DNA from: Sphingobacteriia bacterium
GTDB taxonomy: Bacteria > Bacteroidota > Bacteroidia > Bacteroidales > UBA7960
NCBI GenBank assembly: GCA_011390785.1
Contig: JAABRR010000007.1
Location: forward strand, 62,001 to 126,000
DNA length: 64,000 nucleotides
Reading direction: 5' to 3'
Shown: positions 1 through 64,000 of the stretch, one piece after another
How positions within the stretch are numbered: position 1 is the stretch's first letter
How the letters are laid out: every line of letters starts with the position of its first letter
Position numbers and translations under genes: made by a program
The notes under the pieces: model-generated
Told to the model about the DNA's origin: nothing
The model's input: only the letters and a program-made list of their open reading frames with translations
Databases searched by the model: none

Positions 1-1148
1 GCAGTATTTCTGTATCTGGCGCAGCATCCTTAACTGGTACCGGCGATATTGAAAGCCCTGCACTTACTGTTAATCTTTCCGGAGCTACATCTGCCACTCT
101 CTCTGTTTTTACTTCTGCCCTCGAGACCAAAGTATCAGGAGCTTCTGATCTTACCCTTTCTGGTGAAACCGAGCATCATAGCGCAAATATAAGTGGTGCG
201 GGCCAGCTAAAAGCCAAAGACCTTGTTACCCAAACCACCAATATTAAAACCAGCGGTGCTTCGAATGCAAAAATCAATGTGCAGGATCATCTTACTGCCA
301 ATGCAAGCGGTACATCTCATATAGGTTATGATACTGATCCCGTTTCGAAAGAGATAGATGTATCGGGTGTTGCCTCCATCAATGAAGTAAGCCCTGAGTT
401 TGGACCTTCTTCTTCAGCTTCCTCCGATACTACCCGAATGAGGGTTGGTAACAGAGACGTCACTATTGTAGAAGATATTGATATTGAGCGAAATGAAACC
501 CCCAGAAAAAGGCGTTCTTTCCGCGACAATTGGGCTGGTTTTGAAATGGGAGTTAATGGTTTTATGGCACCCGGTTATGAGCTTAATCTTCCTGCCGAAA
601 GCGATCCCATAGCCATCAGGTATGAGAAATCATTTGTTTACAACCTCAACTTATTTCAGCAAAATATAAACCTTATTGGCAACAATGTAGGACTGGTTAC
701 CGGAGTTGGATTTACCTTCAACAACTACCGGTTCGACAACCAAACACGCCTGGTAAAAGGCCCCGAAGAAATTGAATTTATTACCGATACTGAAAATGAT
801 ATTGTGCGCAACAAGCTGTTTCTTTCCTATGTAAATGTACCCCTGATGCTTGAGTTTCAGACCAAAGGAAATCGTGAGATTGATAGGTTCCACATTGCTG
901 GTGGAGTAATAGCCGGTGGCCGCATCAGAACCAACACCAAGTATATTTATGATGATGAAGGCGAGAAACGCAAAGAACGAGAATACAAGGATTATTATAT
1001 TGCTCCTTTTAAATTGGATTTAACCGGACGTATTGGCTGGGGCAAGGTAAACATTTTTGCTACTTACTCGCTCAACAGCCTGTTTGCTGAAGGCAAAGGT
1101 CCTGAACTCTATCCTTTCTCAGTAGGTTTAAGACTGGTAAGCTTTTAA
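1..1148 (+). CDS. Head-GIN (DUF2807) domain plus outer-membrane beta-barrel protein, 5' end missing
   Basis: The reading frame is open from the first bases of the window, so the start and signal peptide lie outside. The visible N-terminal third is a run of short Ser/Ala/Gly-rich strands with recurring SGAS and SGAG turns, the pattern of the DUF2807 (putative adhesin, head GIN) beta-helix. After an acidic linker the C-terminal ~200 residues alternate polar and hydrophobic residues in short strands and end in phenylalanine (LRLVSF), as in PorT-type outer-membrane barrels. I infer a cell-envelope protein whose GIN part is displayed from an outer-membrane barrel. Substrate and role are unknown. 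Two terminator hairpins follow. Confidence 0.75.
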   Translation, partial: SISVSGAASLTGTGDIESPALTVNLSGATSATLSVFTSALETKVSGASDLTLSGETEHHSANISGAGQLKAKDLVTQTTNIKTSGASNAKINVQDHLTANASGTSHIGYDTDPVSKEIDVSGVASINEVSPEFGPSSSASSDTTRMRVGNRDVTIVEDIDIERNETPRKRRSFRDNWAGFEMGVNGFMAPGYELNLPAESDPIAIRYEKSFVYNLNLFQQNINLIGNNVGLVTGVGFTFNNYRFDNQTRLVKGPEEIEFITDTENDIVRNKLFLSYVNVPLMLEFQTKGNREIDRFHIAGGVIAGGRIRTNTKYIYDDEGEKRKEREYKDYYIAPFKLDLTGRIGWGKVNIFATYSLNSLFAEGKGPELYPFSVGLRLVSF

Positions 1149-1173
1149 CCAACTAATCAACAAATCGCATAAT

Positions 1174-1202
1174 AGGGAATACCAGCTGGTATTCCCTTTT
1201 TT
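1174..1202 (+). terminator. Intrinsic terminator after the barrel gene
   Basis: A 24-base perfect palindrome (arms AGGGAATACC and GGTATTCCCT, four-base centre) runs into TTTTTT. It lies 25 bases after the stop codon at 1148. Confidence 0.85.
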
Positions 1203-1230
1203 ATCCTGGTGAACCCGCCGGGATTTTTTT
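1203..1230 (+). terminator. Second, back-up intrinsic terminator
   Basis: Arms ATCCTGG and CCGGGAT (one T-G wobble) with an eight-base loop are followed by eight Ts. It directly follows the first terminator, making a tandem pair that insulates the downstream gene. Confidence 0.6.
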
Positions 1231-1266
1231 TGTTGAAATATCATATAAATCTTAAAACCAAATACA

Positions 1267-2136
1267 ATGAAAAAGCTGATAATCATATTTTTAATGGTTC
1301 CTATGTTTTCTGTAGCCCAGACTGACTGGGCCAATGTAGAAATCGGTGTTACGGAACTTGCACCCGGCATACACCGACTTTTTGTTCGCAATGCCGTTTC
1401 GGTGGTCGTAGCCCATGGCGATGATGGAATACTTATAATCGACGCTGCCTACGAGCAAAGCGCTGAAAGGGTAATGGAAGAAATACGCAAACTTTCTCAG
1501 GCTCCCATCAAGTATCTTGTCAATACCCATTTACACGGCGATCATACGGGAGGCAATAAGGTCTTGGGGAAAGATGTTCCGGTAATTGCCCACGGCTCGG
1601 TTCGCGAGTTTCTTTCAAAAGAGCAACGTCGTGGTGATAATGTAACTCCGGCATTTCCTGAATTTGCCCGCCCCGATATTCTTGTTGAGAACAGCATGAA
1701 ACTGGTATTGAATGGCGAATCTATTTCTATTACTCACCTGCCTGGTGGCCATACCGAAGGTGATTTGTTATTGTATTTCCCCGATTCAAAAGTTTTGGTA
1801 GTAGGTGATCTGCTCTTTGCCGGTTACTTTCCTTTTGTAGATACTTCCAATGGGGGTAATCCTTTTACCTATCTTGAGAATGTTGCCTACATTCTTGAAA
1901 ACTTCCCTTCAGATGTTGTTGTCAATGGAGGTCATGGACCGGTATTTAGCATGAGTGAACTAAAAGAATGGCATGCAACCCTTTCTGAAACTTTTATGAT
2001 AGTTAAGGAAGCCAAAGCCTCGGGTATGAGTCTGGAAGCTATGAAAGAAAACAGGATTCTCCAGAAATATGAAGCTATGGGGGAGTTCTTCATTACAGAA
2101 GACCGTTGGCTGGAATCCCTTTATCCTTTTATGTAA
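1267..2136 (+). CDS. Exported MBL-fold metallo-hydrolase
   Basis: This is a metallo-beta-lactamase-fold hydrolase with a signal peptide (about residues 1-17, ending SVAQ), so it should act in the periplasm. The zinc ligands of the fold are present in order: HLHGDH at 88-93, His162 in GGHTEGD, Asp181 in VVGDLLF, and His223 in GGHGP. At 289 residues it has the length of the SoxH / quinoprotein-relay-like branch rather than of a dedicated beta-lactamase. The substrate cannot be read from the sequence. It is a single gene with terminators on both sides; a bidirectional hairpin separates it from convergent ackA. Confidence 0.85.
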   Translation: MKKLIIIFLMVPMFSVAQTDWANVEIGVTELAPGIHRLFVRNAVSVVVAHGDDGILIIDAAYEQSAERVMEEIRKLSQAPIKYLVNTHLHGDHTGGNKVLGKDVPVIAHGSVREFLSKEQRRGDNVTPAFPEFARPDILVENSMKLVLNGESISITHLPGGHTEGDLLLYFPDSKVLVVGDLLFAGYFPFVDTSNGGNPFTYLENVAYILENFPSDVVVNGGHGPVFSMSELKEWHATLSETFMIVKEAKASGMSLEAMKENRILQKYEAMGEFFITEDRWLESLYPFM

Positions 2137-2152
2137 GCTGATAATTTACAAC

Positions 2153-2205
2153 AGAAAAGGTGTGAATCCTGAACCTTGCAGTGGTTTCTGTTTCACATCT
2201 TTTCT
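2153..2205. terminator. Bidirectional terminator between the MBL gene and ackA
   Basis: A 14-bp stem (arms AGAAAAGGTGTGAA and TTCACATCTTTTCT, one G-T pair) with a 25-base loop lies between two convergent genes. A-rich and T-rich edges suit termination in both directions. Confidence 0.7.
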
Positions 2206-2229
2206 ATTATGATTAGGGAAGATGGCTTA

Positions 2230-3456
2230 TTATATTTCTTCTTTATCTTCCTTATGGGTAACTATTCGAAGGGTATCTTTGGCAATAACCAACTCTTCGT
2301 TGGTGGGTACCACCATTACTTTTACTTTAGAATCGTGCTTCGAAATCATATCCAGTCTGCCACGCAGACCCGTATTTTTCTCCGGATCGAAGGTAATACC
2401 AAGAAACTCGAGTCCTTTTACAACCGCTTCCCGAGTTTCAGGGCTATTTTCTCCCACACCACCCGTAAAAACAATCAAATCAACACCACCCATAACGGCA
2501 GCATAAGAGCCAATGTATTTTTTGAGTCGATAAATATACATTTCCAGCGCCAGGTCAGCTCTTTTGTTTCCTTCTTTCCAGGCAGCAGTTTCTACGTCGC
2601 GCATATCTGAAGAAACGCCGGAAACACCCAGCATACCACTTTTTTTATTGATCATATTGTTGGCATCTTCCACCGTCATTTCCTTTTTCTTCATAAGATA
2701 GAGGAGTGCGCCAAGGTCGAGATCGCCGGTACGTGTACCCATAACGAGACCTTCAACGGGAGTGAGCCCCATGGATGTATCCACCGATTTTCCGTTTTTT
2801 ATGGCACAAACCGATGCTCCGTTGCCCAGGTGGCAGGTAATGGCTCTGATATTGTCCTGACGCATAAAGAGTGCATCGCAGGCAGTTTGGAAAACATATT
2901 TGTGACTGGTACCATGAAAGCCGTAACGACGTATTTTATCGTTCTCATAAAACTCGTAGGGCAGTGCATACATGTAAGCATGCTGTGGAATAGTCTGGTG
3001 GTATGCAGTATCAAAAACGGCAACCTGTGGGGTTTGGGGCATCAGCTTCTCCATAGAAATAATACCATTAAGATTAGCCGGGTTATGAAGGGGGGCTAAT
3101 TCAATAACATCTTCAATATTTTTCTTTACTTCATCTGTTATCAGGGCACTGGCGCTGAAGTTTTCTCCACCGTGTGCCACCCTATGCCCAACGGCTAAAA
3201 TATCCTTCACATCACTGATAACGCCGTAGTCGGGATCGAGTAATACCTTTAAAATTAAATTGATACCGGTTTCATGATCAGGAATATCCTGAATAAGAAA
3301 GTAGTTATCTTTCCCTTTTGTCTGGTGTTTGAGCTCGCTATCTTTCAATCCAACTCTTTCGAGTAAACCTTTGGCCAGCAATTCAGCATTGTTGGCCATA
3401 TTAATCATTTGATATTTTATGGAAGAGCTTCCACAATTCAAAACTAAGATTTTCAT
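2230..3456 (-). CDS. ackA: Acetate kinase
   Basis: Acetate kinase interconverts acetyl phosphate plus ADP with acetate plus ATP, giving substrate-level ATP. The 408-residue length is normal. The ASKHA-fold phosphate loop NCGSSS is at 7-12, the substrate-site GHRVAHGG at 90-97 carries Arg92, Asp149 lies in VFDTAY, and His181 lies in YGFHGTSH. The gene follows pta by 38 bases on the same strand, forming the classical pta-ackA acetate-producing pair. A promoter upstream of pta should serve both. Nothing is unusual apart from a short charged C-terminal tail (KEDKEEI). Confidence 0.97.
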   Translation of the reverse strand: MKILVLNCGSSSIKYQMINMANNAELLAKGLLERVGLKDSELKHQTKGKDNYFLIQDIPDHETGINLILKVLLDPDYGVISDVKDILAVGHRVAHGGENFSASALITDEVKKNIEDVIELAPLHNPANLNGIISMEKLMPQTPQVAVFDTAYHQTIPQHAYMYALPYEFYENDKIRRYGFHGTSHKYVFQTACDALFMRQDNIRAITCHLGNGASVCAIKNGKSVDTSMGLTPVEGLVMGTRTGDLDLGALLYLMKKKEMTVEDANNMINKKSGMLGVSGVSSDMRDVETAAWKEGNKRADLALEMYIYRLKKYIGSYAAVMGGVDLIVFTGGVGENSPETREAVVKGLEFLGITFDPEKNTGLRGRLDMISKHDSKVKVMVVPTNEELVIAKDTLRIVTHKEDKEEI

Positions 3457-3494
3457 TATTAACTGGCTTTTTTTATATAAGTAAGAGAATGTAT

Positions 3495-4499
3495 TTATTT
3501 TCCGGCTGCCTGGTTAACAGTAATGGCCACAAGGCTTACAATATCTTCAACGGAGCAACCTCTTGAGAGGTCATTTATGGGAGCTGCCATTCCCTGTAAT
3601 ACGGGACCAACTGCTTCTGCTCCGGCAAGTCGTTGAACCAGTTTGTAGGCAATGTTTCCTACTTCAAGTGTTGGGAATACCAGTACGTTGGCCTTGCCTG
3701 CAATATCGCTGTTGGGTGCTTTACTTTTACCAATGGCTTCTACAATAGCGGCATCGGCCTGCAATTCGCCGTCAATTTTAAGTCCGGGCTCAAGTTCTTT
3801 GGCCAGGGCAGTAGCTTCAATTACTTTATCGCACATAGGGTGTTTGGCGCTTCCTTTTGTAGAGAAACTTAGCATGGCAACACGTGGTTCTATGTTTACA
3901 ATGGCCTGTGTTGTGCGGGCAGTCATAACGGCTATCTGGGCCAGTTCTGCAGCAGTAGGATCAGGATGTACGGCACAATCGGCAAAAACGAGAATGCCAT
4001 TATCACCCCACTTTTTATCAGGCATGATCATGATAAAAGCGCCTGATACCACACTGATTCCCGGTAATGTTTTTACCACCTGGAAAGCGGGCCGCAAAAC
4101 ATTACCTGTGGCATTGGCGGCTCCGGCAACTTCGCCATCAGCGGCTCCGTTTTTTATGAGTAGGGTAGCAAGGTACAAGGGATCTTCTACAAGTTTCATG
4201 GCATCCTCACGGCTCAAACCTTTGTTTTTTCGGATTTCGTAAAGCATTTCAGCATAAAATTCCTTTTCAGGATGCGATACCGGATCTATAATGGTGGTGG
4301 CTTTCTCAATAAATTTAAGCTGGTGTTTGGCGGCCAGTTGCATGATCTCGTCGTGGTTACCCAGCAAAATAATTCGGGCAATCCCTTCTCTTATTATTTC
4401 ATCGGCTGCCTGTAGGGTTCTTTCTTCTGTTCCTTCGGGTAACACAATACATTTATCCTGCTTTTTGGCATTGTTTTTTATTGTTGTGATAAGATCCAT
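3495..4499 (-). CDS. pta: Phosphate acetyltransferase
   Basis: Pta converts acetyl-CoA and phosphate to acetyl phosphate and CoA, which AckA then uses to make ATP. At 334 residues it is the short, single-domain form with only the PTA_PTB catalytic domain and no N-terminal regulatory DRTGG region. Motifs include an N-terminal [14 protein letters not shown] and a C-terminal [17 protein letters not shown] followed by [17 protein letters not shown]. It is the first gene of the pta-ackA operon, with a very good Bacteroidota promoter about 50-80 bases upstream. The cluster indicates an acetate-producing fermentative or overflow metabolism. Confidence 0.97.
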
Positions 4500-4546
4500 T
4501 ATACGTCTATATTTGAGTTAAAAATGATTGGCTTTCAAAAGGGTCA

Positions 4547-4577
4547 CAAAATTAGAATTTATTTATATGCCTTCAAA
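4547..4577 (-). promoter_or_regulatory. Promoter of pta-ackA
   Basis: Read on the minus strand there is TTTG (4574-4577), exactly 19 bases, then TAATTTTG (4547-4554). This fits the Bacteroidota primary-sigma consensus perfectly. Transcription should start near 4540, about 40 bases before pta. Confidence 0.8.
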
Positions 4578-4704
4578 GCGCGAAACCCTGATTTTTTAAA
4601 CATCTTTTGGCTTTGGAGATTATTTAATTGTTAAATTAATAACAATTACGTTTTTAAAAAATCTGATCTCATAAGCTCACCAGTTATATTACAAACATAA
4701 CCTA

Positions 4705-4821
4705 CAAAAAAACCGGCTGGTAACCACACCAGCCGGTTCAATCCACAATTAAATAACCACAAAAACTAACACATTAGTAAATCAATGAAAGACTATTGAC
4801 TCAATAATGTTTATTTGACTT
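4705..4821 (-). ncRNA. Candidate small RNA of about 115 nt
   Basis: On the minus strand a perfect TACATTTG -7 box (4827-4834) is followed about 95 bases later by a strong intrinsic terminator (4711-4738) and a T-run. The interval has no sensible open reading frame. Because pta has its own promoter downstream, this transcript need not be the pta leader. Seen directly: the box and the hairpin. Inferred: that a separate RNA is made. No good -33 box is present. The rest of the 4500-5057 gap holds only AT-rich promoter-type sequence. Confidence 0.4.
4711..4738 (-). terminator. Intrinsic terminator of the candidate small RNA
   Basis: A perfect 11-bp stem (AACCGGCTGGT against ACCAGCCGGTT, six-base loop) is followed on the minus strand by a T-run at 4706-4710. 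The T-run lies on this side only, so it acts on leftward transcription. Confidence 0.75.
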
Positions 4822-5057
4822 AATAACAAATGTATTTCTTTTTTATTTAATCGAGGTAAAAAAATCGTTAATTCAGATTAAATGTCGTTAACAATAACAT
4901 GTAATACATATTGTAACGTATGTTTACTACCTTACTGAATCCACTACAGAAGGTGTTAATCCCCCTACATTAAACTTTGTTAAATTCTGAACATTAGGCT
5001 ATTAGAGTTTGTATTTTTACCCAATTTCAGAAATAAAAAAAGAAAAATGAAATTTGA

Positions 5058-6644
5058 ATGAAGCAAAATGTCATCATATTTGTCATAGTAGTAATAACCA
5101 TCTCTCTGCTTGGGCTTATAGGCATTCAATTATATTGGATCAGCAATGCTTTATCTGTAAAAGAATCAAATTTTACAAGGGGTGTCAGCGAAGCTGTAAC
5201 TTCGGCTATTTACAAATATAACAAAATGGAAATGGCTGATGCCCTTATGCGGAAACAGGAACAAGATGTTCAGATAAATCAGTTTTTTAATATTGTTGAT
5301 TCCATAAATCGGGAGTATTACAGGGATGTTCTCAATGCTGTAACCACTGAAGACCCTACTATAAATGGGTTTCTGGAAAATTGGCAAGGTGATTCATCTT
5401 TTCCATTCAATAACACGAGTCCCATCCCGAATCATTCTGATACAATCGCTTCAGTAAGCAGGGGAAATAATGCCGGATATGCCATAAGGAGAAGTATTAC
5501 CAATTCATCTTACGATGCTATACTGGAATTTTTTCAAAAAACGAAAATTGTAAATGATCTTTTTGATGAAATTTTTTCAGAAGAAATTAAATACAGTGCT
5601 TCTTCTGCAGCAGGTCAGCAAATAATTGATTCTCTTCTAAAGGCTGAACTGGAAAGGCAGGGTATAAAGATTGCGTTTGAATATGGAATCTACGATCCGG
5701 TGCACAACCAATTGTTGGCTGAGAAAACAGGCATGCACTCTGTTGAATTGCTTGAATCGGGTTTTATTTTTAGTTTATTTCCCAATGATGTGTTTCGCAA
5801 ACCCGAGTTTCTGTTGATTTATTTTCCTGGTCAGAAAACCTACTTGCTTACCCGAATGAACATAATGTCAGCGATATCCACTGTATTTATTTTGGTAATA
5901 ATTTCCTCATTTACTTATACAATAATGACCATTTTTCGTCAAAAGAAATTATCTTTGATAAAAAATGACTTCATTAACAATATGACTCATGAGTTAAAAA
6001 CGCCCATATCTACTATTTCACTTGCATGTCAGGCACTTAGAGATAAAGATGTGCAAAAATCAGAAACCCTCTATCAGAACTATATCAATGTAATAAATGA
6101 AGAGAATGAAAGATTGGGGATGATGACAGAAAAAGTGCTTCAGACAGCTCAGCTGGAAAAGGGTAAACTAAAGTTAAATAAAGTTGGGTTTAATTTTCAT
6201 GAAGTAATTGAAGATGCCATTAATAAGATTGATCTGCAGGTAAAAGCCCGACACGGCATAATAACAACAAAACTCGATGCTGAGTTTAGTTTTGTCGAAG
6301 CAGATAAGGTTCATCTTACAAATGTTATTTTTAACCTGTTGGATAATGCCATAAAATACTCAGAAGATAGCCCTGATATAAAAATATCTACAGAGAATAT
6401 GAACAAGGGCATATTAATTCATGTTATTGATAAAGGTATGGGTATTAGTAAATCCAACCAAAAAAAGATATTTGACACATTATATCGCATTTCAACCGGA
6501 AATGTACACAATGTTAAAGGATTTGGCCTTGGTTTAAGCTATGTAAAAGCAATTGTTGAATTACATGGCGGTTTTATTAAACTTGAAAGCGAGTTTAGAA
6601 AAGGTTCAACTTTTAGTGTGTTTGTACCCTTTGGGTTTGAATAA
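5058..6644 (+). CDS. rprX: RprX-like membrane sensor histidine kinase
   Basis: This is a 528-residue sensor kinase of the Bacteroidota RprX type. Layout: transmembrane helix at about 5-28, a ~240-residue extracytoplasmic sensor region, a second helix at about 272-294, the HisKA dimerisation domain with phosphoacceptor His311 in MTHELKTP, and an HATPase domain with the N box NLLDNAIKYS (427-435), G1 box DKGMGI (458-463) and G2 box GFGLGLS (488-494). It should autophosphorylate and pass phosphate to the regulator encoded 51 bases downstream. The symbol rests mainly on that partner. The sensed signal is unknown. Confidence 0.85.
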   Translation: MKQNVIIFVIVVITISLLGLIGIQLYWISNALSVKESNFTRGVSEAVTSAIYKYNKMEMADALMRKQEQDVQINQFFNIVDSINREYYRDVLNAVTTEDPTINGFLENWQGDSSFPFNNTSPIPNHSDTIASVSRGNNAGYAIRRSITNSSYDAILEFFQKTKIVNDLFDEIFSEEIKYSASSAAGQQIIDSLLKAELERQGIKIAFEYGIYDPVHNQLLAEKTGMHSVELLESGFIFSLFPNDVFRKPEFLLIYFPGQKTYLLTRMNIMSAISTVFILVIISSFTYTIMTIFRQKKLSLIKNDFINNMTHELKTPISTISLACQALRDKDVQKSETLYQNYINVINEENERLGMMTEKVLQTAQLEKGKLKLNKVGFNFHEVIEDAINKIDLQVKARHGIITTKLDAEFSFVEADKVHLTNVIFNLLDNAIKYSEDSPDIKISTENMNKGILIHVIDKGMGISKSNQKKIFDTLYRISTGNVHNVKGFGLGLSYVKAIVELHGGFIKLESEFRKGSTFSVFVPFGFE

Positions 6645-6695
6645 TTATAGAGATCCCTATTTTTAATTTGATAAATAACTATTCAGGAGGTTAAT

Positions 6696-7415
6696 ATGGA
6701 GAATAAGAAAATAAAAATTTTACTGGCAGAAGATGATCCTAATTTGGGAACTATTCTTAAAGCATTTCTTGAGGCTAAAGGGTTTCCGGCAAAACTTGCC
6801 GTAAATGGTGTTGATGCCCATAATATGTTTTTAAAAGAATCATTCGACTTTTGTATTTTCGATGTTATGATGCCGGAGAAAGATGGTTTCTCTCTGGCAA
6901 AAGACATCAGAAAAATTGATAAAAAAGTCCCTATTCTCTTCCTAACTGCCAAAGCAATGCAGGAAGATATTATTGAAGGCTTGAAAATAGGAGCTGATGA
7001 TTATCTTACCAAGCCTTTTAGTATGGAAGAATTGCTACTCCGTATAAGTGCAATTATTAGAAGAGCTAATCTGGATGATGCATCAAACTCTCAAAAAACA
7101 TTTTTCCACATAGGCGATTATACATTTGATTTTGCAAGACAAATACTGGCCTTTAAAGGCGAGGAGCAAAAACTTACTTCAAAAGAAGCCCAATTGCTAA
7201 AAATGCTTTGCGATTTTACCAACGAGGTGCTCGACCGCTCTTTGGCTTTGAAAAAAATCTGGCTTGATGATAATTATTTTAATGCCAGAAGTATGGATGT
7301 TTATATTGCCAAGTTAAGAAAATACCTTAAGAGAGATTCCAATGTTGAACTTTTAAATGTTCATGGAAAAGGCTTCAAACTTATTGTTCAGGAAAGTTCT
7401 AGCGTAAACAATTAA
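6696..7415 (+). CDS. rprY: RprY-like OmpR-family response regulator
   Basis: A receiver domain (residues ~5-120, acidic pocket near 12-14, phosphoacceptor Asp56 in IFDVMMPEKDG, switch Lys in LTKPFSMEE) is followed by an OmpR-type winged-helix DNA-binding domain (~138-233). The C-terminal stretch with NYFNARSMDVYIAKLRK and HGKGFKL is very close to Bacteroides RprY as I remember it. It pairs with the kinase immediately upstream. A GGAGG-like sequence sits 9 bases before the start, unusual for this phylum. A terminator follows, so the pair is a two-gene operon. Target genes cannot be told from the sequence. Confidence 0.93.
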   Translation: MENKKIKILLAEDDPNLGTILKAFLEAKGFPAKLAVNGVDAHNMFLKESFDFCIFDVMMPEKDGFSLAKDIRKIDKKVPILFLTAKAMQEDIIEGLKIGADDYLTKPFSMEELLLRISAIIRRANLDDASNSQKTFFHIGDYTFDFARQILAFKGEEQKLTSKEAQLLKMLCDFTNEVLDRSLALKKIWLDDNYFNARSMDVYIAKLRKYLKRDSNVELLNVHGKGFKLIVQESSSVNN

Positions 7416-7456
7416 TCGCTATCATCTGACGATACATTTTTGATCTGCAAACTATT

Positions 7457-7500
7457 AAAGGATTACTTTGATGCAACTTGCCTCAGGTAATCCTTTTTTT
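7457..7500 (+). terminator. Terminator of the rprXY operon
   Basis: A 10-bp perfect stem (AAAGGATTAC against GTAATCCTTT) with a 20-base loop runs into seven or more Ts. The remainder of the gap to sufB (7501-7690) is AT-rich with no gene. Confidence 0.8.
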
Positions 7501-7693
7501 CATATTTAGCACTATCGAAAAATAGGATTTTAACTTTTATGTCAAGTTATTAGTTTTCTTTATCAATCAGTTATAAGTCAGTCTTATAGAATAAGAACTG
7601 GAAGTTTTTTCATTTATTAGTCCAAACAAAAAGAAGTTTATTTTATGAACAATTCCAGTCCAATCTTTCTTATGAAATATGACAGGCGTTTGT

Positions 7694-7701
7694 TATCTTT
7701 G
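7694..7701 (+). promoter_or_regulatory. -7 box of the suf operon promoter
   Basis: TATCTTTG matches the Bacteroidota TAnnTTTG box exactly and is followed by GCA, a common context. No clear TTTG is found 19 bases upstream. Predicted start near 7708 gives about 90 bases of leader before sufB. Confidence 0.65.
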
Positions 7702-7798
7702 CACAGTTATTTAAATTTAATCTAAATAAGAATATCAATCTCATAATGATTATTTAAATCCTGATGAGTTGAGTCTTTCTATCCAAAATATAAATGCC

Positions 7799-9250
7799 AT
7801 GGCAGTTGATAAAAGCAATGACATACTTGATGAAGTAACCCAAAGTGAATATAAGTATGGTTTCTATACAGATATTGAAATGGACCAGGCTCCGAAAGGA
7901 CTAACAGAGGATACCATCCGTTTTATATCTGCCAAAAAAAATGAGCCCGATTTTATGCTGGAATTCCGACTGAAAGCTTTTCGGCATTGGCAAACGCTCA
8001 AAGAACCAAAATGGGCCCATGTTCACTATCCGCCTATAGATTTTCAGGATATTATATATTATTCTGCTCCCAAGAAAAAGCCACAGTTCGACAGCCTTGA
8101 TGAAGTGGATCCGGAATTGCTGGCCACATTTGAAAAACTCGGCATCCCGCTGAATGAACAAAAAGTACTGGCAGGAGTAGCAGTTGATGCTGTTATGGAT
8201 AGCGTTTCTGTGGCAACAACATTTCGTGAAACCCTGGAAAAAAAGGGAATCATTTTTTGTTCTTTCAGCGAAGCCGTTCATAACCATCCTGAACTTGTAA
8301 AAAAACATATGGGATCTGTTGTTCCTTACACAGACAATTATTTTGCAGCTCTTAATTCGGCTGTTTTTAGTGATGGTTCTTTTTGCTACATACCCAAAGG
8401 TGTGCGCTGCCCAATGGAATTATCTACCTATTTCCGGATCAATGCCGCCAATACAGGGCAGTTTGAAAGAACACTTATTGTAGCCGAAGAGGGAGGATAT
8501 GTAAGCTATATGGAAGGATGTACTGCCCCTATGCGCGACCAAAATCAACTGCATGCAGCAATTGTAGAAATTGTAGCCAAGAAAGATGCCGAAGTAAAAT
8601 ATGCAACTGTTCAAAACTGGTATCCTGGCGACAAAAACGGTCGTGGAGGCGTATATAATTTCGTTACCAAAAGAGGACTTTGCGAAGGAGAAAATTCGAA
8701 AATTTCATGGACACAGGTAGAAACGGGTTCTGCTATTACATGGAAATATCCCAGTGTTATTCTTTTAGGCGATAATTCTGTTGGAGAATTCTACTCTGTG
8801 GCAGTTACCAATAACAAACAACAAGCTGACACAGGAACCAAAATGGTGCATCTGGGGAAAAATACACGCAGTACCATTATCTCCAAAGGTATTTCGGCGG
8901 GTTTTAGTAACAACAGCTATCGTGGGCTGGTTAAAACATCCCGCCGGGCCGAAAATGCAAGAAACTTTTCGCAATGCGATTCTCTCCTTTTAGGAGATCA
9001 GTGTGGTGCTCATACCTTCCCTTATATAGAAGTAGGTAACAAATCTTCTATTGTTGAACACGAAGCTACTACAAGTAAAATATCTGACGATCAATTGTTT
9101 TATTGTTTGCAAAGAGGTATAGATATGGAAGTTGCTATTGGTTTGATTGTTAATGGATACGCTAAGGAAGTGCTCAGTAAACTCCCTATGGAGTTTGCTG
9201 TTGAGGCTCAAAAACTACTTTCCATTAGTCTTGAAGGCAGCGTAGGATAA
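7799..9250 (+). CDS. sufB: Fe-S cluster assembly scaffold SufB
   Basis: SufB is the scaffold of the SufBCD complex on which sulfur from SufS and iron are joined into Fe-S clusters. An in-frame TTG at 7769 would give 493 residues; I chose the ATG at 7799 (483 residues, [10 protein letters not shown]...), because SufB proteins normally begin with a short stretch before the YKYGF segment. Conserved elements include the central [14 protein letters not shown], the [17 protein letters not shown] region and the C-terminal [21 protein letters not shown]. It heads an operon continuing with a small unknown gene, sufC, sufD and sufS. Confidence 0.96.
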
Positions 9251-9303
9251 AAGATAGTAAAGATAATTCAGCTATATAATTTAACAGATAAATATTTAGA
9301 GAA

Positions 9304-9540
9304 ATGAAGTCAATTGCATTCAAGTCAAAAATTGAGAATAACAAAATCCCTGTTCCCGACAAGCATTTTGCTGATCTGAAAGATATGAATCTGAAAGATG
9401 TGAGAGTTATTGTTTTAATGGAAGAACTCGAAGAGTTTGATGATGATGCCTTTAATGAATTTGCGCGTTTGTTTTTTAAAAAATATGCATCAAATTTGGA
9501 GAAAGTAAAAACTATGATAGATAACAGTAAACAGTTATAG
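9304..9540 (+). CDS. Small unknown protein inside the suf operon, antitoxin-like
   Basis: This 78-residue protein lies between sufB (53-base gap) and sufC (start 3 bases after its stop), so it is probably translationally coupled to sufC. The N-terminal half (IENNKIPVPDKHFADL ... VRVIVLMEE) resembles the small beta-strand N-terminus of AbrB/AF2212-type antitoxin-like proteins; the C-terminal half is acidic and then helical. No toxin gene is adjacent. It is not a SufE, SufA or SufT homologue that I recognise. Either it is a suf accessory factor or an inserted orphan antitoxin-like gene. Function unknown. Confidence 0.75.
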   Translation: MKSIAFKSKIENNKIPVPDKHFADLKDMNLKDVRVIVLMEELEEFDDDAFNEFARLFFKKYASNLEKVKTMIDNSKQL

Positions 9541-9543
9541 AAT

Positions 9544-10308
9544 ATGTTAAGTATAAAGAATCTACGTGTTTCGATACAAGATAAAATAATATTAAAAGAC
9601 TTTAACCTTGAAGTAAAGCAAGGAGAAGTACATGCCATTATGGGCCCTAATGGTACAGGAAAGAGTACTTTGGCTTCAGTAATTGCAGGAAAAGACATGT
9701 TTGATGTTGAAGAAGGAGAAATAACTTTTCTAGGGAAAGACCTGTTGGAAATGGATCCTGAGATAAGAGCCCGTGAAGGTATATTTTTAGGTTTTCAATA
9801 TCCCGTAGAAATTCCTGGAGTAAGTATGGCTGTTTTTCTGCGAACTGCCATTAATGAGAAAAGGAAGTATCATGGTTTAGAGCCTCTAAGTGGTGCAGAG
9901 TTTTTGAAATTGATGGAAAAACGTAAAAATTTAGTTGAAATCCATTCCAAACTTACTAATCGGTCTGTAAACGAAGGATTTTCCGGGGGTGAAAAAAAGA
10001 AAAACGAAATTTTTCAGATGGCAATGCTTGAGCCCCGGTTGGCTATTCTCGATGAAACTGACTCAGGTCTCGATATTGATGCCCTGAAAGTTGTAGCTCA
10101 CGGTGTTAATACCCTTCGTAAGCCTGAAAATGCTACCATCGTAATTACGCACTATCAAAGATTGTTGGAATACATAATTCCTGATTTCGTACATGTTCTT
10201 TTTGATGGACGGATTGTTAAAAGCGGTGGCAAAGAACTGGCTATAGAACTGGAAGAGAAGGGCTACGATTGGGTAAGAAAAGAAGCTGGAATTGAAGAAA
10301 CTCTGTAA
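9544..10308 (+). CDS. sufC: Fe-S assembly ATPase SufC
   Basis: SufC is the ABC-type ATPase that drives conformational change of SufBD during cluster assembly; it is soluble despite its transporter fold. Walker A GPNGTGKST is at 34-42, the signature FSGGEKKK at 146-153 and Walker B LAILDETDSGLD at 167-177. The DETDSGLD form is characteristic of SufC. Length (254) is typical. It starts 3 bases after the small gene and is followed by sufD after 20 bases. Confidence 0.97.
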   Translation: MLSIKNLRVSIQDKIILKDFNLEVKQGEVHAIMGPNGTGKSTLASVIAGKDMFDVEEGEITFLGKDLLEMDPEIRAREGIFLGFQYPVEIPGVSMAVFLRTAINEKRKYHGLEPLSGAEFLKLMEKRKNLVEIHSKLTNRSVNEGFSGGEKKKNEIFQMAMLEPRLAILDETDSGLDIDALKVVAHGVNTLRKPENATIVITHYQRLLEYIIPDFVHVLFDGRIVKSGGKELAIELEEKGYDWVRKEAGIEETL

Positions 10309-10328
10309 TTACCAAACCCCTTGACCAC

Positions 10329-11738
10329 ATGTCTAATTTAACTGAAAATATGACCGCTGAACAAATGATGATCAATACGTTCAGCGATAATTTTGATGCC
10401 ATAACATCATCAGACACTCAAGCCATTACATTGCTCCGCCAAAGAGCTATAGAATCTTTAAAGAAGAATGGTTTACCTGATGATGATACCGAAAACTGGA
10501 GATTTACCAGTCTTGACCCATTATTCAACACCCCTTTTAAATTCGATTTTTCCAATAAAAGTCGACCCTTCGATATCAGTAAAATCTTCTCCTGTGATAT
10601 TTACGATCTTGATACATTTAGTATTACCCTGTTGAATGGCTGGTACGTATATCAAAATGCTCCGCTTACTACCTTGAGTAATGGAACAATAATCGGTTCA
10701 TTGTCCAAAGCCATGGAGGTTTATCCTGAACTGATTGATAAATATATTGGAACGCTTACGGATCTTGAACAACCAGGTCTTTCAGCATTAAATACTGCCT
10801 TTTTTCAGGACGGAATTTTTATTTATGTACCTGAAGGCGTTGAAGTTGAAAAACCTATTCAGGTTATAAATATAATAGATTCTGAAGATCCGGTTATGGT
10901 GCATGCACGGCATCTTGTAATTCAGGAGAAAAATAGTAAATTAACCCTGGTTCATTGCGACCATTCTTTAACACACAACATAAGCTTCACCAGCAGCGTT
11001 ACAGAGAGTTTTCTTGAAAAAAGGGCTCATCAGGAATTTTATAAAATTCAAAATAAAGGTCCAAATTCAGCAGTAATAAATAATGCCTTTTTCAGGCAGA
11101 AACACCTTAGCAATCTCGTAACACATGCTCTTATTCTTAATGGAGGTTTTACCAAAAACATGGTCAATGTTGCTCTTCAGGAAAGTCAAACCAAAGCTGA
11201 ATTAAATGGTTTGTATATGGTAGATAGCAACCAACATGTCGATAACCAGATATTTGTTGACCATATTGCGCCGGAGTGCGAGAGTGAACAGCTTTACAAA
11301 GGTATTTTGGATGATGAGGCAACAGCTGTTTTCAGCGGTAAGATTATGGTGAGAAAAGAAGCGCAAAAAACTCTTGCATACCAAAATAACAAGAACATAC
11401 TACTTACTGATGATGCCAAAGCCAACACACAACCCCAATTAGAAATTTATGCCGATGATGTAAAATGTAGCCATGGTGCAACTGTTGGTCAGCTTGATCC
11501 TGAAGCAATGTTTTATCTCAGAAGTCGCGGATTAAACCCAAAAACTGCAAGACAACTTCTCCTTTACGCTTTTGCAAGAGAAATTGTACAAAGAATTTCC
11601 ATAGAGCCTTTAAGAGAAAGAATAGATCATATGATCGATAAAAGGCTAAAAGGTGAATTATCAATTTGCGATCAGTGTGTGTTGCATTGCAACAGTAAAG
11701 AACCCACTGTTTTTAATATTGATGTAAGTAAATTATAG
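10329..11738 (+). CDS. sufD: Fe-S assembly protein SufD
   Basis: SufD is the SufB paralogue that completes the SufBC2D complex and is needed for iron entry. At 469 residues it has a helical N-terminus (ENWRFTSLDPLF), then the beta-helix core, and ends with the conserved region SHGATVGQLDPEAMFYLRSRGL. The gene lies between sufC and sufS with short gaps (20 and 8 bases), confirming the operon. Confidence 0.95.
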   Translation: MSNLTENMTAEQMMINTFSDNFDAITSSDTQAITLLRQRAIESLKKNGLPDDDTENWRFTSLDPLFNTPFKFDFSNKSRPFDISKIFSCDIYDLDTFSITLLNGWYVYQNAPLTTLSNGTIIGSLSKAMEVYPELIDKYIGTLTDLEQPGLSALNTAFFQDGIFIYVPEGVEVEKPIQVINIIDSEDPVMVHARHLVIQEKNSKLTLVHCDHSLTHNISFTSSVTESFLEKRAHQEFYKIQNKGPNSAVINNAFFRQKHLSNLVTHALILNGGFTKNMVNVALQESQTKAELNGLYMVDSNQHVDNQIFVDHIAPECESEQLYKGILDDEATAVFSGKIMVRKEAQKTLAYQNNKNILLTDDAKANTQPQLEIYADDVKCSHGATVGQLDPEAMFYLRSRGLNPKTARQLLLYAFAREIVQRISIEPLRERIDHMIDKRLKGELSICDQCVLHCNSKEPTVFNIDVSKL

Positions 11739-11746
11739 AACTATAG

Positions 11747-12967
11747 ATGCCATTTAACACTGAACAGCTACGCCGGGAATTTCCTGCTTTACAGCAAGAA
11801 GTTAACAACAAGCCCCTTATTTATTTTGATAATGCTGCCACCACGCAAAAACCCAAGGCTGTAATCGAAAGAATATTGCAATACTACAGTCGTGAAAACA
11901 GCAACATTCATCGAGGTGCCCATTTTCTTAGTCAGCAGGCTACTGATGCATATGAGGATGCCCGCCAAACTGTTCAACTATTTATTAATGCAGCTTTTAC
12001 ACACGAAATCATTTTTACAAGGGGAACTACAGAAAGTATCAACCTGGTAGCTTATTCGTTTTTTAAGAAGTTTGTAAAAAAGGGTGATGAGATACTTATT
12101 TCTGCCATGGAACATCACTCTAATATAGTCCCCTGGCAAATTGCTTGTGAAGATTATGGGGCAATATTAAAAATAATACCAATGGATGAAAGGGGTGTTT
12201 TGGATTTGGAAGCCTACAAATCTTTGCTTTCTGACAAAACAAAAATGGTTGCTGTAACCCATGTTAGCAATGCATTGGGTACTATAAATCCGGTGAAAGA
12301 AATTACTCAGCTTGCCCATGAAATGGGTGCTGCTGTTTTGATAGACGGTGCCCAGGCAATGTCTCATTTAAAAGTAAATGTGCAGGATATCGGTTGTGAT
12401 TTTTATTGCTTCTCCGGACATAAGTTATACGGACCTATGGGTGTTGGCGTTTTATATGGTAGAGAGGAATTGCTTAATCAGCTTCCGCCTTACCAGGGTG
12501 GTGGCGAAATGATTAAAGAAGTAACTTTTGAAAAAACCACTTATAACGAACTCCCCTTTAAATTTGAAGCGGGGACACCTAATGTAGGAGACGTTCTCGG
12601 CCTGGAAGCAGCTATTCGGTTTGTTTCGTATTTAAGACTTGATGAAATAGCTTTACACGAGCAAAGACTGCTGAACTATGCAACAAGTCAACTTCAAACA
12701 TTGGAAAATATAAGATTCTTCGGGACTGCACCTGAAAAAACATCAGTTGTATCTTTCCTTTTTACCGATATTCATCCATACGATACAGGAACTATTCTTG
12801 ATAAAATGGGGATCGCCGTTAGAACCGGTCATCATTGTGCACAACCAATAATGGACTTTTTTGGCATTCCGGGTACTATCAGGGTTTCCTTAGCCGTTTA
12901 CAATTCCAGGTCAGAAATTGATCAGCTTATTATAGCTCTTAAAAAAGTAAGGGAAATGTTCGTCTGA
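11747..12967 (+). CDS. sufS: Cysteine desulfurase SufS
   Basis: SufS takes sulfur from cysteine as a persulfide for Fe-S assembly. It is a PLP enzyme: the Schiff-base lysine is Lys226 in CFSGHKLYGP, and the persulfide cysteine is Cys364 in RTGHHCAQP, the group II context. Length (406) is normal. It is the last gene of the suf operon, 8 bases after sufD, and is convergent with the M28-barrel gene, whose stop lies only 3 bases away. No sufE or sufU partner is encoded here. Confidence 0.96.
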   Translation: MPFNTEQLRREFPALQQEVNNKPLIYFDNAATTQKPKAVIERILQYYSRENSNIHRGAHFLSQQATDAYEDARQTVQLFINAAFTHEIIFTRGTTESINLVAYSFFKKFVKKGDEILISAMEHHSNIVPWQIACEDYGAILKIIPMDERGVLDLEAYKSLLSDKTKMVAVTHVSNALGTINPVKEITQLAHEMGAAVLIDGAQAMSHLKVNVQDIGCDFYCFSGHKLYGPMGVGVLYGREELLNQLPPYQGGGEMIKEVTFEKTTYNELPFKFEAGTPNVGDVLGLEAAIRFVSYLRLDEIALHEQRLLNYATSQLQTLENIRFFGTAPEKTSVVSFLFTDIHPYDTGTILDKMGIAVRTGHHCAQPIMDFFGIPGTIRVSLAVYNSRSEIDQLIIALKKVREMFV

Positions 12968-12969
12968 GA

Positions 12970-14454
12970 TCAGAATCTGTATCCGATTGAAAAATAGTGA
13001 TTATTGTCGAATACTTTGGGTTGCTGATTATCTATGAAAAGGCTTGTTAAACTACTTCGGCTGGAATAACCGAATGAGAAATCGAAAATATCGAATCCAA
13101 GTCCCAGGCTATAACCCCATTCCTGCTCCTGATATATGGTAAAATTTAATGGGGTTTCGCCATCAAAACCAGCAAAATTATATCTGAAGTAGGGTCCTGC
13201 AAACACATAAGATCGCAGGTTTGCAGCAGAAATACGCGGTGTGCCAAATTGAAGATGTAATGGAAAAGTGACAGCATGCCGTCTAAATACACCCTTCTCC
13301 GCCTTGCTGCCATTTAAATCATAGATAACTTCCTGTTGCACAGATAATAATCTTGACAGAGGTAACTGAACAAATAAACCAACGGCCCCTATAACTGCTG
13401 AATTAGCTCTGTAAAACTCATCCTTATACTGATGATACCCAGATCCTACGTTAAGGGTTAAACCAGTGTACATGCGCTTTGCCCTTTTTATCCTGGTATT
13501 ATTAGCATCAGAAATGGATTTGGCATCAGGTACTATTTCAGGCATAGCTGAAATCCGGGTTATTAAATCGGCCATAAAACTATGTATGGTTACCATTCCT
13601 TCATAATCCAGCAGATCATATGTATCTTCAGGTTTGTGATATGGTGATTTTAATCCGGTGAAAACATGTACTGCAGGAATACCGGTATCACCAAATGGAG
13701 CTGTATCGGTGTGCCTTTCAATACTATTACCGGTGGTTCCAATCTTTATATTGTGAATTTCTGCCAGATTATCAATAATTTCGAGCATATTTTCTGCTGA
13801 ATTAATTCCCTTAAGATCAAGTTTTCCATGGGTTTTCAACATTCCTACCATATCAAGACTGAACATAATCTTAATCTGTCCAGGATCAATCGGTAGATTG
13901 TTAATAAAATATTCAGCGCCTAAAAGTCCACTTTCTTCTGCATCAAAAGCGATAACCAATAAACTTCTTTTAAGTAGATGCGGGCTTGCTGCAAAGTGTT
14001 TCCCTAATTCAATAATTGCTGATACTCCTGACGCATTATCATCAGCTCCGGGATAGATGGTTTTTTGCTCTTTATCATCAAAATCAAACCCCAGATGATC
14101 ATAATGAGCGCCAATAACAATATATTCATCTTTTAATACCGGATCAGAACCTTCAATAAAACCCACAATATTCAATGCTTTAGCCCAAATCAGCTGTCTT
14201 CTCAGACCAAATAGTTGAAAATAATCATCACTTGTTTTATACCATGGAGAGATTCCTACTTCAGAAAACTGATCTGTAATGTACTTACGTGCCCTTTCTG
14301 CACCATCAGTGCCCAAACCTCTGCCCTCAAGAGAATCTGAAGCCAGTATTTGAACATGCTTTTCCAATGCATCTCTGAGACTTTTGTCTTTGGTTGCGTA
14401 TAATCCTGAAACAATATGTAAAAGCAAAACAAAGGCTATAAAAGTATTTTTCAT
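12970..14454 (-). CDS. M28 metallopeptidase fused to a C-terminal outer-membrane beta-barrel domain
   Basis: A signal peptide (about 1-20) precedes an M28-family zinc aminopeptidase domain (about 25-305). Its metal ligands are visible: His117 in GAHYDH, Asp138 in GADDNASG, the catalytic Glu173/174 in DAEESG, Asp201 in SLDMVG and His273 in YHKPEDT. Unlike a standard M28 peptidase it continues after residue ~327 with about 165 residues of short amphipathic strands ending in aromatic residues (FSIGYRF), the look of a PorT/OMP_b-brl_2 barrel. I infer a peptidase anchored in the outer membrane, probably facing the periplasm unless the barrel exports it. Trimming of peptides is likely; the natural substrate is unknown. 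Confidence 0.85.
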   Translation of the reverse strand: MKNTFIAFVLLLHIVSGLYATKDKSLRDALEKHVQILASDSLEGRGLGTDGAERARKYITDQFSEVGISPWYKTSDDYFQLFGLRRQLIWAKALNIVGFIEGSDPVLKDEYIVIGAHYDHLGFDFDDKEQKTIYPGADDNASGVSAIIELGKHFAASPHLLKRSLLVIAFDAEESGLLGAEYFINNLPIDPGQIKIMFSLDMVGMLKTHGKLDLKGINSAENMLEIIDNLAEIHNIKIGTTGNSIERHTDTAPFGDTGIPAVHVFTGLKSPYHKPEDTYDLLDYEGMVTIHSFMADLITRISAMPEIVPDAKSISDANNTRIKRAKRMYTGLTLNVGSGYHQYKDEFYRANSAVIGAVGLFVQLPLSRLLSVQQEVIYDLNGSKAEKGVFRRHAVTFPLHLQFGTPRISAANLRSYVFAGPYFRYNFAGFDGETPLNFTIYQEQEWGYSLGLGFDIFDFSFGYSSRSSLTSLFIDNQQPKVFDNNHYFSIGYRF

Positions 14455-14497
14455 AATTTAGTATTGGTTTGTTTTTAACAATAGATAAATGAGGCAT

Positions 14498-15457
14498 TCA
14501 GTTGATTTCTGAAATGGTTTCTATCGTATTTTTAATTTTCTCAAATCTAACTCTCGATAATGCTGACTGTTTTTTCCGAAAAGCAATCCGAAACATTCGT
14601 TTATCCATATTTTCCCAATCTTTTTTCTTCCACTTTTTTAAGGCATCCAATGGCTGAAAATCTTCTTCGATAGTAGGTTTGGCAAATTTTATATTATGTG
14701 GGCAAACCTGTTGACAGATATCACAACCGAAGATATAACTATTGGTTTTTAACTGATTGTCTTTAGGATAATCCTTTTTGGATTCAATAGTAAGGTAGGA
14801 AATGCATTTGACGGCATTTATATATCCAGGGTTTTCGATTGCCTTGTTAGGGCAGGCATCAATACATCGGTTACAACTTCCGCAAAGATCTTTGATGAAG
14901 GGTTCATCATAGGGAAGTTCAATGTCAAGAATTATTTCTGCCAGGAAGAAAAAACTTCCTTTTCGGGGAAGAATGATACAGCTATTTTTACCAAAAGCGC
15001 CTAACCCTGCCTGCTGTGCCCAATATCTCTCCAAAACAGGGGCAGAATCGGTAAATACTCTTGCTGATTTAACTTCTTTGTTATTGGAAATAAACTCCAG
15101 AAGATGGTAAAGTTTCCTTTTTAAGGTTATATGGTAGTCCATCCCGGCAGCATATGTCGATATCTTATAGAACGAATCTTCATGCTGATAACTTTCCTGA
15201 TAATAATTATGAGCCAGAGATATAACCGTTTTGGCTCCCGTAAACAATTGGGCGGGGTTCATTCTTTTTTTACAATTTTCAGCCATGTATTGCATTTCTC
15301 CATGAGATTTTTTATCAATCCATTTTTCAAATTGTAACTGATGTTTTTTGTCAACACTATTGGCTGGCGCAAAGCCGCAGGCATCGAACCCAAAACGGGC
15401 AGCAGCATTCTTTATTTCGTTGGCAAGAGACTGATTATGATGAAGATGAATTCCCAT
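14498..15457 (-). CDS. queG: Epoxyqueuosine reductase
   Basis: QueG performs the last step of queuosine synthesis, reducing epoxyqueuosine in tRNA with a cobalamin and two 4Fe-4S clusters. The 319-residue protein has the proposed catalytic Asp137 in FTDSAPVLER and ferredoxin motifs C192-x2-C195-x2-C198-x3-C202 and C245-x2-C248-x3-C252. Its start lies 2 bases after the ruvB stop on the same strand, so the two are co-transcribed. Confidence 0.95.
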   Translation of the reverse strand: MGIHLHHNQSLANEIKNAAARFGFDACGFAPANSVDKKHQLQFEKWIDKKSHGEMQYMAENCKKRMNPAQLFTGAKTVISLAHNYYQESYQHEDSFYKISTYAAGMDYHITLKRKLYHLLEFISNNKEVKSARVFTDSAPVLERYWAQQAGLGAFGKNSCIILPRKGSFFFLAEIILDIELPYDEPFIKDLCGSCNRCIDACPNKAIENPGYINAVKCISYLTIESKKDYPKDNQLKTNSYIFGCDICQQVCPHNIKFAKPTIEEDFQPLDALKKWKKKDWENMDKRMFRIAFRKKQSALSRVRFEKIKNTIETISEIN

Positions 15458-15459
15458 TA

Positions 15460-16491
15460 TTATTCGAAAAGATTTCCCTGGCTGGAATTTTTGACCCTTC
15501 CAAGGTGTTTGTAAGCAGCTTCTGTTGCTTCCCTGCCACGGGGAGTGCGCATAAGATAGCCTTCCTGTATTAGAAAAGGTTCATATACTTCTTCAATAGT
15601 ACCCGGATCTTCCGAAACAGCTGTAGCAAGTGTTGTAAGGCCTGCTGGCCCACCTTTAAACTTATCAATAAGGGTTAATAGAAGTTTGTTATCCATTTCA
15701 TCCAATCCATTTTTGTCTACATTAAGAGCTTCAAGCGCATAATTGGAAATTTTCAGATCAATTTTCCCGTTTCCTTTAACCTGTGCAAAATCTCTTACCC
15801 TTCTCAGCAAGGCATTGGCTATTCTGGGAGTTCCTCGGCTGCGGCGAGCTATTTCCAGGGAAGCATCTTCAGAAATCTCTACTTTAATGATATTGGCCGA
15901 CCGTTTGATAATTTTGTTTAGCAATGTGGTATCATAATAATTTAGCCGGGCATTGATTCCAAAACGGGCTCTTAGCGGAGATGTTAACAACCCCGAACGC
16001 GTTGTAGCCCCAATTAGGGTAAAAGGACTCAGACTTATTTGAATACTTCTGGCGTTGGGCCCCGTTTCAATCATAATGTCTATTTTATAATCCTCCATGG
16101 CTGAATAAAGGTATTCTTCCACCACAGGGCTTAAACGGTGAATTTCATCAATAAAAAGCACATCCTTTTCCTCAAGATTGGTTAGTAGTCCAGCTAAATC
16201 ACCGGGTTTATCCAATACAGGGCCTGAGGTAATTTTAATTCCCACACCCATTTCATTGGCAATAATATGCGCAAGGGTAGTTTTTCCCAAACCGGGAGGG
16301 CCATGAAAAAGTACGTGGTCTAAAGCTTCTCCCCTTTGTCGGGCGGCATGCACAAAAACTTTCAGATTATCGATTATCTTATCCTGCCCCGTAAAACTTG
16401 AAAAATTATCCGGTCTTAAAGCTTTTTCAAATTCTTTTTCAACCTTGTTTAACCGACTGGGATCGGGATCTAACGTTTGGTTTTTTATCAT
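15460..16491 (-). CDS. ruvB: Holliday junction helicase motor RuvB
   Basis: RuvB is the hexameric AAA+ motor that drives branch migration of Holliday junctions with RuvA. Walker A GPPGLGKT is at 64-71 and Walker B with DEIH at 115-118; a winged-helix C-terminal domain follows ([15 protein letters not shown]). Length is 343, as usual. It is the first gene of a ruvB-queG pair. RuvA and RuvC are not in the window. Confidence 0.97.
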
Positions 16492-16920
16492 TTGGTTTAT
16501 ATGTGAGTTTTAAAGAAGACTAGTTAATCCATTGGTGGCCGCAGTTTTAGACTTACTGATTTAATAACCAATGAGAATATGGCTTATATGGGTTTTTAAT
16601 CCTTGGCGATAAGAATCGCCTTGTTTTAATTTAAACTGAACTGCATTAGAAATAACAAAAATAAGCTTTTACAATGAAAGATTTATTCATGATGAAAACG
16701 GGATGTGTTATTAATAAACAATCTGTTCATGGGCGAGAACAGTTATGATGAAGTTTGTATAATTCTTACCAGACAGATTTTTCCTTTTTATCCGGTAAAA
16801 AGCAATTTATCATATTATTTATTAATTTTACCTTACAAAATTTAAAATTGAGTAAAACGTTATTTAATTATAGCTATTTTGAAAATCAATTTATAAAGAA
16901 ACCCTTTAAAACAAATCATT
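16492..16920. other. Intergenic region between ruvB and the usp gene
   Basis: This 429-base gap between divergent genes is AT-rich. It contains a small hairpin-forming sequence near 16606-16621 (GGCGATAAGAATCGCC) without a T-run. I see no reading frame, repeat copy or perfect promoter box. Confidence 0.5.
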
Positions 16921-17772
16921 ATGAGTGAAATTGTAGTAGCCATAGATTTTTCATCCTGCTCAGTTAATGCTACCCGCACAGCAGTAATGATTGCCAATGC
17001 ATTTGATGCCAACATTACCCTTGTCCATGTTAGTAAACCCGGAAGCGATGAATCTGTTTACCCTGATACACAAGATATTCATTATCAGGAGGCAGAAAAA
17101 AGATTAAAGGAAATGGTAAGTGATTTCAGGCTGTTGATGAAAAATGAAATTCGATACCGTATCAGACAGGGGCGTGTGTATACCGAAATTGTGAATGAAG
17201 CAAAATATAATGATGCAATATTACTAATTGCCGGCACACATGGTATTTCGGGGTTTGAGGAGTACTTTATCGGAAGTAACGCCTATCGTTTGGTGTCTTT
17301 GTCTTCTTGTCCTATGATTTCGATTCGTACCATGTTCCAAAAAAAGGAAATAAAAAAGATTCTTTTTCCCATTGACTCATCAAAGGACACAAGGCAAAAA
17401 TCTAATTTTGCTGCAGATATGGCTCTTAAGCTGAATGCTGAAGTCAGGGTTTTGGGTGTTTATGATACGGGTATTAAAGAAATAAGGAAAAAGGTAAAGA
17501 ATTATTCTTTGCAGGTGTTTAAATTTTTTGAACAAAAAGGTATTAACACTTCCATTGATTTTGCTGAAGGCAAAAAAGCTTCAGGTATTATTCTTGATTA
17601 TATTAGTATTCATGATCTCGATATGGTTGCTATGATGAGCGATAAAGACAGTTCAACAATGATAATTGGAAATGAAGCCCAAAGGGTTATAAATCACTCA
17701 CCAGTTCCGGTACTTAGCATTCATCCAAAAGAAACTTCGGGAGGCTCCATTGTTTTGAGTGGCAGTGGTTGA
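16921..17772 (+). CDS. Tandem-domain universal stress protein
   Basis: This 283-residue protein has two UspA-like alpha/beta domains (about 1-142 and 150-275). Each begins with a hydrophobic strand ending in Asp (VVAIDFS and ILFPIDSS). Domain 1 ends GTHGISGFEEYFIGSNAYRLV, close to the GxxG-9x-G(S) ATP-binding pattern; the second copy (MIIGNEAQRVI) is degenerate. Universal stress proteins help cells survive starvation and oxidative stress. The stop is 9 bases before the LuxE-like gene, so they are probably an operon. Confidence 0.9.
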   Translation: MSEIVVAIDFSSCSVNATRTAVMIANAFDANITLVHVSKPGSDESVYPDTQDIHYQEAEKRLKEMVSDFRLLMKNEIRYRIRQGRVYTEIVNEAKYNDAILLIAGTHGISGFEEYFIGSNAYRLVSLSSCPMISIRTMFQKKEIKKILFPIDSSKDTRQKSNFAADMALKLNAEVRVLGVYDTGIKEIRKKVKNYSLQVFKFFEQKGINTSIDFAEGKKASGIILDYISIHDLDMVAMMSDKDSSTMIIGNEAQRVINHSPVPVLSIHPKETSGGSIVLSGSG

Positions 17773-17781
17773 TTTTACTAA

Positions 17782-18768
17782 ATGGATACATCAATAAATC
17801 TTGTTGATCATATTTTTAAGATTGAAACGGAAGAGCAATTCAACCGTCTTTCTCTAGAAGTATTTCATTATCAATACCAGCATAATAAACCTTATGGTGA
17901 TTTTTGCCGTGCTTTACGCATAGATTCAAACAATGTAAAGTCTGTTGAACAAATTCCTTTTCTTCCAATTGAATTTTTTAAGCAGCATGCTGTTTTGAGT
18001 GTAAGTAGTAAGCCTGATTTGATGTTTACCAGCAGTGGTACTACCGGGCAGCAAACCAGCAGGCATTATGTGAACGATCCTGAGCTCTATCGGCAAAGTT
18101 TTACCCGGGCATTCCTTAGTTTTTTTGGCTCTCCATCTAACTATCATATTCTTGCATTGCTACCCGGCTATCTTGAAAGAAAGGGCTCATCATTAATTTA
18201 CATGGTAAATGAATTAATAAAACTTAGCAATAGTATTCATAGCGGATTTTATCTAAACGAGTTCGAAGCTCTGCAACATAGAATTGAAACGATAAACGAT
18301 CGTAAGATTCTTTTAATAGGGGTAAGCTTTGCCTTGATGGATATGGCGGAAAATTATCCGGTAAAAAATTCCGGTTTAATTGTTATGGAAACCGGTGGAA
18401 TGAAAGGCAGAAGAAAAGATTTGATAAGAAGTGAGCTACATGAAATTTTGAAAAAAGGATTTGGGGTTGAAAAAATTTACTCCGAATTTGGAATGACGGA
18501 GTTGCTTTCTCAGGCTTACTCTATGGGGGATGGTATTTTTCAAACTCCTTCATGGATGAAAATTCTTATTAGGGAAATCAACGATCCATTTACTTATAGT
18601 AAACCAGGACAAGCAGGAGGAATTAATGCAATCGATCTTGCCAATATTTATTCTTGTTCTTTTATTGCTACACAAGACCTTGGTAAAAAGTATCCGGATG
18701 GAAGTTTCGAAATATCAGGAAGATTTGACAATTGCGATATAAGAGGTTGTAATTTATTACTTAGCTAA
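17782..18768 (+). CDS. LuxE/PaaK-like acyl-protein synthetase family protein
   Basis: The 328-residue protein is related to LuxE and the phenylacetate-CoA ligase superfamily. It carries the phosphate-binding loop FTSSGTTGQ (about residue 82-90), the GGMKGRRKD segment and EFGMTELLSQAY typical of the ANL adenylation site. Members of this family in Bacteroidota are usually annotated only as acyltransferases. By homology it may activate a carboxylic acid with ATP and pass it to a thiol, but the substrate is unknown. It follows the usp gene closely. Confidence 0.8.
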   Translation: MDTSINLVDHIFKIETEEQFNRLSLEVFHYQYQHNKPYGDFCRALRIDSNNVKSVEQIPFLPIEFFKQHAVLSVSSKPDLMFTSSGTTGQQTSRHYVNDPELYRQSFTRAFLSFFGSPSNYHILALLPGYLERKGSSLIYMVNELIKLSNSIHSGFYLNEFEALQHRIETINDRKILLIGVSFALMDMAENYPVKNSGLIVMETGGMKGRRKDLIRSELHEILKKGFGVEKIYSEFGMTELLSQAYSMGDGIFQTPSWMKILIREINDPFTYSKPGQAGGINAIDLANIYSCSFIATQDLGKKYPDGSFEISGRFDNCDIRGCNLLLS

Positions 18769-18835
18769 AGGGTTTTTAATTTAATAAACAGTACATCATT
18801 TTTTTTCAAAGTTATTAGGATATCAGTTTTTTGGC

Positions 18836-18843
18836 TATTTTTG
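18836..18843 (+). promoter_or_regulatory. -7 box before the adenylate cyclase gene
   Basis: TATTTTTG is a perfect TAnnTTTG box; a predicted start near 18850 leaves about 55 bases of leader to the ATG at 18905. No TTTG is present at the -33 position. Confidence 0.5.
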
Positions 18844-18904
18844 GTTAAAATCTAAAAAAACAGTGAAAACCGTTAAGGAGAAAAAAATACTTATACATAT
18901 TATT

Positions 18905-20941
18905 ATGAAGAACTTCTTTTTGGTTTTCGTGCTGTTAGCTTTTTCATTCTGCAGTTATGGTTCTATGGAAAAGCCTTATGCCAGGCAAGGGGTTATGGAT
19001 CTGAATTATTATTTTTCTTCACAAAAATCATCTCTTTATCTTGATGGAGAATGGACTTTTTATCCTGATAAATTATTGATGCCTTATGAAATTTCAGATT
19101 CGACACCTTCAGAAACAATTATAGTTCCTGGTTTGTGGAAAAAGAATATTTTTCAAAGTGATTTGGAAAAAGGTACTTATAAACTACTTTTGTTAAATCA
19201 TGGTTTACCGCCTGTATTTAGTATTCGCAATCATCAGATATTTAGTGCATTTAAATTGTTTCTAAATGGTGATGAAATACTGAAAAATGGCAATGTTTCT
19301 TCAAATAAGGATCAGGAAATTGCCTGCTATAATCCCCGTACCATAAGCGTTTATGCCGATACTGATACTCTGGAACTGGTTCTTCACGTTTCTAATTATC
19401 ATTATCATACAGGAGGTGTTCAGGAATCGATTATTATTGGTAACTCCGAAAGTTTGCTTCGTAATAATCTGGGTCGCTCAGGCATCGACTTTTTCTTAAC
19501 TGGAAGTTTGCTTATAATGGCTATTTACTATTTAAGCCTGTTTTTTGTAATGAAAAAGGAGCAATCTTCTCTGTATTTCAGCATTTTTATTTTTCTTTCT
19601 ATACTAAGAATTCTGGTTTCAGGGCAGCGCTTATTGTTGTTCGTTTTCCCTGATTTACCCTGGAATGTAATGTTGCACCTGGAGTATGGTTCCTTTTATT
19701 TGGCCCCAATATTTTTTATCCTTTTCTTTAATGCAGTTTTTCGGGAAGAAATAAAGATATATGTGGTTAATCTGGTGTTACTGGTTTCAGGATTGTTCAC
19801 TTTTACTGTTATTGTTACACCGGTTAAGATTTTCTCGGCTATTCTTCCAATTTATCAGATATACATTGGAATTTTGGCCATCTTTATGTTCTCCAGGCTA
19901 TGGAAAGCCAGAAAAAATAATAAAGAAGGGGCATTTGCCCTATTAATCGGAATTTTTATTCTCTTCATTGCAATGTTGCATGATATGGTGTTTGCGATGG
20001 GTAATTTACGCGGCAATGAGCTATTTCCAGCCGGAATTTTTCTTTTTATTTTATGTCAATCGTATGCTCTTTCGGTAAAGTTTTCTGATATTAATAAAGA
20101 AAACCAGAAGTTATGGGAAGAAATAGACTATAAAAACCAACATCTGGAGCGATTGGTTAAAGATCGTACACGCGAACTGGAAGAACAAAAAGATCTGCTG
20201 CAACAAGCTAATTCTGAGCTCGACCAGAAAAGGCAAAACGTTGAAGATCAACGTGAAATTATGGAAGAGATTAATGAAATGCTAGAAAAGGAAAAGTCTA
20301 AAACAGATCAACTTTTACTCAACGTACTGCCTCGTCATATTGCAGATGAGTTGAAGCTTTTTGGAAAATCTTTAGCCCATAGTTATCCACAGGTTAGTGT
20401 GCTTTTTGTTGATTTTGTAAGATTCTCTGATCTTACGGAGAACCTTAAACCATCTATCCTGCTGAAAGAGTTACATTATTATTTTGCAGGCTTTGATGAT
20501 ATTGCCCGAAAATATAACCTCGAAAAGATCAAAACCATAGGCGACGCTTACATGTGTGCTGGAGGGTTGCATGAAAATACCAGTGATCTTGATGTGAAAA
20601 ATACTGTTATGGCAGCTCTGGAAATCAATATGTTTATTCAATCTCATAAAGAGGAGAAATTAAGTGTGAACGATCTTTGGTTTGATTGCAGAATTGGTAT
20701 TCATACAGGTCCTGTTATTGCGGGTGTTGTTGGAAAATCAAAATTTGCTTTTGATATTTGGGGGTCTACAGTAAATGTAGCCAAAAGAATGGAAGCGGCT
20801 TGCGAACCTGGGAAAGTTAATGTTTCAGAATTTACTTATCAGTATATAAAAAACGATTTTAAGTGTCATTCAAGAGGTAATATCTCTATGAAGCACAAAA
20901 AGAATATGCAAATGTTTTTCGTTGAAAAATATATTGGCTAG
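18905..20941 (+). CDS. 7TMR-DISM receptor with class III adenylate cyclase domain
   Basis: I chose ATG 18905 (678 residues) over an upstream GTG at 18863 because it begins directly with a signal peptide (MKNFFLVFVLLAFSF). After it come a jelly-roll sugar-binding-like extracellular domain (~35-180, with LDGEWTFYP), seven membrane helices (~195-392), a coiled coil (~395-465) and a class III cyclase domain (~495-670). Metal-binding Asp503 and Asp547 are present, as are the base-selecting Lys543 (KTIGDAY) and Asp617 (FDIWG) and transition-state Asn624 and Arg628. Lys/Asp at the selector positions predicts ATP, hence cAMP, not GTP. It is probably a receptor coupling an extracellular ligand to cAMP. 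Confidence 0.9.
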   Translation: MKNFFLVFVLLAFSFCSYGSMEKPYARQGVMDLNYYFSSQKSSLYLDGEWTFYPDKLLMPYEISDSTPSETIIVPGLWKKNIFQSDLEKGTYKLLLLNHGLPPVFSIRNHQIFSAFKLFLNGDEILKNGNVSSNKDQEIACYNPRTISVYADTDTLELVLHVSNYHYHTGGVQESIIIGNSESLLRNNLGRSGIDFFLTGSLLIMAIYYLSLFFVMKKEQSSLYFSIFIFLSILRILVSGQRLLLFVFPDLPWNVMLHLEYGSFYLAPIFFILFFNAVFREEIKIYVVNLVLLVSGLFTFTVIVTPVKIFSAILPIYQIYIGILAIFMFSRLWKARKNNKEGAFALLIGIFILFIAMLHDMVFAMGNLRGNELFPAGIFLFILCQSYALSVKFSDINKENQKLWEEIDYKNQHLERLVKDRTRELEEQKDLLQQANSELDQKRQNVEDQREIMEEINEMLEKEKSKTDQLLLNVLPRHIADELKLFGKSLAHSYPQVSVLFVDFVRFSDLTENLKPSILLKELHYYFAGFDDIARKYNLEKIKTIGDAYMCAGGLHENTSDLDVKNTVMAALEINMFIQSHKEEKLSVNDLWFDCRIGIHTGPVIAGVVGKSKFAFDIWGSTVNVAKRMEAACEPGKVNVSEFTYQYIKNDFKCHSRGNISMKHKKNMQMFFVEKYIG

Positions 20942-21498
20942 AGTGAAAAAATATATATCAAAACAACAATAAAAAGGCCAACTCCTGCCAAAACATCGGT
21001 AACACGACCGAAACTTTCAGAGAAAGAATTACCATTTAGCAATCCACCAAAACTAATAAGCCATACCAAAGCAGCAAATATCCCCGCAACCTTTAAATCC
21101 GGAAGCCCGATATATCTAATCACTACACCACCAAACAAAGCGTTTACTCCTAATGCAACACCCATTCCGGCGGCTATTGGCATCAATTCAATGTCAAAAA
21201 CCCGCATAGAAGGCCTGTTGCGCCATCCGTTTATGATTAAGCGTACAGCAATGAAAACCAGAAATAACATCACTGTTAAGTTTTCTGCTCCTTTAAGGTA
21301 CACTGAAAACAATTCCGATAAGAAACTACCTGTTATTAGCATCAGAAATCCTATGATTGAGAAAAGCAAAGAAACCTTCATAGGAATACCTGCTTTGAGT
21401 TTTTCACCTCCGCGAGAGTTGCTCAACGCAGCTGAGAAGTATCCCAAAGCAAGAAAAAATGGTATCAGGTAAAAATACAAATATTGTATTTGACTCAT
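20938..21498 (-). CDS. MntP-like membrane protein lacking the conserved aspartates
   Basis: This 186-residue protein has six predicted membrane helices in two repeats and the length and pattern of the MntP (DUF204) manganese efflux family. The family's acidic residues are missing: the first repeat reads ALGYFSAAL where E. coli MntP has SMDAF, and the second reads ALGVNALFGG with Asn in place of Asp. It may transport something else or be inactive as a manganese pump. Its 3' end overlaps the convergent cyclase gene by 4 bases. Confidence 0.65.
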   Translation of the reverse strand: MSQIQYLYFYLIPFFLALGYFSAALSNSRGGEKLKAGIPMKVSLLFSIIGFLMLITGSFLSELFSVYLKGAENLTVMLFLVFIAVRLIINGWRNRPSMRVFDIELMPIAAGMGVALGVNALFGGVVIRYIGLPDLKVAGIFAALVWLISFGGLLNGNSFSESFGRVTDVLAGVGLFIVVLIYIFSL

Positions 21499-21506
21499 TA
21501 TTGGAT

Positions 21507-21986
21507 TCAGTTAATAGTCAAATTATCAGGAGTGAATAAAGATAGAATCTTTTCAAGGCCGGCTGCATCAACACTGTCGAAAGAATTATAGTCTTTGCTA
21601 TCAACATCAAGGACACCAATAACTTTACCCAAGCCATTAAACAAAGGAACAACTATTTCACTATTGCTACGGCTATCGCAGGCGATATGCCCCGGGAATT
21701 CATGAACATTGGGTACTACAACAGTTTTCTTTTTATTAACAGATTCCCAACATACGCCGGTATTTTTTTTAAGTAACTGGCAGGCAACCGGACCCTGGTA
21801 TGGGCCTGCAATAAGCTCATCCGAGTCGAGCAAATAAAAGCCACACCAGAAGAAATATTCCATTTTATGGTGCAACAAAGCAGCAATTGTAGACAATTTG
21901 GAAAAATCATTCCCAGGCTTTTTTAATAGATCAGCCAACTGTTCATAAATACGATCGTAACGTCCTTCTTTTCTTTTAGGGTCCAT
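21507..21986 (-). CDS. msrC: Free methionine-(R)-sulfoxide reductase (GAF domain)
   Basis: The ATG at 21986 gives 159 residues, the family length; the frame is open further upstream but without homology. The single GAF domain carries the three conserved cysteines of fRMsr, two in GPVACQLLKKNTGVCWESV and one in HIACDSRSNSEIV. The enzyme reduces free methionine-R-sulfoxide and so protects against oxidants. It is 8 bases upstream of the MntP-like gene on the same strand. Confidence 0.9.
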   Translation of the reverse strand: MDPKRKEGRYDRIYEQLADLLKKPGNDFSKLSTIAALLHHKMEYFFWCGFYLLDSDELIAGPYQGPVACQLLKKNTGVCWESVNKKKTVVVPNVHEFPGHIACDSRSNSEIVVPLFNGLGKVIGVLDVDSKDYNSFDSVDAAGLEKILSLFTPDNLTIN

Positions 21987-22045
21987 AACAGAAGATGTTT
22001 TAAATGCTACCAACAATAGATATTTGCAAGAGTTTAATACTCTTA

Positions 22046-22053
22046 CAAATTTA
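22046..22053 (-). promoter_or_regulatory. -7 box before msrC
   Basis: On the minus strand TAAATTTG matches TAnnTTTG fully, about 60 bases before the msrC start. There is no TTTG at the ideal distance. Confidence 0.5.
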
Positions 22054-22153
22054 GTTTTTATTAAAAGCAAAATTAAATCAGATTCACTTCTATTGTTACT
22101 ATCGATTAACCGGTAGAAAATCTTCAAAACTGACTTTGCAAGAAGTTTAATTG

Positions 22154-23533
22154 CTAACCGATTCGTTCCAGTTTAATCGTAAAATGCCGCAAAATAGGTG
22201 CCTCTGAAACAATTCTAAATCCTTTTTTGATTTCATTTCTTCGTTGCCACAAATTAGCCAGAGCAGCCGCAACATAATCCATGTGGTTGTTGGTATAAAC
22301 CCTTCGGGGAATTGCCAGCCTGACCAGTTCAAGTGTAGGATATCGGTTTTCACGTGTTACAGGGTTTCTGTCTGCCATTAAGGTTCCAATTTCAACTCCC
22401 CTAACTCCGCTTTCAAGATACAACTCTACAGCCAGGGTTTGCGCCTGATATTCTTCTTTGGTAACGTTGGGCAAAAATTCTTTTGCATTAACGAATACGG
22501 CATGACCGCCAGTGGGTTGCTGTATGGGGACGTTGTATTCTGTAAGCTTTTTCCCCAGGTAGGCTACCTGCCCTATTCTGGCTTCAAGGTAGTTAAACTC
22601 TGTACCTTCCATCAGCCCCTGCGCCAAAGCACCAAGGTCGCGGCCAGCAAGTCCGCCATAAGTAAGATACCCTTCATACATTATATTAAAAACTGAGGCT
22701 TTTTGGAAAACAGATTTATCCCGTAAAATAATAAAACCACCAATGTTAACGATTGCATCTTTCTTGCTACTCATGGTTGCTCCATCAACGAAAGAGAACA
22801 TCTCTTTTACAATTTCCCTAATTGTTTTATTGGTATATTCTTTTTCGCGTGTTTTAATGAAATACGCATTCTCAGCAAAGCGTGCCGCATCAAAAATTGG
22901 TAATACACCGTATTTGCGACACAAGGACGATACTTCCCCAATATTCTGCATAGAAACCGGTTGTCCGCCACTTGTATTACAGGTAATTGTTATGATACAA
23001 AGCGGGATTTTTTCTTTGGGATATTTTTTAAACACATCTTCCAGCTTCTGTAAATCAATATTTCCCTTGAAAGGGTGATATTCATCCGTATGGCAAGCTT
23101 CATCAATGGTACAGTCAATGGCCCGTGCCCTGCGATATTCGATATGACCTTTGGTAGTGTCAAAATGCGAATTTCCGGGTACCACATCACCTTCTTTAAT
23201 CAAGGCAGAAAACAAAACATTTTCAGCAGCCCTGCCTTGATGTGTGGGCAAAAAGTAAGGCATGTCAAATAAATCATGTATTACATTCTCCAGTTTGAAA
23301 AAACTCGAGGAACCAGCGTAACTCTCATCACCAAGCATAATTTCCGACCATTGATACTGACTCATGGCTCCTGTGCCAGAATCGGTAAGTAAATCGATAA
23401 ATACCTGTTCGCTTCGTAAATTGAACAGATTATAGCCTGCATCTTTCATCCATTGTTCTCTTTGTTCGCGGGAGCTTCGATATAATGGCTCCACAACCTT
23501 CATTTTCCATGGTTCTGCAAAGGGTAATTCCAT
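22154..23533 (-). CDS. tnaA: Tryptophanase
   Basis: TnaA is a PLP-dependent beta-eliminating lyase that splits tryptophan into indole, pyruvate and ammonia. The PLP lysine is Lys258 in MSSKKD. Segments NSHFDTTKGHIEYRRA, FDAARFAENAYFIK and DRNPVTRENRYPTLELVRLAIPRR agree with tryptophanase better than with tyrosine phenol-lyase. Length 459 is normal. No tryptophan permease is adjacent. A ~180-base leader may precede it, but it holds no Trp-containing TnaC-like peptide. Confidence 0.93.
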   Translation of the reverse strand: MELPFAEPWKMKVVEPLYRSSREQREQWMKDAGYNLFNLRSEQVFIDLLTDSGTGAMSQYQWSEIMLGDESYAGSSSFFKLENVIHDLFDMPYFLPTHQGRAAENVLFSALIKEGDVVPGNSHFDTTKGHIEYRRARAIDCTIDEACHTDEYHPFKGNIDLQKLEDVFKKYPKEKIPLCIITITCNTSGGQPVSMQNIGEVSSLCRKYGVLPIFDAARFAENAYFIKTREKEYTNKTIREIVKEMFSFVDGATMSSKKDAIVNIGGFIILRDKSVFQKASVFNIMYEGYLTYGGLAGRDLGALAQGLMEGTEFNYLEARIGQVAYLGKKLTEYNVPIQQPTGGHAVFVNAKEFLPNVTKEEYQAQTLAVELYLESGVRGVEIGTLMADRNPVTRENRYPTLELVRLAIPRRVYTNNHMDYVAAALANLWQRRNEIKKGFRIVSEAPILRHFTIKLERIG

Positions 23534-24021
23534 AGTATGAAATATAAAATCTTTTAAAAGCTTAAATTAGGGGTAGTTTGACCAATTGTGGATGTGGTCT
23601 TAAAGAAAAGGATTGCCTAAACGATTGAATAGGTGTCGCGCTTTTTTATATTTAAATAAACGAACTTGTTTATATTTAAAAAATAGGTGTAAAGCATAGA
23701 TAATTAGGCTTTTAATAAAGCAAAGGTAAGAAATATATCCTTTATAACCATGAATAGTAATCGTATAAAAAACGTGTATAAAAAACAAGAGCACATAAAA
23801 ACATAAATCTTAAGTTTCCGTTAAAGATGGAGAGATATATAGATTTACTAAAATCATTTTTCTATTTGCAAAATAGAAATTATTCTATCAAAAAATAAAC
23901 AATTTCAATTAAATATGTGATTTACCTAAAATTAACTATGATCAATTAGTAAAATCTTTAACTTTAGTCTTATTAAGAAACTATTTGGTTTAAATACAAG
24001 CTTATATCTAATAATAACGAG
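23534..24021. other. Divergent regulatory region between tnaA and the cysteine operon
   Basis: This AT-rich gap holds the presumed tnaA leader and the upstream part of the cys promoter region. For tnaA, a perfect TACCTTTG box on the minus strand lies at 23721-23728. For cys, only imperfect boxes are seen on the plus strand (TAACTTTA at 23959-23966 and ACTATTTG at 23980-23987). No credible protein-coding gene is present. Confidence 0.5.
23721..23728 (-). promoter_or_regulatory. -7 box of the presumed tnaA promoter
   Basis: TACCTTTG on the minus strand matches the consensus exactly and would start transcription near 23714, about 180 bases before tnaA. The long leader contains a 26-codon open frame (ATG at about 23695) rich in Tyr but without Trp. 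Confidence 0.45.
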
Positions 24022-24099
24022 ATGAAAAAACACACAAGTGTATGTTGTTGTTACCTTCTTACTTTCGTTGCGATGAGAAGGTTCACAATTGTGGTATAA
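24022..24099 (+). CDS. Cysteine-codon leader peptide of the cysE-cysK operon
   Basis: A 25-codon frame (ATG 24022, TAA 24097-24099) contains SVCCCYLLTF, three consecutive TGT cysteine codons at positions 8-10. It ends 25 bases before a strong terminator and 100 bases before the gene for serine acetyltransferase, the first step of cysteine synthesis. Just after the Cys codons, CCTTCT (24054-24059) can pair with AGAAGG (24076-24081); the latter segment, extended to 24072-24082, can instead pair with the 5' arm of the terminator (24125-24135) at 10 of 11 positions. That is the layout of ribosome-mediated attenuation: when Cys-tRNA is short the ribosome stalls and the terminator cannot form. Confidence 0.85.
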   Translation: MKKHTSVCCCYLLTFVAMRRFTIVV

Positions 24100-24124
24100 A
24101 ATATTTCTTAACCAATACACATAG

Positions 24125-24157
24125 ACCCTTTCATTGCTATAAATGAGAGGGTTTTTT
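24125..24157 (+). terminator. Attenuator terminator of the cysteine operon
   Basis: An 11-bp stem (ACCCTTTCATT against AATGAGAGGGT, one T-G pair, six-base loop) is followed by TTTTTT. It lies between the leader peptide and cysE, so it must be conditional rather than a final terminator. Confidence 0.85.
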
Positions 24158-24198
24158 GTTGCTGTATGTAATAATTATTTATAAATTATAAATAGAAA

Positions 24199-25032
24199 AT
24201 GGAAAATTTAAGAACATTTGCTGAGAGGCTTTTTCAAGATAGTACAGCAGAAGAGTGCTTTATGCCCTGTAAAACGCATAGTAATAAGTTTGTAAACGAT
24301 ATGATGGAATTATTATTTCCGCTGGATATTCCCCGTAATACCGAAGAATACCTGATGCGTTTCCGAGACAGAGAGTTACAATTCAGGAAACTACTTAATA
24401 GCCTTAAAGTATTGCTGAAGCAGGATATTCAGACCATCATTGATGATTTTTTCAATTCTCTTCCAGAAATTTATGATAACCTTCGGAAAGATGCAGAATC
24501 GATTTATAAATTTGATCCTGCAGCAGCAAGTATCCAGGAAGTGGTTCATGCTTATCCTGGGTTTTTCTCAATTATCGTTTATCGCCTGGCTCACCAACTG
24601 GTAAAACAAAATGTACCTGTTTTGCCAAGGCTAATGTCTGAATATGCTCATGGTAGAACCGGAATTGACATAAATCCGGGTGCAATTATCGGTAATAGCT
24701 TTTTTATTGACCACGGAACTGGAGTAGTAATTGGTGAAACTACCGAAATTGGCAATAATGTAAAGATTTATCAGGGAGTAACACTGGGAGCACTTTCTGT
24801 TGAAAAGTCGCTTGCAGCTACCAAAAGGCATCCAACCATTGAAGACAATGTAATAATTTATGCAGGGAGTACAGTGTTGGGTGGTAAAACTGTTATTGGC
24901 AGAGATTCTGTTATTGGCGGTAATGTGTGGCTTACCGAAAGCGTGCCACCCAACTCTATTGTTTATCATAAAAGTGAAGTAAGAATCCGTTCGGGTAGAC
25001 TTTTTAATGAGCCCATCAATTATGTAATTTAA
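24199..25032 (+). CDS. cysE: Serine O-acetyltransferase
   Basis: It transfers acetyl from acetyl-CoA to serine, giving O-acetylserine for cysteine synthase. After a helical N-terminal domain (~1-150) comes a left-handed hexapeptide-repeat beta helix (~150-265) with GRTGIDINPGAIIGNSFFIDHG and VVIGETTEIGNNVKIYQGVTLGA, where the catalytic histidines lie. Length 277. The gene follows the Cys-codon leader and terminator and precedes cysK by 87 bases, giving a two-gene cysteine operon. The extended N-terminus is typical of the longer family members. Confidence 0.95.
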   Translation: MENLRTFAERLFQDSTAEECFMPCKTHSNKFVNDMMELLFPLDIPRNTEEYLMRFRDRELQFRKLLNSLKVLLKQDIQTIIDDFFNSLPEIYDNLRKDAESIYKFDPAAASIQEVVHAYPGFFSIIVYRLAHQLVKQNVPVLPRLMSEYAHGRTGIDINPGAIIGNSFFIDHGTGVVIGETTEIGNNVKIYQGVTLGALSVEKSLAATKRHPTIEDNVIIYAGSTVLGGKTVIGRDSVIGGNVWLTESVPPNSIVYHKSEVRIRSGRLFNEPINYVI

Positions 25033-25119
25033 AACTTACCTTACCCTTACATGGCAACAATCCCTTTTTGTCCAAAATATTATAGTAAAAATTCTAATCC
25101 ATAATTTAAAACTCCTGAT

Positions 25120-26034
25120 ATGAAAGTAAACAACATTCTCGAACTCATTGGTAATACGCCTCATGTTAAAATAAACAAGCTCTACCCTTCAGACTATGAA
25201 GTGTGGATGAAACTTGAAAAGACCAATCCTGGAGCAAGTATAAAAGATCGTATTGCTCTTTCAATGATTGAAGCTGCAGAGCAATCCGGAGAATTGAAAC
25301 CTGGTGGAACGATTATAGAACCTACATCAGGAAATACAGGGATTGGCATTGCTTTAGTGGCTGCTGTAAAAGGCTATAAAGTTATTCTTGTTATGCCAGA
25401 GAGCATGTCTATAGAAAGAAGACGAATTATGAAAGTTCTGGGTGCGGAATTTGTGCTTACACCTCGCGAAAAGGGTATGAAAGGAGCTATTGAGCAGGCA
25501 ATAAATCTAACTGAACGCACTCCAAATGCCTGGATGCCAAAACAATTTGAAAATCCTGCAAATCCTAAAGTTCACGTGGAAAAGACTGCATTGGAAATTC
25601 TTGCTGATTTTCCAGATGGGCTCGATTATATGATTACGGGAGTGGGCACCGGAGGGCATATAACCGGAGTAGCAAAAGTATTAAAAGAAAAGTTCCCATC
25701 TATTAAAGTGTATGCAGTAGAGCCTTCACTTTCACCTGTAATTAGTGGCGGAGAACCCGGACCTCACCCATTGCAGGGAATTGGTGCAGGTTTTATTCCC
25801 CAGGTACTTGATAAATCTTTGCTTGATGGTGTAATAACTGTATCAAAGGAAGAAGCTTTTGAATTTACCAAAAATTCTGCTCTGAAGGAAGGAATTTTTA
25901 TTGGTATATCATCAGGAGCATCTCTTGCAGCCGTAAGTAAAAAAATTCCGGAATTACCTTTGGGATCAAAAATCCTTACTTTTTGCTACGATACCGGAGA
26001 ACGTTATTTATCGGTTGATGGCTTGTTTGAATAA
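25120..26034 (+). CDS. cysK: Cysteine synthase (O-acetylserine sulfhydrylase)
   Basis: It is a PLP enzyme that combines O-acetylserine with sulfide to make cysteine. The PLP lysine lies in [15 protein letters not shown] (about residue 42), the substrate loop is PTSGNTGIG, and the phosphate-binding loop is [10 protein letters not shown]. Length is 304. Whether it is CysK- or CysM-type cannot be settled by eye; the adjacency to cysE favours CysK. It is the second gene of the attenuated cysteine operon. Confidence 0.94.
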
Positions 26035-26074
26035 AAAGACAACAGATTCTATATAAATAATCTGGTTAATATTA

Positions 26075-26105
26075 TTTGTTAAATAGCTGATATTGTGTAA
26101 CTTTG
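26075..26105 (+). promoter_or_regulatory. Promoter of the SDR gene
   Basis: TTTG (26075-26078), 19 bases, TAACTTTG (26098-26105): a textbook Bacteroidota promoter. Transcription would start near 26112, only some 7 bases before the ATG, so the mRNA is nearly leaderless. Confidence 0.85.
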
Positions 26106-26118
26106 TAAATAAAAAGCT

Positions 26119-26871
26119 ATGTTTACAGCAATAGTTACAGGAGGTGCACAGGGGATTGGCAAAGCTATTAGCCTTAAACTTATACAGGAAAAGGTATTTG
26201 TTTTTGTTCTTGATAATGACACAGAGGCTCTGGAAGAATTTCAGCAGGATTATGGGGGAAAACATATGTGTAATACGCTGCTATGCGATGTTTCTGACCA
26301 GGAACTTTTAATAAAAACGCTGAAAAGTATTTTACAACAAAGGCCATCGTTAAGATATCTGGTTAATAATGCCGGTTTATCTTATTTAAAGCCCCTTGAT
26401 CAATTAAGTCTGGAAGAATGGAATCATGTTTTGGCCGTAAATCTGACTTCTTATTTTTTGACATCTCAATATCTGAGTAAAAATCTTATATTAAATAAAG
26501 GTTCTGTAGTTAATATCTCCAGCACACGTGCATTAATGTCTGAACCAAATTCAGAGGCATATGCTGCATCTAAAGGAGGAGTAACATCATTAACACATGC
26601 ACTGGCTATGAGTCTTCAACCCAATGTTAGAGTTAATAGTATTAGTCCTGGTTGGATTGATGTGCAGCAATGGCAGAAAACCAGAAACAGAAAATTTACG
26701 TCCTGGGCAAACAAACATCATCAACAGCATCCGGCTGGCAGAATTGGAATCCCTGAAGATGTTGCCGAATTATGCTGGTTTCTTCTTTCAGAAAAGTCTG
26801 GTTTCATAACCGGACAAAACTTTGTAGTAGATGGTGGAATGACCCGAAAGATGATATACGAGGAAGATTAA
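26119..26871 (+). CDS. Short-chain dehydrogenase/reductase
   Basis: A 250-residue classical SDR. The cofactor loop TGGAQGIG is at about 8-15, NNAG follows in LVNNAGLSYL, the catalytic Ser lies in VVNISSTRA, and the Tyr-Lys pair in YAASKGG. The C-terminus has the common GQNFVVDGGMTRKM. The Asp after strand 2 (VLDND) suggests NAD(H) preference. The substrate is unknown. Own promoter upstream; the next gene is convergent. Confidence 0.92.
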   Translation: MFTAIVTGGAQGIGKAISLKLIQEKVFVFVLDNDTEALEEFQQDYGGKHMCNTLLCDVSDQELLIKTLKSILQQRPSLRYLVNNAGLSYLKPLDQLSLEEWNHVLAVNLTSYFLTSQYLSKNLILNKGSVVNISSTRALMSEPNSEAYAASKGGVTSLTHALAMSLQPNVRVNSISPGWIDVQQWQKTRNRKFTSWANKHHQQHPAGRIGIPEDVAELCWFLLSEKSGFITGQNFVVDGGMTRKMIYEED

Positions 26872-26882
26872 AGCCTTGCTTA

Positions 26883-27494
26883 TCACAAGCCCTTAAGTCT
26901 TTTTATCTCATTGAAGTGGTCTATTGACTGTTTTTCGAAACGTTCGCGGGAGTTCTTACGATACTCTTCATATTCTGTTTGGAGCTCGTTTAATTCAGAT
27001 GTTGTTTTTCTGGTTACATGCCTTGTATTTTTAAACAAAAGGAATCCGACTACCAGCATTACTGCCAAACCAGCAATAATAGACCAAAGAATAATATTAT
27101 AAACTGCTTTTTTAATAGGTAAGCCCAGGAAAAAAAGGCTATCGCGTTCACGGATGGCTACATCCCTTTCATCAGAAACATCTACCAGAAGAACCTTGAG
27201 AGAATCTAATGTAGCCTGCTGATTTCTGATATTCTGCTTCAGACTGTTTATTTCGTTGAAAGCCTTATCAAGAGAATCGATCGAGTTTCTGCTTATTGTA
27301 CGGAACATGTCTTCTCTGATTGCTCTGAAGTTGTTGTATATATTGGTACGATCATTAAGATACTCATATTGTTCTTTAAGAGTACCTTCGGTTAAAACAT
27401 CTGGTAGAGCCTGGGCATTTAAGTTATAACCAGTAAAAAATAAAAGTGGTAAAGCAAGAATTACTGCAAAAAGGGTTTTACCTGTTTTTATCAT
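26883..27494 (-). CDS. Membrane-anchored coiled-coil protein of unknown function
   Basis: I use ATG 27494 (203 residues, MIKTGKTLFAVIL...) because it begins with a signal sequence. After it come a helical region with heptad character (~45-125), a single membrane helix (about 135-157, IILWSIIAGLAVMLVVGFLLF) and a charged C-terminal coiled coil (~165-203). Similar Bacteroidota proteins are sometimes mislabelled as a tRNA methyltransferase, which the sequence does not support. Function not recognised. Confidence 0.7.
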   Translation of the reverse strand: MIKTGKTLFAVILALPLLFFTGYNLNAQALPDVLTEGTLKEQYEYLNDRTNIYNNFRAIREDMFRTISRNSIDSLDKAFNEINSLKQNIRNQQATLDSLKVLLVDVSDERDVAIRERDSLFFLGLPIKKAVYNIILWSIIAGLAVMLVVGFLLFKNTRHVTRKTTSELNELQTEYEEYRKNSRERFEKQSIDHFNEIKRLKGL

Positions 27495-27579
27495 GATATA
27501 AAATTTTAAAATTTTGACTTCACAAATACTGTAACTAGCTGAAAAATAAAAAATAAGTGGCAGGTAAAGAAAATAATCC

Positions 27580-28398
27580 TTAAATATACTCAATTTTGCC
27601 TTTTACAGCATTGGTTTTGTAGTTAAGTTTTTGAATAAAATCAATAGATAATTCGTTAAAAAGATCTGCTTTCTCAATATTTACAACATGTCCGCATTTT
27701 TCAATAACGGCCAAAGACCTGTTTTTATATTTATTAACCAATTCTTTAACTGGTTCGAGCAGTATATAGTCCTGATCTCCCATAACATAAAGAGTTGGCA
27801 GACCAGGATCTTCTGCTTCCATCTTATTGAGCTTTGCTGTTAATCGTCGGGTTAGTTTAAACCAACGGATAAACTCATGACGAGCAAGTTTCCGTGCTTC
27901 TGAAATGAAGATATTCCTTGATTCTCCATGTTGTTCCATAGGCATAATTATAAAAGCAAATACTTTATACAGCCACATGTAAGGAATTACCTTATGAAAA
28001 GCCCTACCCATACGTACCAGAAAACGTGATTTTAGATTAAGACGGGTGATAGCTCCTACAAGAATCATAGATTCGACATATTCTTTTCGAATTTCCGCAA
28101 TTTTTCGAACAATGATAGTTCCCATACTTACCCCTACAAAATGGGCTTTGCTTATATGCTGATGGTCAAGAACTTTTACAATATCTAAAGCGATATTCTC
28201 AAAAGAATAACTATTTGTTGCATCCCGTTTAATTTTGGCTGATCGGCCATGACCATGCAAGTCAATTAACAAAAGGTTAAAATGCTTTGCATAAGATTGA
28301 ATCTGCCTGTACCAAACAACTGAGCTTCCACCAGCTCCGTGAATAAAAACCACCCAATCTTTGGCTTGATTATGAATATAAGTTTTGTGAAAAAGCAT
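27580..28398 (-). CDS. Alpha/beta-hydrolase
   Basis: The ATG at 28398 gives 272 residues. The oxyanion-hole motif HGAGG, the strand ending IDLHGHGRS, the nucleophile elbow GVSMG (Ser) and a late GHVVN (His) identify an alpha/beta-hydrolase with a helical lid. The acid is probably the Asp in MGDQDYI. The substrate (ester, amide or lipid) cannot be predicted. No operon partner is obvious. Confidence 0.88.
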   Translation of the reverse strand: MLFHKTYIHNQAKDWVVFIHGAGGSSVVWYRQIQSYAKHFNLLLIDLHGHGRSAKIKRDATNSYSFENIALDIVKVLDHQHISKAHFVGVSMGTIIVRKIAEIRKEYVESMILVGAITRLNLKSRFLVRMGRAFHKVIPYMWLYKVFAFIIMPMEQHGESRNIFISEARKLARHEFIRWFKLTRRLTAKLNKMEAEDPGLPTLYVMGDQDYILLEPVKELVNKYKNRSLAVIEKCGHVVNIEKADLFNELSIDFIQKLNYKTNAVKGKIEYI

Positions 28399-28620
28399 AA
28401 TAAATTTAAAACACAAAAGTATCCCTAATTATTTTATTGAAAACAAAAATAAGAATAAAACAATTAATCAATTGTTCAGGGAAAAGTAATAAATATAGCC
28501 TGATTGCAAAAATATATGTCAATGATTGTGCCGACAATAAAATAAATTGTTAGGATTTTAGTCTGTTTCAATAGCAGGATGATTTTTAAACTCACACTTT
28601 CCCTGTTTAAAAATATTATG

Positions 28621-28628
28621 TAGGTTTG
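28621..28628 (+). promoter_or_regulatory. -7 box before meaB
   Basis: TAGGTTTG, a perfect TAnnTTTG, with TTTC (28598-28601, one mismatch from TTTG) 19 bases upstream. The start site falls about 10 bases before the ATG. The rest of the 246-base gap holds nothing recognisable. Confidence 0.65.
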
Positions 28629-28644
28629 CACAAAATAAATTCCC

Positions 28645-29769
28645 ATGCATCAGGAAAAAGAGAAAGGAGAAAATACTCATTTCGAGAGCACTTTAAAAGT
28701 GAATAAGGGTGTTGAACAACCATCGGTTCTCAACGATAATGCCATTCGTAAATTTCATGAACGTAAGAGAGAGGAGTTAAGTGTGAACGATTATTTTGAA
28801 GGAATTCTTTCCGGAAACCGAAGTATTTTAAGCAAGGCTATTACTTTGGTTGAGAGTTCGTTGCCATCCCATTATGAAAAGGCACAGCAGATTATAGAAA
28901 AGTGTATGCCATGGTCATCTAAGTCATTTAGAATTGGAATTACCGGAGTGCCTGGGGTTGGAAAGAGTACTTTTATAGAAGCTTTTGGAATGGATTTGAT
29001 TGAGAAGGGGCATAAAATTGCGGTTTTAGCCGTTGACCCCAGCAGTTCCATATCCAAGGGGAGTATTTTAGGTGATAAAACCCGGATGGAGCACTTATCA
29101 GTTCATCCTGATGCTTTCATACGTCCAAGTCCATCTGCTGGTTCATTGGGCGGTGTGGCAAGAAAAACCCGTGAAATCATAATATTGTGCGAGGCCGCCG
29201 GATTCGACAGGATCATGGTGGAAACAGTAGGTGTAGGTCAGTCGGAAACCGCTGTACACTCTATGGTAGATTTTTTTCTTCTTTTAATGCTGGCGGGCGC
29301 AGGAGATGAGTTACAGGGCATTAAACGGGGAATTATGGAGATGTGTGATGGGATGGTTATAAATAAGGCTGACGGAGAAAATCTTAATCAGGCCAAATCT
29401 GCAAGAGTGCAATATTTGAGAGCCCTTCATTTATTTCCTCCTGCACCTTCAGGCTGGATACCTAAGGTAGAGATATGTTCGTCAGTTGAAAAAACAGGTA
29501 TTGATAAGGTTTATGAGATGATATTGTCTTACGAACAGCATGTTCGAAACAATAAATATTTTGATACAAACCGCAAAACCCAGCAGAAATATCAGATGTA
29601 CGAAACAATAAACCAGATTCTTTCCGATAATTTTCATAATAATCCAGTCATACAAAGCATTACAAAGTCTACTATTGAGCGTATGCAGGAAAACCTTCTC
29701 ACTCCATATCAGGCAGCTCAGGTATTGCTTGATGCGTATTTGTCTGGTAGTAACAAGAATCCTCTTTAG
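28645..29769 (+). CDS. meaB: Methylmalonyl-CoA mutase-associated GTPase MeaB
   Basis: MeaB is a G3E-family GTPase that guards loading and repair of the adenosylcobalamin cofactor in methylmalonyl-CoA mutase. The P-loop GVPGVGKS is at 101-108, then AVDPSSSISKGSILGDKTRM, the ETVGVGQSE switch, and the base-recognition NKAD. Length 374 includes a ~45-residue N-terminal extension. The mutase genes mutA and mutB, usual neighbours, are not in the window. Confidence 0.93.
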   Translation: MHQEKEKGENTHFESTLKVNKGVEQPSVLNDNAIRKFHERKREELSVNDYFEGILSGNRSILSKAITLVESSLPSHYEKAQQIIEKCMPWSSKSFRIGITGVPGVGKSTFIEAFGMDLIEKGHKIAVLAVDPSSSISKGSILGDKTRMEHLSVHPDAFIRPSPSAGSLGGVARKTREIIILCEAAGFDRIMVETVGVGQSETAVHSMVDFFLLLMLAGAGDELQGIKRGIMEMCDGMVINKADGENLNQAKSARVQYLRALHLFPPAPSGWIPKVEICSSVEKTGIDKVYEMILSYEQHVRNNKYFDTNRKTQQKYQMYETINQILSDNFHNNPVIQSITKSTIERMQENLLTPYQAAQVLLDAYLSGSNKNPL

Positions 29770-29833
29770 TTTTCATAATAATTTTTGGCATACGCCTGAT
29801 TATATTTTGCACTGATCTCCAAAAACTGGTAGG

Positions 29834-30760
29834 ATGGATAAACAAGGCATTATTTCGAGAAAATCTTTTAAATACCTTTTACCAATTCTGATTGGGGTTC
29901 ATTTTTCTTCTTTTTCGGTAATGGGGAATTCTCATAAGCAGGTTTTGGGTAAAAAGACAAATCATTTTAGTTGGCTAACGCCCGTAACATCAAAACAAGC
30001 ATCCAAAGACCTGAAATGGATATATGGGCTCAATCTGGGTGGATATTTTGCAAACCCTTCCACTGCAAATTATTATAACGGATCAGGCGAACATAATGTT
30101 GAAACAGCCTTAAACAGAATTCATAACAGAGACCGTTTGATCAGTAATGTTGATGAGATTATTGAGAACTTTGAAATTGGTGAACTCCCTTTAAATATGC
30201 ATTATAGCCCGGGTGTATTGATCGGGTTTTTTGGAGGATTGAATTTTGGCAACAGCCTTTCTTTTTTAGGAGAGTTTAATTACACCAAACTATCTGTGGC
30301 TGATAAATTTACTATTTTCACAGATATATTTACATCCACATCGGAGCCATTCAGGCTTTTATCTGATATTTATGCTTCTGAAGAAAGAATTGAACTCCGT
30401 ATGGGTATTCAATACACTCTAAGTACAGATTCTTATATCCATCCTTTTGTTGAAAGTGGTATTAACATTACCGACACAAAGGTTATTGAGAATAAAGTTT
30501 TGGTTGGCGGGATGGAATTCAGCATTCGTGAAATTCGCTCTGAATATTATAATGTACGTGATTACGGCATGGGGTTCGGAATCTACACATCACTGGGAAT
30601 GCATATGGTGGTAAGTGATAATTTTAGTTTCAGGATGGGTGGTTCGGTTAGCTACAGCCAAATTAATCTGGGTGAAAATAACCAGATTTCTCCGCTATTT
30701 ACCGGGTTTATCAGGTTAAATCTACATGAAATATTTAATCCTTCGCAGGGGGAAAATTAA
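29834..30760 (+). CDS. Outer-membrane beta-barrel protein, unknown
   Basis: A hydrophobic signal segment at about 13-30 is followed by ~270 residues of alternating amphipathic strands (LKWIYGLNLGGYF, GVLIGFFGGLNFG, FSFRMGGSVSYSQINLG), the pattern of a Bacteroidota outer-membrane barrel. The frame starts 64 bases after meaB and may share its transcript. The stop overlaps the convergent acyltransferase gene by 4 bases. No specific function recognised. Confidence 0.7.
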   Translation: MDKQGIISRKSFKYLLPILIGVHFSSFSVMGNSHKQVLGKKTNHFSWLTPVTSKQASKDLKWIYGLNLGGYFANPSTANYYNGSGEHNVETALNRIHNRDRLISNVDEIIENFEIGELPLNMHYSPGVLIGFFGGLNFGNSLSFLGEFNYTKLSVADKFTIFTDIFTSTSEPFRLLSDIYASEERIELRMGIQYTLSTDSYIHPFVESGINITDTKVIENKVLVGGMEFSIREIRSEYYNVRDYGMGFGIYTSLGMHMVVSDNFSFRMGGSVSYSQINLGENNQISPLFTGFIRLNLHEIFNPSQGEN

Positions 30761-31323
30761 TTTTTTGAAAGATTTTGATGTGATAAATTGAAGTTTTCGG
30801 GATATTTTGCCTGTTTGTTCTTATAAAACTCTTGTATTATTTTCATATCAGCTTCATAATCTCCGCTAGGGTAGAGTACCGGGCCCAAACCTCCCCCTTT
30901 TGTTCTATAGTCTAGAAACCCCATAATAATGGGTACATGCGTATGTTGGGCAATAAAATAAAATCCTTTTTTCCAGTTTTTGACTAATTTTCTTGTCCCT
31001 TCAGGAGTAATAATTAGAAAAAAGGAATCTGCATCATCCATTAAATGGGTAATTTTTTTAATTGTTCCTGCGCTAATACCCCTGTCTATCGGTATAGCCC
31101 CCAAAGATTTTAAGATAATTCCAAGTGGGAAAAAGAATGATTCTTGCTTAATTAAAACTTTGGGTTTCACTCCATGTGAAAGAAAACCCAGACGTCCGAT
31201 AACAAAATCCCAATTGCTTGTATGAGGGGCCATAATAATTACAGCTTTAGAAATACCTTCCGGCATACCGTGAGTAACTCTCCAGCCCATTAACTTCATT
31301 ATTAATCTGGCAAACCAACGCAT
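30757..31323 (-). CDS. PlsC-like 1-acyl-glycerol-3-phosphate acyltransferase family protein
   Basis: A short (188-residue) acyltransferase of the PlsC/LPLAT family, probably on the inner membrane. The catalytic HX4D motif is HTSNWD (His34, Asp39), and the second conserved block is ITPEGTRK. Such short proteins in Bacteroidota acylate lysophospholipids or related lipids; the acceptor is not certain. It lies 36 bases downstream of the pbp1A gene on the same strand. Confidence 0.85.
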   Translation of the reverse strand: MRWFARLIMKLMGWRVTHGMPEGISKAVIIMAPHTSNWDFVIGRLGFLSHGVKPKVLIKQESFFFPLGIILKSLGAIPIDRGISAGTIKKITHLMDDADSFFLIITPEGTRKLVKNWKKGFYFIAQHTHVPIIMGFLDYRTKGGGLGPVLYPSGDYEADMKIIQEFYKNKQAKYPENFNLSHQNLSKN

Positions 31324-31359
31324 AATTATATCGATATATTTTTATGATAAATATACATA

Positions 31360-33621
31360 CTAGAAAATACTTTGGTTAAATATTTCACCCGGCTTTGTTG
31401 TTCTCTGAATTTCTTCGCAATTGGTTTCAAAGTTGACGGGGTTGAGAGGAGGTTCAAAATCGCCTTGCGAGATTTCTATAGATTCATCTTCATATAATCT
31501 CTTCATGTATAAAGCCCATATAGGGAGCGACATATTTGCTCCCTGACCCAGAGTTATGGTACGAAATCTGATTCCTCTGTCTTCAGCACCTACCCAAATT
31601 CCAGTTGCCAGATCGGGGGTAATACCAATAAACCAGCCATCAGAATTATTTTGCGTAGTGCCAGTCTTACCGGCAATCGGGTTCATGAGATTATATTTAA
31701 ATCGTAAGCGAATTCCGGTACCACTCTCTACAACCCCTTTCATCAGCTCCAGCATTAAAAAGGCGGCCTGTTCATTCATGGCTTCATTTTGTTCCGGAGT
31801 GAAAGATTCAATCAAATTGCCGGTATTATCTTCGATATGAGTTATAAAGCTGGGTTTAATATATATCCCTTTATTGGCATAAGTTGACATTGCTCCTACC
31901 ATATCATAAACAGATAAGTCTGGTGTTCCAAGCGAAATGGCAGGGACGGCATCCATGGGTTGATTAATACCCATATTATTTACCAGTCGGATAAGTGCAT
32001 GGGGGGTATATCGTTTTATAAGGAAAGCTGAAACATAGTTTATTGAATTGGCAAGGGCCCATTTTAGAGTTACCATTTCACCTTCCCGTTCATCTGATGA
32101 GTTTTTGGGAGTCCATACAGTTCCATCACCCAGTTCAAAAGAAACGGGTGTATTGGGTACCTCGGTACAGGGGCCATATTCTCCTTCCATCATGGCCAGT
32201 GTATAAAGAAATGGTTTAAATGTAGAACCAACCTGCCTGCGGCTTTGGGTAACATGATCAAATTTAAAATGCCTGAAATCAATTCCTCCCACATAAGCTT
32301 TTACATGCCCGGTTTGTGGCTCTACCGACATTACGCCCGTATTAAGAAAAAACTTATAATACCTTATTGAATCCATAGGAGTCATTATGGTATCAATTTC
32401 ACCTTTCCAGGAAAAAACGCTCATGGCAACCGGCGTATTGAATATTATCCTGATCGAATCTTCTGGTACTTCGGCACTTCTAAGTTTTCTGAATCTTTCA
32501 CTACGCCTCATTGAGTTATTCATAAGCCGTCGTACATCATCCGATGTAAGATCAGAGCCAAAAGGTGCATTGGGGACTCCCCGCCAATGGTCGAAAAATG
32601 CTGGTTGAAGATCAAGTCCAAGATGTTCAGCTACGGCTGCTTCGGCGTGTTTTTGCATGCGGCTGTCAATGGTTGTGTATATTTTTAAACCATCACTGTA
32701 AATATTATAGTTTTCACCATTCGGCTTCTTGCGTGTTTGAGACCAACTGACCAGGTTTTGTCTTAATACTTCTCTGAAATAGGTTGCCGGTCCTGTATTC
32801 TGATCCTGCACCAAAAATTGCGACATATCTAACGGGATTACCCTCAATGAATCATACTCTTCTCGGGTAATATATCCATACCGGTTCATCTGACTTAATA
32901 CCACTTCCCTTCGTAAAGTTGATCTTTCGGGGTTTCTGACCGGATGAAACCAACTGGGGGCTTTTAACATGCCTACCAGAACAGCGGCTTCTTCAATCTT
33001 CAACGAATCGGGAGAAGTGTTGAAATAGGTCTTGGCTGCAGACTTGATACCAAAGGAGTGGCTGCCGAAATCAACTGTATTAAGATACATGGCCACTATT
33101 TCATCTTTGGTATAGTTTCGTTCGAGTTTTGCAGCTGTAACCCATTCTTTAAGTTTGATAATGATCATTTGAAATGTGGTTGGGCTTTCCTGCCTTGGGA
33201 AAAGATTCTTTGCCAGCTGCTGGCTTAAGGTACTACCCCCTCCCGCACTTCGTTGGCCCCCAAGAATATTTCTTACAATAACCCTAAGAAGGCTTCTGAT
33301 ATCAACACCGGAATGGTTTCTAAACCGTATATCTTCAGTTGCCATTAAAGCATTAACAACATTTGGGTTTAAATCATCGTAAGTAACATTGGATCGATTA
33401 TGAATATAGAAATTACCAAGCAGCTGGCCATCGGCAGAATATATTTCGCTGGCCAGGTTACTTTTAGGATTTTCCAATTCTTCAAACGAAGGCATAAAGC
33501 CCCATAATCCCAATGAAATGGAACCAAAAATAAGGATTCCCAGAATTACCGGAGACACCAATAATATCCAAAACCATTTGATGTATTTCCCAAAATTCTG
33601 TTTTTTTTCTTTTTTGCTCAT
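31360..33621 (-). CDS. Bifunctional penicillin-binding protein 1A
   Basis: A class A PBP that polymerises and crosslinks peptidoglycan. A cytoplasmic basic tail and one membrane helix (~15-40) are followed by a GT51 glycosyltransferase domain with catalytic Glu96 (MATEDIRF) and GGSTLSQQLAKNL, then a transpeptidase domain with nucleophile Ser466 in STFK, SIN at 526-528 and KTGT at 652-655. Length 753. It belongs to a minus-strand block holB-ricT-gldH-pbp1A that I recall as conserved in Bacteroidota. Confidence 0.95.
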   Translation of the reverse strand: MSKKEKKQNFGKYIKWFWILLVSPVILGILIFGSISLGLWGFMPSFEELENPKSNLASEIYSADGQLLGNFYIHNRSNVTYDDLNPNVVNALMATEDIRFRNHSGVDIRSLLRVIVRNILGGQRSAGGGSTLSQQLAKNLFPRQESPTTFQMIIIKLKEWVTAAKLERNYTKDEIVAMYLNTVDFGSHSFGIKSAAKTYFNTSPDSLKIEEAAVLVGMLKAPSWFHPVRNPERSTLRREVVLSQMNRYGYITREEYDSLRVIPLDMSQFLVQDQNTGPATYFREVLRQNLVSWSQTRKKPNGENYNIYSDGLKIYTTIDSRMQKHAEAAVAEHLGLDLQPAFFDHWRGVPNAPFGSDLTSDDVRRLMNNSMRRSERFRKLRSAEVPEDSIRIIFNTPVAMSVFSWKGEIDTIMTPMDSIRYYKFFLNTGVMSVEPQTGHVKAYVGGIDFRHFKFDHVTQSRRQVGSTFKPFLYTLAMMEGEYGPCTEVPNTPVSFELGDGTVWTPKNSSDEREGEMVTLKWALANSINYVSAFLIKRYTPHALIRLVNNMGINQPMDAVPAISLGTPDLSVYDMVGAMSTYANKGIYIKPSFITHIEDNTGNLIESFTPEQNEAMNEQAAFLMLELMKGVVESGTGIRLRFKYNLMNPIAGKTGTTQNNSDGWFIGITPDLATGIWVGAEDRGIRFRTITLGQGANMSLPIWALYMKRLYEDESIEISQGDFEPPLNPVNFETNCEEIQRTTKPGEIFNQSIF

Positions 33622-33661
33622 TCTGTTTTTTTTGATTTAATCATTTTTTCAATCATCCAAA

Positions 33662-34135
33662 TCATTTTTTCTTTTCAATACGGATACCCATATCACTAAT
33701 TCCCTTAATAGATTCATCGCGCATTGCATGCAAAATGGTAAACTCATATTCCCCTTCAACGGGAAACCAAACATCTTTTCTAAAATGAAAGCTGTTAGAT
33801 TTAATATTCCCAAAACCCTTACCTGTCCATTTCCCTTGTTTATCGGCTAAAATTAATTCCACAGTGTCTTTAAATAGCCTTCCATCGGGAAACCGGGTCT
33901 GAAAAAATACGTAGAAATTACTATAATCATAGTCGGAGGTATTTCTCACATTAAGAAATATATCGTGTAAGGCCGTAGTATCAGCAAACTCGTGAGTAAA
34001 TCTGATCGTATCATCCATGGGCCATCCATCAACAGCGTCAAGCTTTTCGTTACGTTCAAAGGCGATTTGTTGGTTGCAACCGTAAAGAAATATTATGGAT
34101 AATAACGCTAAAAAGGGAAAATTATTTAAGTTCAT
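33662..34135 (-). CDS. gldH: Gliding-motility lipoprotein GldH
   Basis: The ATG at 34135 (157 residues) places a lipoprotein signal with lipobox LYGC near the N-terminus. The remainder is a beta-rich domain with DDTIRFTHEFADT, NTSDYDYSNFYVFFQTRFPDG and GKWTGKGFG typical of GldH. GldH is associated with gliding and T9SS function; it is also found in non-gliding Bacteroidota. It lies between ricT and pbp1A, its common position. A clear promoter just upstream rejects the longer TTG start at 34156. Confidence 0.9.
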   Translation of the reverse strand: MNLNNFPFLALLSIIFLYGCNQQIAFERNEKLDAVDGWPMDDTIRFTHEFADTTALHDIFLNVRNTSDYDYSNFYVFFQTRFPDGRLFKDTVELILADKQGKWTGKGFGNIKSNSFHFRKDVWFPVEGEYEFTILHAMRDESIKGISDMGIRIEKKK

Positions 34136-34153
34136 CGCATCATATTTTTGTTT

Positions 34154-34161
34154 CAAAGGTA
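34154..34161 (-). promoter_or_regulatory. -7 box of gldH
   Basis: TACCTTTG on the minus strand is a perfect box and would start transcription about 13 bases before ATG 34135. The box overlaps the alternative TTG start, which settles the gene start. Confidence 0.65.
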
Positions 34162-34265
34162 ACTTAAACTCAACCTTTTTCTCAATGGGAAAAAGTATAC
34201 CCAGTTAAAATAACTTTTAAATTAAGAAGAATTATAAAGACAAAAACACTTTTAAAACACATCAA

Positions 34266-35429
34266 TTAATCATCTGTATTTTTTCTGGGTCTGGATTTTT
34301 TTTTCCTGCGTTTTGAAGTATTGGTAGTTGGTTTATCAAAACGTGTAAGGCTATCTTCTTCGTATCCGGTTTCTTGTCGTTTTTCCTTTTCAGTATCAAC
34401 ATACCCATCGGGTTCAAGAACTTCAGGCATAATATTTTTTCTGTTCATTTCCTGAATTTCTTTTACCCGATCAGTTGTTATACAAATAAAATTTGACGGA
34501 TTATCCTGATAAGTGTAATACATTAAATTTCTAAGAATGTCTGTTTTTTGATGAAATGCTCGTCCTTTTTTAGTTTGGAGAGCTAAAGAGTTATCGGGAT
34601 GATTTTTCAGACTGTCCAGATAGCAATCATTTTCGTAGTTGATACAGCATTTTAATTTGGAACACTGTCCGGCAAGTTTTTGCGGATTAAGTGAAAGTTG
34701 CTGTGTACGCGCAGCGTTTGTAGAAACGGACCGGAAGTTGGTAAGCCAGGTAGAACAACATAGTTCGCGACCGCAGGAGCCTATTCCTCCTAAACGGCTT
34801 GCTTCCTGCCGCATACCTATTTGGCGCATTTCAACACGTACATTGAAATTTTCAGCGAGTTTTTTTATTAATTCGCGAAAATCTACCCTTTCATCAGCGG
34901 TATAATAAAATATAGCTTTTGTTTTATCTCCTTGATATTCAACATCACTAATTTTCATATCTAGCTTTAGTGAAGATGCAATTTCGCGTGATCCATGCAT
35001 GATAGAATTTTCCTGTTCAACAGCAGCTATCCATTTTTCAATATCGGTAACCTTTGCTTTGCGGTATACTTTTTTAAACTCGGTTTTATTGATATCGATC
35101 TTTTTATTTTTTAGTTGCAGTTTCACAATTTCTCCGGCAATGGTTACTATTCCGATATCATGACCCGGAGAAGCTTCTACTGCTATAATATCTCCTTCTT
35201 CAAGATCAAGGTCTTCGGGAACAGCAAAGAAATCCTTTCTCGAATTTTTAAAACGAACTTCTACCAACTCTTTTGTGGGGAAGTTTTTGGGTGGTTTTAT
35301 TTTGTCAATCCAGTTAAATACGTTTAACTTGGTACACGAATGGGCGTGTACTTCTTCTTGTCTTGTGGTATTTGGGCGAGGGGTTTGTCTGCATCCTCTT
35401 GATATAAAGTTGTTATTAGTGTTTTCCAA
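34266..35429 (-). CDS. ricT: PSP1-domain protein RicT (YaaT)
   Basis: The central PSP1 domain (about 45-275) contains clustered cysteines in GSCGRELCCSTWL and CSKLKCCINYEND, the iron-sulfur-binding signature of RicT. In Bacillus RicT acts with RicA and RicF in RNA processing; in Bacteroidota the partners are usually absent, so the role is uncertain. The C-terminus is a long basic, disordered tail (SKRRKKKSRPRK). It sits between holB and gldH. Confidence 0.88.
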   Translation of the reverse strand: MENTNNNFISRGCRQTPRPNTTRQEEVHAHSCTKLNVFNWIDKIKPPKNFPTKELVEVRFKNSRKDFFAVPEDLDLEEGDIIAVEASPGHDIGIVTIAGEIVKLQLKNKKIDINKTEFKKVYRKAKVTDIEKWIAAVEQENSIMHGSREIASSLKLDMKISDVEYQGDKTKAIFYYTADERVDFRELIKKLAENFNVRVEMRQIGMRQEASRLGGIGSCGRELCCSTWLTNFRSVSTNAARTQQLSLNPQKLAGQCSKLKCCINYENDCYLDSLKNHPDNSLALQTKKGRAFHQKTDILRNLMYYTYQDNPSNFICITTDRVKEIQEMNRKNIMPEVLEPDGYVDTEKEKRQETGYEEDSLTRFDKPTTNTSKRRKKKSRPRKNTDD

Positions 35430-35517
35430 AATCAGGGAATATTTAGGGGTTATGTAAAATCTAATTATTTAATAGTATACTTATAAATATCGTATTCATG
35501 CAAATGTAGCAAAATAA

Positions 35518-36654
35518 TCACTTTTTTATTTGTATAAATATCTGAGCCATTTTAAGAGAAAGATCAGTAAAAAGAATTTTGGGGTTTGCGTTTCTTTCTA
35601 CATGATAAATTGCTTTAGAAAATTCATCTGTCATTTGAATTGCAATGAATGGGGGAAGTACTTTCGAAAATTTCACAATAAATTCTTCTGCTTCCGGGTG
35701 TGCTCTTACCATTTTATTGGCTTTATAGTTAACCAACGTAGCATTCCTAAATATTTCAAGTCCAAATTTGAGAATTGTTTTTTGCCTTTCTCTTCCCATT
35801 TTGGCTAATGCATCAACAAATTTTAACATCTCTGCAAAATTAAAAGCATAGCAATCGCGCAGCCAGTCTCTTATGAAATTCATCTGGTTATCATGGGTTT
35901 CATCGTTATTACAAAGTGCCAGAGCCTGAAAGAAGTTCCCATCGGCCATAAAAGCAGCTTCCTGTGCTTGTGAGAGAGAAAAATTGTAGAGATTAACAAG
36001 TCCTTCCTCAACTTCTGACGTGGATAACCGGGGAACTCGAATAATCTGGGTGCGCGATAAAATGGTATTAAGCACCTGATCCTGGTTTTCAGATACGATC
36101 AGAAAAAGCGTTTTGGCAGGTGGCTCCTCCAATATTTTCAGAAGCTTTGGAGCTGCAGAATGATAGAGCCTTTCAATCATCCAGATAATAACAATCTTAT
36201 ACTCACTTTCGTAAGATTTAAAACCCAGTACCCGAATAATTTCATTACAATCTTCAGCATTGATAATTCCCTGTTTGTTTTCCATTTCTATATGGTTATA
36301 CCATGTATTAAGACTAACATAGGGCGATTTTTCAAGGAAACTTCGCCATTGGTTGATATAATCTTTGCTGGCAAAAGTTTTATCTCCTTGTTTTTTAGAT
36401 GCTACCGGATAGAAATAATTGAGATCGGGATGTGCAAGTTTGTTGAATTTAAGGCATGAAGAGCATATTCCACAAGCATCAGCATCCTTTTTATTGGTGC
36501 AGGTTAAATATCGGGCATAAGCAATGGCTAAAGCCAATTTTCCTGAGCCTTCAGGGCCGAGAAATAATTGAGCATGGCTTATACGACCCATGTTGATGTT
36601 GTTGATCAGCTTTTGTTTAATTTGCTTTTGCCCGGCAATATCCTTAAAATACAT
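35518..36654 (-). CDS. holB: DNA polymerase III delta-prime subunit
   Basis: A clamp-loader AAA+ subunit: P-loop-like GPEGSGKLALAIA (about 33-45), a zinc-binding cysteine set in CTNKKDADACGICSSCL, and the SRTQIIRVPRL sensor region (the SRC equivalent). Delta-prime subunits load the beta clamp with DnaX and HolA. Length 378 is normal. First gene of the holB-ricT-gldH-pbp1A block. Confidence 0.9.
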   Translation of the reverse strand: MYFKDIAGQKQIKQKLINNINMGRISHAQLFLGPEGSGKLALAIAYARYLTCTNKKDADACGICSSCLKFNKLAHPDLNYFYPVASKKQGDKTFASKDYINQWRSFLEKSPYVSLNTWYNHIEMENKQGIINAEDCNEIIRVLGFKSYESEYKIVIIWMIERLYHSAAPKLLKILEEPPAKTLFLIVSENQDQVLNTILSRTQIIRVPRLSTSEVEEGLVNLYNFSLSQAQEAAFMADGNFFQALALCNNDETHDNQMNFIRDWLRDCYAFNFAEMLKFVDALAKMGRERQKTILKFGLEIFRNATLVNYKANKMVRAHPEAEEFIVKFSKVLPPFIAIQMTDEFSKAIYHVERNANPKILFTDLSLKMAQIFIQIKK

Positions 36655-36952
36655 GTTCTTTATTGTTTTGCAAGGGTCAAAAATACCAAGAATTAGCCGA
36701 TTTTAACCAACTATTAGCCTTAAATAAAATTATTTGACGTTGCAAAATCTTCTGGCAAGTGATAAAGAAGACGAATAGCCGTTAATAATTGGTGTTTTTA
36801 TATTTTTTCAAACGACTTTAAATAAAAATCTGAAAAAGTTTTCAACATTTTATTATTCAAAAAGCCCTTTACCAGGTGGCATTTCAAGATTATTAAACCC
36901 AATCTGTTGGTAAAATTGATGTGTTTACATAACAATTTAATAAATTTATCTG

Positions 36953-36960
36953 TATCTTTG
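36953..36960 (+). promoter_or_regulatory. Upstream -7 box of the mltF-like gene (P1)
   Basis: TATCTTTG followed by CA, a perfect box, about 95 bases before the start codon. It is the first of two promoters in tandem. The gap 36655-36940 is otherwise AT-rich and empty. Confidence 0.55.
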
Positions 36961-36989
36961 CACATTATGTAGAACAACAAAAATTGTAT

Positions 36990-37020
36990 TTTGTAAGTTT
37001 AATAAATTGTTGTACTTTTG
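36990..37020 (+). promoter_or_regulatory. Proximal promoter of the mltF-like gene (P2)
   Basis: TTTG (36990-36993), 19 bases, TACTTTTG (37013-37020): a full consensus promoter. It overlaps a possible TTG start at 37018, so that start cannot be used from this promoter, and translation must begin at ATG 37054. Confidence 0.8.
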
Positions 37021-37053
37021 CCGGCTGTTTTGCATAGCAAAAATTTTGAAATT

Positions 37054-38505
37054 ATGAGACAACAACAAATCTTAAAACTCCTTCTGGTTGTTGCTATTCC
37101 TCTCCTGATATTTGGTGGACTAATCTTGATTAACAGGTCTGTAGACGTTGAGGAAATAGTTATTGAAGAAGTTGAACACCGCAATGATCTGCCTACTATA
37201 CTTCAAAGAGGCGTAATAAAGGCAACCACAGATTACAATTCCACCAATTATTTTGTGTACCGTGGCCAGCCTATGGGTTTCCACCTCGAAATGCTCCGTA
37301 TGTTTTCTCAACACATTGGTGTTGAATTAGAGCTTTTTGTGTCTAATGATTTAGATGAGAATTTTTCTTGTTTAATGGCAGATGGCGAATGCGATATTAT
37401 TGCCATGGATCTTACTGTTACCCGTAATCGTCGGAATCTTTTCGATTTTACTGCCCCGCATAGTCAAACACGACAGGTTCTTGTGCAACGCAGGCCAGAT
37501 AACTGGTATCGCATGCGTTCGTCAGAGATTGAAGATAACCTTGTAAGAAGTCAGCTCGACATAGCTGGTAAAACAATTCATGTTCAAAAAAACTCTGCCC
37601 ACATAATTCGCCTGAAAAACCTGATGGAAGAAATTGGCGATACTATTTATATTGTGGAAGTTGACCAGGAATCTGAATTGCTTATTGAAAGAGTGGCCAA
37701 TGGTGAAATAGAATATACCGTAAGCGATGAACATGTTGCTCAGGTTAACCAAACCTATTATGCCAATATTGACATTCAAACTCCATTAAGCTTTCCTCAA
37801 AATCTTTCATGGGCTGTAAGACATGACACACCCCTGCTGAAAGCAGCTATTGATGAGTGGATGATTGAATTTACTAAAACCCGTCAGTATGCTAATCTTT
37901 ATGCCAAATACTTCCAGAATCCAAGAAGTTCCCTTATGGCTAAAAGCCCCTATCATTCATTGGGTGGTGGAAATATTTCTGTTTTTGATGACTACTTTAA
38001 AAGGTATTCTGATATTGTTGGCTGGGACTGGCGTTTAATTGCTTCTATGGCATTTCAGGAATCACGCTTCAATAACGATGCTGTATCCTGGGCTGGTGCC
38101 TTTGGAATTATGCAATTGATGCCCAATACTGCTTCCATGTACAATGTTGGTCCTACTTCTGCTCCGGTTGAGAATATAATGGCAGGTGTGAAATACCTTA
38201 ACTGGATTGATCGTCGCCTTCAGGATATAATTACCGACGACGAAGAAAGAATAAAATTTGTTCTGGCTTCTTATAATGTAGGAATCGGGCATGTTTTGGA
38301 TGCCAGACGATTGGCCGAAAAATACGGAAAAGATCCTAATATTTGGAAAGATAATGTTGACTATTATGTTCTGAATAAATCAAAACCAAAATATTATCTC
38401 GACCCTGTAGTGCAACATGGTTATGCCAGAGGTGCTGAACCTTACAACTATGTTTCAGAAGTTATTGAAAGATTCGAACATTACCTAAATGCTGTAGGAA
38501 GCTAA
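37054..38505 (+). CDS. mltF: MltF-type membrane-bound lytic murein transglycosylase
   Basis: A 483-residue enzyme with one N-terminal membrane anchor (~8-28), a periplasmic solute-binding (SBP_bac_3) domain (~48-290), and an SLT lysozyme-like domain (~310-450) with catalytic Glu336 in AFQESRFN followed by GAFGIMQLMPNTA. It should cleave peptidoglycan with 1,6-anhydro formation, its activity modulated by the binding domain. Start chosen at ATG 37054 from the promoter position. Monocistronic, with a terminator 15 bases after the stop. Confidence 0.92.
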   Translation: MRQQQILKLLLVVAIPLLIFGGLILINRSVDVEEIVIEEVEHRNDLPTILQRGVIKATTDYNSTNYFVYRGQPMGFHLEMLRMFSQHIGVELELFVSNDLDENFSCLMADGECDIIAMDLTVTRNRRNLFDFTAPHSQTRQVLVQRRPDNWYRMRSSEIEDNLVRSQLDIAGKTIHVQKNSAHIIRLKNLMEEIGDTIYIVEVDQESELLIERVANGEIEYTVSDEHVAQVNQTYYANIDIQTPLSFPQNLSWAVRHDTPLLKAAIDEWMIEFTKTRQYANLYAKYFQNPRSSLMAKSPYHSLGGGNISVFDDYFKRYSDIVGWDWRLIASMAFQESRFNNDAVSWAGAFGIMQLMPNTASMYNVGPTSAPVENIMAGVKYLNWIDRRLQDIITDDEERIKFVLASYNVGIGHVLDARRLAEKYGKDPNIWKDNVDYYVLNKSKPKYYLDPVVQHGYARGAEPYNYVSEVIERFEHYLNAVGS

Positions 38506-38520
38506 AAATGTCCCTTTACA

Positions 38521-38553
38521 AAAAAAAGACCTGGTTTTGCCAGGTCTTTTTTT
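38521..38553. terminator. Bidirectional terminator of mltF and the his operon
   Basis: A 14-bp perfect stem (AAAAAAAGACCTGG against CCAGGTCTTTTTTT, five-base loop) with A-tract and T-tract arms serves both convergent transcripts. It marks the 3' end of the his operon right after hisA. Confidence 0.92.
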
Positions 38554-38565
38554 GATTAAAAAATT

Positions 38566-39288
38566 TTACTGCTTCAGAAATTTTTGTAAAGCTGCGTCAT
38601 CCAGCTTGTTTTCGTATAATGCTTTCCCGGTAATGGTACCATAGCATCCTATAATATTAAGGTCTTCAATGTTTTCTACACTGGCAATACCACCACTGGC
38701 TATCAATTGAACTGAAGGAAATCTTTTTAATACACTCTTGTATAACGGGGTAGAAGGTCCTTGCATCATACCATCTTTGGAAACATCGGTTATCATGACC
38801 TTTCGGAATCCTTTTTCGAGCCAAAAATCCAGAAAAGAAAAAATGTTTTTATCACTTTGCTCAAGCCAACCAGCGGTAGCAATAAATTCCCCCTTTACAT
38901 CGGCACCTAAAATTACCTTTTCAGGACCAAATGTATCAATAATGGTATACGTGGTTTCTGCGTCGTTCACTGCCATACTACCTATTGTAATAGCTGATGC
39001 TCCCTGAGAGAAAACTTCTTTTGCCTGTTGCAACGACCGAATACCTCCGCTAAAATCAATAAACAACCGGGTGGCATCGGTTACCGCTTTTAAAATGTGC
39101 AGATGTTTTGGGAAACGGGCCTTGGCACCATCCAAATCTACCATATGCAAATGAGTAAATCCCTTGGCTTCAAAATTACGGGCAGTGGCAACCGGATCTT
39201 GACTGTACACTGTTTGGGTTTCAAAATCACCTTGCGATAAACGTACGCATTGACCATTCATCAAATCAATGGCGGGTATAACTATCAT
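38566..39288 (-). CDS. hisA: ProFAR isomerase HisA
   Basis: HisA isomerises the aminoaldose ProFAR to the aminoketose PRFAR, step four of histidine synthesis. The (beta/alpha)8 barrel begins VIPAIDLMNG with the catalytic Asp8, has the second Asp in MITDVSKDGMMQGP and phosphate-binding loops FSGGI and ASGGI. Length 240. It is the last gene of this his operon, directly before a terminator; hisF and hisIE, which usually follow, are absent. Confidence 0.95.
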   Translation of the reverse strand: MIVIPAIDLMNGQCVRLSQGDFETQTVYSQDPVATARNFEAKGFTHLHMVDLDGAKARFPKHLHILKAVTDATRLFIDFSGGIRSLQQAKEVFSQGASAITIGSMAVNDAETTYTIIDTFGPEKVILGADVKGEFIATAGWLEQSDKNIFSFLDFWLEKGFRKVMITDVSKDGMMQGPSTPLYKSVLKRFPSVQLIASGGIASVENIEDLNIIGCYGTITGKALYENKLDDAALQKFLKQ

Positions 39289-39333
39289 AATTCTTTAAGG
39301 TTTAAAATTTTGGCAAAAAAGATTCTGCTGGGT

Positions 39334-39918
39334 TTAACACGATTCGATGAAACGTTTTAGAATGCCTTCACCAATATTACCGCTCTTCTCGGGGTGAAAC
39401 TGTGTGGCAAAGAAATTATCTTTTGATAGCGAAGCACTGAATGGGATTCCATAATGAGTCATGGCCATGGTTTCAGCAGCAACCGGCACATAATAGCTAT
39501 GGACAAAATAAACAAATTCGTTTTCATCGGTAGGATTAAAAAGGGGCTGCTTTACTTCATGCAAACTATTCCAACCCATATGCGGTATTTTGTGGAGAAC
39601 ATCAAATTTTTTTACCGGAAGATCAAAAATATTTAAGCAGGGTGTATCTCCCTCCTCAGAGTGCCTGCACATGAGCTGCATGCCTAAACAAATACCCAAC
39701 ACCGGCTGCTTCAGATCACAAATCAAAGAATCAAGTTTTCGCTCCTTGAGATAATTCATGGTAGTGGATGCTTCTCCCACTCCAGGAAAAATTACCCGGT
39801 CTGCCGCCTTTATGGCTTCATGATCGTCGGTAATAGAGTGCTCAATTTGCAGCCTTGTGAGCGCATTACTAACTGATTTGATGTTACCGGCGTTGTATTT
39901 AATAATGGCAATTTTCAT
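39334..39918 (-). CDS. hisH: IGP synthase glutaminase subunit HisH
   Basis: HisH releases ammonia from glutamine and channels it to HisF, which closes the imidazole ring. The class I glutaminase triad is Cys77 in GICLGMQ, His175 and Glu177 in QFHPEKSG. Length 194. It lies between the hisCB fusion and hisA with gaps of 65 and 45 bases. Its obligate partner HisF is not encoded in the window. Confidence 0.95.
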   Translation of the reverse strand: MKIAIIKYNAGNIKSVSNALTRLQIEHSITDDHEAIKAADRVIFPGVGEASTTMNYLKERKLDSLICDLKQPVLGICLGMQLMCRHSEEGDTPCLNIFDLPVKKFDVLHKIPHMGWNSLHEVKQPLFNPTDENEFVYFVHSYYVPVAAETMAMTHYGIPFSASLSKDNFFATQFHPEKSGNIGEGILKRFIESC

Positions 39919-39983
39919 TTTCAGAATATTTCAACTTCATAAAATGATCAAGGTTTTTGTTCCTGATCAAAAAATTACTCCAC

Positions 39984-41666
39984 CTAAAGCAAGCCCTTGG
40001 TTGAAGGTAAGGTATCGGCCCCAGCTTCTCGTTTCACTGCCATGCGAATGGCGCGGGCCAGAGCCTTAAATATAGCCTCTATCTTATGATGCTCGTTTTC
40101 ACCTTTTGCCTTTATATAAAGATTGCAGCGTGCTCCAATAGCAAAGGATTTAAAAATATGCTCAAACATTTCGGTGGGGAGTTCACCAACCTTTTCTCTT
40201 TTAAACTTTGCCTTCCAAACCAACTCCGGACGCCCGCCAAAATCGAGTAAAACCAAAGCGGCACAATCATCCATGGGTAAGGCGAACCCATATCTCTCAA
40301 TGCCTTTTTTATCACCAAGAGACTCAGCAAAAACTTCACCCAATGCTATGGACGTATCTTCAAGGGTGTGATGTTCATCGATGTGAAGGTCGCCGTTTAC
40401 TTTAACTGATAGGTCGCATCCGCTATGCCGGGAAATCTGGTCGAGCATATGATCGAAAAAGCCTAACCCGGTTTGAATATCTGCTTTTGAATTTCCATCC
40501 AGATTGATCTCAACCCTTATATCGGTTTCTTTGGTTTTGCGATGCCGGACAGCCTTTCTTTCAGGTGTTACCAACCAGTCAGAAACTTTTTCCCATGATT
40601 GTTTCAGCGTAATATCATTTTCGGTGGCAGGGTATTGTTTTATTGCCTGCAACAGATAGTTATTCTGGCCATCAGAACCAACGGTAATTCGCAAACAACC
40701 TTCGCATAAAGCTTCCTTTGAACGATTTCTTACAATAACCCCCCGTTTTACCAGGTACTCATACATCTCATCAGGGTTTTCTACTTTCACAAGAAAGAAA
40801 TTGGCGTCTGCATCAAATACTTTTTGCACTACAGGCAACTCTTTCAAAGAATTTCTCAGCCGGTCTCTTTCTGCAATGATCGTTGAAATCCTTTTATTTA
40901 CAACAGCTGGATCGGATAGTGCCTGGTATGCTTTTTCCTGTGTTAGCGTGTTGACATTATAGGGAGGCTTTACCTTCATCATCAGATCAATAATTTCAAT
41001 TGATGCAAAGGCCATTCCCAGTCGTATGGCGGCCAAACCCCATGCCTTGGAAAGTGTTTGTAAAACAACCAAATTGGGATATTGGTCCAATTTTTTAACC
41101 CATGAACCGCCGGTACTAAAATCAACATAAGCTTCATCAACCACCACAAGACACGGGAAACCATTTAGCAAACGAATCATTTCCTCATCGGCAAAACAAT
41201 TTCCGGTGGGGTTATTGGGCGAGCAAAGGAATAATAGTTTGGTGGTAGTACTTACCAGAGAAAGGATCTCATCAACCGGAAGACTAAAATCCGGATTGAG
41301 GGTAACAGCCTTATATTCCACTCCATTTATTCCTGCACTAACTTTATACATTCCATAGGTAGGATTTACCGAAATAACCTGATCTTTAGCCGGTTCGCAA
41401 AATGTGCGAAAAAGCATATCGATGGTTTCATCAGAACCATTTCCCAGAATAATGTTCTCCCTTTTAACTCCTTTCATATCTGCAATTCGCTGCCTTAATC
41501 TTTGTTGAAAGGGATCGGGATAGCGGTTCCACGGTTTGTTAAAGGGGCTTTCGTTGGCATCAAGAAAAATAGCTTCATTACCTGTAAACTCTTCACGGGC
41601 GGAGCTGTAGGGTTTTAGCTTCAAAATATTGGGTCGGGCAAGCTTAAGGGCTATGTTTTGCGACAT
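39984..41666 (-). CDS. HisC-HisB fusion: histidinol-phosphate aminotransferase plus IGP dehydratase
   Basis: A single 560-residue reading frame. Residues 1-345 are HisC, a PLP aminotransferase with PNNPTG and Schiff-base Lys208 in TLSKAWGLA. Residues about 376-560 are the imidazoleglycerol-phosphate dehydratase half of HisB, with metal-binding FFDHML (His406), DEHHTLED (His432/433) and NEHHKIEAI. The bridge (352-377) contains SWEKVSDWL and [14 protein letters not shown], which match the end of the HAD phosphatase domain of Bacteroides-type bifunctional HisB. The DxDGT phosphatase motif itself is missing. I infer that an in-frame deletion between adjacent hisC and hisB removed the phosphatase and fused the two genes. 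Confidence 0.9.
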
Positions 41667-41707
41667 GTAAAGGGGTATATTTAACAGATAAACATTGTTT
41701 ATGAGAA

Positions 41708-43006
41708 TTACTTGTCAAGGCTATCGAGCCGGAGACTTACGGCCAGTTTATGGGCATGCAGATTTTCTGCTTCGGCCATCTGTTGCAGGGTTTCCCCCAA
41801 GCCTTGCAAGCCTTCGGGTGTAATTTCCTGGAAAGTGATTTTCTTTACAAAGCTATCCAGGTTAACACCGCTGTAGGCTTTGGCAAATCCGTTGGTGGGA
41901 AGTGTATGATTGGTTCCGGAAGCATAATCTCCGGCACTCTCAGGGGTATAATTTCCTAAAAATACTGACCCTGCATTAACAATTTGGGCTGCGATTTCGT
42001 CAGTGTTTTTCATGGAAATGATAAGGTGTTCCGGGGCATACTCATTTACCATATTAACCATTATGTTGAGATCGTCGAGTACGATAATTTTTGATGATTC
42101 CAGGCTTTTCTCAATCATTTCCTTACGGGGAAGTATTTCGAGCTGTTTGTAAATTTCTGAGATGGTGTTTTTAGCCATAGTTCTGTCGGTGGTAAGAAGA
42201 ATCACCTGGCTGTCGGGGCCATGCTCAGCCTGCGAAAGCAGGTCAGAAGCAATAAAAGCAGGATTTGCTGTTTCATCAGCCATTACAAGTACCTCAGATG
42301 GGCCAGCCGGAAGATCGATGGCAATACCCAATTTTTGCACTACCTGTTTTGCAGCGGTTACAAACTGATTTCCAGGGCCAAAAATCTTGTTTACCGCAGG
42401 AATACTTTCTGTACCGAAAGCCATTGCCGCAATTGCCTGTGCTCCACCTGCGGTATAAACGGCGGTTACACCCGAAATTTTGGCGGCATAAAGTATAGCC
42501 GGATTTACTTTTCCGTTCTTTCCGGGAGGGGTGCAAATGATAATATCCTTGCAACCTGCTATGGTGGCTGGTATGGCCAGCATCAATACAGAAGAGAAAA
42601 GAGGCGCGCTTCCCCCCGGTATGTAAAGACCTACTTTTTGCAGGGCTACTGCTTTTTGCCAACAGATTACACCGGGTACAGTTTCCATTTTAACCATTTT
42701 GCTTTGCTGACCGGCATGAAACCTTCGTATGTTTGATGCTGCCATTTGTATGGCTTTTTGAAGAGGTTCACTTACCTGGCTTTCTGAAGCTTCTATTTCT
42801 TCTTCAGAAACTTTGAGATGATCGAGTAATACCCCGTCAAATGTACGGGTAAAGTCAATTAAGGCCTGGTCGCCTTTCCGTTTTACGGCAAAAAAGATAT
42901 CTTCCACTGCCTGGTCCAGATATTCAGAATCCATTGCCGGACGTTTAAGCAGCTCTTCCCAACTATCGTAAGGTGGGTTTTCAACGATGTTTATTGATGT
43001 TTGCAT
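41708..43006 (-). CDS. hisD: Histidinol dehydrogenase
   Basis: HisD oxidises histidinol to histidine in two NAD-dependent steps with zinc. The 432-residue protein shows [49 protein letters not shown] and [13 protein letters not shown], with the later zinc-site region EYAPEHL. It is separated from hisG by 299 bases holding a repeat element, but from the hisCB fusion by only 41 bases. Confidence 0.97.
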
Positions 43007-43137
43007 AAGAAGAAATGTTTGACAAAGTGCAAAAATAGTTATATAAATTGTTGATAAAGGATATAATACCGTGCGATTTGCATTTGTTTAATGAATTTAT
43101 TTACTTTTCTTTTACTTGTAAGTAGGCCCTAAGTATT

Positions 43138-43288
43138 GCTTGCAAGAAAAGGCTAATTACTACGTTATGCTTGCCCTTAAAACAGTTATCCCGGTTTTAA
43201 TCGGGACTCTTGGTTTTTCAGCCATCGCCCACCTTGAACTTGACGCTTTCTCATCAAGCACATGTAAAAATCATGAGTTTTTTTGCTG
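43138..43288 (+). repeat. MITE-like repeat, copy A, inside the his operon
   Basis: A ~151-bp element between hisG and hisD. It starts GCTTGCAAGAAAA (43138-43150) and ends in a degenerate inverted copy (GAGTTTTTTTGC). Internal landmarks GTTTTTCAGCCATC and CTTGACGCTTTCT recur, inverted, in copy B at 44856-45007. It contains a small hairpin (TCCCG-loop-CGGGA). It has no coding capacity. The rest of the 43007-43305 gap is AT-rich. Confidence 0.85.
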
Positions 43289-43305
43289 ACACTAAAGTAA
43301 TGAAA

Positions 43306-44163
43306 CTAAAGAACCATTTTTTCAATAGGAATAACCAGTAAACCCTGTGCACCAGCTTCTTTCAACTGATCGATGATATCCCAAAAGCGTTCTTCACCTA
43401 TTACTGAATGTACTGCGCTCCAGCCTTCTTCGGCCAGTGGAACAATGGTGGGGCTTTTCATACCGGGTAAAATACTTACAATCTTATCAAGGTTTTCATT
43501 GGGGGCGTTTAACAAAACATAACGGTTTGTGCGTGCTTTCATAACCGCATTCATCCGAAAGAGCATTTTATCAAGAATTTGCTGTTTTTCTTCAGTCATG
43601 TTATTGCCACCAACCAATACGGCTTCCGATTTTAAAACAATTTCAACTTCTTTCAATCCGTTACTTAGCAAGGTACTTCCTGTGCTAACAATGTCGAAAA
43701 TGGCTCCTGCCAATCCAATTGATGGGGCAATTTCTACCGAACCCAAAATCTCGTGAATATCAGCTTTAATGTTGTTTTGATCGAGATAGTTCTGCAAGAT
43801 TTTAGGGTAAGAAGTGGCTATTCTTTTTCCCTTAAGATATTGTGGGCCGGTGTATTCTTCACTTCGCGGAATGGCTATTGACATGCGACAGCGGGCAAAG
43901 TTTAGCCTGCTAAGGATCTTTAGTTCTGTGCTTTTCTCAAGCACTACATTTTCACCCAATATGCCAACATCAGCAACACCATCTTCAATGTAGCCCGGTA
44001 TGTCATCGTCGCGAAGAAAAAGGATTTCAACAGGGAAATTTTTACCTGCTGCCAGCAAGGTTCTGCTGCCGTTACTTAAATTGATGCCACAATCTGAAAG
44101 GAGTTGAAGACTTTTTTCGCTCAACCGACCTGATTTTTGAATCGCAATTCTTAGTTTAACCAT
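43306..44163 (-). CDS. hisG: ATP phosphoribosyltransferase, long form
   Basis: HisG joins ATP and PRPP in the first, committed step of histidine synthesis and is feedback-inhibited by histidine. At 285 residues it is the long homohexameric form with a C-terminal ACT-like regulatory domain (~212-285), so HisZ is not needed. Motifs: LRDDDIPGYIEDGVADVGILG and the PRPP loop IVSTGSTLLSNGL. It is the first structural gene of the his operon, downstream of two attenuator modules. Confidence 0.96.
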   Translation of the reverse strand: MVKLRIAIQKSGRLSEKSLQLLSDCGINLSNGSRTLLAAGKNFPVEILFLRDDDIPGYIEDGVADVGILGENVVLEKSTELKILSRLNFARCRMSIAIPRSEEYTGPQYLKGKRIATSYPKILQNYLDQNNIKADIHEILGSVEIAPSIGLAGAIFDIVSTGSTLLSNGLKEVEIVLKSEAVLVGGNNMTEEKQQILDKMLFRMNAVMKARTNRYVLLNAPNENLDKIVSILPGMKSPTIVPLAEEGWSAVHSVIGEERFWDIIDQLKEAGAQGLLVIPIEKMVL

Positions 44164-44280
44164 GATTTTTTAAATTTATGATTATGTATTTATTAAATAT
44201 TTATGCTTTTAATCTCAAAATAAGTTTCTAAAGATTCCATTTCTGCAGAGATTTATTTTTCAATCACTTATATTACAATA

Positions 44281-44415
44281 TCGTTTAGTTAAAGTTTTTG
44301 CACTGCCTGATTCCCCCTTCAAAGGGGTAGTAGGCCTGCAAATTATACAAAGCATCACAATCATATTTTTCGTAAGGCGGTTCTTTCATATGCATGATTT
44401 TTCTTAACTAAACGA
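44281..44415. repeat. 135-bp element with 12-bp perfect terminal inverted repeats
   Basis: TCGTTTAGTTAA (44281-44292) and TTAACTAAACGA (44404-44415) are exact inverted copies and bracket a 111-bp core. A 36-codon open frame on the minus strand (44285-44395) spans almost the whole element; I do not recognise its product and it may be chance. No target duplication is visible. The element lies in the his leader between the second attenuator and hisG, and could be a MITE or a structured RNA segment. Confidence 0.6.
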
Positions 44416-44443
44416 CATTGACTCATAATAACTAGAAAAAGAA

Positions 44444-44469
44444 AAGGCTCGCAGCATTCTGCAAGCCTT
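44444..44469 (-). terminator. Second attenuator terminator of the his operon
   Basis: An 11-bp stem on the minus strand (AAGGCTTGCAG against CTGCGAGCCTT, one T-G pair, loop of four) is followed by TTTCTTTTTCT. It comes 25 bases after the stop of the second His leader peptide. The 5' side overlaps AGAAGG, which can alternatively pair with CCTTCT inside the leader. Confidence 0.85.
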
Positions 44470-44494
44470 CTGGTTTTTTTACTATGGCCACAGT

Positions 44495-44572
44495 TTATCT
44501 GCACAGGTGAATATATCCCATGTAATGATGATGAAAAGAAGGATGATGCTGAGTAAGTAATATTGTATTCAT
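44495..44572 (-). CDS. hisL: Second histidine leader peptide
   Basis: A 25-codon frame (ATG at 44572, TAA at 44495-44497) contains QHHPSFHHHY and a later His: six histidine codons out of 25, all but one CAT. It is followed at once by a terminator and, 330 bases on, by hisG. The composition, length and position are those of a his leader whose translation rate reports charged tRNA-His. Confidence 0.85.
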   Translation of the reverse strand: MNTILLTQHHPSFHHHYMGYIHLCR

Positions 44573-44640
44573 TGTTGTTTTTATTTTCATTTTTAGTTAA
44601 AACTGTATTTCGGGGTGATTGTTTATCAGACATTAACAAA

Positions 44641-44666
44641 AAAGCCGTGGACAAATCCACGGCTTT
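44641..44666 (-). terminator. First attenuator terminator of the his operon
   Basis: A perfect 11-bp stem on the minus strand (AAAGCCGTGGA against TCCACGGCTTT, four-base loop) followed by TTTG, 32 bases after the first leader stop. Its 5' arm CCGTGGA (44656-44662) can pair instead with TCCGCGG (44704-44710) in the leader, seven pairs with one G-U, a ready antiterminator. Confidence 0.85.
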
Positions 44667-44698
44667 AATATGTTTGATCAACACAGGTCATCACGACG

Positions 44699-44749
44699 CT
44701 AAACCGCGGAGCAATCAAATCTATGATGATGTGTATTAATTAGTTTCAT
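44699..44749 (-). CDS. hisL: First histidine leader peptide
   Basis: A 16-codon frame MKLINTHHHRFDCSAV (ATG at 44749, TAG at 44699) with three consecutive CAT codons. It begins about 12 bases after the predicted transcription start. The His codons (TCATCAT in the RNA) can pair with GTGATGA (44688-44694), and the downstream TCCGCGG segment can switch to the terminator arm, as in ribosome-controlled attenuation. Confidence 0.85.
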   Translation of the reverse strand: MKLINTHHHRFDCSAV

Positions 44750-44767
44750 TTTCTTAATTTTGAAGCG

Positions 44768-44798
44768 CAAATGTATAACTTTTTTGTTTAGAATCCAA
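44768..44798 (-). promoter_or_regulatory. Promoter of the his operon
   Basis: TACATTTG on the minus strand (44768-44775) is a perfect -7 box followed by CGC; a TTG lies about 20 bases upstream (44796-44798). Start of transcription near 44761. It precedes both leader peptides. Confidence 0.75.
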
Positions 44799-44855
44799 TT
44801 TGTTGAAGTTTTTTTATTGATTTACCTTTAGGGCTTAGTAATGACTATTTTATTT

Positions 44856-45007
44856 GTTTGCAAGAAAACTCATAATTTTCTCCCGTGATTGATAAGAAAG
44901 CGTCAAGTGCAAGGCAGGAGATGGCTGAAAAACTAAGAGTTCCGATAAAATCGGGATGACTGTTTTGAAGACAAGCCCAACGCAGCAATTGGCATTTTCT
45001 TGCAAGC
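44856..45007 (-). repeat. MITE-like repeat, copy B, between the his promoter and mscS
   Basis: A 152-bp element with near-perfect 13-bp terminal inverted repeats, GTTTGCAAGAAAA at the left and TTTTCTTGCAAGC at the right (12 of 13 match). Read on the minus strand it aligns along its length with copy A in the hisG-hisD gap, differing at scattered positions. It is non-coding and ends 34 bases before the mscS start. Confidence 0.88.
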
Positions 45008-45041
45008 ACTTTGAATATAAATCAAAGAATTGGTCTGTTTT

Positions 45042-46706
45042 ATGCTTAGAAGTTATTTAAATGTAGGTTGTTTAACTGTGATCATTTCTTCCCTGTTATT
45101 TTTCGGAAGCATTGATACTGTCAGAGCTCAAAACCGTTTGCCCGCTACTTACCAGGTCAATTTGAGTACTCCCTATCATGCCATGTTAACGCATCTTCAT
45201 TTTTTGCAGTCAGAATCTTTTGATCCATCAAAATCAGCTTCTGTTTTTATGCATTCGGGCATTGATACGGTTACAGCCCGCGATTTGGCTATTAAACTAA
45301 AACAGTCATGGGATGGGAGAGGGCAATTAGTAAATGTAAATGTTATGCCTCGCAATCCCAATTATATGGATTCGGTAACCGAAAGAATGGTCTATCGTCC
45401 GGTTGCAAATACCCCCGATATTTTTCTTGAAAAGCAACCTGATGGCAGGTGGATGTATTCTCTGAGCAGTCTGGATGAAATTTATCGTTACCACTCAGAA
45501 GTTTTCCCCTATGGCTCAGACCGAATTATGAATTTGTTACCCCAACGGGGAAGTCATAAATTTATGGGACTATTTTTATGGCAGCATATTGGAATACTTA
45601 TCGTTATAACATTCGCTATTCTTTTTCATAAATTGCTTACTTTTTTATTTAACAGACTGTTGTTTCAGGGAGCATCAAGGCTTGGCTATAATAAAATTGT
45701 ACGACCCTATCTGTTGCCTGTAGCCAGGCCTTTAAGTCTTTTTGTAGTTTTTTTAATGGTATTGGTTCTTTTTCCTTTACTTCAGATACCACCCAAGGCA
45801 TCTTTTTATGTAAATATCGCCTTTCGGGCCATTCTACCCTTTTTTGCCACCCTGGTATTTTATCGGTTGGTTGATGTTATCGGGCTTTACCTTGAAGGTG
45901 TTGCGAACAAGAATGATTCAAGTCTTGACAACAATGTTGTACCTCTGTTACGAAAAATTTTACGGGTTTTTGTGGTGATTGTTGGGGGGTTATTTATTCT
46001 TCAAAATCTTGATGTAAATATCACTGCCTTGCTGGCAGGCCTGTCAATTGGGGGTTTGGCAGTTGCTCTTGCAGCCCAGGATACCCTTAAGAACATGTTT
46101 GGTTCATTTATGATATTTGTTGATAAACCTTTTTCTGTTGGTCACTGGATAACTAGCGGAGACATTGATGGTACCGTTGAAGAGGTAGGTTTTAGAAGTA
46201 CCCGTGTTAGAACATTTCGTAACTCTCTAACCTATGTTCCGAACGGAAAACTGGCTGATACTACCATCGACAATCATGGTTTAAGAGTTTACCGGCGGTT
46301 TTACATGCATATTGCTGTAACTTACGATACCCCTCCTGACCTGATTGAAGTATTTGTATTGGGTTTGCGAAAAATTGTTGAAAACCACCCCAAAACAAGG
46401 AAGGATTTTTTCCTTATTGAGTTTAATGAAATGGGGGATTTTGCTTTGAAAATTATGTTCTACATTTTCTTTGCGGTTCCCACATGGCCGGAAGAGCTAA
46501 GAGCCAGGCACGAAATTCTTATTGAAATAGTCAGGCTGGCAGAAAAACTCAATGTGAGATTTGCCTTCCCCACACAAACACTTCATATGGAAACATCACC
46601 CGGAAAAGAAGGTCTTACACCACGCTACGATATGAGTATGTTGGAATTTAAAGAAGTGATGGAAGAGTATTTCCATTCAAAAGAAAAAAATAAAAATAAT
46701 CTTTGA
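45042..46706 (+). CDS. MscS-family mechanosensitive channel with periplasmic domain
   Basis: The ATG at 45042 (554 residues) is preferred to a TTG at 45030. A signal peptide ends near VRAQ (~residue 30), then a ~140-residue periplasmic domain, several membrane helices (~180-340) and the MscS core: pore helix ITALLAGLSIGGLAVALAAQDTLKN, beta domain SVGHWI...DGTVEEVGFRSTRVRTFRNSLTYVPNGKLAD, and a cytoplasmic vestibule to residue ~520. It should open on membrane tension and release osmolytes. A terminator follows. Confidence 0.93.
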   Translation: MLRSYLNVGCLTVIISSLLFFGSIDTVRAQNRLPATYQVNLSTPYHAMLTHLHFLQSESFDPSKSASVFMHSGIDTVTARDLAIKLKQSWDGRGQLVNVNVMPRNPNYMDSVTERMVYRPVANTPDIFLEKQPDGRWMYSLSSLDEIYRYHSEVFPYGSDRIMNLLPQRGSHKFMGLFLWQHIGILIVITFAILFHKLLTFLFNRLLFQGASRLGYNKIVRPYLLPVARPLSLFVVFLMVLVLFPLLQIPPKASFYVNIAFRAILPFFATLVFYRLVDVIGLYLEGVANKNDSSLDNNVVPLLRKILRVFVVIVGGLFILQNLDVNITALLAGLSIGGLAVALAAQDTLKNMFGSFMIFVDKPFSVGHWITSGDIDGTVEEVGFRSTRVRTFRNSLTYVPNGKLADTTIDNHGLRVYRRFYMHIAVTYDTPPDLIEVFVLGLRKIVENHPKTRKDFFLIEFNEMGDFALKIMFYIFFAVPTWPEELRARHEILIEIVRLAEKLNVRFAFPTQTLHMETSPGKEGLTPRYDMSMLEFKEVMEEYFHSKEKNKNNL

Positions 46707-46722
46707 GCATAAAGGGTTATAT

Positions 46723-46760
46723 AAAAAAGCCCTTGCGTAAGTCTACTCAAGGGCTTTTTT
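46723..46760. terminator. Bidirectional terminator between mscS and the encapsulin gene
   Basis: A 13-bp stem (AAAAAAGCCCTTG against CAAGGGCTTTTTT) with a 12-base loop separates two convergent genes. Confidence 0.9.
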
Positions 46761-46778
46761 ATTTGATAATAGTTTCAT

Positions 46779-47570
46779 TTACTTGAAGGCGGCAACTGCA
46801 GCTGGTTCTATGATATGAAAGGTGAACGATTCAGTAAAATATAACTGAACTGATTTGTTGTTATGCGCCTTGTAGCCAATAGAAAGATCCTGACCTAACA
46901 CCAGTTTCAGATCGCCCCCTCTTTCAGAAACAATAAAAGCACCGTCGGTGTTGGGAGCCATAATAATTGATCCGCCAAGGAGGTTTTCCAGTTGTTTGCG
47001 AAGCGGATAACCTTTTACAAAGCTGTTAACCAATTCCCATTTTTTCTGCCCAAGAACCAGAGAGTAAGGTCCTTCAATGGAATTGGCCTTAAACTGAGCC
47101 AGAATATGAGCAATCGCACCAATAATCTCTTCACCATTTTCTGGAAAAACAATTGTATCATAAACATTACACGATTCAAGACCTTTAATGTTAGAGTTTT
47201 TAAACCCTTTAAAAATGGCATTTTCTTCAAATTTGGCAATTTCTCTGGCAGCATCTTCAAGCGGACCGAGATCAATATCCTGGGCACCCCGTGCTACATT
47301 ATCCAGTTCCCAAATGTTGAGTTCGAAAGGTACGCGGCTTTCAACCATCGGCAAAACCTGATGTATACCATATTCAACAGCACCTTTCTGATTTTTGGGC
47401 ACTTCTATTCTGCCAGTTGAAAGAGATGAAAAATCCCATCCTTTTGGGCCTTCCACATCAACAAATTTTCTGGCCGAAAGCATAGAAGTTAAAACTTCCA
47501 ATGCTGTTTCATTTATTTCTTCCCAAGCTCCGTCAGCTATAGGGGCGAGTGATTTTCTTAAAATATCCAT
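46779..47570 (-). CDS. Family 1 encapsulin shell protein
   Basis: The ATG at 47570 gives 263 residues beginning MDILRKSLAPIADGAW, the usual encapsulin start; a longer TTG start would overlap the upstream gene. The HK97-fold shell signature is clear: RKFVDVEGPKGW, WELDNVARG, IEGPYSLVLG and VSERGGDLKLVLGQDLSIGY, all close to Thermotoga encapsulin. It self-assembles into a protein nanocompartment. The cargo, an encapsulated ferritin, is encoded 7 bases upstream and co-transcribed, so the particle should store iron. Confidence 0.96.
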   Translation of the reverse strand: MDILRKSLAPIADGAWEEINETALEVLTSMLSARKFVDVEGPKGWDFSSLSTGRIEVPKNQKGAVEYGIHQVLPMVESRVPFELNIWELDNVARGAQDIDLGPLEDAAREIAKFEENAIFKGFKNSNIKGLESCNVYDTIVFPENGEEIIGAIAHILAQFKANSIEGPYSLVLGQKKWELVNSFVKGYPLRKQLENLLGGSIIMAPNTDGAFIVSERGGDLKLVLGQDLSIGYKAHNNKSVQLYFTESFTFHIIEPAAVAAFK

Positions 47571-47577
47571 AATAATT

Positions 47578-47940
47578 TTATTTTTTAATTTTACCAATAC
47601 CTAATGAGTCAGTTTTTGTGCCAGCAGGTGCAGCATTATCTCCTCCTTTATACCCTTCTTCATTACCTGTAATACTTCCATCTTTAAACAGATAATTGCG
47701 AAGCTCCTCATCCCAACCGGGCATATTTCTGCGAAGCCATTCTAATGCCATACAGGCATGTTCTATTTCTTCGTCCCGATTGTGCGCCATTAAAGAAGCC
47801 AATTCAGGATCATTGCTTGTTACAACCCTTTGATGGTACCAATCAACAGCTTCAATTTCTTCTTTTAAACTGTTTAATGCTCTTGAAAAATTACGGGCTT
47901 CCTGCGATAATTCTTCTACAGGTTCGTGATAGTTTGACAT
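47578..47940 (-). CDS. Encapsulated ferritin-like cargo protein
   Basis: A 120-residue EncFtn. The ferroxidase residues known for the family are all here with correct spacing: Glu28, Trp34, and Glu58-x2-His61. It is a two-helix half-ferritin that forms an annular decamer and oxidises Fe(II). After a flexible Gly/Asn-rich stretch the C-terminus DSLGIGKIKK is the encapsulin targeting peptide that docks inside the shell. The shell gene follows in the same operon. Confidence 0.96.
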   Translation of the reverse strand: MSNYHEPVEELSQEARNFSRALNSLKEEIEAVDWYHQRVVTSNDPELASLMAHNRDEEIEHACMALEWLRRNMPGWDEELRNYLFKDGSITGNEEGYKGGDNAAPAGTKTDSLGIGKIKK

Positions 47941-47983
47941 GATTTATTTTTTTAGATTAATGATTAGTTTTAAACATAATATG

Positions 47984-47991
47984 CAAATATA
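47984..47991 (-). promoter_or_regulatory. -7 box of the encapsulin operon
   Basis: TATATTTG on the minus strand, a perfect box, about 45 bases before the EncFtn start. The promoter region is shared, divergently, with the PerR-type gene. No PerR box overlaps this particular promoter. Confidence 0.65.
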
Positions 47992-48122
47992 AAAGTTTTT
48001 GAGCGAAATAACATTCCAGATCGTATGTTAATTTTTATTATTTGCCAAGAGTGAAATATGCTGGTTTTCAATGAGACAGCATTTTAAGAATGACAGTTTC
48101 AACTACAATCAGAAATGATTAA

Positions 48123-48137
48123 TTAGAATTATTCTAA
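48123..48137. promoter_or_regulatory. PerR box (operator)
   Basis: TTAGAATTATTCTAA is a perfect 7-1-7 inverted repeat, extendable to 17 bases, close to the PerR consensus TTATAATNATTATAA. It sits where the -33 region of the perR promoter should be, so binding would block transcription: autorepression. It is 145 bases from the start of the encapsulin operon. Confidence 0.8.
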
Positions 48138-48152
48138 TCAAAAAACAATTCT

Positions 48153-48160
48153 TATCTTTG
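48153..48160 (+). promoter_or_regulatory. -7 box of the perR gene
   Basis: TATCTTTG, perfect, 23 bases before the ATG. The PerR box begins 30 bases upstream of it and covers the -33 position. Confidence 0.75.
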
Positions 48161-48183
48161 ATTGTTTATTAACTATAACAAAT

Positions 48184-48615
48184 ATGAAAACTATACAAGA
48201 AATATCAAAAATGATTCAGCAAAGTGGTTTGAAGGTAACTGCTCAGCGAGTAGCCGTTCTGCAGGCCCTTGAGAAACTCGATCATCCGCGTGCTGAAGAA
48301 ATTTTCAGAGAAGTTGCCCTGTATATTCCAGGGTTATCTCCTGCAACAGTTTACAATACGCTTGAAGCACTGGTAAGAAAAAAGATAATCCGAAAAGTGC
48401 ATACCGAAGCAGACGTAATGAGATATGATGCAGTGCACGAACATCACCACCACATGTATTGTATGGAGAGTGACAAAATGGATGATTACTTCGATCCTGA
48501 ATTAGATGCCCTTCTTGAAGATTATTTTAAGAGAAAGCAAATCAGTGGCTTTAGATTGAAAGAAGTTAAACTTCAATTGATGGGCGAATTTGATGAAAAA
48601 GGATTTTCTCAGTAG
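48184..48615 (+). CDS. perR: PerR-type peroxide-sensing Fur-family repressor
   Basis: A 143-residue Fur-family repressor: a winged helix with PATVYNTLEALV, then a dimerisation domain. All five regulatory-metal ligands of Bacillus PerR are conserved at identical spacing: His34, Asp82, His88, His90 and Asp101 (B. subtilis 37, 85, 91, 93, 104). This supports peroxide sensing by iron-catalysed His oxidation. The structural zinc cysteines are lost: only one of four (Cys93) remains, as I recall for Bacteroidota members. It lies between the encapsulin operon and dps and has its own PerR box. Confidence 0.9.
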   Translation: MKTIQEISKMIQQSGLKVTAQRVAVLQALEKLDHPRAEEIFREVALYIPGLSPATVYNTLEALVRKKIIRKVHTEADVMRYDAVHEHHHHMYCMESDKMDDYFDPELDALLEDYFKRKQISGFRLKEVKLQLMGEFDEKGFSQ

Positions 48616-48700
48616 TTCTTATGCAATTTTTAATATTGAGAATTATTAAACAATAAAATCATAAAATAATAATAGTAATAATCATTAAAATTTAAATAAA

Positions 48701-49180
48701 ATGTCAAACACAATGAATCAAATAGGATTAGAAAACACCCAGGTAAAAGAACTTATAAACAAACTTAATGACCTTTTGGCCAATTATCAGGTTTTTTATC
48801 AGAATACCCGCGGATTTCACTGGAATATAAGGGGACAGAAATTTTTCGAGCTTCATGTAAAATTCGAAGAATTGTATGATGACCTGCACGCCAAAATAGA
48901 TGAAATTGCCGAGAGAATTCTTACATTAGGCGGAACTCCTTTGCATACTTTTGAAGACTACAAAAACATTTCGGATGTAAAAGCAATTAAAGGAGCCTCT
49001 GAAGATGTAGTATGTGTGCAGGGAATTCTCGATGCATTCAGCACATTACTCAAAAAGCAAAGGGTAATTCTTGAACTCTCTGCCGAAATGGATGATGAAG
49101 GCACCAACGCTATGGCAAGCGATTATATTCGTGAGCAGGAAAAACTTGTCTGGATGTATTCTTCCTGGTTAAACAACTAA
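48701..49180 (+). CDS. dps: Dps-family DNA-protecting ferritin
   Basis: A 159-residue four-helix Dps protein. Inter-subunit ferroxidase residues are His40 (GFHWN), Asp67 and Glu71 (KIDEIAER), with the spacing of the family (27 and 4). It forms a 12-mer that oxidises Fe(II) with peroxide and shields DNA. It is 85 bases after perR in the same direction and is a likely member of the PerR regulon. An imperfect PerR-like sequence (TTGAGAATTATTAAA) lies in the gap near 48639. Confidence 0.95.
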   Translation: MSNTMNQIGLENTQVKELINKLNDLLANYQVFYQNTRGFHWNIRGQKFFELHVKFEELYDDLHAKIDEIAERILTLGGTPLHTFEDYKNISDVKAIKGASEDVVCVQGILDAFSTLLKKQRVILELSAEMDDEGTNAMASDYIREQEKLVWMYSSWLNN

Positions 49181-49224
49181 ATTGGATTACCATCACTCCC
49201 CATTTTTATTTGCTTTATAAATAT

Positions 49225-49260
49225 GTCGCGAAAACTGCAAATTCAGTTTTCGCGACTTTT
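49225..49260 (+). terminator. Terminator of dps
   Basis: A perfect 13-bp stem (GTCGCGAAAACTG against CAGTTTTCGCGAC, six-base loop) followed by TTTTG and TTTT. Confidence 0.93.
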
Positions 49261-49273
49261 GTTTTATTTCTGC

Positions 49274-49281
49274 TACATTTG
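49274..49281 (+). promoter_or_regulatory. -7 box upstream of the decayed cyanophycinase-like gene
   Basis: TACATTTG is a perfect box 38 bases before the ATG at 49320. It appears to be the surviving promoter of the pseudogene. Confidence 0.5.
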
Positions 49282-49319
49282 CCTGAGATATGTCCCTTAT
49301 TTAAAACAACTATTCTGGT

Positions 49320-50604
49320 ATGAATTTTCGAATCTTCCTTTCAATGCAAACCCTGCTGCTCCCTATATTTCTTTTTTCGCAGCAATTTTATCACGTTGGT
49401 CTACGGAAAATTTTGACACCATACCTCAATTTGGAATCTTATTAGCCGGAGGAGCCACAGACAATGATGACGGTATGGATTGGCTGGCCAAAAAAGCAAA
49501 CGGTGGAGATGTAGTGGTTTTGAGAGCATCGGGTAGCGATGGATATAATGATTATATTCATTCGGAGCTTGGGGTGGAGATCAATTCTGTAACCAGCATA
49601 GTTATCATTGGATCGGCGCAGGCAAACAACCCTGAAGTTTGCCAGAGAGTTGAAAATGCTGAAATGATTTTTATTGCCGGTGGAAATCAAAAATTCTATT
49701 ATAACGAGTGGAAGGCACCTGCCTTCAGGAAAAGCTTAATGCCCATGTAAATGAAAAAAATGCCCCTATCGGTGGCACCAGTGCAGGTTTAGCGGTGTTG
49801 GGTGAGGTAGTTTATACCGCGCAAAATTTCAGCGTAACTTCTGAGCAGTCTTTAGGCAATCCTTACCATACTTATATTTCATTGGCCAATGATTTTTTAG
49901 ATGTTCCATTTCTTGATGAAGTTGTTACCGATTCACGTTATAACAATCCGGACCGTCGTGGAAGACATACCGTATTCATGGCTCGGATGAACAAGGATTA
50001 GGAAATGAATGCAAAAGGAATCGGGATAAATGAATATACTGCCGTGGGGGTTGATGCCGGGGCGGTAGCGCATATTTTTGGTAACCCGAATTACACAGAT
50101 TTTGCGTAATTCTTAAAAATGGAAGCATCTCCTCAGCTTTGTGAAAGCGGGCAACCTCTTCACTGGAATAACAATGGCAAGGCTCTTACTGTTTACCGGG
50201 TAAAAGGGAATCGGGATGGCTCTAATACTTTTAACTTGACTACCTGGAAAAATGGGCAGGGGGGCGAATGGTTTTACTGGTATGTTGATTCAGGCAATCT
50301 TCAATTTGTTGAAGCTCCCACGCTTAATGTCTCATCTTCTTACAATGGTGAGAATTTCATTCCTTTTAAAATTTTCCCTAACCCTGTTTAATCCAATCTT
50401 TCCATAGTGATCGAACAAGGGAATTATTTTACAGGCTATGTAATCTATAATGCAGCCGGCAAACAAATAAAAAACATTTCTGGTATAGCTTCTTTTCCTT
50501 TACAAATTGATTTTTCCTCTTACCATCCGGGTGTATATTTTCTTGAGATACAAGGTACTGATGAGATTTACACTTCACGCATAATAAAAAAAGCAGATTT
50601 TTAA
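49320..50604 (+). pseudogene. Decayed cyanophycinase-like (S51) protein with T9SS sorting domain
   Basis: Fragments of one gene lie in order but in different frames. ATG 49320 begins a signal peptide (MNFRIFLSMQTLLLPIFLFS). After a frameshift before ~49435 comes ILLAGGATDNDDG and VVVLRASGSDGYNDY; after a second shift between ~49709 and 49745 comes PIGGTSAGLAVLGE with the S51 nucleophile Ser. In-frame stops follow at 49999 (TAG), 50107 (TAA) and 50389 (TAA). The end carries a T9SS type A domain (FPNPV, GVYFLEIQ). It was a secreted cyanophycinase-like hydrolase, now inactivated by at least five lesions. Confidence 0.88.
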
Positions 50605-50626
50605 TTGGGCCTTGCTGAAAAAGTTT

Positions 50627-52603
50627 TTAGTGGGTTTTCAAAATTTTCAAAACATCCCGTTTTCCCCCGTCTGATTCTATGGAAAGAAAATATAATCCTT
50701 TTGCAAGAGAGGAAAAATCTATTGAATTGGAAATGTTTTCGGAGTAACCTGTGATTTCCCGGCCCTGGCTATCATAAAGTAAAAAGCGGCCTGGCTGACG
50801 ATCAGCCGGAAATTCGACAATTAATCTATCTCCCACCGGATTGGGATAAACTTTAATGTCGTTTAGGCGAATATTTCCAGTTTCTGTTGAATCCCAGACG
50901 GTATGATTCTGAATCATGAAATTTCGGGGATCCAACACAATCTGTTTTACAATGCTAATAGCATCAAATTCAAAAGTTTGTAACACTTCATCTTGAAATA
51001 CCCGAAAATTTTCTTCACCACCATTGGTTACCACTTTAAACTCAAGAGCCCCTTTAAAAAATTCAGGCGTATTGGCCGATGTACTTTGTGCAGAACGAAT
51101 AAAGAGTTTACCATCTTGCTGCCACCATTTTATTTCATAGATGGGAAAACCTTCTCCATAATACCATTGATCAAAAAACCACTCCCAGGAATTTCCAGTT
51201 GCCTGATCTATCGTTCTTCTAAAATCGTCACCGGTGGCAACGCTGTCAGCAAATGCTACCTGAAATTCTTCCATAATAGAGAAAAAAAGTGCATCATCGT
51301 TGAGTTCAAAACGTAATTGATGCAAAATGGCTGCTCCCTTTTTATAAGATAAGCGACCATTGAAAATCCTGAATACATCAGAAAGCTGCATGGATGGCAC
51401 ATAAACACTGCCATCAGCCGCTGATTTAATGCTGTTATGTGCATTGGTCATCCACTGGTTGGCCGATTCAATTCCCATCAAAAACTCTCTGGACAAATAT
51501 TCTCCATAAGAAGCAAAGCCTTCATTGATCCAGATGTCATTCCATGTGGCACAGGTAACATTGTTTCCAAACCAATGGTGTGCCAGTTCGTGCGCGGTAA
51601 TGTCGAAACCAAAATACCCCATGGTTGAGATGGTTTGGTGCTCCATGGCACCACCCATAGGAGCCATGGCATGGCCATATTTTTCTGATGCAAAAGGGTA
51701 GTTACCCCATAAATCAGACATAAGATGAATCATCGGAGCTGTTTTATCAATAATCTCCTTGTTGTTTTCCAAAACCTGTGGCCGGTCATAAATAAAATTC
51801 TGTACCAAAACGCTGTCGATGTTTTCACGCAGTGGGGCATAGAAGCTATATTCCTGATAGTTGGAAACAGCCATTGAAATAAGGTAATAAGCAATAGGAT
51901 AATACGATTTCCACTCGTAGCGAACTTTATTTCCCGGTAAATTGGTTACATTTTTCAGCAATCCGTTAGATGCAGCCATAAAACCTGCAGGGGTGGTAAT
52001 GGCTATGTAAACACTGTCTGCTTTATCGCTCAATACCTGTTTGCATGGGAACCACTGCCGGGCATTGTGGGGTTCGGACAGAGTCCATAAAACCGGATCG
52101 CCAAGTCCATTTTGCTGCGATTGGATTCCATTAAAAAAACCCGAAGAAATAGGTTCACCCCCATAATAAATTTTTGGGTTAACAAGTGAACCTGCAGAAT
52201 ATTCTTCACCTAAGTCTATAACCAGAACATTGTTTTCGTGTTCGAAACCTGGTGATGTTCCATCTATTAAAACTTCTGTTACAGTAAGATCATTCAATAG
52301 TTCAAGAACAAAAAACCGGGTTTGGTCTGCAATAATTTCAGCTACCAGAGATACAGAACCCTCAATTTGCGTATTCCAGGGTTGAACAGAAAGATCAAGA
52401 CCATAATATTTTACATCGTAATGGTGAACCCGTTGATCTTGGTTATAGATACCAATAGGAGCATTTTTTGTATTCTGATGTATGCAATAATGAACACACT
52501 CCTGATGTGTATTTTCAACAACCGATTGACCGGCAAGAAACTTCATCCCCAAAACAAGACAGAATGTCAGAAAATTGCGATATGTATTGATGTTTAATAT
52601 CAT
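50627..52603 (-). CDS. Secreted M1-family aminopeptidase with T9SS sorting domain
   Basis: A 658-residue zinc peptidase of the gluzincin M1 family. After a signal peptide (~1-26) the N-terminal beta domain precedes the exopeptidase motif GGAMEH (317-322) and the zinc site HELAHHW (338-344) with the third ligand Glu361 in NEGFASYGEY. The C-terminal ~80 residues (IKVYPNPVGDRLIVEF ... LAKGLYFLSI) are a T9SS type A sorting domain, so the enzyme is exported to the cell surface or medium. It probably supplies amino acids from extracellular peptides. Confidence 0.94.
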   Translation of the reverse strand: MILNINTYRNFLTFCLVLGMKFLAGQSVVENTHQECVHYCIHQNTKNAPIGIYNQDQRVHHYDVKYYGLDLSVQPWNTQIEGSVSLVAEIIADQTRFFVLELLNDLTVTEVLIDGTSPGFEHENNVLVIDLGEEYSAGSLVNPKIYYGGEPISSGFFNGIQSQQNGLGDPVLWTLSEPHNARQWFPCKQVLSDKADSVYIAITTPAGFMAASNGLLKNVTNLPGNKVRYEWKSYYPIAYYLISMAVSNYQEYSFYAPLRENIDSVLVQNFIYDRPQVLENNKEIIDKTAPMIHLMSDLWGNYPFASEKYGHAMAPMGGAMEHQTISTMGYFGFDITAHELAHHWFGNNVTCATWNDIWINEGFASYGEYLSREFLMGIESANQWMTNAHNSIKSAADGSVYVPSMQLSDVFRIFNGRLSYKKGAAILHQLRFELNDDALFFSIMEEFQVAFADSVATGDDFRRTIDQATGNSWEWFFDQWYYGEGFPIYEIKWWQQDGKLFIRSAQSTSANTPEFFKGALEFKVVTNGGEENFRVFQDEVLQTFEFDAISIVKQIVLDPRNFMIQNHTVWDSTETGNIRLNDIKVYPNPVGDRLIVEFPADRQPGRFLLYDSQGREITGYSENISNSIDFSSLAKGLYFLSIESDGGKRDVLKILKTH

Positions 52604-53050
52604 TCTCGGGAAAGGTTACCTAAAAAGTATTTTTGGATTTCTTGATGTTTATTACACCATATAACACAAAGTAAAAGTAATGTAGTTTTCATAATTGTGC
52701 AAAACCGCACACATTTTTGTACGGAACTGAACAGATTGGATTATTCTTATAAGATCATATATAAAATATATTTTGATCTAAAAATGTTCGATAGGCTAAT
52801 GATAATGGGTTTACTTTAATCGGAGATGTTGATATAAAAATATTGTCTCATAAATTACTTTAAAAACTTAGCAGGTTTGCTAAGTTTCCATACTTTTATG
52901 GCCAATTTATTAAACTATCTGTAAATGTGCTTTTTATATAATTAAATGTTTTTTACAAAACAATATAAATTGATTATTGTTGATTTTGGCATGAATAATG
53001 ATATTGAAGAAAAACGTTTAAAACCCGAAAAGTTTTTAGAAATAAATCTG
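52604..53050. other. Intergenic region between the M1 peptidase and the tetR-type gene
   Basis: This 447-base AT-rich stretch separates divergent genes. The frame of the regulator is open upstream to 52946, but the homology starts only at 53051. I see no perfect promoter box; TGATTTTG near 52981 is one base from the consensus. Confidence 0.4.
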
Positions 53051-53653
53051 ATGGATACTCGAGAAAGAATTATAGAACAGGCTTCTACCATGTTTTTTAA
53101 ATATGGTATCAGGTCGATTACTATGGATGAGATTGCAGAATCATTGGGCATTTCAAAAAGAACATTGTATGAAAGTTTTTCGAACAAAGAGGAGTTGTTA
53201 AAAGATTGTTTGGAGGCAAAACATATAGAAAGCACAACCTTCAGGGATGTTCTCATGAAAGAATACCCAAACGATCCTCTCGAAATTATTCATCAGCATT
53301 TCAGGCAGGTTATCCTTACATTAAACAGCCTGCATCCGAATTTTTTCAATGACCTGAAAAAGTATCACTCCCGCCTATGGAAAAAACAAATTGAAAGTAA
53401 ACAGGATGAAAACATGGCTTTTACCCGCCAGATGATTGAAAAGGGGGTAAAAACAGATGTTTTCCGCAAGAGTGCGGATGCTGAAATTCTTTCCAGAATG
53501 ATGCATTCCATGATGGAGATCATGTCAACCGGTGATTTATTTCCCGAAACAAGGTTTCCAAGGGCAGAAGTAGCCAAGCAGGTTATGCTTTGCTTTATTC
53601 GTGGCATGGCTACACCCAAAGGCTTAAAAATTATTGATGAAAAATTCAATTAA
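53051..53653 (+). CDS. TetR/AcrR-family transcriptional regulator
   Basis: ATG 53051 gives 200 residues starting MDTRERIIEQASTMFFKYG, the standard TetR beginning. The helix-turn-helix is at about 25-45 (ITMDEIAESLGISKRTLYESFSNKEEL). The C-terminal ligand-binding domain is of the long helical type. It lies 77 bases before the TolC-MFP-RND genes in the same direction and most likely represses them; no terminator separates them. Confidence 0.9.
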   Translation: MDTRERIIEQASTMFFKYGIRSITMDEIAESLGISKRTLYESFSNKEELLKDCLEAKHIESTTFRDVLMKEYPNDPLEIIHQHFRQVILTLNSLHPNFFNDLKKYHSRLWKKQIESKQDENMAFTRQMIEKGVKTDVFRKSADAEILSRMMHSMMEIMSTGDLFPETRFPRAEVAKQVMLCFIRGMATPKGLKIIDEKFN

Positions 53654-53730
53654 CCACATTAATAAACCTTTACTCAACAAGATATTGAAATAAGATCACA
53701 GAATAATAGATTGATTAAATACTGAATTAA

Positions 53731-55092
53731 ATGAAAACAAGAACCAGATTTATCCTCACCACTCTTTTTTCCCTGCTGATATTTATGAGTGTTCATGCTC
53801 AGACAGATACATTGGTGTTAACCCGTGAAATTGCCCTTGAGCTGGCTCTTCAAAATAATCCAACAGTTACCATTGCCCGTTTAGAAAAGGCGAAAGCAGA
53901 AGCCAAACTGAACCAGACCCGGGGTAATTTACTTCCATCATTGAATGCAAGTGGCTCCTACACCCGAAACCTAAAGAAGCAGGTAATCTTTTTTCCTGAA
54001 GATATGGCACCCTTGTTTGGTGGTTCTACTGCTCTTGAAGTAGGAAACGACAACTCATATATGGCAGGACTTCAATTTGCTCTTCCACTATATAATCCTG
54101 CAATTTATGCCAGCATAGAAGCAGTTCGCACCGAGCAGAAAATTGCTGAAGAGAACTTCAAGACCCAAACCATCGAGCTGTCTTATAATGTGCAAAAAGC
54201 CTGGTATGATCTTTTGTTGGCCAAAGAGTCTTACGATGTAATCAGCAAAAGTTTTGAAAATGCAAATGATAATCTCGATAACATCCGCAAGCTACATAGC
54301 CAGGGGCTTGTTGCTGAATATGACCTGATAAGGGCAGAAGTACAGACCGAAAATATAAGACCCGATGTATTGCAGGCCCGGAATATTTATGACCTGAGTC
54401 TCAGCTTTCTGAAGATACTTTTAAATACAGATGAAGATCTGGCTCTGGTGATAGAAGGCAATCTGCTGGAAAGTGCAGAAGAGATGCTAACTACCTTCAA
54501 TATAACAACAGCAGAGCGTTCCTTACAAAATAACCCTGATTATATAAACCTTGGACTTCAAAAGGAGTTGGTACTTAAACAGTCTAAATCGCTTAAAGCA
54601 TCGGTATTACCCAGTGTGGCAGCTGTAAGTAACTACATGTACCTGACCGAAGCCAATGATTTTAAATTTGGCGATTACCGCTGGGTAAACACCGCATCAG
54701 CGGGATTGCAGGTCAGCATTCCCATTTTTAGAGGTTTTACCAATCGCAATCAGGTTAAACAGCTGGAGATTGGTGCCAGACAAATTCAACTTCAGCAGGA
54801 CTATTTAAAGGATAACCTGAGTACTGAGCTCAGTAATTTGCTCAGAAATATGGATCTGGCTCTTGAAAAGGCCGGCAATGCACGCAAAAATGTTGAACTG
54901 GCTCAGCGAGGTTATGATATTGCAAGAATCAGGTATGATTCCGGACAGGGCACGCTGCTCGAAATAAATGACAGTGATGTTGCACTAACCAGGGCCCAAT
55001 TCAACCTTCTAATGGCGGAGCATGAGCTATTGGTAGCGAAAATTCAGTACGACAGATTCACAGGCACACAAACAGCTGCCGGGAATCTTTAA
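53731..55092 (+). CDS. TolC-family outer-membrane efflux protein
   Basis: A 453-residue outer-membrane channel component with a signal peptide (ending VHAQ, ~24) and two OEP repeats of long helices (first around ALQNNPTVTIARLEKAKAEAKL, second near QLEIGARQIQLQQDYLKDNL). It forms a trimer that connects the adaptor and pump to the outside. First structural gene of a tripartite efflux operon. Confidence 0.93.
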   Translation: MKTRTRFILTTLFSLLIFMSVHAQTDTLVLTREIALELALQNNPTVTIARLEKAKAEAKLNQTRGNLLPSLNASGSYTRNLKKQVIFFPEDMAPLFGGSTALEVGNDNSYMAGLQFALPLYNPAIYASIEAVRTEQKIAEENFKTQTIELSYNVQKAWYDLLLAKESYDVISKSFENANDNLDNIRKLHSQGLVAEYDLIRAEVQTENIRPDVLQARNIYDLSLSFLKILLNTDEDLALVIEGNLLESAEEMLTTFNITTAERSLQNNPDYINLGLQKELVLKQSKSLKASVLPSVAAVSNYMYLTEANDFKFGDYRWVNTASAGLQVSIPIFRGFTNRNQVKQLEIGARQIQLQQDYLKDNLSTELSNLLRNMDLALEKAGNARKNVELAQRGYDIARIRYDSGQGTLLEINDSDVALTRAQFNLLMAEHELLVAKIQYDRFTGTQTAAGNL

Positions 55093-55161
55093 ATTCCAAA
55101 ATCAATTTCATCAACTTAGGTAACAGATTACAAATAACATAGATCAAAATAAATTATAACA

Positions 55162-56196
55162 ATGAAAACAATTAGAAATCCACGAATTTTTATTCCCGCT
55201 TTCATGCTTCTCGTCTTTTTCTCATGCAATTCGGCAGCAGAACATAAAGAAGCAGAGCGAAGTATTATGGTTGAAATATCTGAAACTTCCCTACAAACCG
55301 TTCCCACCAATCTGGATTTTACAGGCGTAGTACAACCTTTTGAAGAAGCCCACATTGCCCCTGCAGTACCTGCCCGTATCAATCGTATTCTGGTTGATGT
55401 AGGTGATAAAGTTAGTAAGGGACAATTGTTGGTAGAAATGGACAATACTCAGCTTTTCCAGGCCCAGGTGCAATTGGAAAATCTGAAAACAGAACTTGCC
55501 CGTCTTGACACGTTGTTAAAGGCCGGAGCTGTAACCCAGCAATCTTACGATCAGCTCAAGACGCAATACGAAGTAGCCAAAAGCAATATTGATAATCTCT
55601 CTACTCATACCCAGGTAAGATCAACCTTAAACGGAGTTATTACAGCACGCTATTTTTCTGATGGAGAGATGTTTACAGGCACACCTTCACCAGCCGGTAA
55701 ACCTGCTATAGTTTCTGTAAACCAGGTACAACCCGTTAAAATTATTGTGGGTGTTTCTGAAAGATTTCTGAACGAAGTAAAAACCGGCCAAAATGCAGAA
55801 ATCACTACCGATGTTTTCAAAGATCGTTCTTTTACGGGAAGAATAAACCGGATATTTCCTACAATTGATCGTGCTACAGGCACTTTCAGGGTAGAAATAG
55901 TTATTGAAAATAAAGATGAAGCTTTAAGACCGGGAATGTTTGTAAGAGTATTGCTTGAGTTGGGAGAACACGAAGCATTGATGGTTCCGTCTATGGCAGT
56001 TCTGAAACAGGCAGGTTCTAACGAAAGATACGTTTTTGTGTTGGAAAATAATGTTGCTCAAAGAATTACGGTAGAACAGGGGCGTAAATTTAATGATAAG
56101 GTAGAGATTCTTTCGGGTCTGAAAGAAGGTCAAACACTCGTAGTTAGTGGACAGCACAAGCTAATACAGGGTTCAGAAGTAGAAATAACCAATTGA
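55162..56196 (+). CDS. RND efflux periplasmic adaptor (membrane fusion protein)
   Basis: A 344-residue lipoprotein (lipobox FFSC at about residue 21), with split biotinyl-lipoyl domain halves flanking a short helical hairpin (~80-130), then beta-barrel and membrane-proximal domains. The lipoyl motif APAVPARINRILVDVGDKVSKGQLL is clear. It links the RND pump at 56277 to the TolC protein upstream. Confidence 0.93.
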   Translation: MKTIRNPRIFIPAFMLLVFFSCNSAAEHKEAERSIMVEISETSLQTVPTNLDFTGVVQPFEEAHIAPAVPARINRILVDVGDKVSKGQLLVEMDNTQLFQAQVQLENLKTELARLDTLLKAGAVTQQSYDQLKTQYEVAKSNIDNLSTHTQVRSTLNGVITARYFSDGEMFTGTPSPAGKPAIVSVNQVQPVKIIVGVSERFLNEVKTGQNAEITTDVFKDRSFTGRINRIFPTIDRATGTFRVEIVIENKDEALRPGMFVRVLLELGEHEALMVPSMAVLKQAGSNERYVFVLENNVAQRITVEQGRKFNDKVEILSGLKEGQTLVVSGQHKLIQGSEVEITN

Positions 56197-56276
56197 AAAC
56201 AATGTGAGCATTCATGGATTTATAAGCAAGAAATCGCTCTAGATTGCAAACATCTTAAACATAATACAATAAAACA

Positions 56277-59200
56277 ATGAGTATATATAGCACCGCCGTA
56301 AAAAAACCCATTACCACCCTGGTTATTTTTATAGCCGTTATTGTTATGGGCGTCTTTAGCCTGCGCAATATGCCAATAGATCTTTACCCGGAGATCGACC
56401 CACCCTTTATCAGCGTATTTACAATCTATCAGGGAGCCAGTGCTGCAGATATTGAGACCAATGTTACCCGGCCACTGGAAGATAACCTGAGCATTGTTAC
56501 GAATCTTAAAAATATGACATCGCAATCGCGAGATGACATATCGGCCATTACCCTTGAGTTTGATTATGAAACCAATCTTGATGAAGCAACCAACGAAATA
56601 CGCGATGTGATAAGTCGGCTATTGCGTTTTTTGCCCGAAGGAATTGAGCAACCTACCGTATTTAAATTTTCATCGAGCATGATTCCTGTAATGATGCTTT
56701 CGGCTACAGCCGATGAGAGTTACAATGCCCTGGCCAAGATTCTCGATCAGAGGCTCATCAATCCGCTTAACCGTATTGAAGGAGTTGGTGCAGTAGGTAT
56801 TTTTGGTGGCCCCGAAAGAGAAATACAGGTAAATGTTGACCCCAGGAAACTTGAAGCCTACAATTTAACAGTAGAACAGTTGGGAGGTATTCTTGCTTCT
56901 GAAAACATCAACCTTCCTTCCGGCAATCTTAAAATGGGTACCATTGATTATTCGCTTAGGTTTACCGGCGAATTTGCCGAAAGTGACCGGATCAACAATA
57001 TTGTGATTACGAATTTTAACGGTAATCCTGTTTTTGTAAAAGATGTGGCAACAGTAAAAGATACCCTTGCCGAAATGACCATTGAAGAAAAAATAAATGG
57101 TGAGAACGGGTTGCGATTATTGGTGCAAAAGCAGTCTGGTGCCAATACTGTAAAGATTGCCCGACAGGTAAATGAAATGCTCGAAGAGATAAAACCAACC
57201 CTACCGCCCGATATTACCATTGGCGTGGTATTCGACACATCAGAATTTATTACATCGGCCATCGGAAACCTGGTGGATATCCTTTATTATGCAGCCATTT
57301 TTGTTACCCTGGTAGTTTTGTTTTTTATTGGACGGTGGAGAGCTACCTTTATTATTATCATTACCATTCCCGTATCATTGGTAACAGCATTTATTTATCT
57401 GTACTTTACCGGTAATACGCTCAATCTTATATCGTTATCATCACTTACCATTGCTATGGGGATGGTGGTTGACGATGCAATTGTGGTGCTGGAAAATATC
57501 ACCCGTCAAATTGAAAGGGGAAGTACAGCCCGGGAAGCCGCTATTTATGGAACCAATGAGGTAGGTTTGGCTGTTGTGGCATCTACCCTTACGGTGGTAG
57601 CTGTATTCCTTCCCATGACTTTGATTACCGGCTTAATGGGTATGTTTTTCCGCCAGTTAGGATGGATTGTGAGTATTACCATTACTGTTTCTACCCTTGC
57701 AGCGCTCTCTTTGACCCCGATGTTGTCATCTCAGTTTCTGAAGTATTCAACATCAAAACGTACCGGCCTTGGGCCCAAAACGAGTGCATTTATTGATAAA
57801 GCATTAGGGGGTCTTGATAATGGCTATTCCCGATTATTGGGCTGGTCCGTTAGAAATAAGTGGAAGGTAGTATTTGTTTCAATTGCTATTTTCATTGGAA
57901 GTTTGTTTATTGTACCCATGATTGGAACAGGATTTTTCCCTGAAGCAGATAACAGTCAGATAGAAATTAATATTGAATTACCTACCGGCCTTCGCCTGGA
58001 TGAGACCAAAAAAACAGCCCGCGCCATAGAAGATATCATCAGGAAGGATTTTCCTGAGGTAGAAAGCATCAACACAAGTTCCGGATTTAGCACTACGGCT
58101 GGAATATTTGGTAATGCCCGTGCTGGTAGTCATACAATCGATTTTACGCTAAGTCTTACAACCCCTTCTGAAAGAGAGAGATCTGTTTGGCAAGTTGCCG
58201 ACGGGCTAAGAGACGAGCTGGTGGTTTTCCCCGAGATTGTCACTTTTACGGTGCAAACCGAGGGTGGCGGATTTGGAGCGGGAGCTCCCATTGCTATTGA
58301 AGTTTATGGTGAAGATTTTAATGTTACAACCGGGTTTGCTGAAGAATTGGCAGCGAAAATGCGCAATATTGAAGGTACAAGAGATGTTGATTTGAGTCGT
58401 GGACCTGAAAAACCTGAATTGCGTATTGTACCTGATCAGGAAAAGATGGCCATGTATGGACTTACCACCAATACGGTTTCCAATGCCATCCGCAACAGGG
58501 TGCAGGGGCTTATTGCCACACGCTTTCGCGAAGATGGAGAAGAATATAATGTTGTGATCAGGCACAAAGAAGAGTTTCGAAATACCCTTGCTGATATTGA
58601 AAATATCCAGATTACGAACCCGAGGGGTCAAATGGTAAGGCTGAAAGAATTTGCCAGTATTGAAGAATTCTACAGTCCGCCAAACATTGAGCGGAAAAAC
58701 CGCCTGCGTTATCTGACTGTTAATAGCCAGTTATTTGGCCGTTCTCTGGGACAGGTTACCGCCGATATACAAAAAGGTATTGATGAAATGGATGTTCCGC
58801 AAGGCGTGGAAATTCGGTTTGGTGGTCAAATACTTGAACAACAAGAAGCATTTGCAGATCTTTTCCTATTGCTTTTACTGAGTATCTTCCTTGTTTATGT
58901 GGTAATGGCATCACAATTTGAGTCTTTCTCTATGCCGTTAATCATTATGATTGCAGTACCCTTCTCTTTTTCAGGAGTTTTTCTGGCATTGTTAATAAGT
59001 GGCGCAGAACTTAATGTTATATCATTTATTGGGGCCATTATTCTGGTAGGTATTGTAGTAAAAAACTCAATCGTACTAATCGACTATACCAACCTGATGG
59101 TTGCCCGGGGAAAGAGTATTGTAACGGCCATAAAAACTGCAGGAAGATCTCGTTTAAGACCGGTATTAATGACCACCCTGACCACATTGCTGGCCATGAT

Positions 59201-59390
59201 TCCACTCGCAGTATCAACCGCCGAAGGTTCTGAAATTTGGCAACCTATGGGTATTGCTGTAATCGGGGGTTTAACATTTTCTACGTTAATAACTTTGGTT
59301 TTAGTTCCTATAGTTTATACTCTATTTGGGGCACGAAAAGTAAGAAAAACAAGAAAAAGTAACAAAAAAGCAATTTTGGCGTCAAGTTAA
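56277..59390 (+). CDS. RND-family multidrug efflux pump (AcrB/HAE1-like)
   Basis: A 1037-residue proton-driven pump with twelve membrane helices in two repeats and two large periplasmic loops. The N-terminal cytoplasmic start KPITTLVIFIAVIVMG, the helix-4 GMVVDDAIVVLENI with the paired Asp residues of proton relay, and the C-terminal GIVVKNSIVLIDYTN are diagnostic. The family exports hydrophobic drugs, bile salts or detergents; the true substrate is unknown. Operon with adaptor and TolC. Confidence 0.95.
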   Translation: MSIYSTAVKKPITTLVIFIAVIVMGVFSLRNMPIDLYPEIDPPFISVFTIYQGASAADIETNVTRPLEDNLSIVTNLKNMTSQSRDDISAITLEFDYETNLDEATNEIRDVISRLLRFLPEGIEQPTVFKFSSSMIPVMMLSATADESYNALAKILDQRLINPLNRIEGVGAVGIFGGPEREIQVNVDPRKLEAYNLTVEQLGGILASENINLPSGNLKMGTIDYSLRFTGEFAESDRINNIVITNFNGNPVFVKDVATVKDTLAEMTIEEKINGENGLRLLVQKQSGANTVKIARQVNEMLEEIKPTLPPDITIGVVFDTSEFITSAIGNLVDILYYAAIFVTLVVLFFIGRWRATFIIIITIPVSLVTAFIYLYFTGNTLNLISLSSLTIAMGMVVDDAIVVLENITRQIERGSTAREAAIYGTNEVGLAVVASTLTVVAVFLPMTLITGLMGMFFRQLGWIVSITITVSTLAALSLTPMLSSQFLKYSTSKRTGLGPKTSAFIDKALGGLDNGYSRLLGWSVRNKWKVVFVSIAIFIGSLFIVPMIGTGFFPEADNSQIEINIELPTGLRLDETKKTARAIEDIIRKDFPEVESINTSSGFSTTAGIFGNARAGSHTIDFTLSLTTPSERERSVWQVADGLRDELVVFPEIVTFTVQTEGGGFGAGAPIAIEVYGEDFNVTTGFAEELAAKMRNIEGTRDVDLSRGPEKPELRIVPDQEKMAMYGLTTNTVSNAIRNRVQGLIATRFREDGEEYNVVIRHKEEFRNTLADIENIQITNPRGQMVRLKEFASIEEFYSPPNIERKNRLRYLTVNSQLFGRSLGQVTADIQKGIDEMDVPQGVEIRFGGQILEQQEAFADLFLLLLLSIFLVYVVMASQFESFSMPLIIMIAVPFSFSGVFLALLISGAELNVISFIGAIILVGIVVKNSIVLIDYTNLMVARGKSIVTAIKTAGRSRLRPVLMTTLTTLLAMIPLAVSTAEGSEIWQPMGIAVIGGLTFSTLITLVLVPIVYTLFGARKVRKTRKSNKKAILASS

Positions 59391-59462
59391 AAAATTCCCT
59401 TTAATGGTAAAGACACCCAATGGCTTACTATATATTTTTTTCAATAAATAATTTCGTTCAAT

Positions 59463-59756
59463 ATGAAAGCAGTTTTCATCGTTTATAACCAGGCATTGAC
59501 AGAAAGGGTTTCGGAATTACTTGATAAACATAACGCAAGGGGATTTACCCAATGGCAGGATGTAAAAGGCAGAGGAACCAAAACCGGCGAACCTCATTAT
59601 GGAAACCATACCTGGCCGGCTATGAATTCGGCAGTTCTTTCCATTGTTGATGATGATTTGGCGCAAAAATTGTTGGTTGCCGTAGATCATTTAAATAAAA
59701 AAGCCGAAATTCATGGCCTAAGAGCCTTCATCTGGAGCATTGATTCCACTGTTTAA
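59463..59756 (+). CDS. PG0541-family transporter-associated protein
   Basis: A 97-residue protein with the alternating alpha/beta pattern of P-II-like folds. Proteins of this kind sit next to RND pump genes in many Bacteroidota. Marks: VKGRGTKTGEPHYGNHTWPAMNSAVLSIVDD. It follows the pump gene by 72 bases and is presumably co-transcribed. A regulatory or metal-sensing role is possible but unproven. Confidence 0.85.
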   Translation: MKAVFIVYNQALTERVSELLDKHNARGFTQWQDVKGRGTKTGEPHYGNHTWPAMNSAVLSIVDDDLAQKLLVAVDHLNKKAEIHGLRAFIWSIDSTV

Positions 59757-59816
59757 TAAATCGTATAATTTGAGACTATCAACCTTAAACCAAAATAACT
59801 AATAAAAGCCAAGTAT

Positions 59817-60068
59817 ATGAGTTATAATGAAATCCATAAAAGAATTCAACAGATTCTTTTAAGAAAAATGAGAATACTCAAAGTAAGTCCGGTATACACC
59901 GCTAATTTTTACGACGACTTTGGACTTTCCAAATGGGAGTTAAATTGGCTGTTGTACCATATTGAAGACCAGTTTAAAATTGATCTTGAAAATGGGCTTG
60001 AAGAAAAACTTTCTACCGTAAATCAATTGGTTGCCATTGTTCATCAGAAACAAAGGCGGCAATATTAG
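59817..60068 (+). CDS. Small acyl-carrier-protein-like protein
   Basis: An 83-residue protein with the length and helical order of acyl carrier proteins: an N-terminal helix, FYDDFGLSKWELNWLLYHIEDQFKI in place of the FxxDLGxDSLDxVEL motif, and a last helix after STVNQLVAIV. The serine is shifted by about one position and the canonical DSL is absent, so 4'-phosphopantetheine attachment is doubtful. It is the last gene in this direction, 60 bases after the PG0541-family gene. Role unknown. Confidence 0.6.
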   Translation: MSYNEIHKRIQQILLRKMRILKVSPVYTANFYDDFGLSKWELNWLLYHIEDQFKIDLENGLEEKLSTVNQLVAIVHQKQRRQY

Positions 60069-60087
60069 TTAAAAGCGGCAAAAAGAC

Positions 60088-60318
60088 TTAAACCAGATTG
60101 TCTATTTCTGCAGCCAGTTTACGGTCTTTCTCTGTAACCGTATTGCCTGCATCGTGGGTTGATAAGCGTATTGTAACCTTGTTATATACGTTGCTCCACT
60201 CAGGATGATGACTCATTTTTTCGGCCGCAAATGCAACTCGTGTCATAAATGAAAATGCCTGTATAAAATCTTTAAAGGTAAATTCTCTTTCCAGCTGATT
60301 GTTTTCTTCTTTCCACAT
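60088..60318 (-). CDS. phhB: Pterin-4a-carbinolamine dehydratase
   Basis: A 76-residue PCD/DCoH protein. The catalytic region [24 protein letters not shown] contains the His-His-Pro active-site signature. It dehydrates 4a-hydroxytetrahydrobiopterin after aromatic-amino-acid hydroxylation, or assists molybdopterin-type chemistry. The protein is somewhat shorter than usual at the N-terminus. No phenylalanine hydroxylase gene is nearby. The 165-base gap to lspA holds nothing recognisable. Confidence 0.88.
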
Positions 60319-60483
60319 AGCTATAGGTTTTAAAATTTACTACTAATTCGGTAACAGATTGCCATGCGGCAAAGTTCATAAATAAAGCTTATCCGAATAC
60401 GAATTGAGCTGGTTTCTTTTTAAAACAGGCGAATACTCTGATAAGATACTGCAAGTAAACGCGGACAAATTTTTATTTGGCTT

Positions 60484-61227
60484 TTAAGGAAGGATGGGGC
60501 GATTATTTTGTGAATTTTCAGCTTTGTGTTCTTCTTCCGGTTTCCTTTTAGTTTCAACTGATTCTACTACAGACTTTTCTTCGGCAGATTTTTCTTTTCC
60601 ATCTTCTCTGTTTTCATGTGGAAAGAATTTCTTTTGGAAAACCAGTAAGATGAATACCCCGGTGGTAATTGCGGAATCTGCCAGATTAAAAACAGGTCGG
60701 AAAAAAATAAACTCTTCACCGGCCCAAAAAGGAAACCATTGTGGGAAATTGCCCCTGATTAACGGGAAATAGAGCATATCAACAACCTTACCATGCAAAA
60801 ACGTTGCGTATCCACCTGCTTCAGGCATAAATTCTGCCTTACTAAGGAAAGTGCTCTCTGAGAATATCATTCCGTAAAAAGCGCTGTCAATGATGTTTCC
60901 CATAGCTCCGGCCATTATCATCGAAATACAAACGATGAGCCCTTTATGTGCTTTTTGTTGAATAAGCTTGTAAATGTACCAACCAATAAAGGCAACGGCA
61001 ACAATACGAAACAGGCTGAGGGCGAGTTTTCCGTATTCTCCGGAGAACTCCATTCCGAAAGCCATACCATCATTTTCAATAAAATAAAGGATAAACCAAT
61101 CGCCCAGAACAGGAATTCCCTGGCCAATGGTCATAGATGTTTTCACGATTACTTTTGAAACCTGATCGAGAATTAAGATCAGTGTTACAACAATCCACGG
61201 GATTTGATTTCTTGAAATCCTGAGCAT
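60484..61227 (-). CDS. lspA: Lipoprotein signal peptidase with charged C-terminal extension
   Basis: LspA cleaves the signal peptide of prolipoproteins in the inner membrane. The two catalytic aspartates are Asp114 in GNIIDSAFYG and Asp184 in FNLADSAITTG; four membrane helices are present. At 247 residues it is longer than most LspA because of an insert between the helices (~125-175) and a Lys/Glu-rich cytoplasmic tail after ~205. It starts directly after the DksA-like stop, with no gap, in an ileS-dksA-lspA operon. Confidence 0.95.
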   Translation of the reverse strand: MLRISRNQIPWIVVTLILILDQVSKVIVKTSMTIGQGIPVLGDWFILYFIENDGMAFGMEFSGEYGKLALSLFRIVAVAFIGWYIYKLIQQKAHKGLIVCISMIMAGAMGNIIDSAFYGMIFSESTFLSKAEFMPEAGGYATFLHGKVVDMLYFPLIRGNFPQWFPFWAGEEFIFFRPVFNLADSAITTGVFILLVFQKKFFPHENREDGKEKSAEEKSVVESVETKRKPEEEHKAENSQNNRPILP

Positions 61228-61623
61228 CTATTTGCGATAATTCTGGTTAAGCTTGGCTTCGATACTTAGTGTTGCATGAGGAACACTTCTGAGACGTTCT
61301 TTGGAAATCAGTTTGCCTGTTGCCCTGCAAATGCCGTAAGATTTATTTTCGATACGAATCAATGCATTTTCAAGATCTCTGATAAATTTTTGCTGCCTAG
61401 CGGCCAACTGGCTGTTTTCTTCTTTTGATAATACCTGCGATCCTTCTTCCAGAATTTTAAAAGATGGAGATGTATCATTGGTATCATTGGCATTTTGGGT
61501 TGTGTAAGCTTCTGTAAGAATTTTAAAGCCAGCTTTTGCTTCTTCAAGTTTTTTTATGATGATGGCTTTGAACTCCTGCAGTTCTTCATCAGAGTATCTG
61601 GTTTTCTCTTTTTTATTTTCCAT
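61228..61623 (-). CDS. DksA/TraR-like protein lacking the zinc-finger cysteines
   Basis: A 131-residue protein with a long coiled coil (~12-90) and a C-terminal globular part SYGICRATGKLISKERLRSVPHATLSIEAK that aligns with the DksA zinc finger but retains just one cysteine. This form is normal in Bacteroidota. DksA-type proteins bind the RNA polymerase secondary channel and modulate rRNA and stress promoters, often with ppGpp; that role is inferred here. It lies 14 bases downstream of ileS. Confidence 0.88.
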   Translation of the reverse strand: MENKKEKTRYSDEELQEFKAIIIKKLEEAKAGFKILTEAYTTQNANDTNDTSPSFKILEEGSQVLSKEENSQLAARQQKFIRDLENALIRIENKSYGICRATGKLISKERLRSVPHATLSIEAKLNQNYRK

Positions 61624-61637
61624 ATCTATTTGGGGTT

Positions 61638-64000
61638 TTACTTATTATTCATTTTTCGGATAAAAACTTTGGTTTTTACATCGTCTTCAATGTCAATTTC
61701 AACTTTATTTTCCTGTTCTATAATATCAGCATACTGTAGTTTAACTGCCAAGGTTTCAGAACAAATATAGTCATTATTGTTGAGTATTGCGTCAGTTATT
61801 TGATCATGTTTTTCAACCCAAAGTTCAATTTTATCGGTAACTTCAAGATTGTTATCTTTTCTTAGATTTTGAATTCTGTTGATCAGTTCGCGGGCAATTC
61901 CCTCTTGTTTCAAAATAGGTGAGATGGTAATATCCAGCGCAGTGGTTATTTTGCCTTCAGAGGCAACCAACCAACCCGGAATATCTTCTGAAAGAATCTC
62001 AACATCTTCACTCATCAAAACAACTTGCTGCCCATCAACATCAACAGATAATTGGCCCCTGGTCTCAATAGCATCAATCTCTTCCTGATCAAATGCGTTG
62101 ATTGTGGCAGCTATTGATTTCATTAATTTACCGTATTTAGGGCCGAGTGTTTTAAAGTTTGGCTTTATCTTTTTAACCAGTACTCCGGCAGTATCAGTTA
62201 AATATTCCAATTCCTTTACATTTACCTCAGACAAGATAAGGTTTTCAACACCCTGAAGCTGTGTTTTGAACTTTTCATCAAGTACAGGAATCATAACTTT
62301 TTGCAGCGGTTGACGAACGCGAATATTTACCTTTTTGCGTAATCCCAACACCAGTGATGATATTTTCTGGGCCAGCTGCATGCGTTGTTCCAGATCTTCA
62401 TCAACAAAGGTTGAATCCGAAACCGGAAAGTCGGTTAAGTGAACAGATTTAACATCTTGTCTTCCTGTTATACTATTGATATCATTGAACAACCGGTCGC
62501 TGAAAAACGGTGCTATGGGTGCCGACAGTTGACTAATTACTTCAAGACAGTGATAGAGAGTTTGGTAAGCAGAAATTTTATCTTCTGAATACTCCCCTTT
62601 CCAGAATCTGCGCCTGCATAAGCGAACGTACCAGTTACTCAAATGCTCATCAACAAATTCCTGTATGAGTCTGCCGGCGCGGGTAGGTTCAAAATCGCTA
62701 TAACATTCATCGGTTTTTCGTATGAGGGTATTCAATTCCGAAAGAATCCAGCGATCTATCTCAGGACGTTTTTCAAGCGGTATTTCCTCTTCACTGTAAG
62801 TAAAACCATCTATATTGGCATACAAAGCAAAGAAAGCATAGGTATTGTACAAAGTGCCAAAGAACTTGCGCTGTACCTCAGCAACTCCTTCAATATCAAA
62901 TTTCAGATTGTCCCAGGGTTGCGCATTGGTAATTAGGTACCATCTTGTTGCATCGGGGCCATATTTTTCTATCGTTGTAAAAGGATCAACTGCATTTCCC
63001 AGGCGTTTCGACATTTTGTTGCCGTTTTTATCGAGTACCAGGCCATTAGACACAACCGTTTTAAAGGAGACGGAATCGAAAAGCATGGTAGCAATAGCAT
63101 GCAGGGTAAAGAACCAGCCGCGGGTTTGGTCAACCCCTTCGGCAATAAAGTCGGCAGGGAAATTTTGCTCAAATTCTTCTTTGTTTTCAAAAGGATAATG
63201 AAATTGAGCATAGGGCATTGAGCCGGAATCAAACCAAACATCAATCAGATCGGTTTCGCGTTGCATTTTATTTCCTTTGGGCGATACCAGGATGACCTGA
63301 TCAACAATAGGGCGGTGCATATCAAAAAGGTTGTAATTACTGGTTGACATATTGCCTGGTTCAAAATCTGCCAATGGGTTTTTATCCATAAAACCTGCAG
63401 CTACAGACTTATCACATTCTTCTTTTAACTGCTCCAAAGATCCAACACACAGAACTTCTTCCCGGTCTTCGGTAGCCCAAACAGGCAGTGGAACCCCCCA
63501 ATAGCGCGAGCGGCTAAGGTTCCAGTCCTGAAGGTTTTCCAACCAGTTTCCAAATCGTCCGGTACCAGTAGATTCGGGTTTCCATTGGATGGTTTTGTTT
63601 AGTTCAATCATACGGTCTTTTAACGCTGTGGTGCGTATAAACCATGAGTCGAGAGGGTAATACAAAATGGGCTTATCGGTACGCCAGCAGTGTGGGTAAG
63701 AGTGCTCGTATTTTTCAGCTTTGAATGCCTTGTTTTCTGTTTTTAATTTGATGATAATATCCACATCAACCGGGCGATCATTTTTAGGATCAAAATCCGG
63801 ATCGTATTCCGCTTTTACGAAACGGCCACCAAATTCGGGCATCTCATCAACAAATTTTCCCTGCTTGTTTACCATGGTAAGAGCACCAAGGTTGTATTGT
63901 TTTCCAACCTTATAGTCATCGGCACCAAAACTGGGTGCAATATGAACGATACCGGTACCGTCTTCGGTGGTAACAAAATCCCCAAGAACTACCCTAAAAG
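61638..64000 (-). CDS. ileS: Isoleucyl-tRNA synthetase, N-terminal part outside the window
   Basis: The frame runs off the right edge; the visible ~787 residues are the C-terminal two thirds. Upstream of the internal Met at 63875 the frame still encodes DGTGIVHIAPSFGADD of the editing (CP1) domain. The catalytic lysine loop is NKMSKRLGN, followed by the anticodon-binding domain and a C-terminal region. It charges tRNA-Ile. The gene is first in a set with dksA-like and lspA. Confidence 0.96.
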   Translation of the reverse strand, partial: FRVVLGDFVTTEDGTGIVHIAPSFGADDYKVGKQYNLGALTMVNKQGKFVDEMPEFGGRFVKAEYDPDFDPKNDRPVDVDIIIKLKTENKAFKAEKYEHSYPHCWRTDKPILYYPLDSWFIRTTALKDRMIELNKTIQWKPESTGTGRFGNWLENLQDWNLSRSRYWGVPLPVWATEDREEVLCVGSLEQLKEECDKSVAAGFMDKNPLADFEPGNMSTSNYNLFDMHRPIVDQVILVSPKGNKMQRETDLIDVWFDSGSMPYAQFHYPFENKEEFEQNFPADFIAEGVDQTRGWFFTLHAIATMLFDSVSFKTVVSNGLVLDKNGNKMSKRLGNAVDPFTTIEKYGPDATRWYLITNAQPWDNLKFDIEGVAEVQRKFFGTLYNTYAFFALYANIDGFTYSEEEIPLEKRPEIDRWILSELNTLIRKTDECYSDFEPTRAGRLIQEFVDEHLSNWYVRLCRRRFWKGEYSEDKISAYQTLYHCLEVISQLSAPIAPFFSDRLFNDINSITGRQDVKSVHLTDFPVSDSTFVDEDLEQRMQLAQKISSLVLGLRKKVNIRVRQPLQKVMIPVLDEKFKTQLQGVENLILSEVNVKELEYLTDTAGVLVKKIKPNFKTLGPKYGKLMKSIAATINAFDQEEIDAIETRGQLSVDVDGQQVVLMSEDVEILSEDIPGWLVASEGKITTALDITISPILKQEGIARELINRIQNLRKDNNLEVTDKIELWVEKHDQITDAILNNNDYICSETLAVKLQYADIIEQENKVEIDIEDDVKTKVFIRKMNNK

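Follow-up and report, generated by a model that had tools for sequence, protein, structure and literature searches.

We have analyzed the cysE-cysK region in a window of 64,000 nucleotides from a Bacteroidales genome (the window being the whole stretch of DNA under study), and found in front of the operon a small open reading frame with a run of cysteine codons, a set of mutually exclusive hairpins and an intrinsic terminator. The comparison of this leader with its homologues indicates that it very probably controls the operon by ribosome-mediated attenuation of transcription, with the supply of Cys-tRNA as the signal. The parts are conserved in the same gene context, and both the antiterminator (2:3) and the terminator (3:4) covary. 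A first-pass annotation, made from the letters of the window, had proposed cysteine-keyed attenuation at this place, and the reading is supported by the conservation and covariation described below. As far as we have found, this is a classical type of switch in a new setting, the cysteine genes of Bacteroidota, and it is more widespread than had been supposed there.

The features of the locus are collected in Table 1. The leader peptide MKKHTSVCCCYLLTFVAMRRFTIVV contains the motif SVCCCY, and both the frame and its three TGT codons are where the first-pass annotation had placed them. With three Cys among 25 codons ahead of cysE-cysK, the frame is enriched in the codon of the amino acid that the operon produces. 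The intrinsic terminator lies between this frame and the first gene, 24 nt after the leader stop codon (24097-24099). Its stem (24124-24135 with 24142-24153) has 12 pairs and a predicted energy of -16.3 kcal/mol, G-U wobbles included, so that the six Ts reported before were right and the description of the arms as perfect was slightly generous. The two cysteine synthesis genes proposed downstream were confirmed by their NCBIfam profiles: CysE scored 155.7 bits against NF041874 (cut-off 150) and CysK 405 bits against TIGR01139 (cut-off 351), with a gap of about 90 nt between both genes. The nearest upstream gene, tnaA, is divergent, and no plausible plus-strand gene was found among the open reading frames of the window between it and the leader. 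There is thus no upstream gene for the terminator to serve, and the only transcript that it could end early is the one carrying the leader. Besides, the fold of the leader RNA is 4.5 sd better than the folds of its dinucleotide shuffles. The word TAnnTTTG is a common promoter word of Bacteroidota. It was found within 60 nt 5' of the leader start at 10 of 26 loci (1.6 expected); the window is not one of the ten, the exact word being absent just upstream of its leader.

Table 1. Elements of the cysE-cysK leader and neighboring genes, in positions of the window
Feature	Coordinates	Strand	Remarks
tnaA (tryptophanase)	22154-23533	minus	nearest upstream gene, divergent from the cysEK leader
Cysteine leader peptide ORF	24022-24099	+	MKKHTSVCCCYLLTFVAMRRFTIVV; ATG start, 25 codons; Cys-cluster uORFs equally placed in relatives
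Sensing codons TGT TGT TGT	24043-24051	+	three adjacent Cys codons; relatives keep Cys with TGT/TGC variation
Segment 1	24047-24061	+	partner of segment 2; holds Cys codons 2-3
Segment 2	24070-24089	+	upstream partner segment 1 (via 24071-24089), downstream partner segment 3 (via 24070-24083)
Segment 3	24124-24137	+	5' side of the terminator stem, or 3' side of the antiterminator
Segment 4	24142-24153	+	terminator 3' arm; stem covaries in alignments
Six-T tract of the intrinsic terminator	24152-24157	+	first two Ts also paired within the stem
cysE, serine O-acetyltransferase (EpsC/CysE type)	24199-25032	+	first regulated gene (predicted); NCBIfam NF041874
cysK, cysteine synthase A	25120-26034	+	second regulated gene (predicted); NCBIfam TIGR01139, synteny

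The leader can form three hairpins (1:2, 2:3 and 3:4) that exclude each other and fit the classical attenuator. The antiterminator pairs 24070-24083 with 24124-24137 through 13 pairs and one mismatch (-15.9 kcal/mol as a duplex). The pairing of 24072-24082 with 24125-24135 described previously is real and corresponds to the inner part of this slightly longer one. Similarly, the backward pairing, which had been placed at 24054-24059, extends from 24047-24061 to 24071-24089 (-14.1 kcal/mol by folding) and includes the second and third Cys codons, so that in the window an anti-antiterminator lies over the control codons. On a transcript ending after segment 3, the predicted probability of the 2:3 pairing was 0.34 in the free leader; it rose to 1.00 when the Cys codons were masked and fell to 0.04 when a ribosome was placed at the stop codon. 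The minimum-energy structure of the full leader still contained the terminator when the Cys codons were masked. Antitermination must therefore be kinetic, as is also the case in known attenuators.

According to the model that we propose, a ribosome would translate the 25-codon peptide while RNA polymerase transcribes the leader. When charged Cys-tRNA is scarce, the ribosome would stall on the three Cys codons and cover segment 1; segment 2 would then be free for segment 3, the terminator would not form and transcription would read through into cysEK. With ample Cys-tRNA, the ribosome would go on to the stop codon and either mask the end of segment 2 there or depart and let the 1:2 hairpin form; the 3:4 terminator would then form and end transcription near 24157. 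Given the usual footprint sizes, a ribosome whose A site holds a Cys codon should occlude segment 1 and spare segment 2, and one at the stop codon should extend over the 3' end of segment 2. We infer from this arrangement that the leader is translated, that transcription and translation are coupled and that the operon responds to cysteine. The model is concrete and testable, and would apply to the control of cysteine synthesis in a large phylum whose members live in the gut, in soils and in the sea. It suggests, too, that attenuation of the classical kind, and hence a sufficient coupling of ribosome and RNA polymerase, operates in the Bacteroidota, which make little use of Shine-Dalgarno sites and in which coupling has been little studied. 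The elements are easily found in new genomes, where they would serve to annotate sulfur-assimilation genes that have no known regulator.

We have examined the genus of the window's genome to find out how far the leader is conserved. Full-length cysE was present in 11 of the 12 genomes, with 74-81% identity in the others. The 300 nt upstream of the gene were available in ten, the window's own included, and eight of these had a uORF with a Cys cluster, when 0.07 would be expected from dinucleotide shuffles; the reverse strand of the same ten regions had none. Specifically, the leader of one locus (L008) has two Cys codons only, another (L007) has cysEK and lacks the leader, and in a third (L010) the region is cut by the contig end and retains the terminator. 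A search of the genus with a DNA pattern (TGY triplets, gap, GG and T-run) was too noisy to be of use. Apart from the Cys cluster, the leader peptides diverge nearly throughout (MKVILTNYAPCCCVLQFLAMPG, MVHPRKNYTVCCCTMKICALAGL and MNLPTISCLYCCTVINSATEWLCFVP are examples), which would be expected if the Cys codons alone matter. Cysteine was coded by TGT 78 times and by TGC 24 times over 26 loci, and this synonymous variation indicates that the conserved unit is the amino acid and not a DNA word. The first-pass annotation had named the lack of the Cys run or of the hairpins in close relatives as evidence that would speak against attenuation. Actually, the Cys run, terminator and antiterminator are kept, with compensatory change, in the genus, the family, the order and the Flavobacteriaceae.

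The strongest evidence is that segment 2 pairs better, on average, with the terminator arm of its own species. Over 38 representatives, of which a single locus belongs to the window's genus and the rest to different genera and families, this duplex had a mean energy of -13.6 kcal/mol, against -9.99 (sd 0.38) when the arms were permuted among species. Not one of 20000 permutations attained the value observed (p < 5e-5), a statistic that ignores residual kinship, relatedness among the representatives being only reduced. An earlier version of this comparison had used 25 loci. At about a quarter of the 38 loci several foreign arms paired better than the own one. Terminator arms as varied as CCCTTTCATTGC, GCCTTCCCAGTA, CCCTTCCGG, CCTCTGCC and CTCTCCGTAT are found among the relatives, and the fact that own pairing is kept among them indicates compensatory change. 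In the relatives segment 2 is usually found some 5-33 nt past the Cys run and is predicted to pair with its own segment 3, a location in which a ribosome on the control codons would free it. The terminator stem itself showed changes on both sides at 8 of 10 pairs in an alignment of 37 sequences, and the distance from the Cys run to the terminator was 67 +/- 8 nt over 47 loci, despite wide sequence divergence. Over the whole set, the predicted 2:3 probability under masking averaged 0.98 in the real leaders and 0.71 with shuffled spacers, a weak discrimination, and for this reason it is the swapping of arms that bears the argument. The 1:2 hairpin is predicted in most relatives.

These data also bear on the possibility that the Cys leader acts on the translation of cysE, the hairpin being a by-product, since Cys-rich uORFs have been described as translational attenuators in Mycobacterium smegmatis (cited in PMC13236596). 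Such a system, controlling initiation, would have no terminator, whereas here a strong stem with a T-rich tract is present in nearly every homologue, the stem covaries, and segment 2 covaries with the terminator arm. The scant use of Shine-Dalgarno sites in Bacteroidota argues in the same direction, and we consider control of translation improbable. Slightly less probable still is that the choice between terminator and antiterminator is made by an RNA that binds a metabolite, by a T-box or by a protein, the Cys run being incidental. The output stage of a riboswitch likewise consists of alternative pairing and a terminator, and there was weak similarity, below threshold, to Rfam families, the PyrR site (31 bits, gathering score 54) and the Phe leader (16.8 bits), mainly due to the shape of the terminator. 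No Rfam family was found at its gathering score, however, and the alignments contained no aptamer-like conserved sequence: what is kept is limited to the Cys codons, to segment 2 and to the terminator, with the Cys run in frame and synonymously variable.

Outside the genus, the leader was found ahead of cysE in further genera belonging to the family (L015, L016, L019, L021, L023, L024) and in other families of the order, first in L036, L040, L050, L053, L054, L059 and L061 and in a later set in L208, L209, L214, L223, L232, L239 and L242. The nearest named relative is the Bacteroidales MAG UBA4814, with a CysE 71% identical. Many cysE loci of the order have no such leader (for example L017 and L018). 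The element also precedes cysE in Flavobacterium, namely in F. jejuense (L113), F. luminosum (L116), F. suaedae (L125) and F. haoranii (L129). Thus it stands before cysE-cysK in both Bacteroidales and Flavobacteriaceae, with cysK following cysE in nearly all loci where this is visible, and the arrangement recurs in several orders of Bacteroidota. Similar leaders were found in Spirosomataceae (Runella, L095 and L098) and Chitinophagaceae (L108 and L110), located 90-200 nt upstream of cysE. Their stop codon follows the Cys run after only a few codons, and the distance to the terminator is shorter. In these four, a segment after the Cys codons resembles, as judged by eye, the complement of the terminator 5' arm; possibly they represent a design with distinct timing.

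Short ORFs and terminators are common, and weak matches of a covariance model of the leader elsewhere in the window's genome are ordinary terminators, as at 46627-46763, so one could think of a constitutive terminator or a chance hairpin next to a spurious small ORF. This is the least probable explanation of all, and is contradicted by the comparative data, that is, by the conservation, the fixed spacing and the own-partner pairing across families. Besides, none of the 22 weaker matches of the model in the genus had a Cys-cluster uORF at the match.

There is prior evidence of related systems. The enterobacterial trp, his, leu, ilv, thr and phe attenuators share with the leader described here the runs of product codons, the competing 1:2, 2:3 and 3:4 pairings, the intrinsic terminator and the biosynthetic operon downstream; they differ in the codon, which is Cys here, in the host, a member of the Bacteroidota, and in that the mechanism is predicted here from sequence. 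For Actinobacteria, a study of 2005 predicted leader peptides with Cys runs ahead of cys operons, where terminators were not obvious (PMC1262725), and the polycysteine leaders of M. smegmatis were reported as translational attenuators (Canestrari et al. 2020, as cited in PMC13236596). The short uORF, the run of Cys codons and the location upstream of cysteine genes are common to these and to the leaders described here (PMC1262725; PMC13236596). In contrast to them, the leaders described here have an intrinsic terminator, which is conserved, and a covarying antiterminator, and their Cys run is usually well ahead of the stop, the Runella and Chitinophagaceae cases being close to it. The uORFC-8-2 motif found before cysS in Rhodobacterales is closer: tandem Cys codons inside the first stem, an intrinsic terminator and predicted ribosome-mediated attenuation (PMC8632094). 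It precedes a cysteinyl-tRNA synthetase gene in Alphaproteobacteria, whereas here cysteine biosynthesis and sulfur assimilation genes of Bacteroidota are involved; it is by these downstream genes (cysE, cysK) and by the host that we set both apart. Within the phylum, leader-peptide attenuation of amino acid operons has been inferred from mapped 5' regions in Flavobacterium psychrophilum, and the main text names no cysteine among them (PMC9723704). The first-pass annotation had considered a Cys-codon attenuator in Bacteroidota little or not described. As regards the phylum this agrees with our literature search, which covered few subscription papers and gave no description of one; as regards Cys leaders in general, the actinobacterial and rhodobacterial reports came before.

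A covariance model built from the cysE leaders found leaders outside its training set, and all but two of them precede genes of sulfur or thiol metabolism. In the window's genome the cysE copy alone scores as a Cys attenuator; a match of the model at 46627-46763 of the window (E 0.005) was rejected, being an ordinary terminator between two converging genes, similar to the terminator half of the model and with no Cys leader. Among 247 genomes of the order, the strongest matches precede cysE, and further ones were located before cysK (L211/L234) and before an OsmC-like gene (L231). The genome of the latter (G188) has this second Cys attenuator beside the one of cysE; OsmC-like proteins are related to thiol peroxidases. 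In the class (396 genomes), we found leaders that carry Cys codons, or Cys together with Met codons, and share the terminator spacing of the cysE leaders. They were found before genes of NirA/sulfite reductase type (L251, L257, L260, L266, L268, L270, L272), an assignment by resemblance to the NirA and sulfite reductase families that stays below the curated cut-offs, before O-acetylhomoserine sulfhydrylase, metY (L256, L275), and before cysE (L262), an ATP-grasp gene (L265) and an aldo/keto reductase-like ORF (L252). One representative protein each was scanned for the sulfite reductase type and for metY, the others being assigned by resemblance. All these counts are lower bounds, given the strict filters of the large searches and the subset of leader-like matches inspected.

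From this distribution it seems rather likely that sulfur assimilation in much of the Bacteroidia is controlled by a distributed regulon of attenuators, instead of or on top of a protein regulator, in which Cys leaders would serve cysEK, cysK and sulfite reductase-type genes, and Met/Cys leaders, with dual sensing, metY and sulfite reductase-type genes. The mixed leaders (L251, L252, L256, L257, L260, L268, L270, L272 and L275, at about 1440-1640 of the loci) stand mostly before the sulfite reductase-type genes and metY. Examples are MNFNKTNMYSALNNHMQMMCMCCYMLLFARGNLCFK ahead of metY and MNDITFKAGTIRIAMMCCCCCMMNDSSGSDL ahead of a sulfite reductase-type gene. Their mixed codons suggest that one such leader may sense both sulfur amino acids. 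At 1440-1640 of L265, the gene of the ATP-grasp ligase is preceded by a terminator and by a leader in which eight codons are Cys, MKTISHIAAAFCCVCCCCACWRGKASCVLR; the enzyme may act in thiol metabolism.
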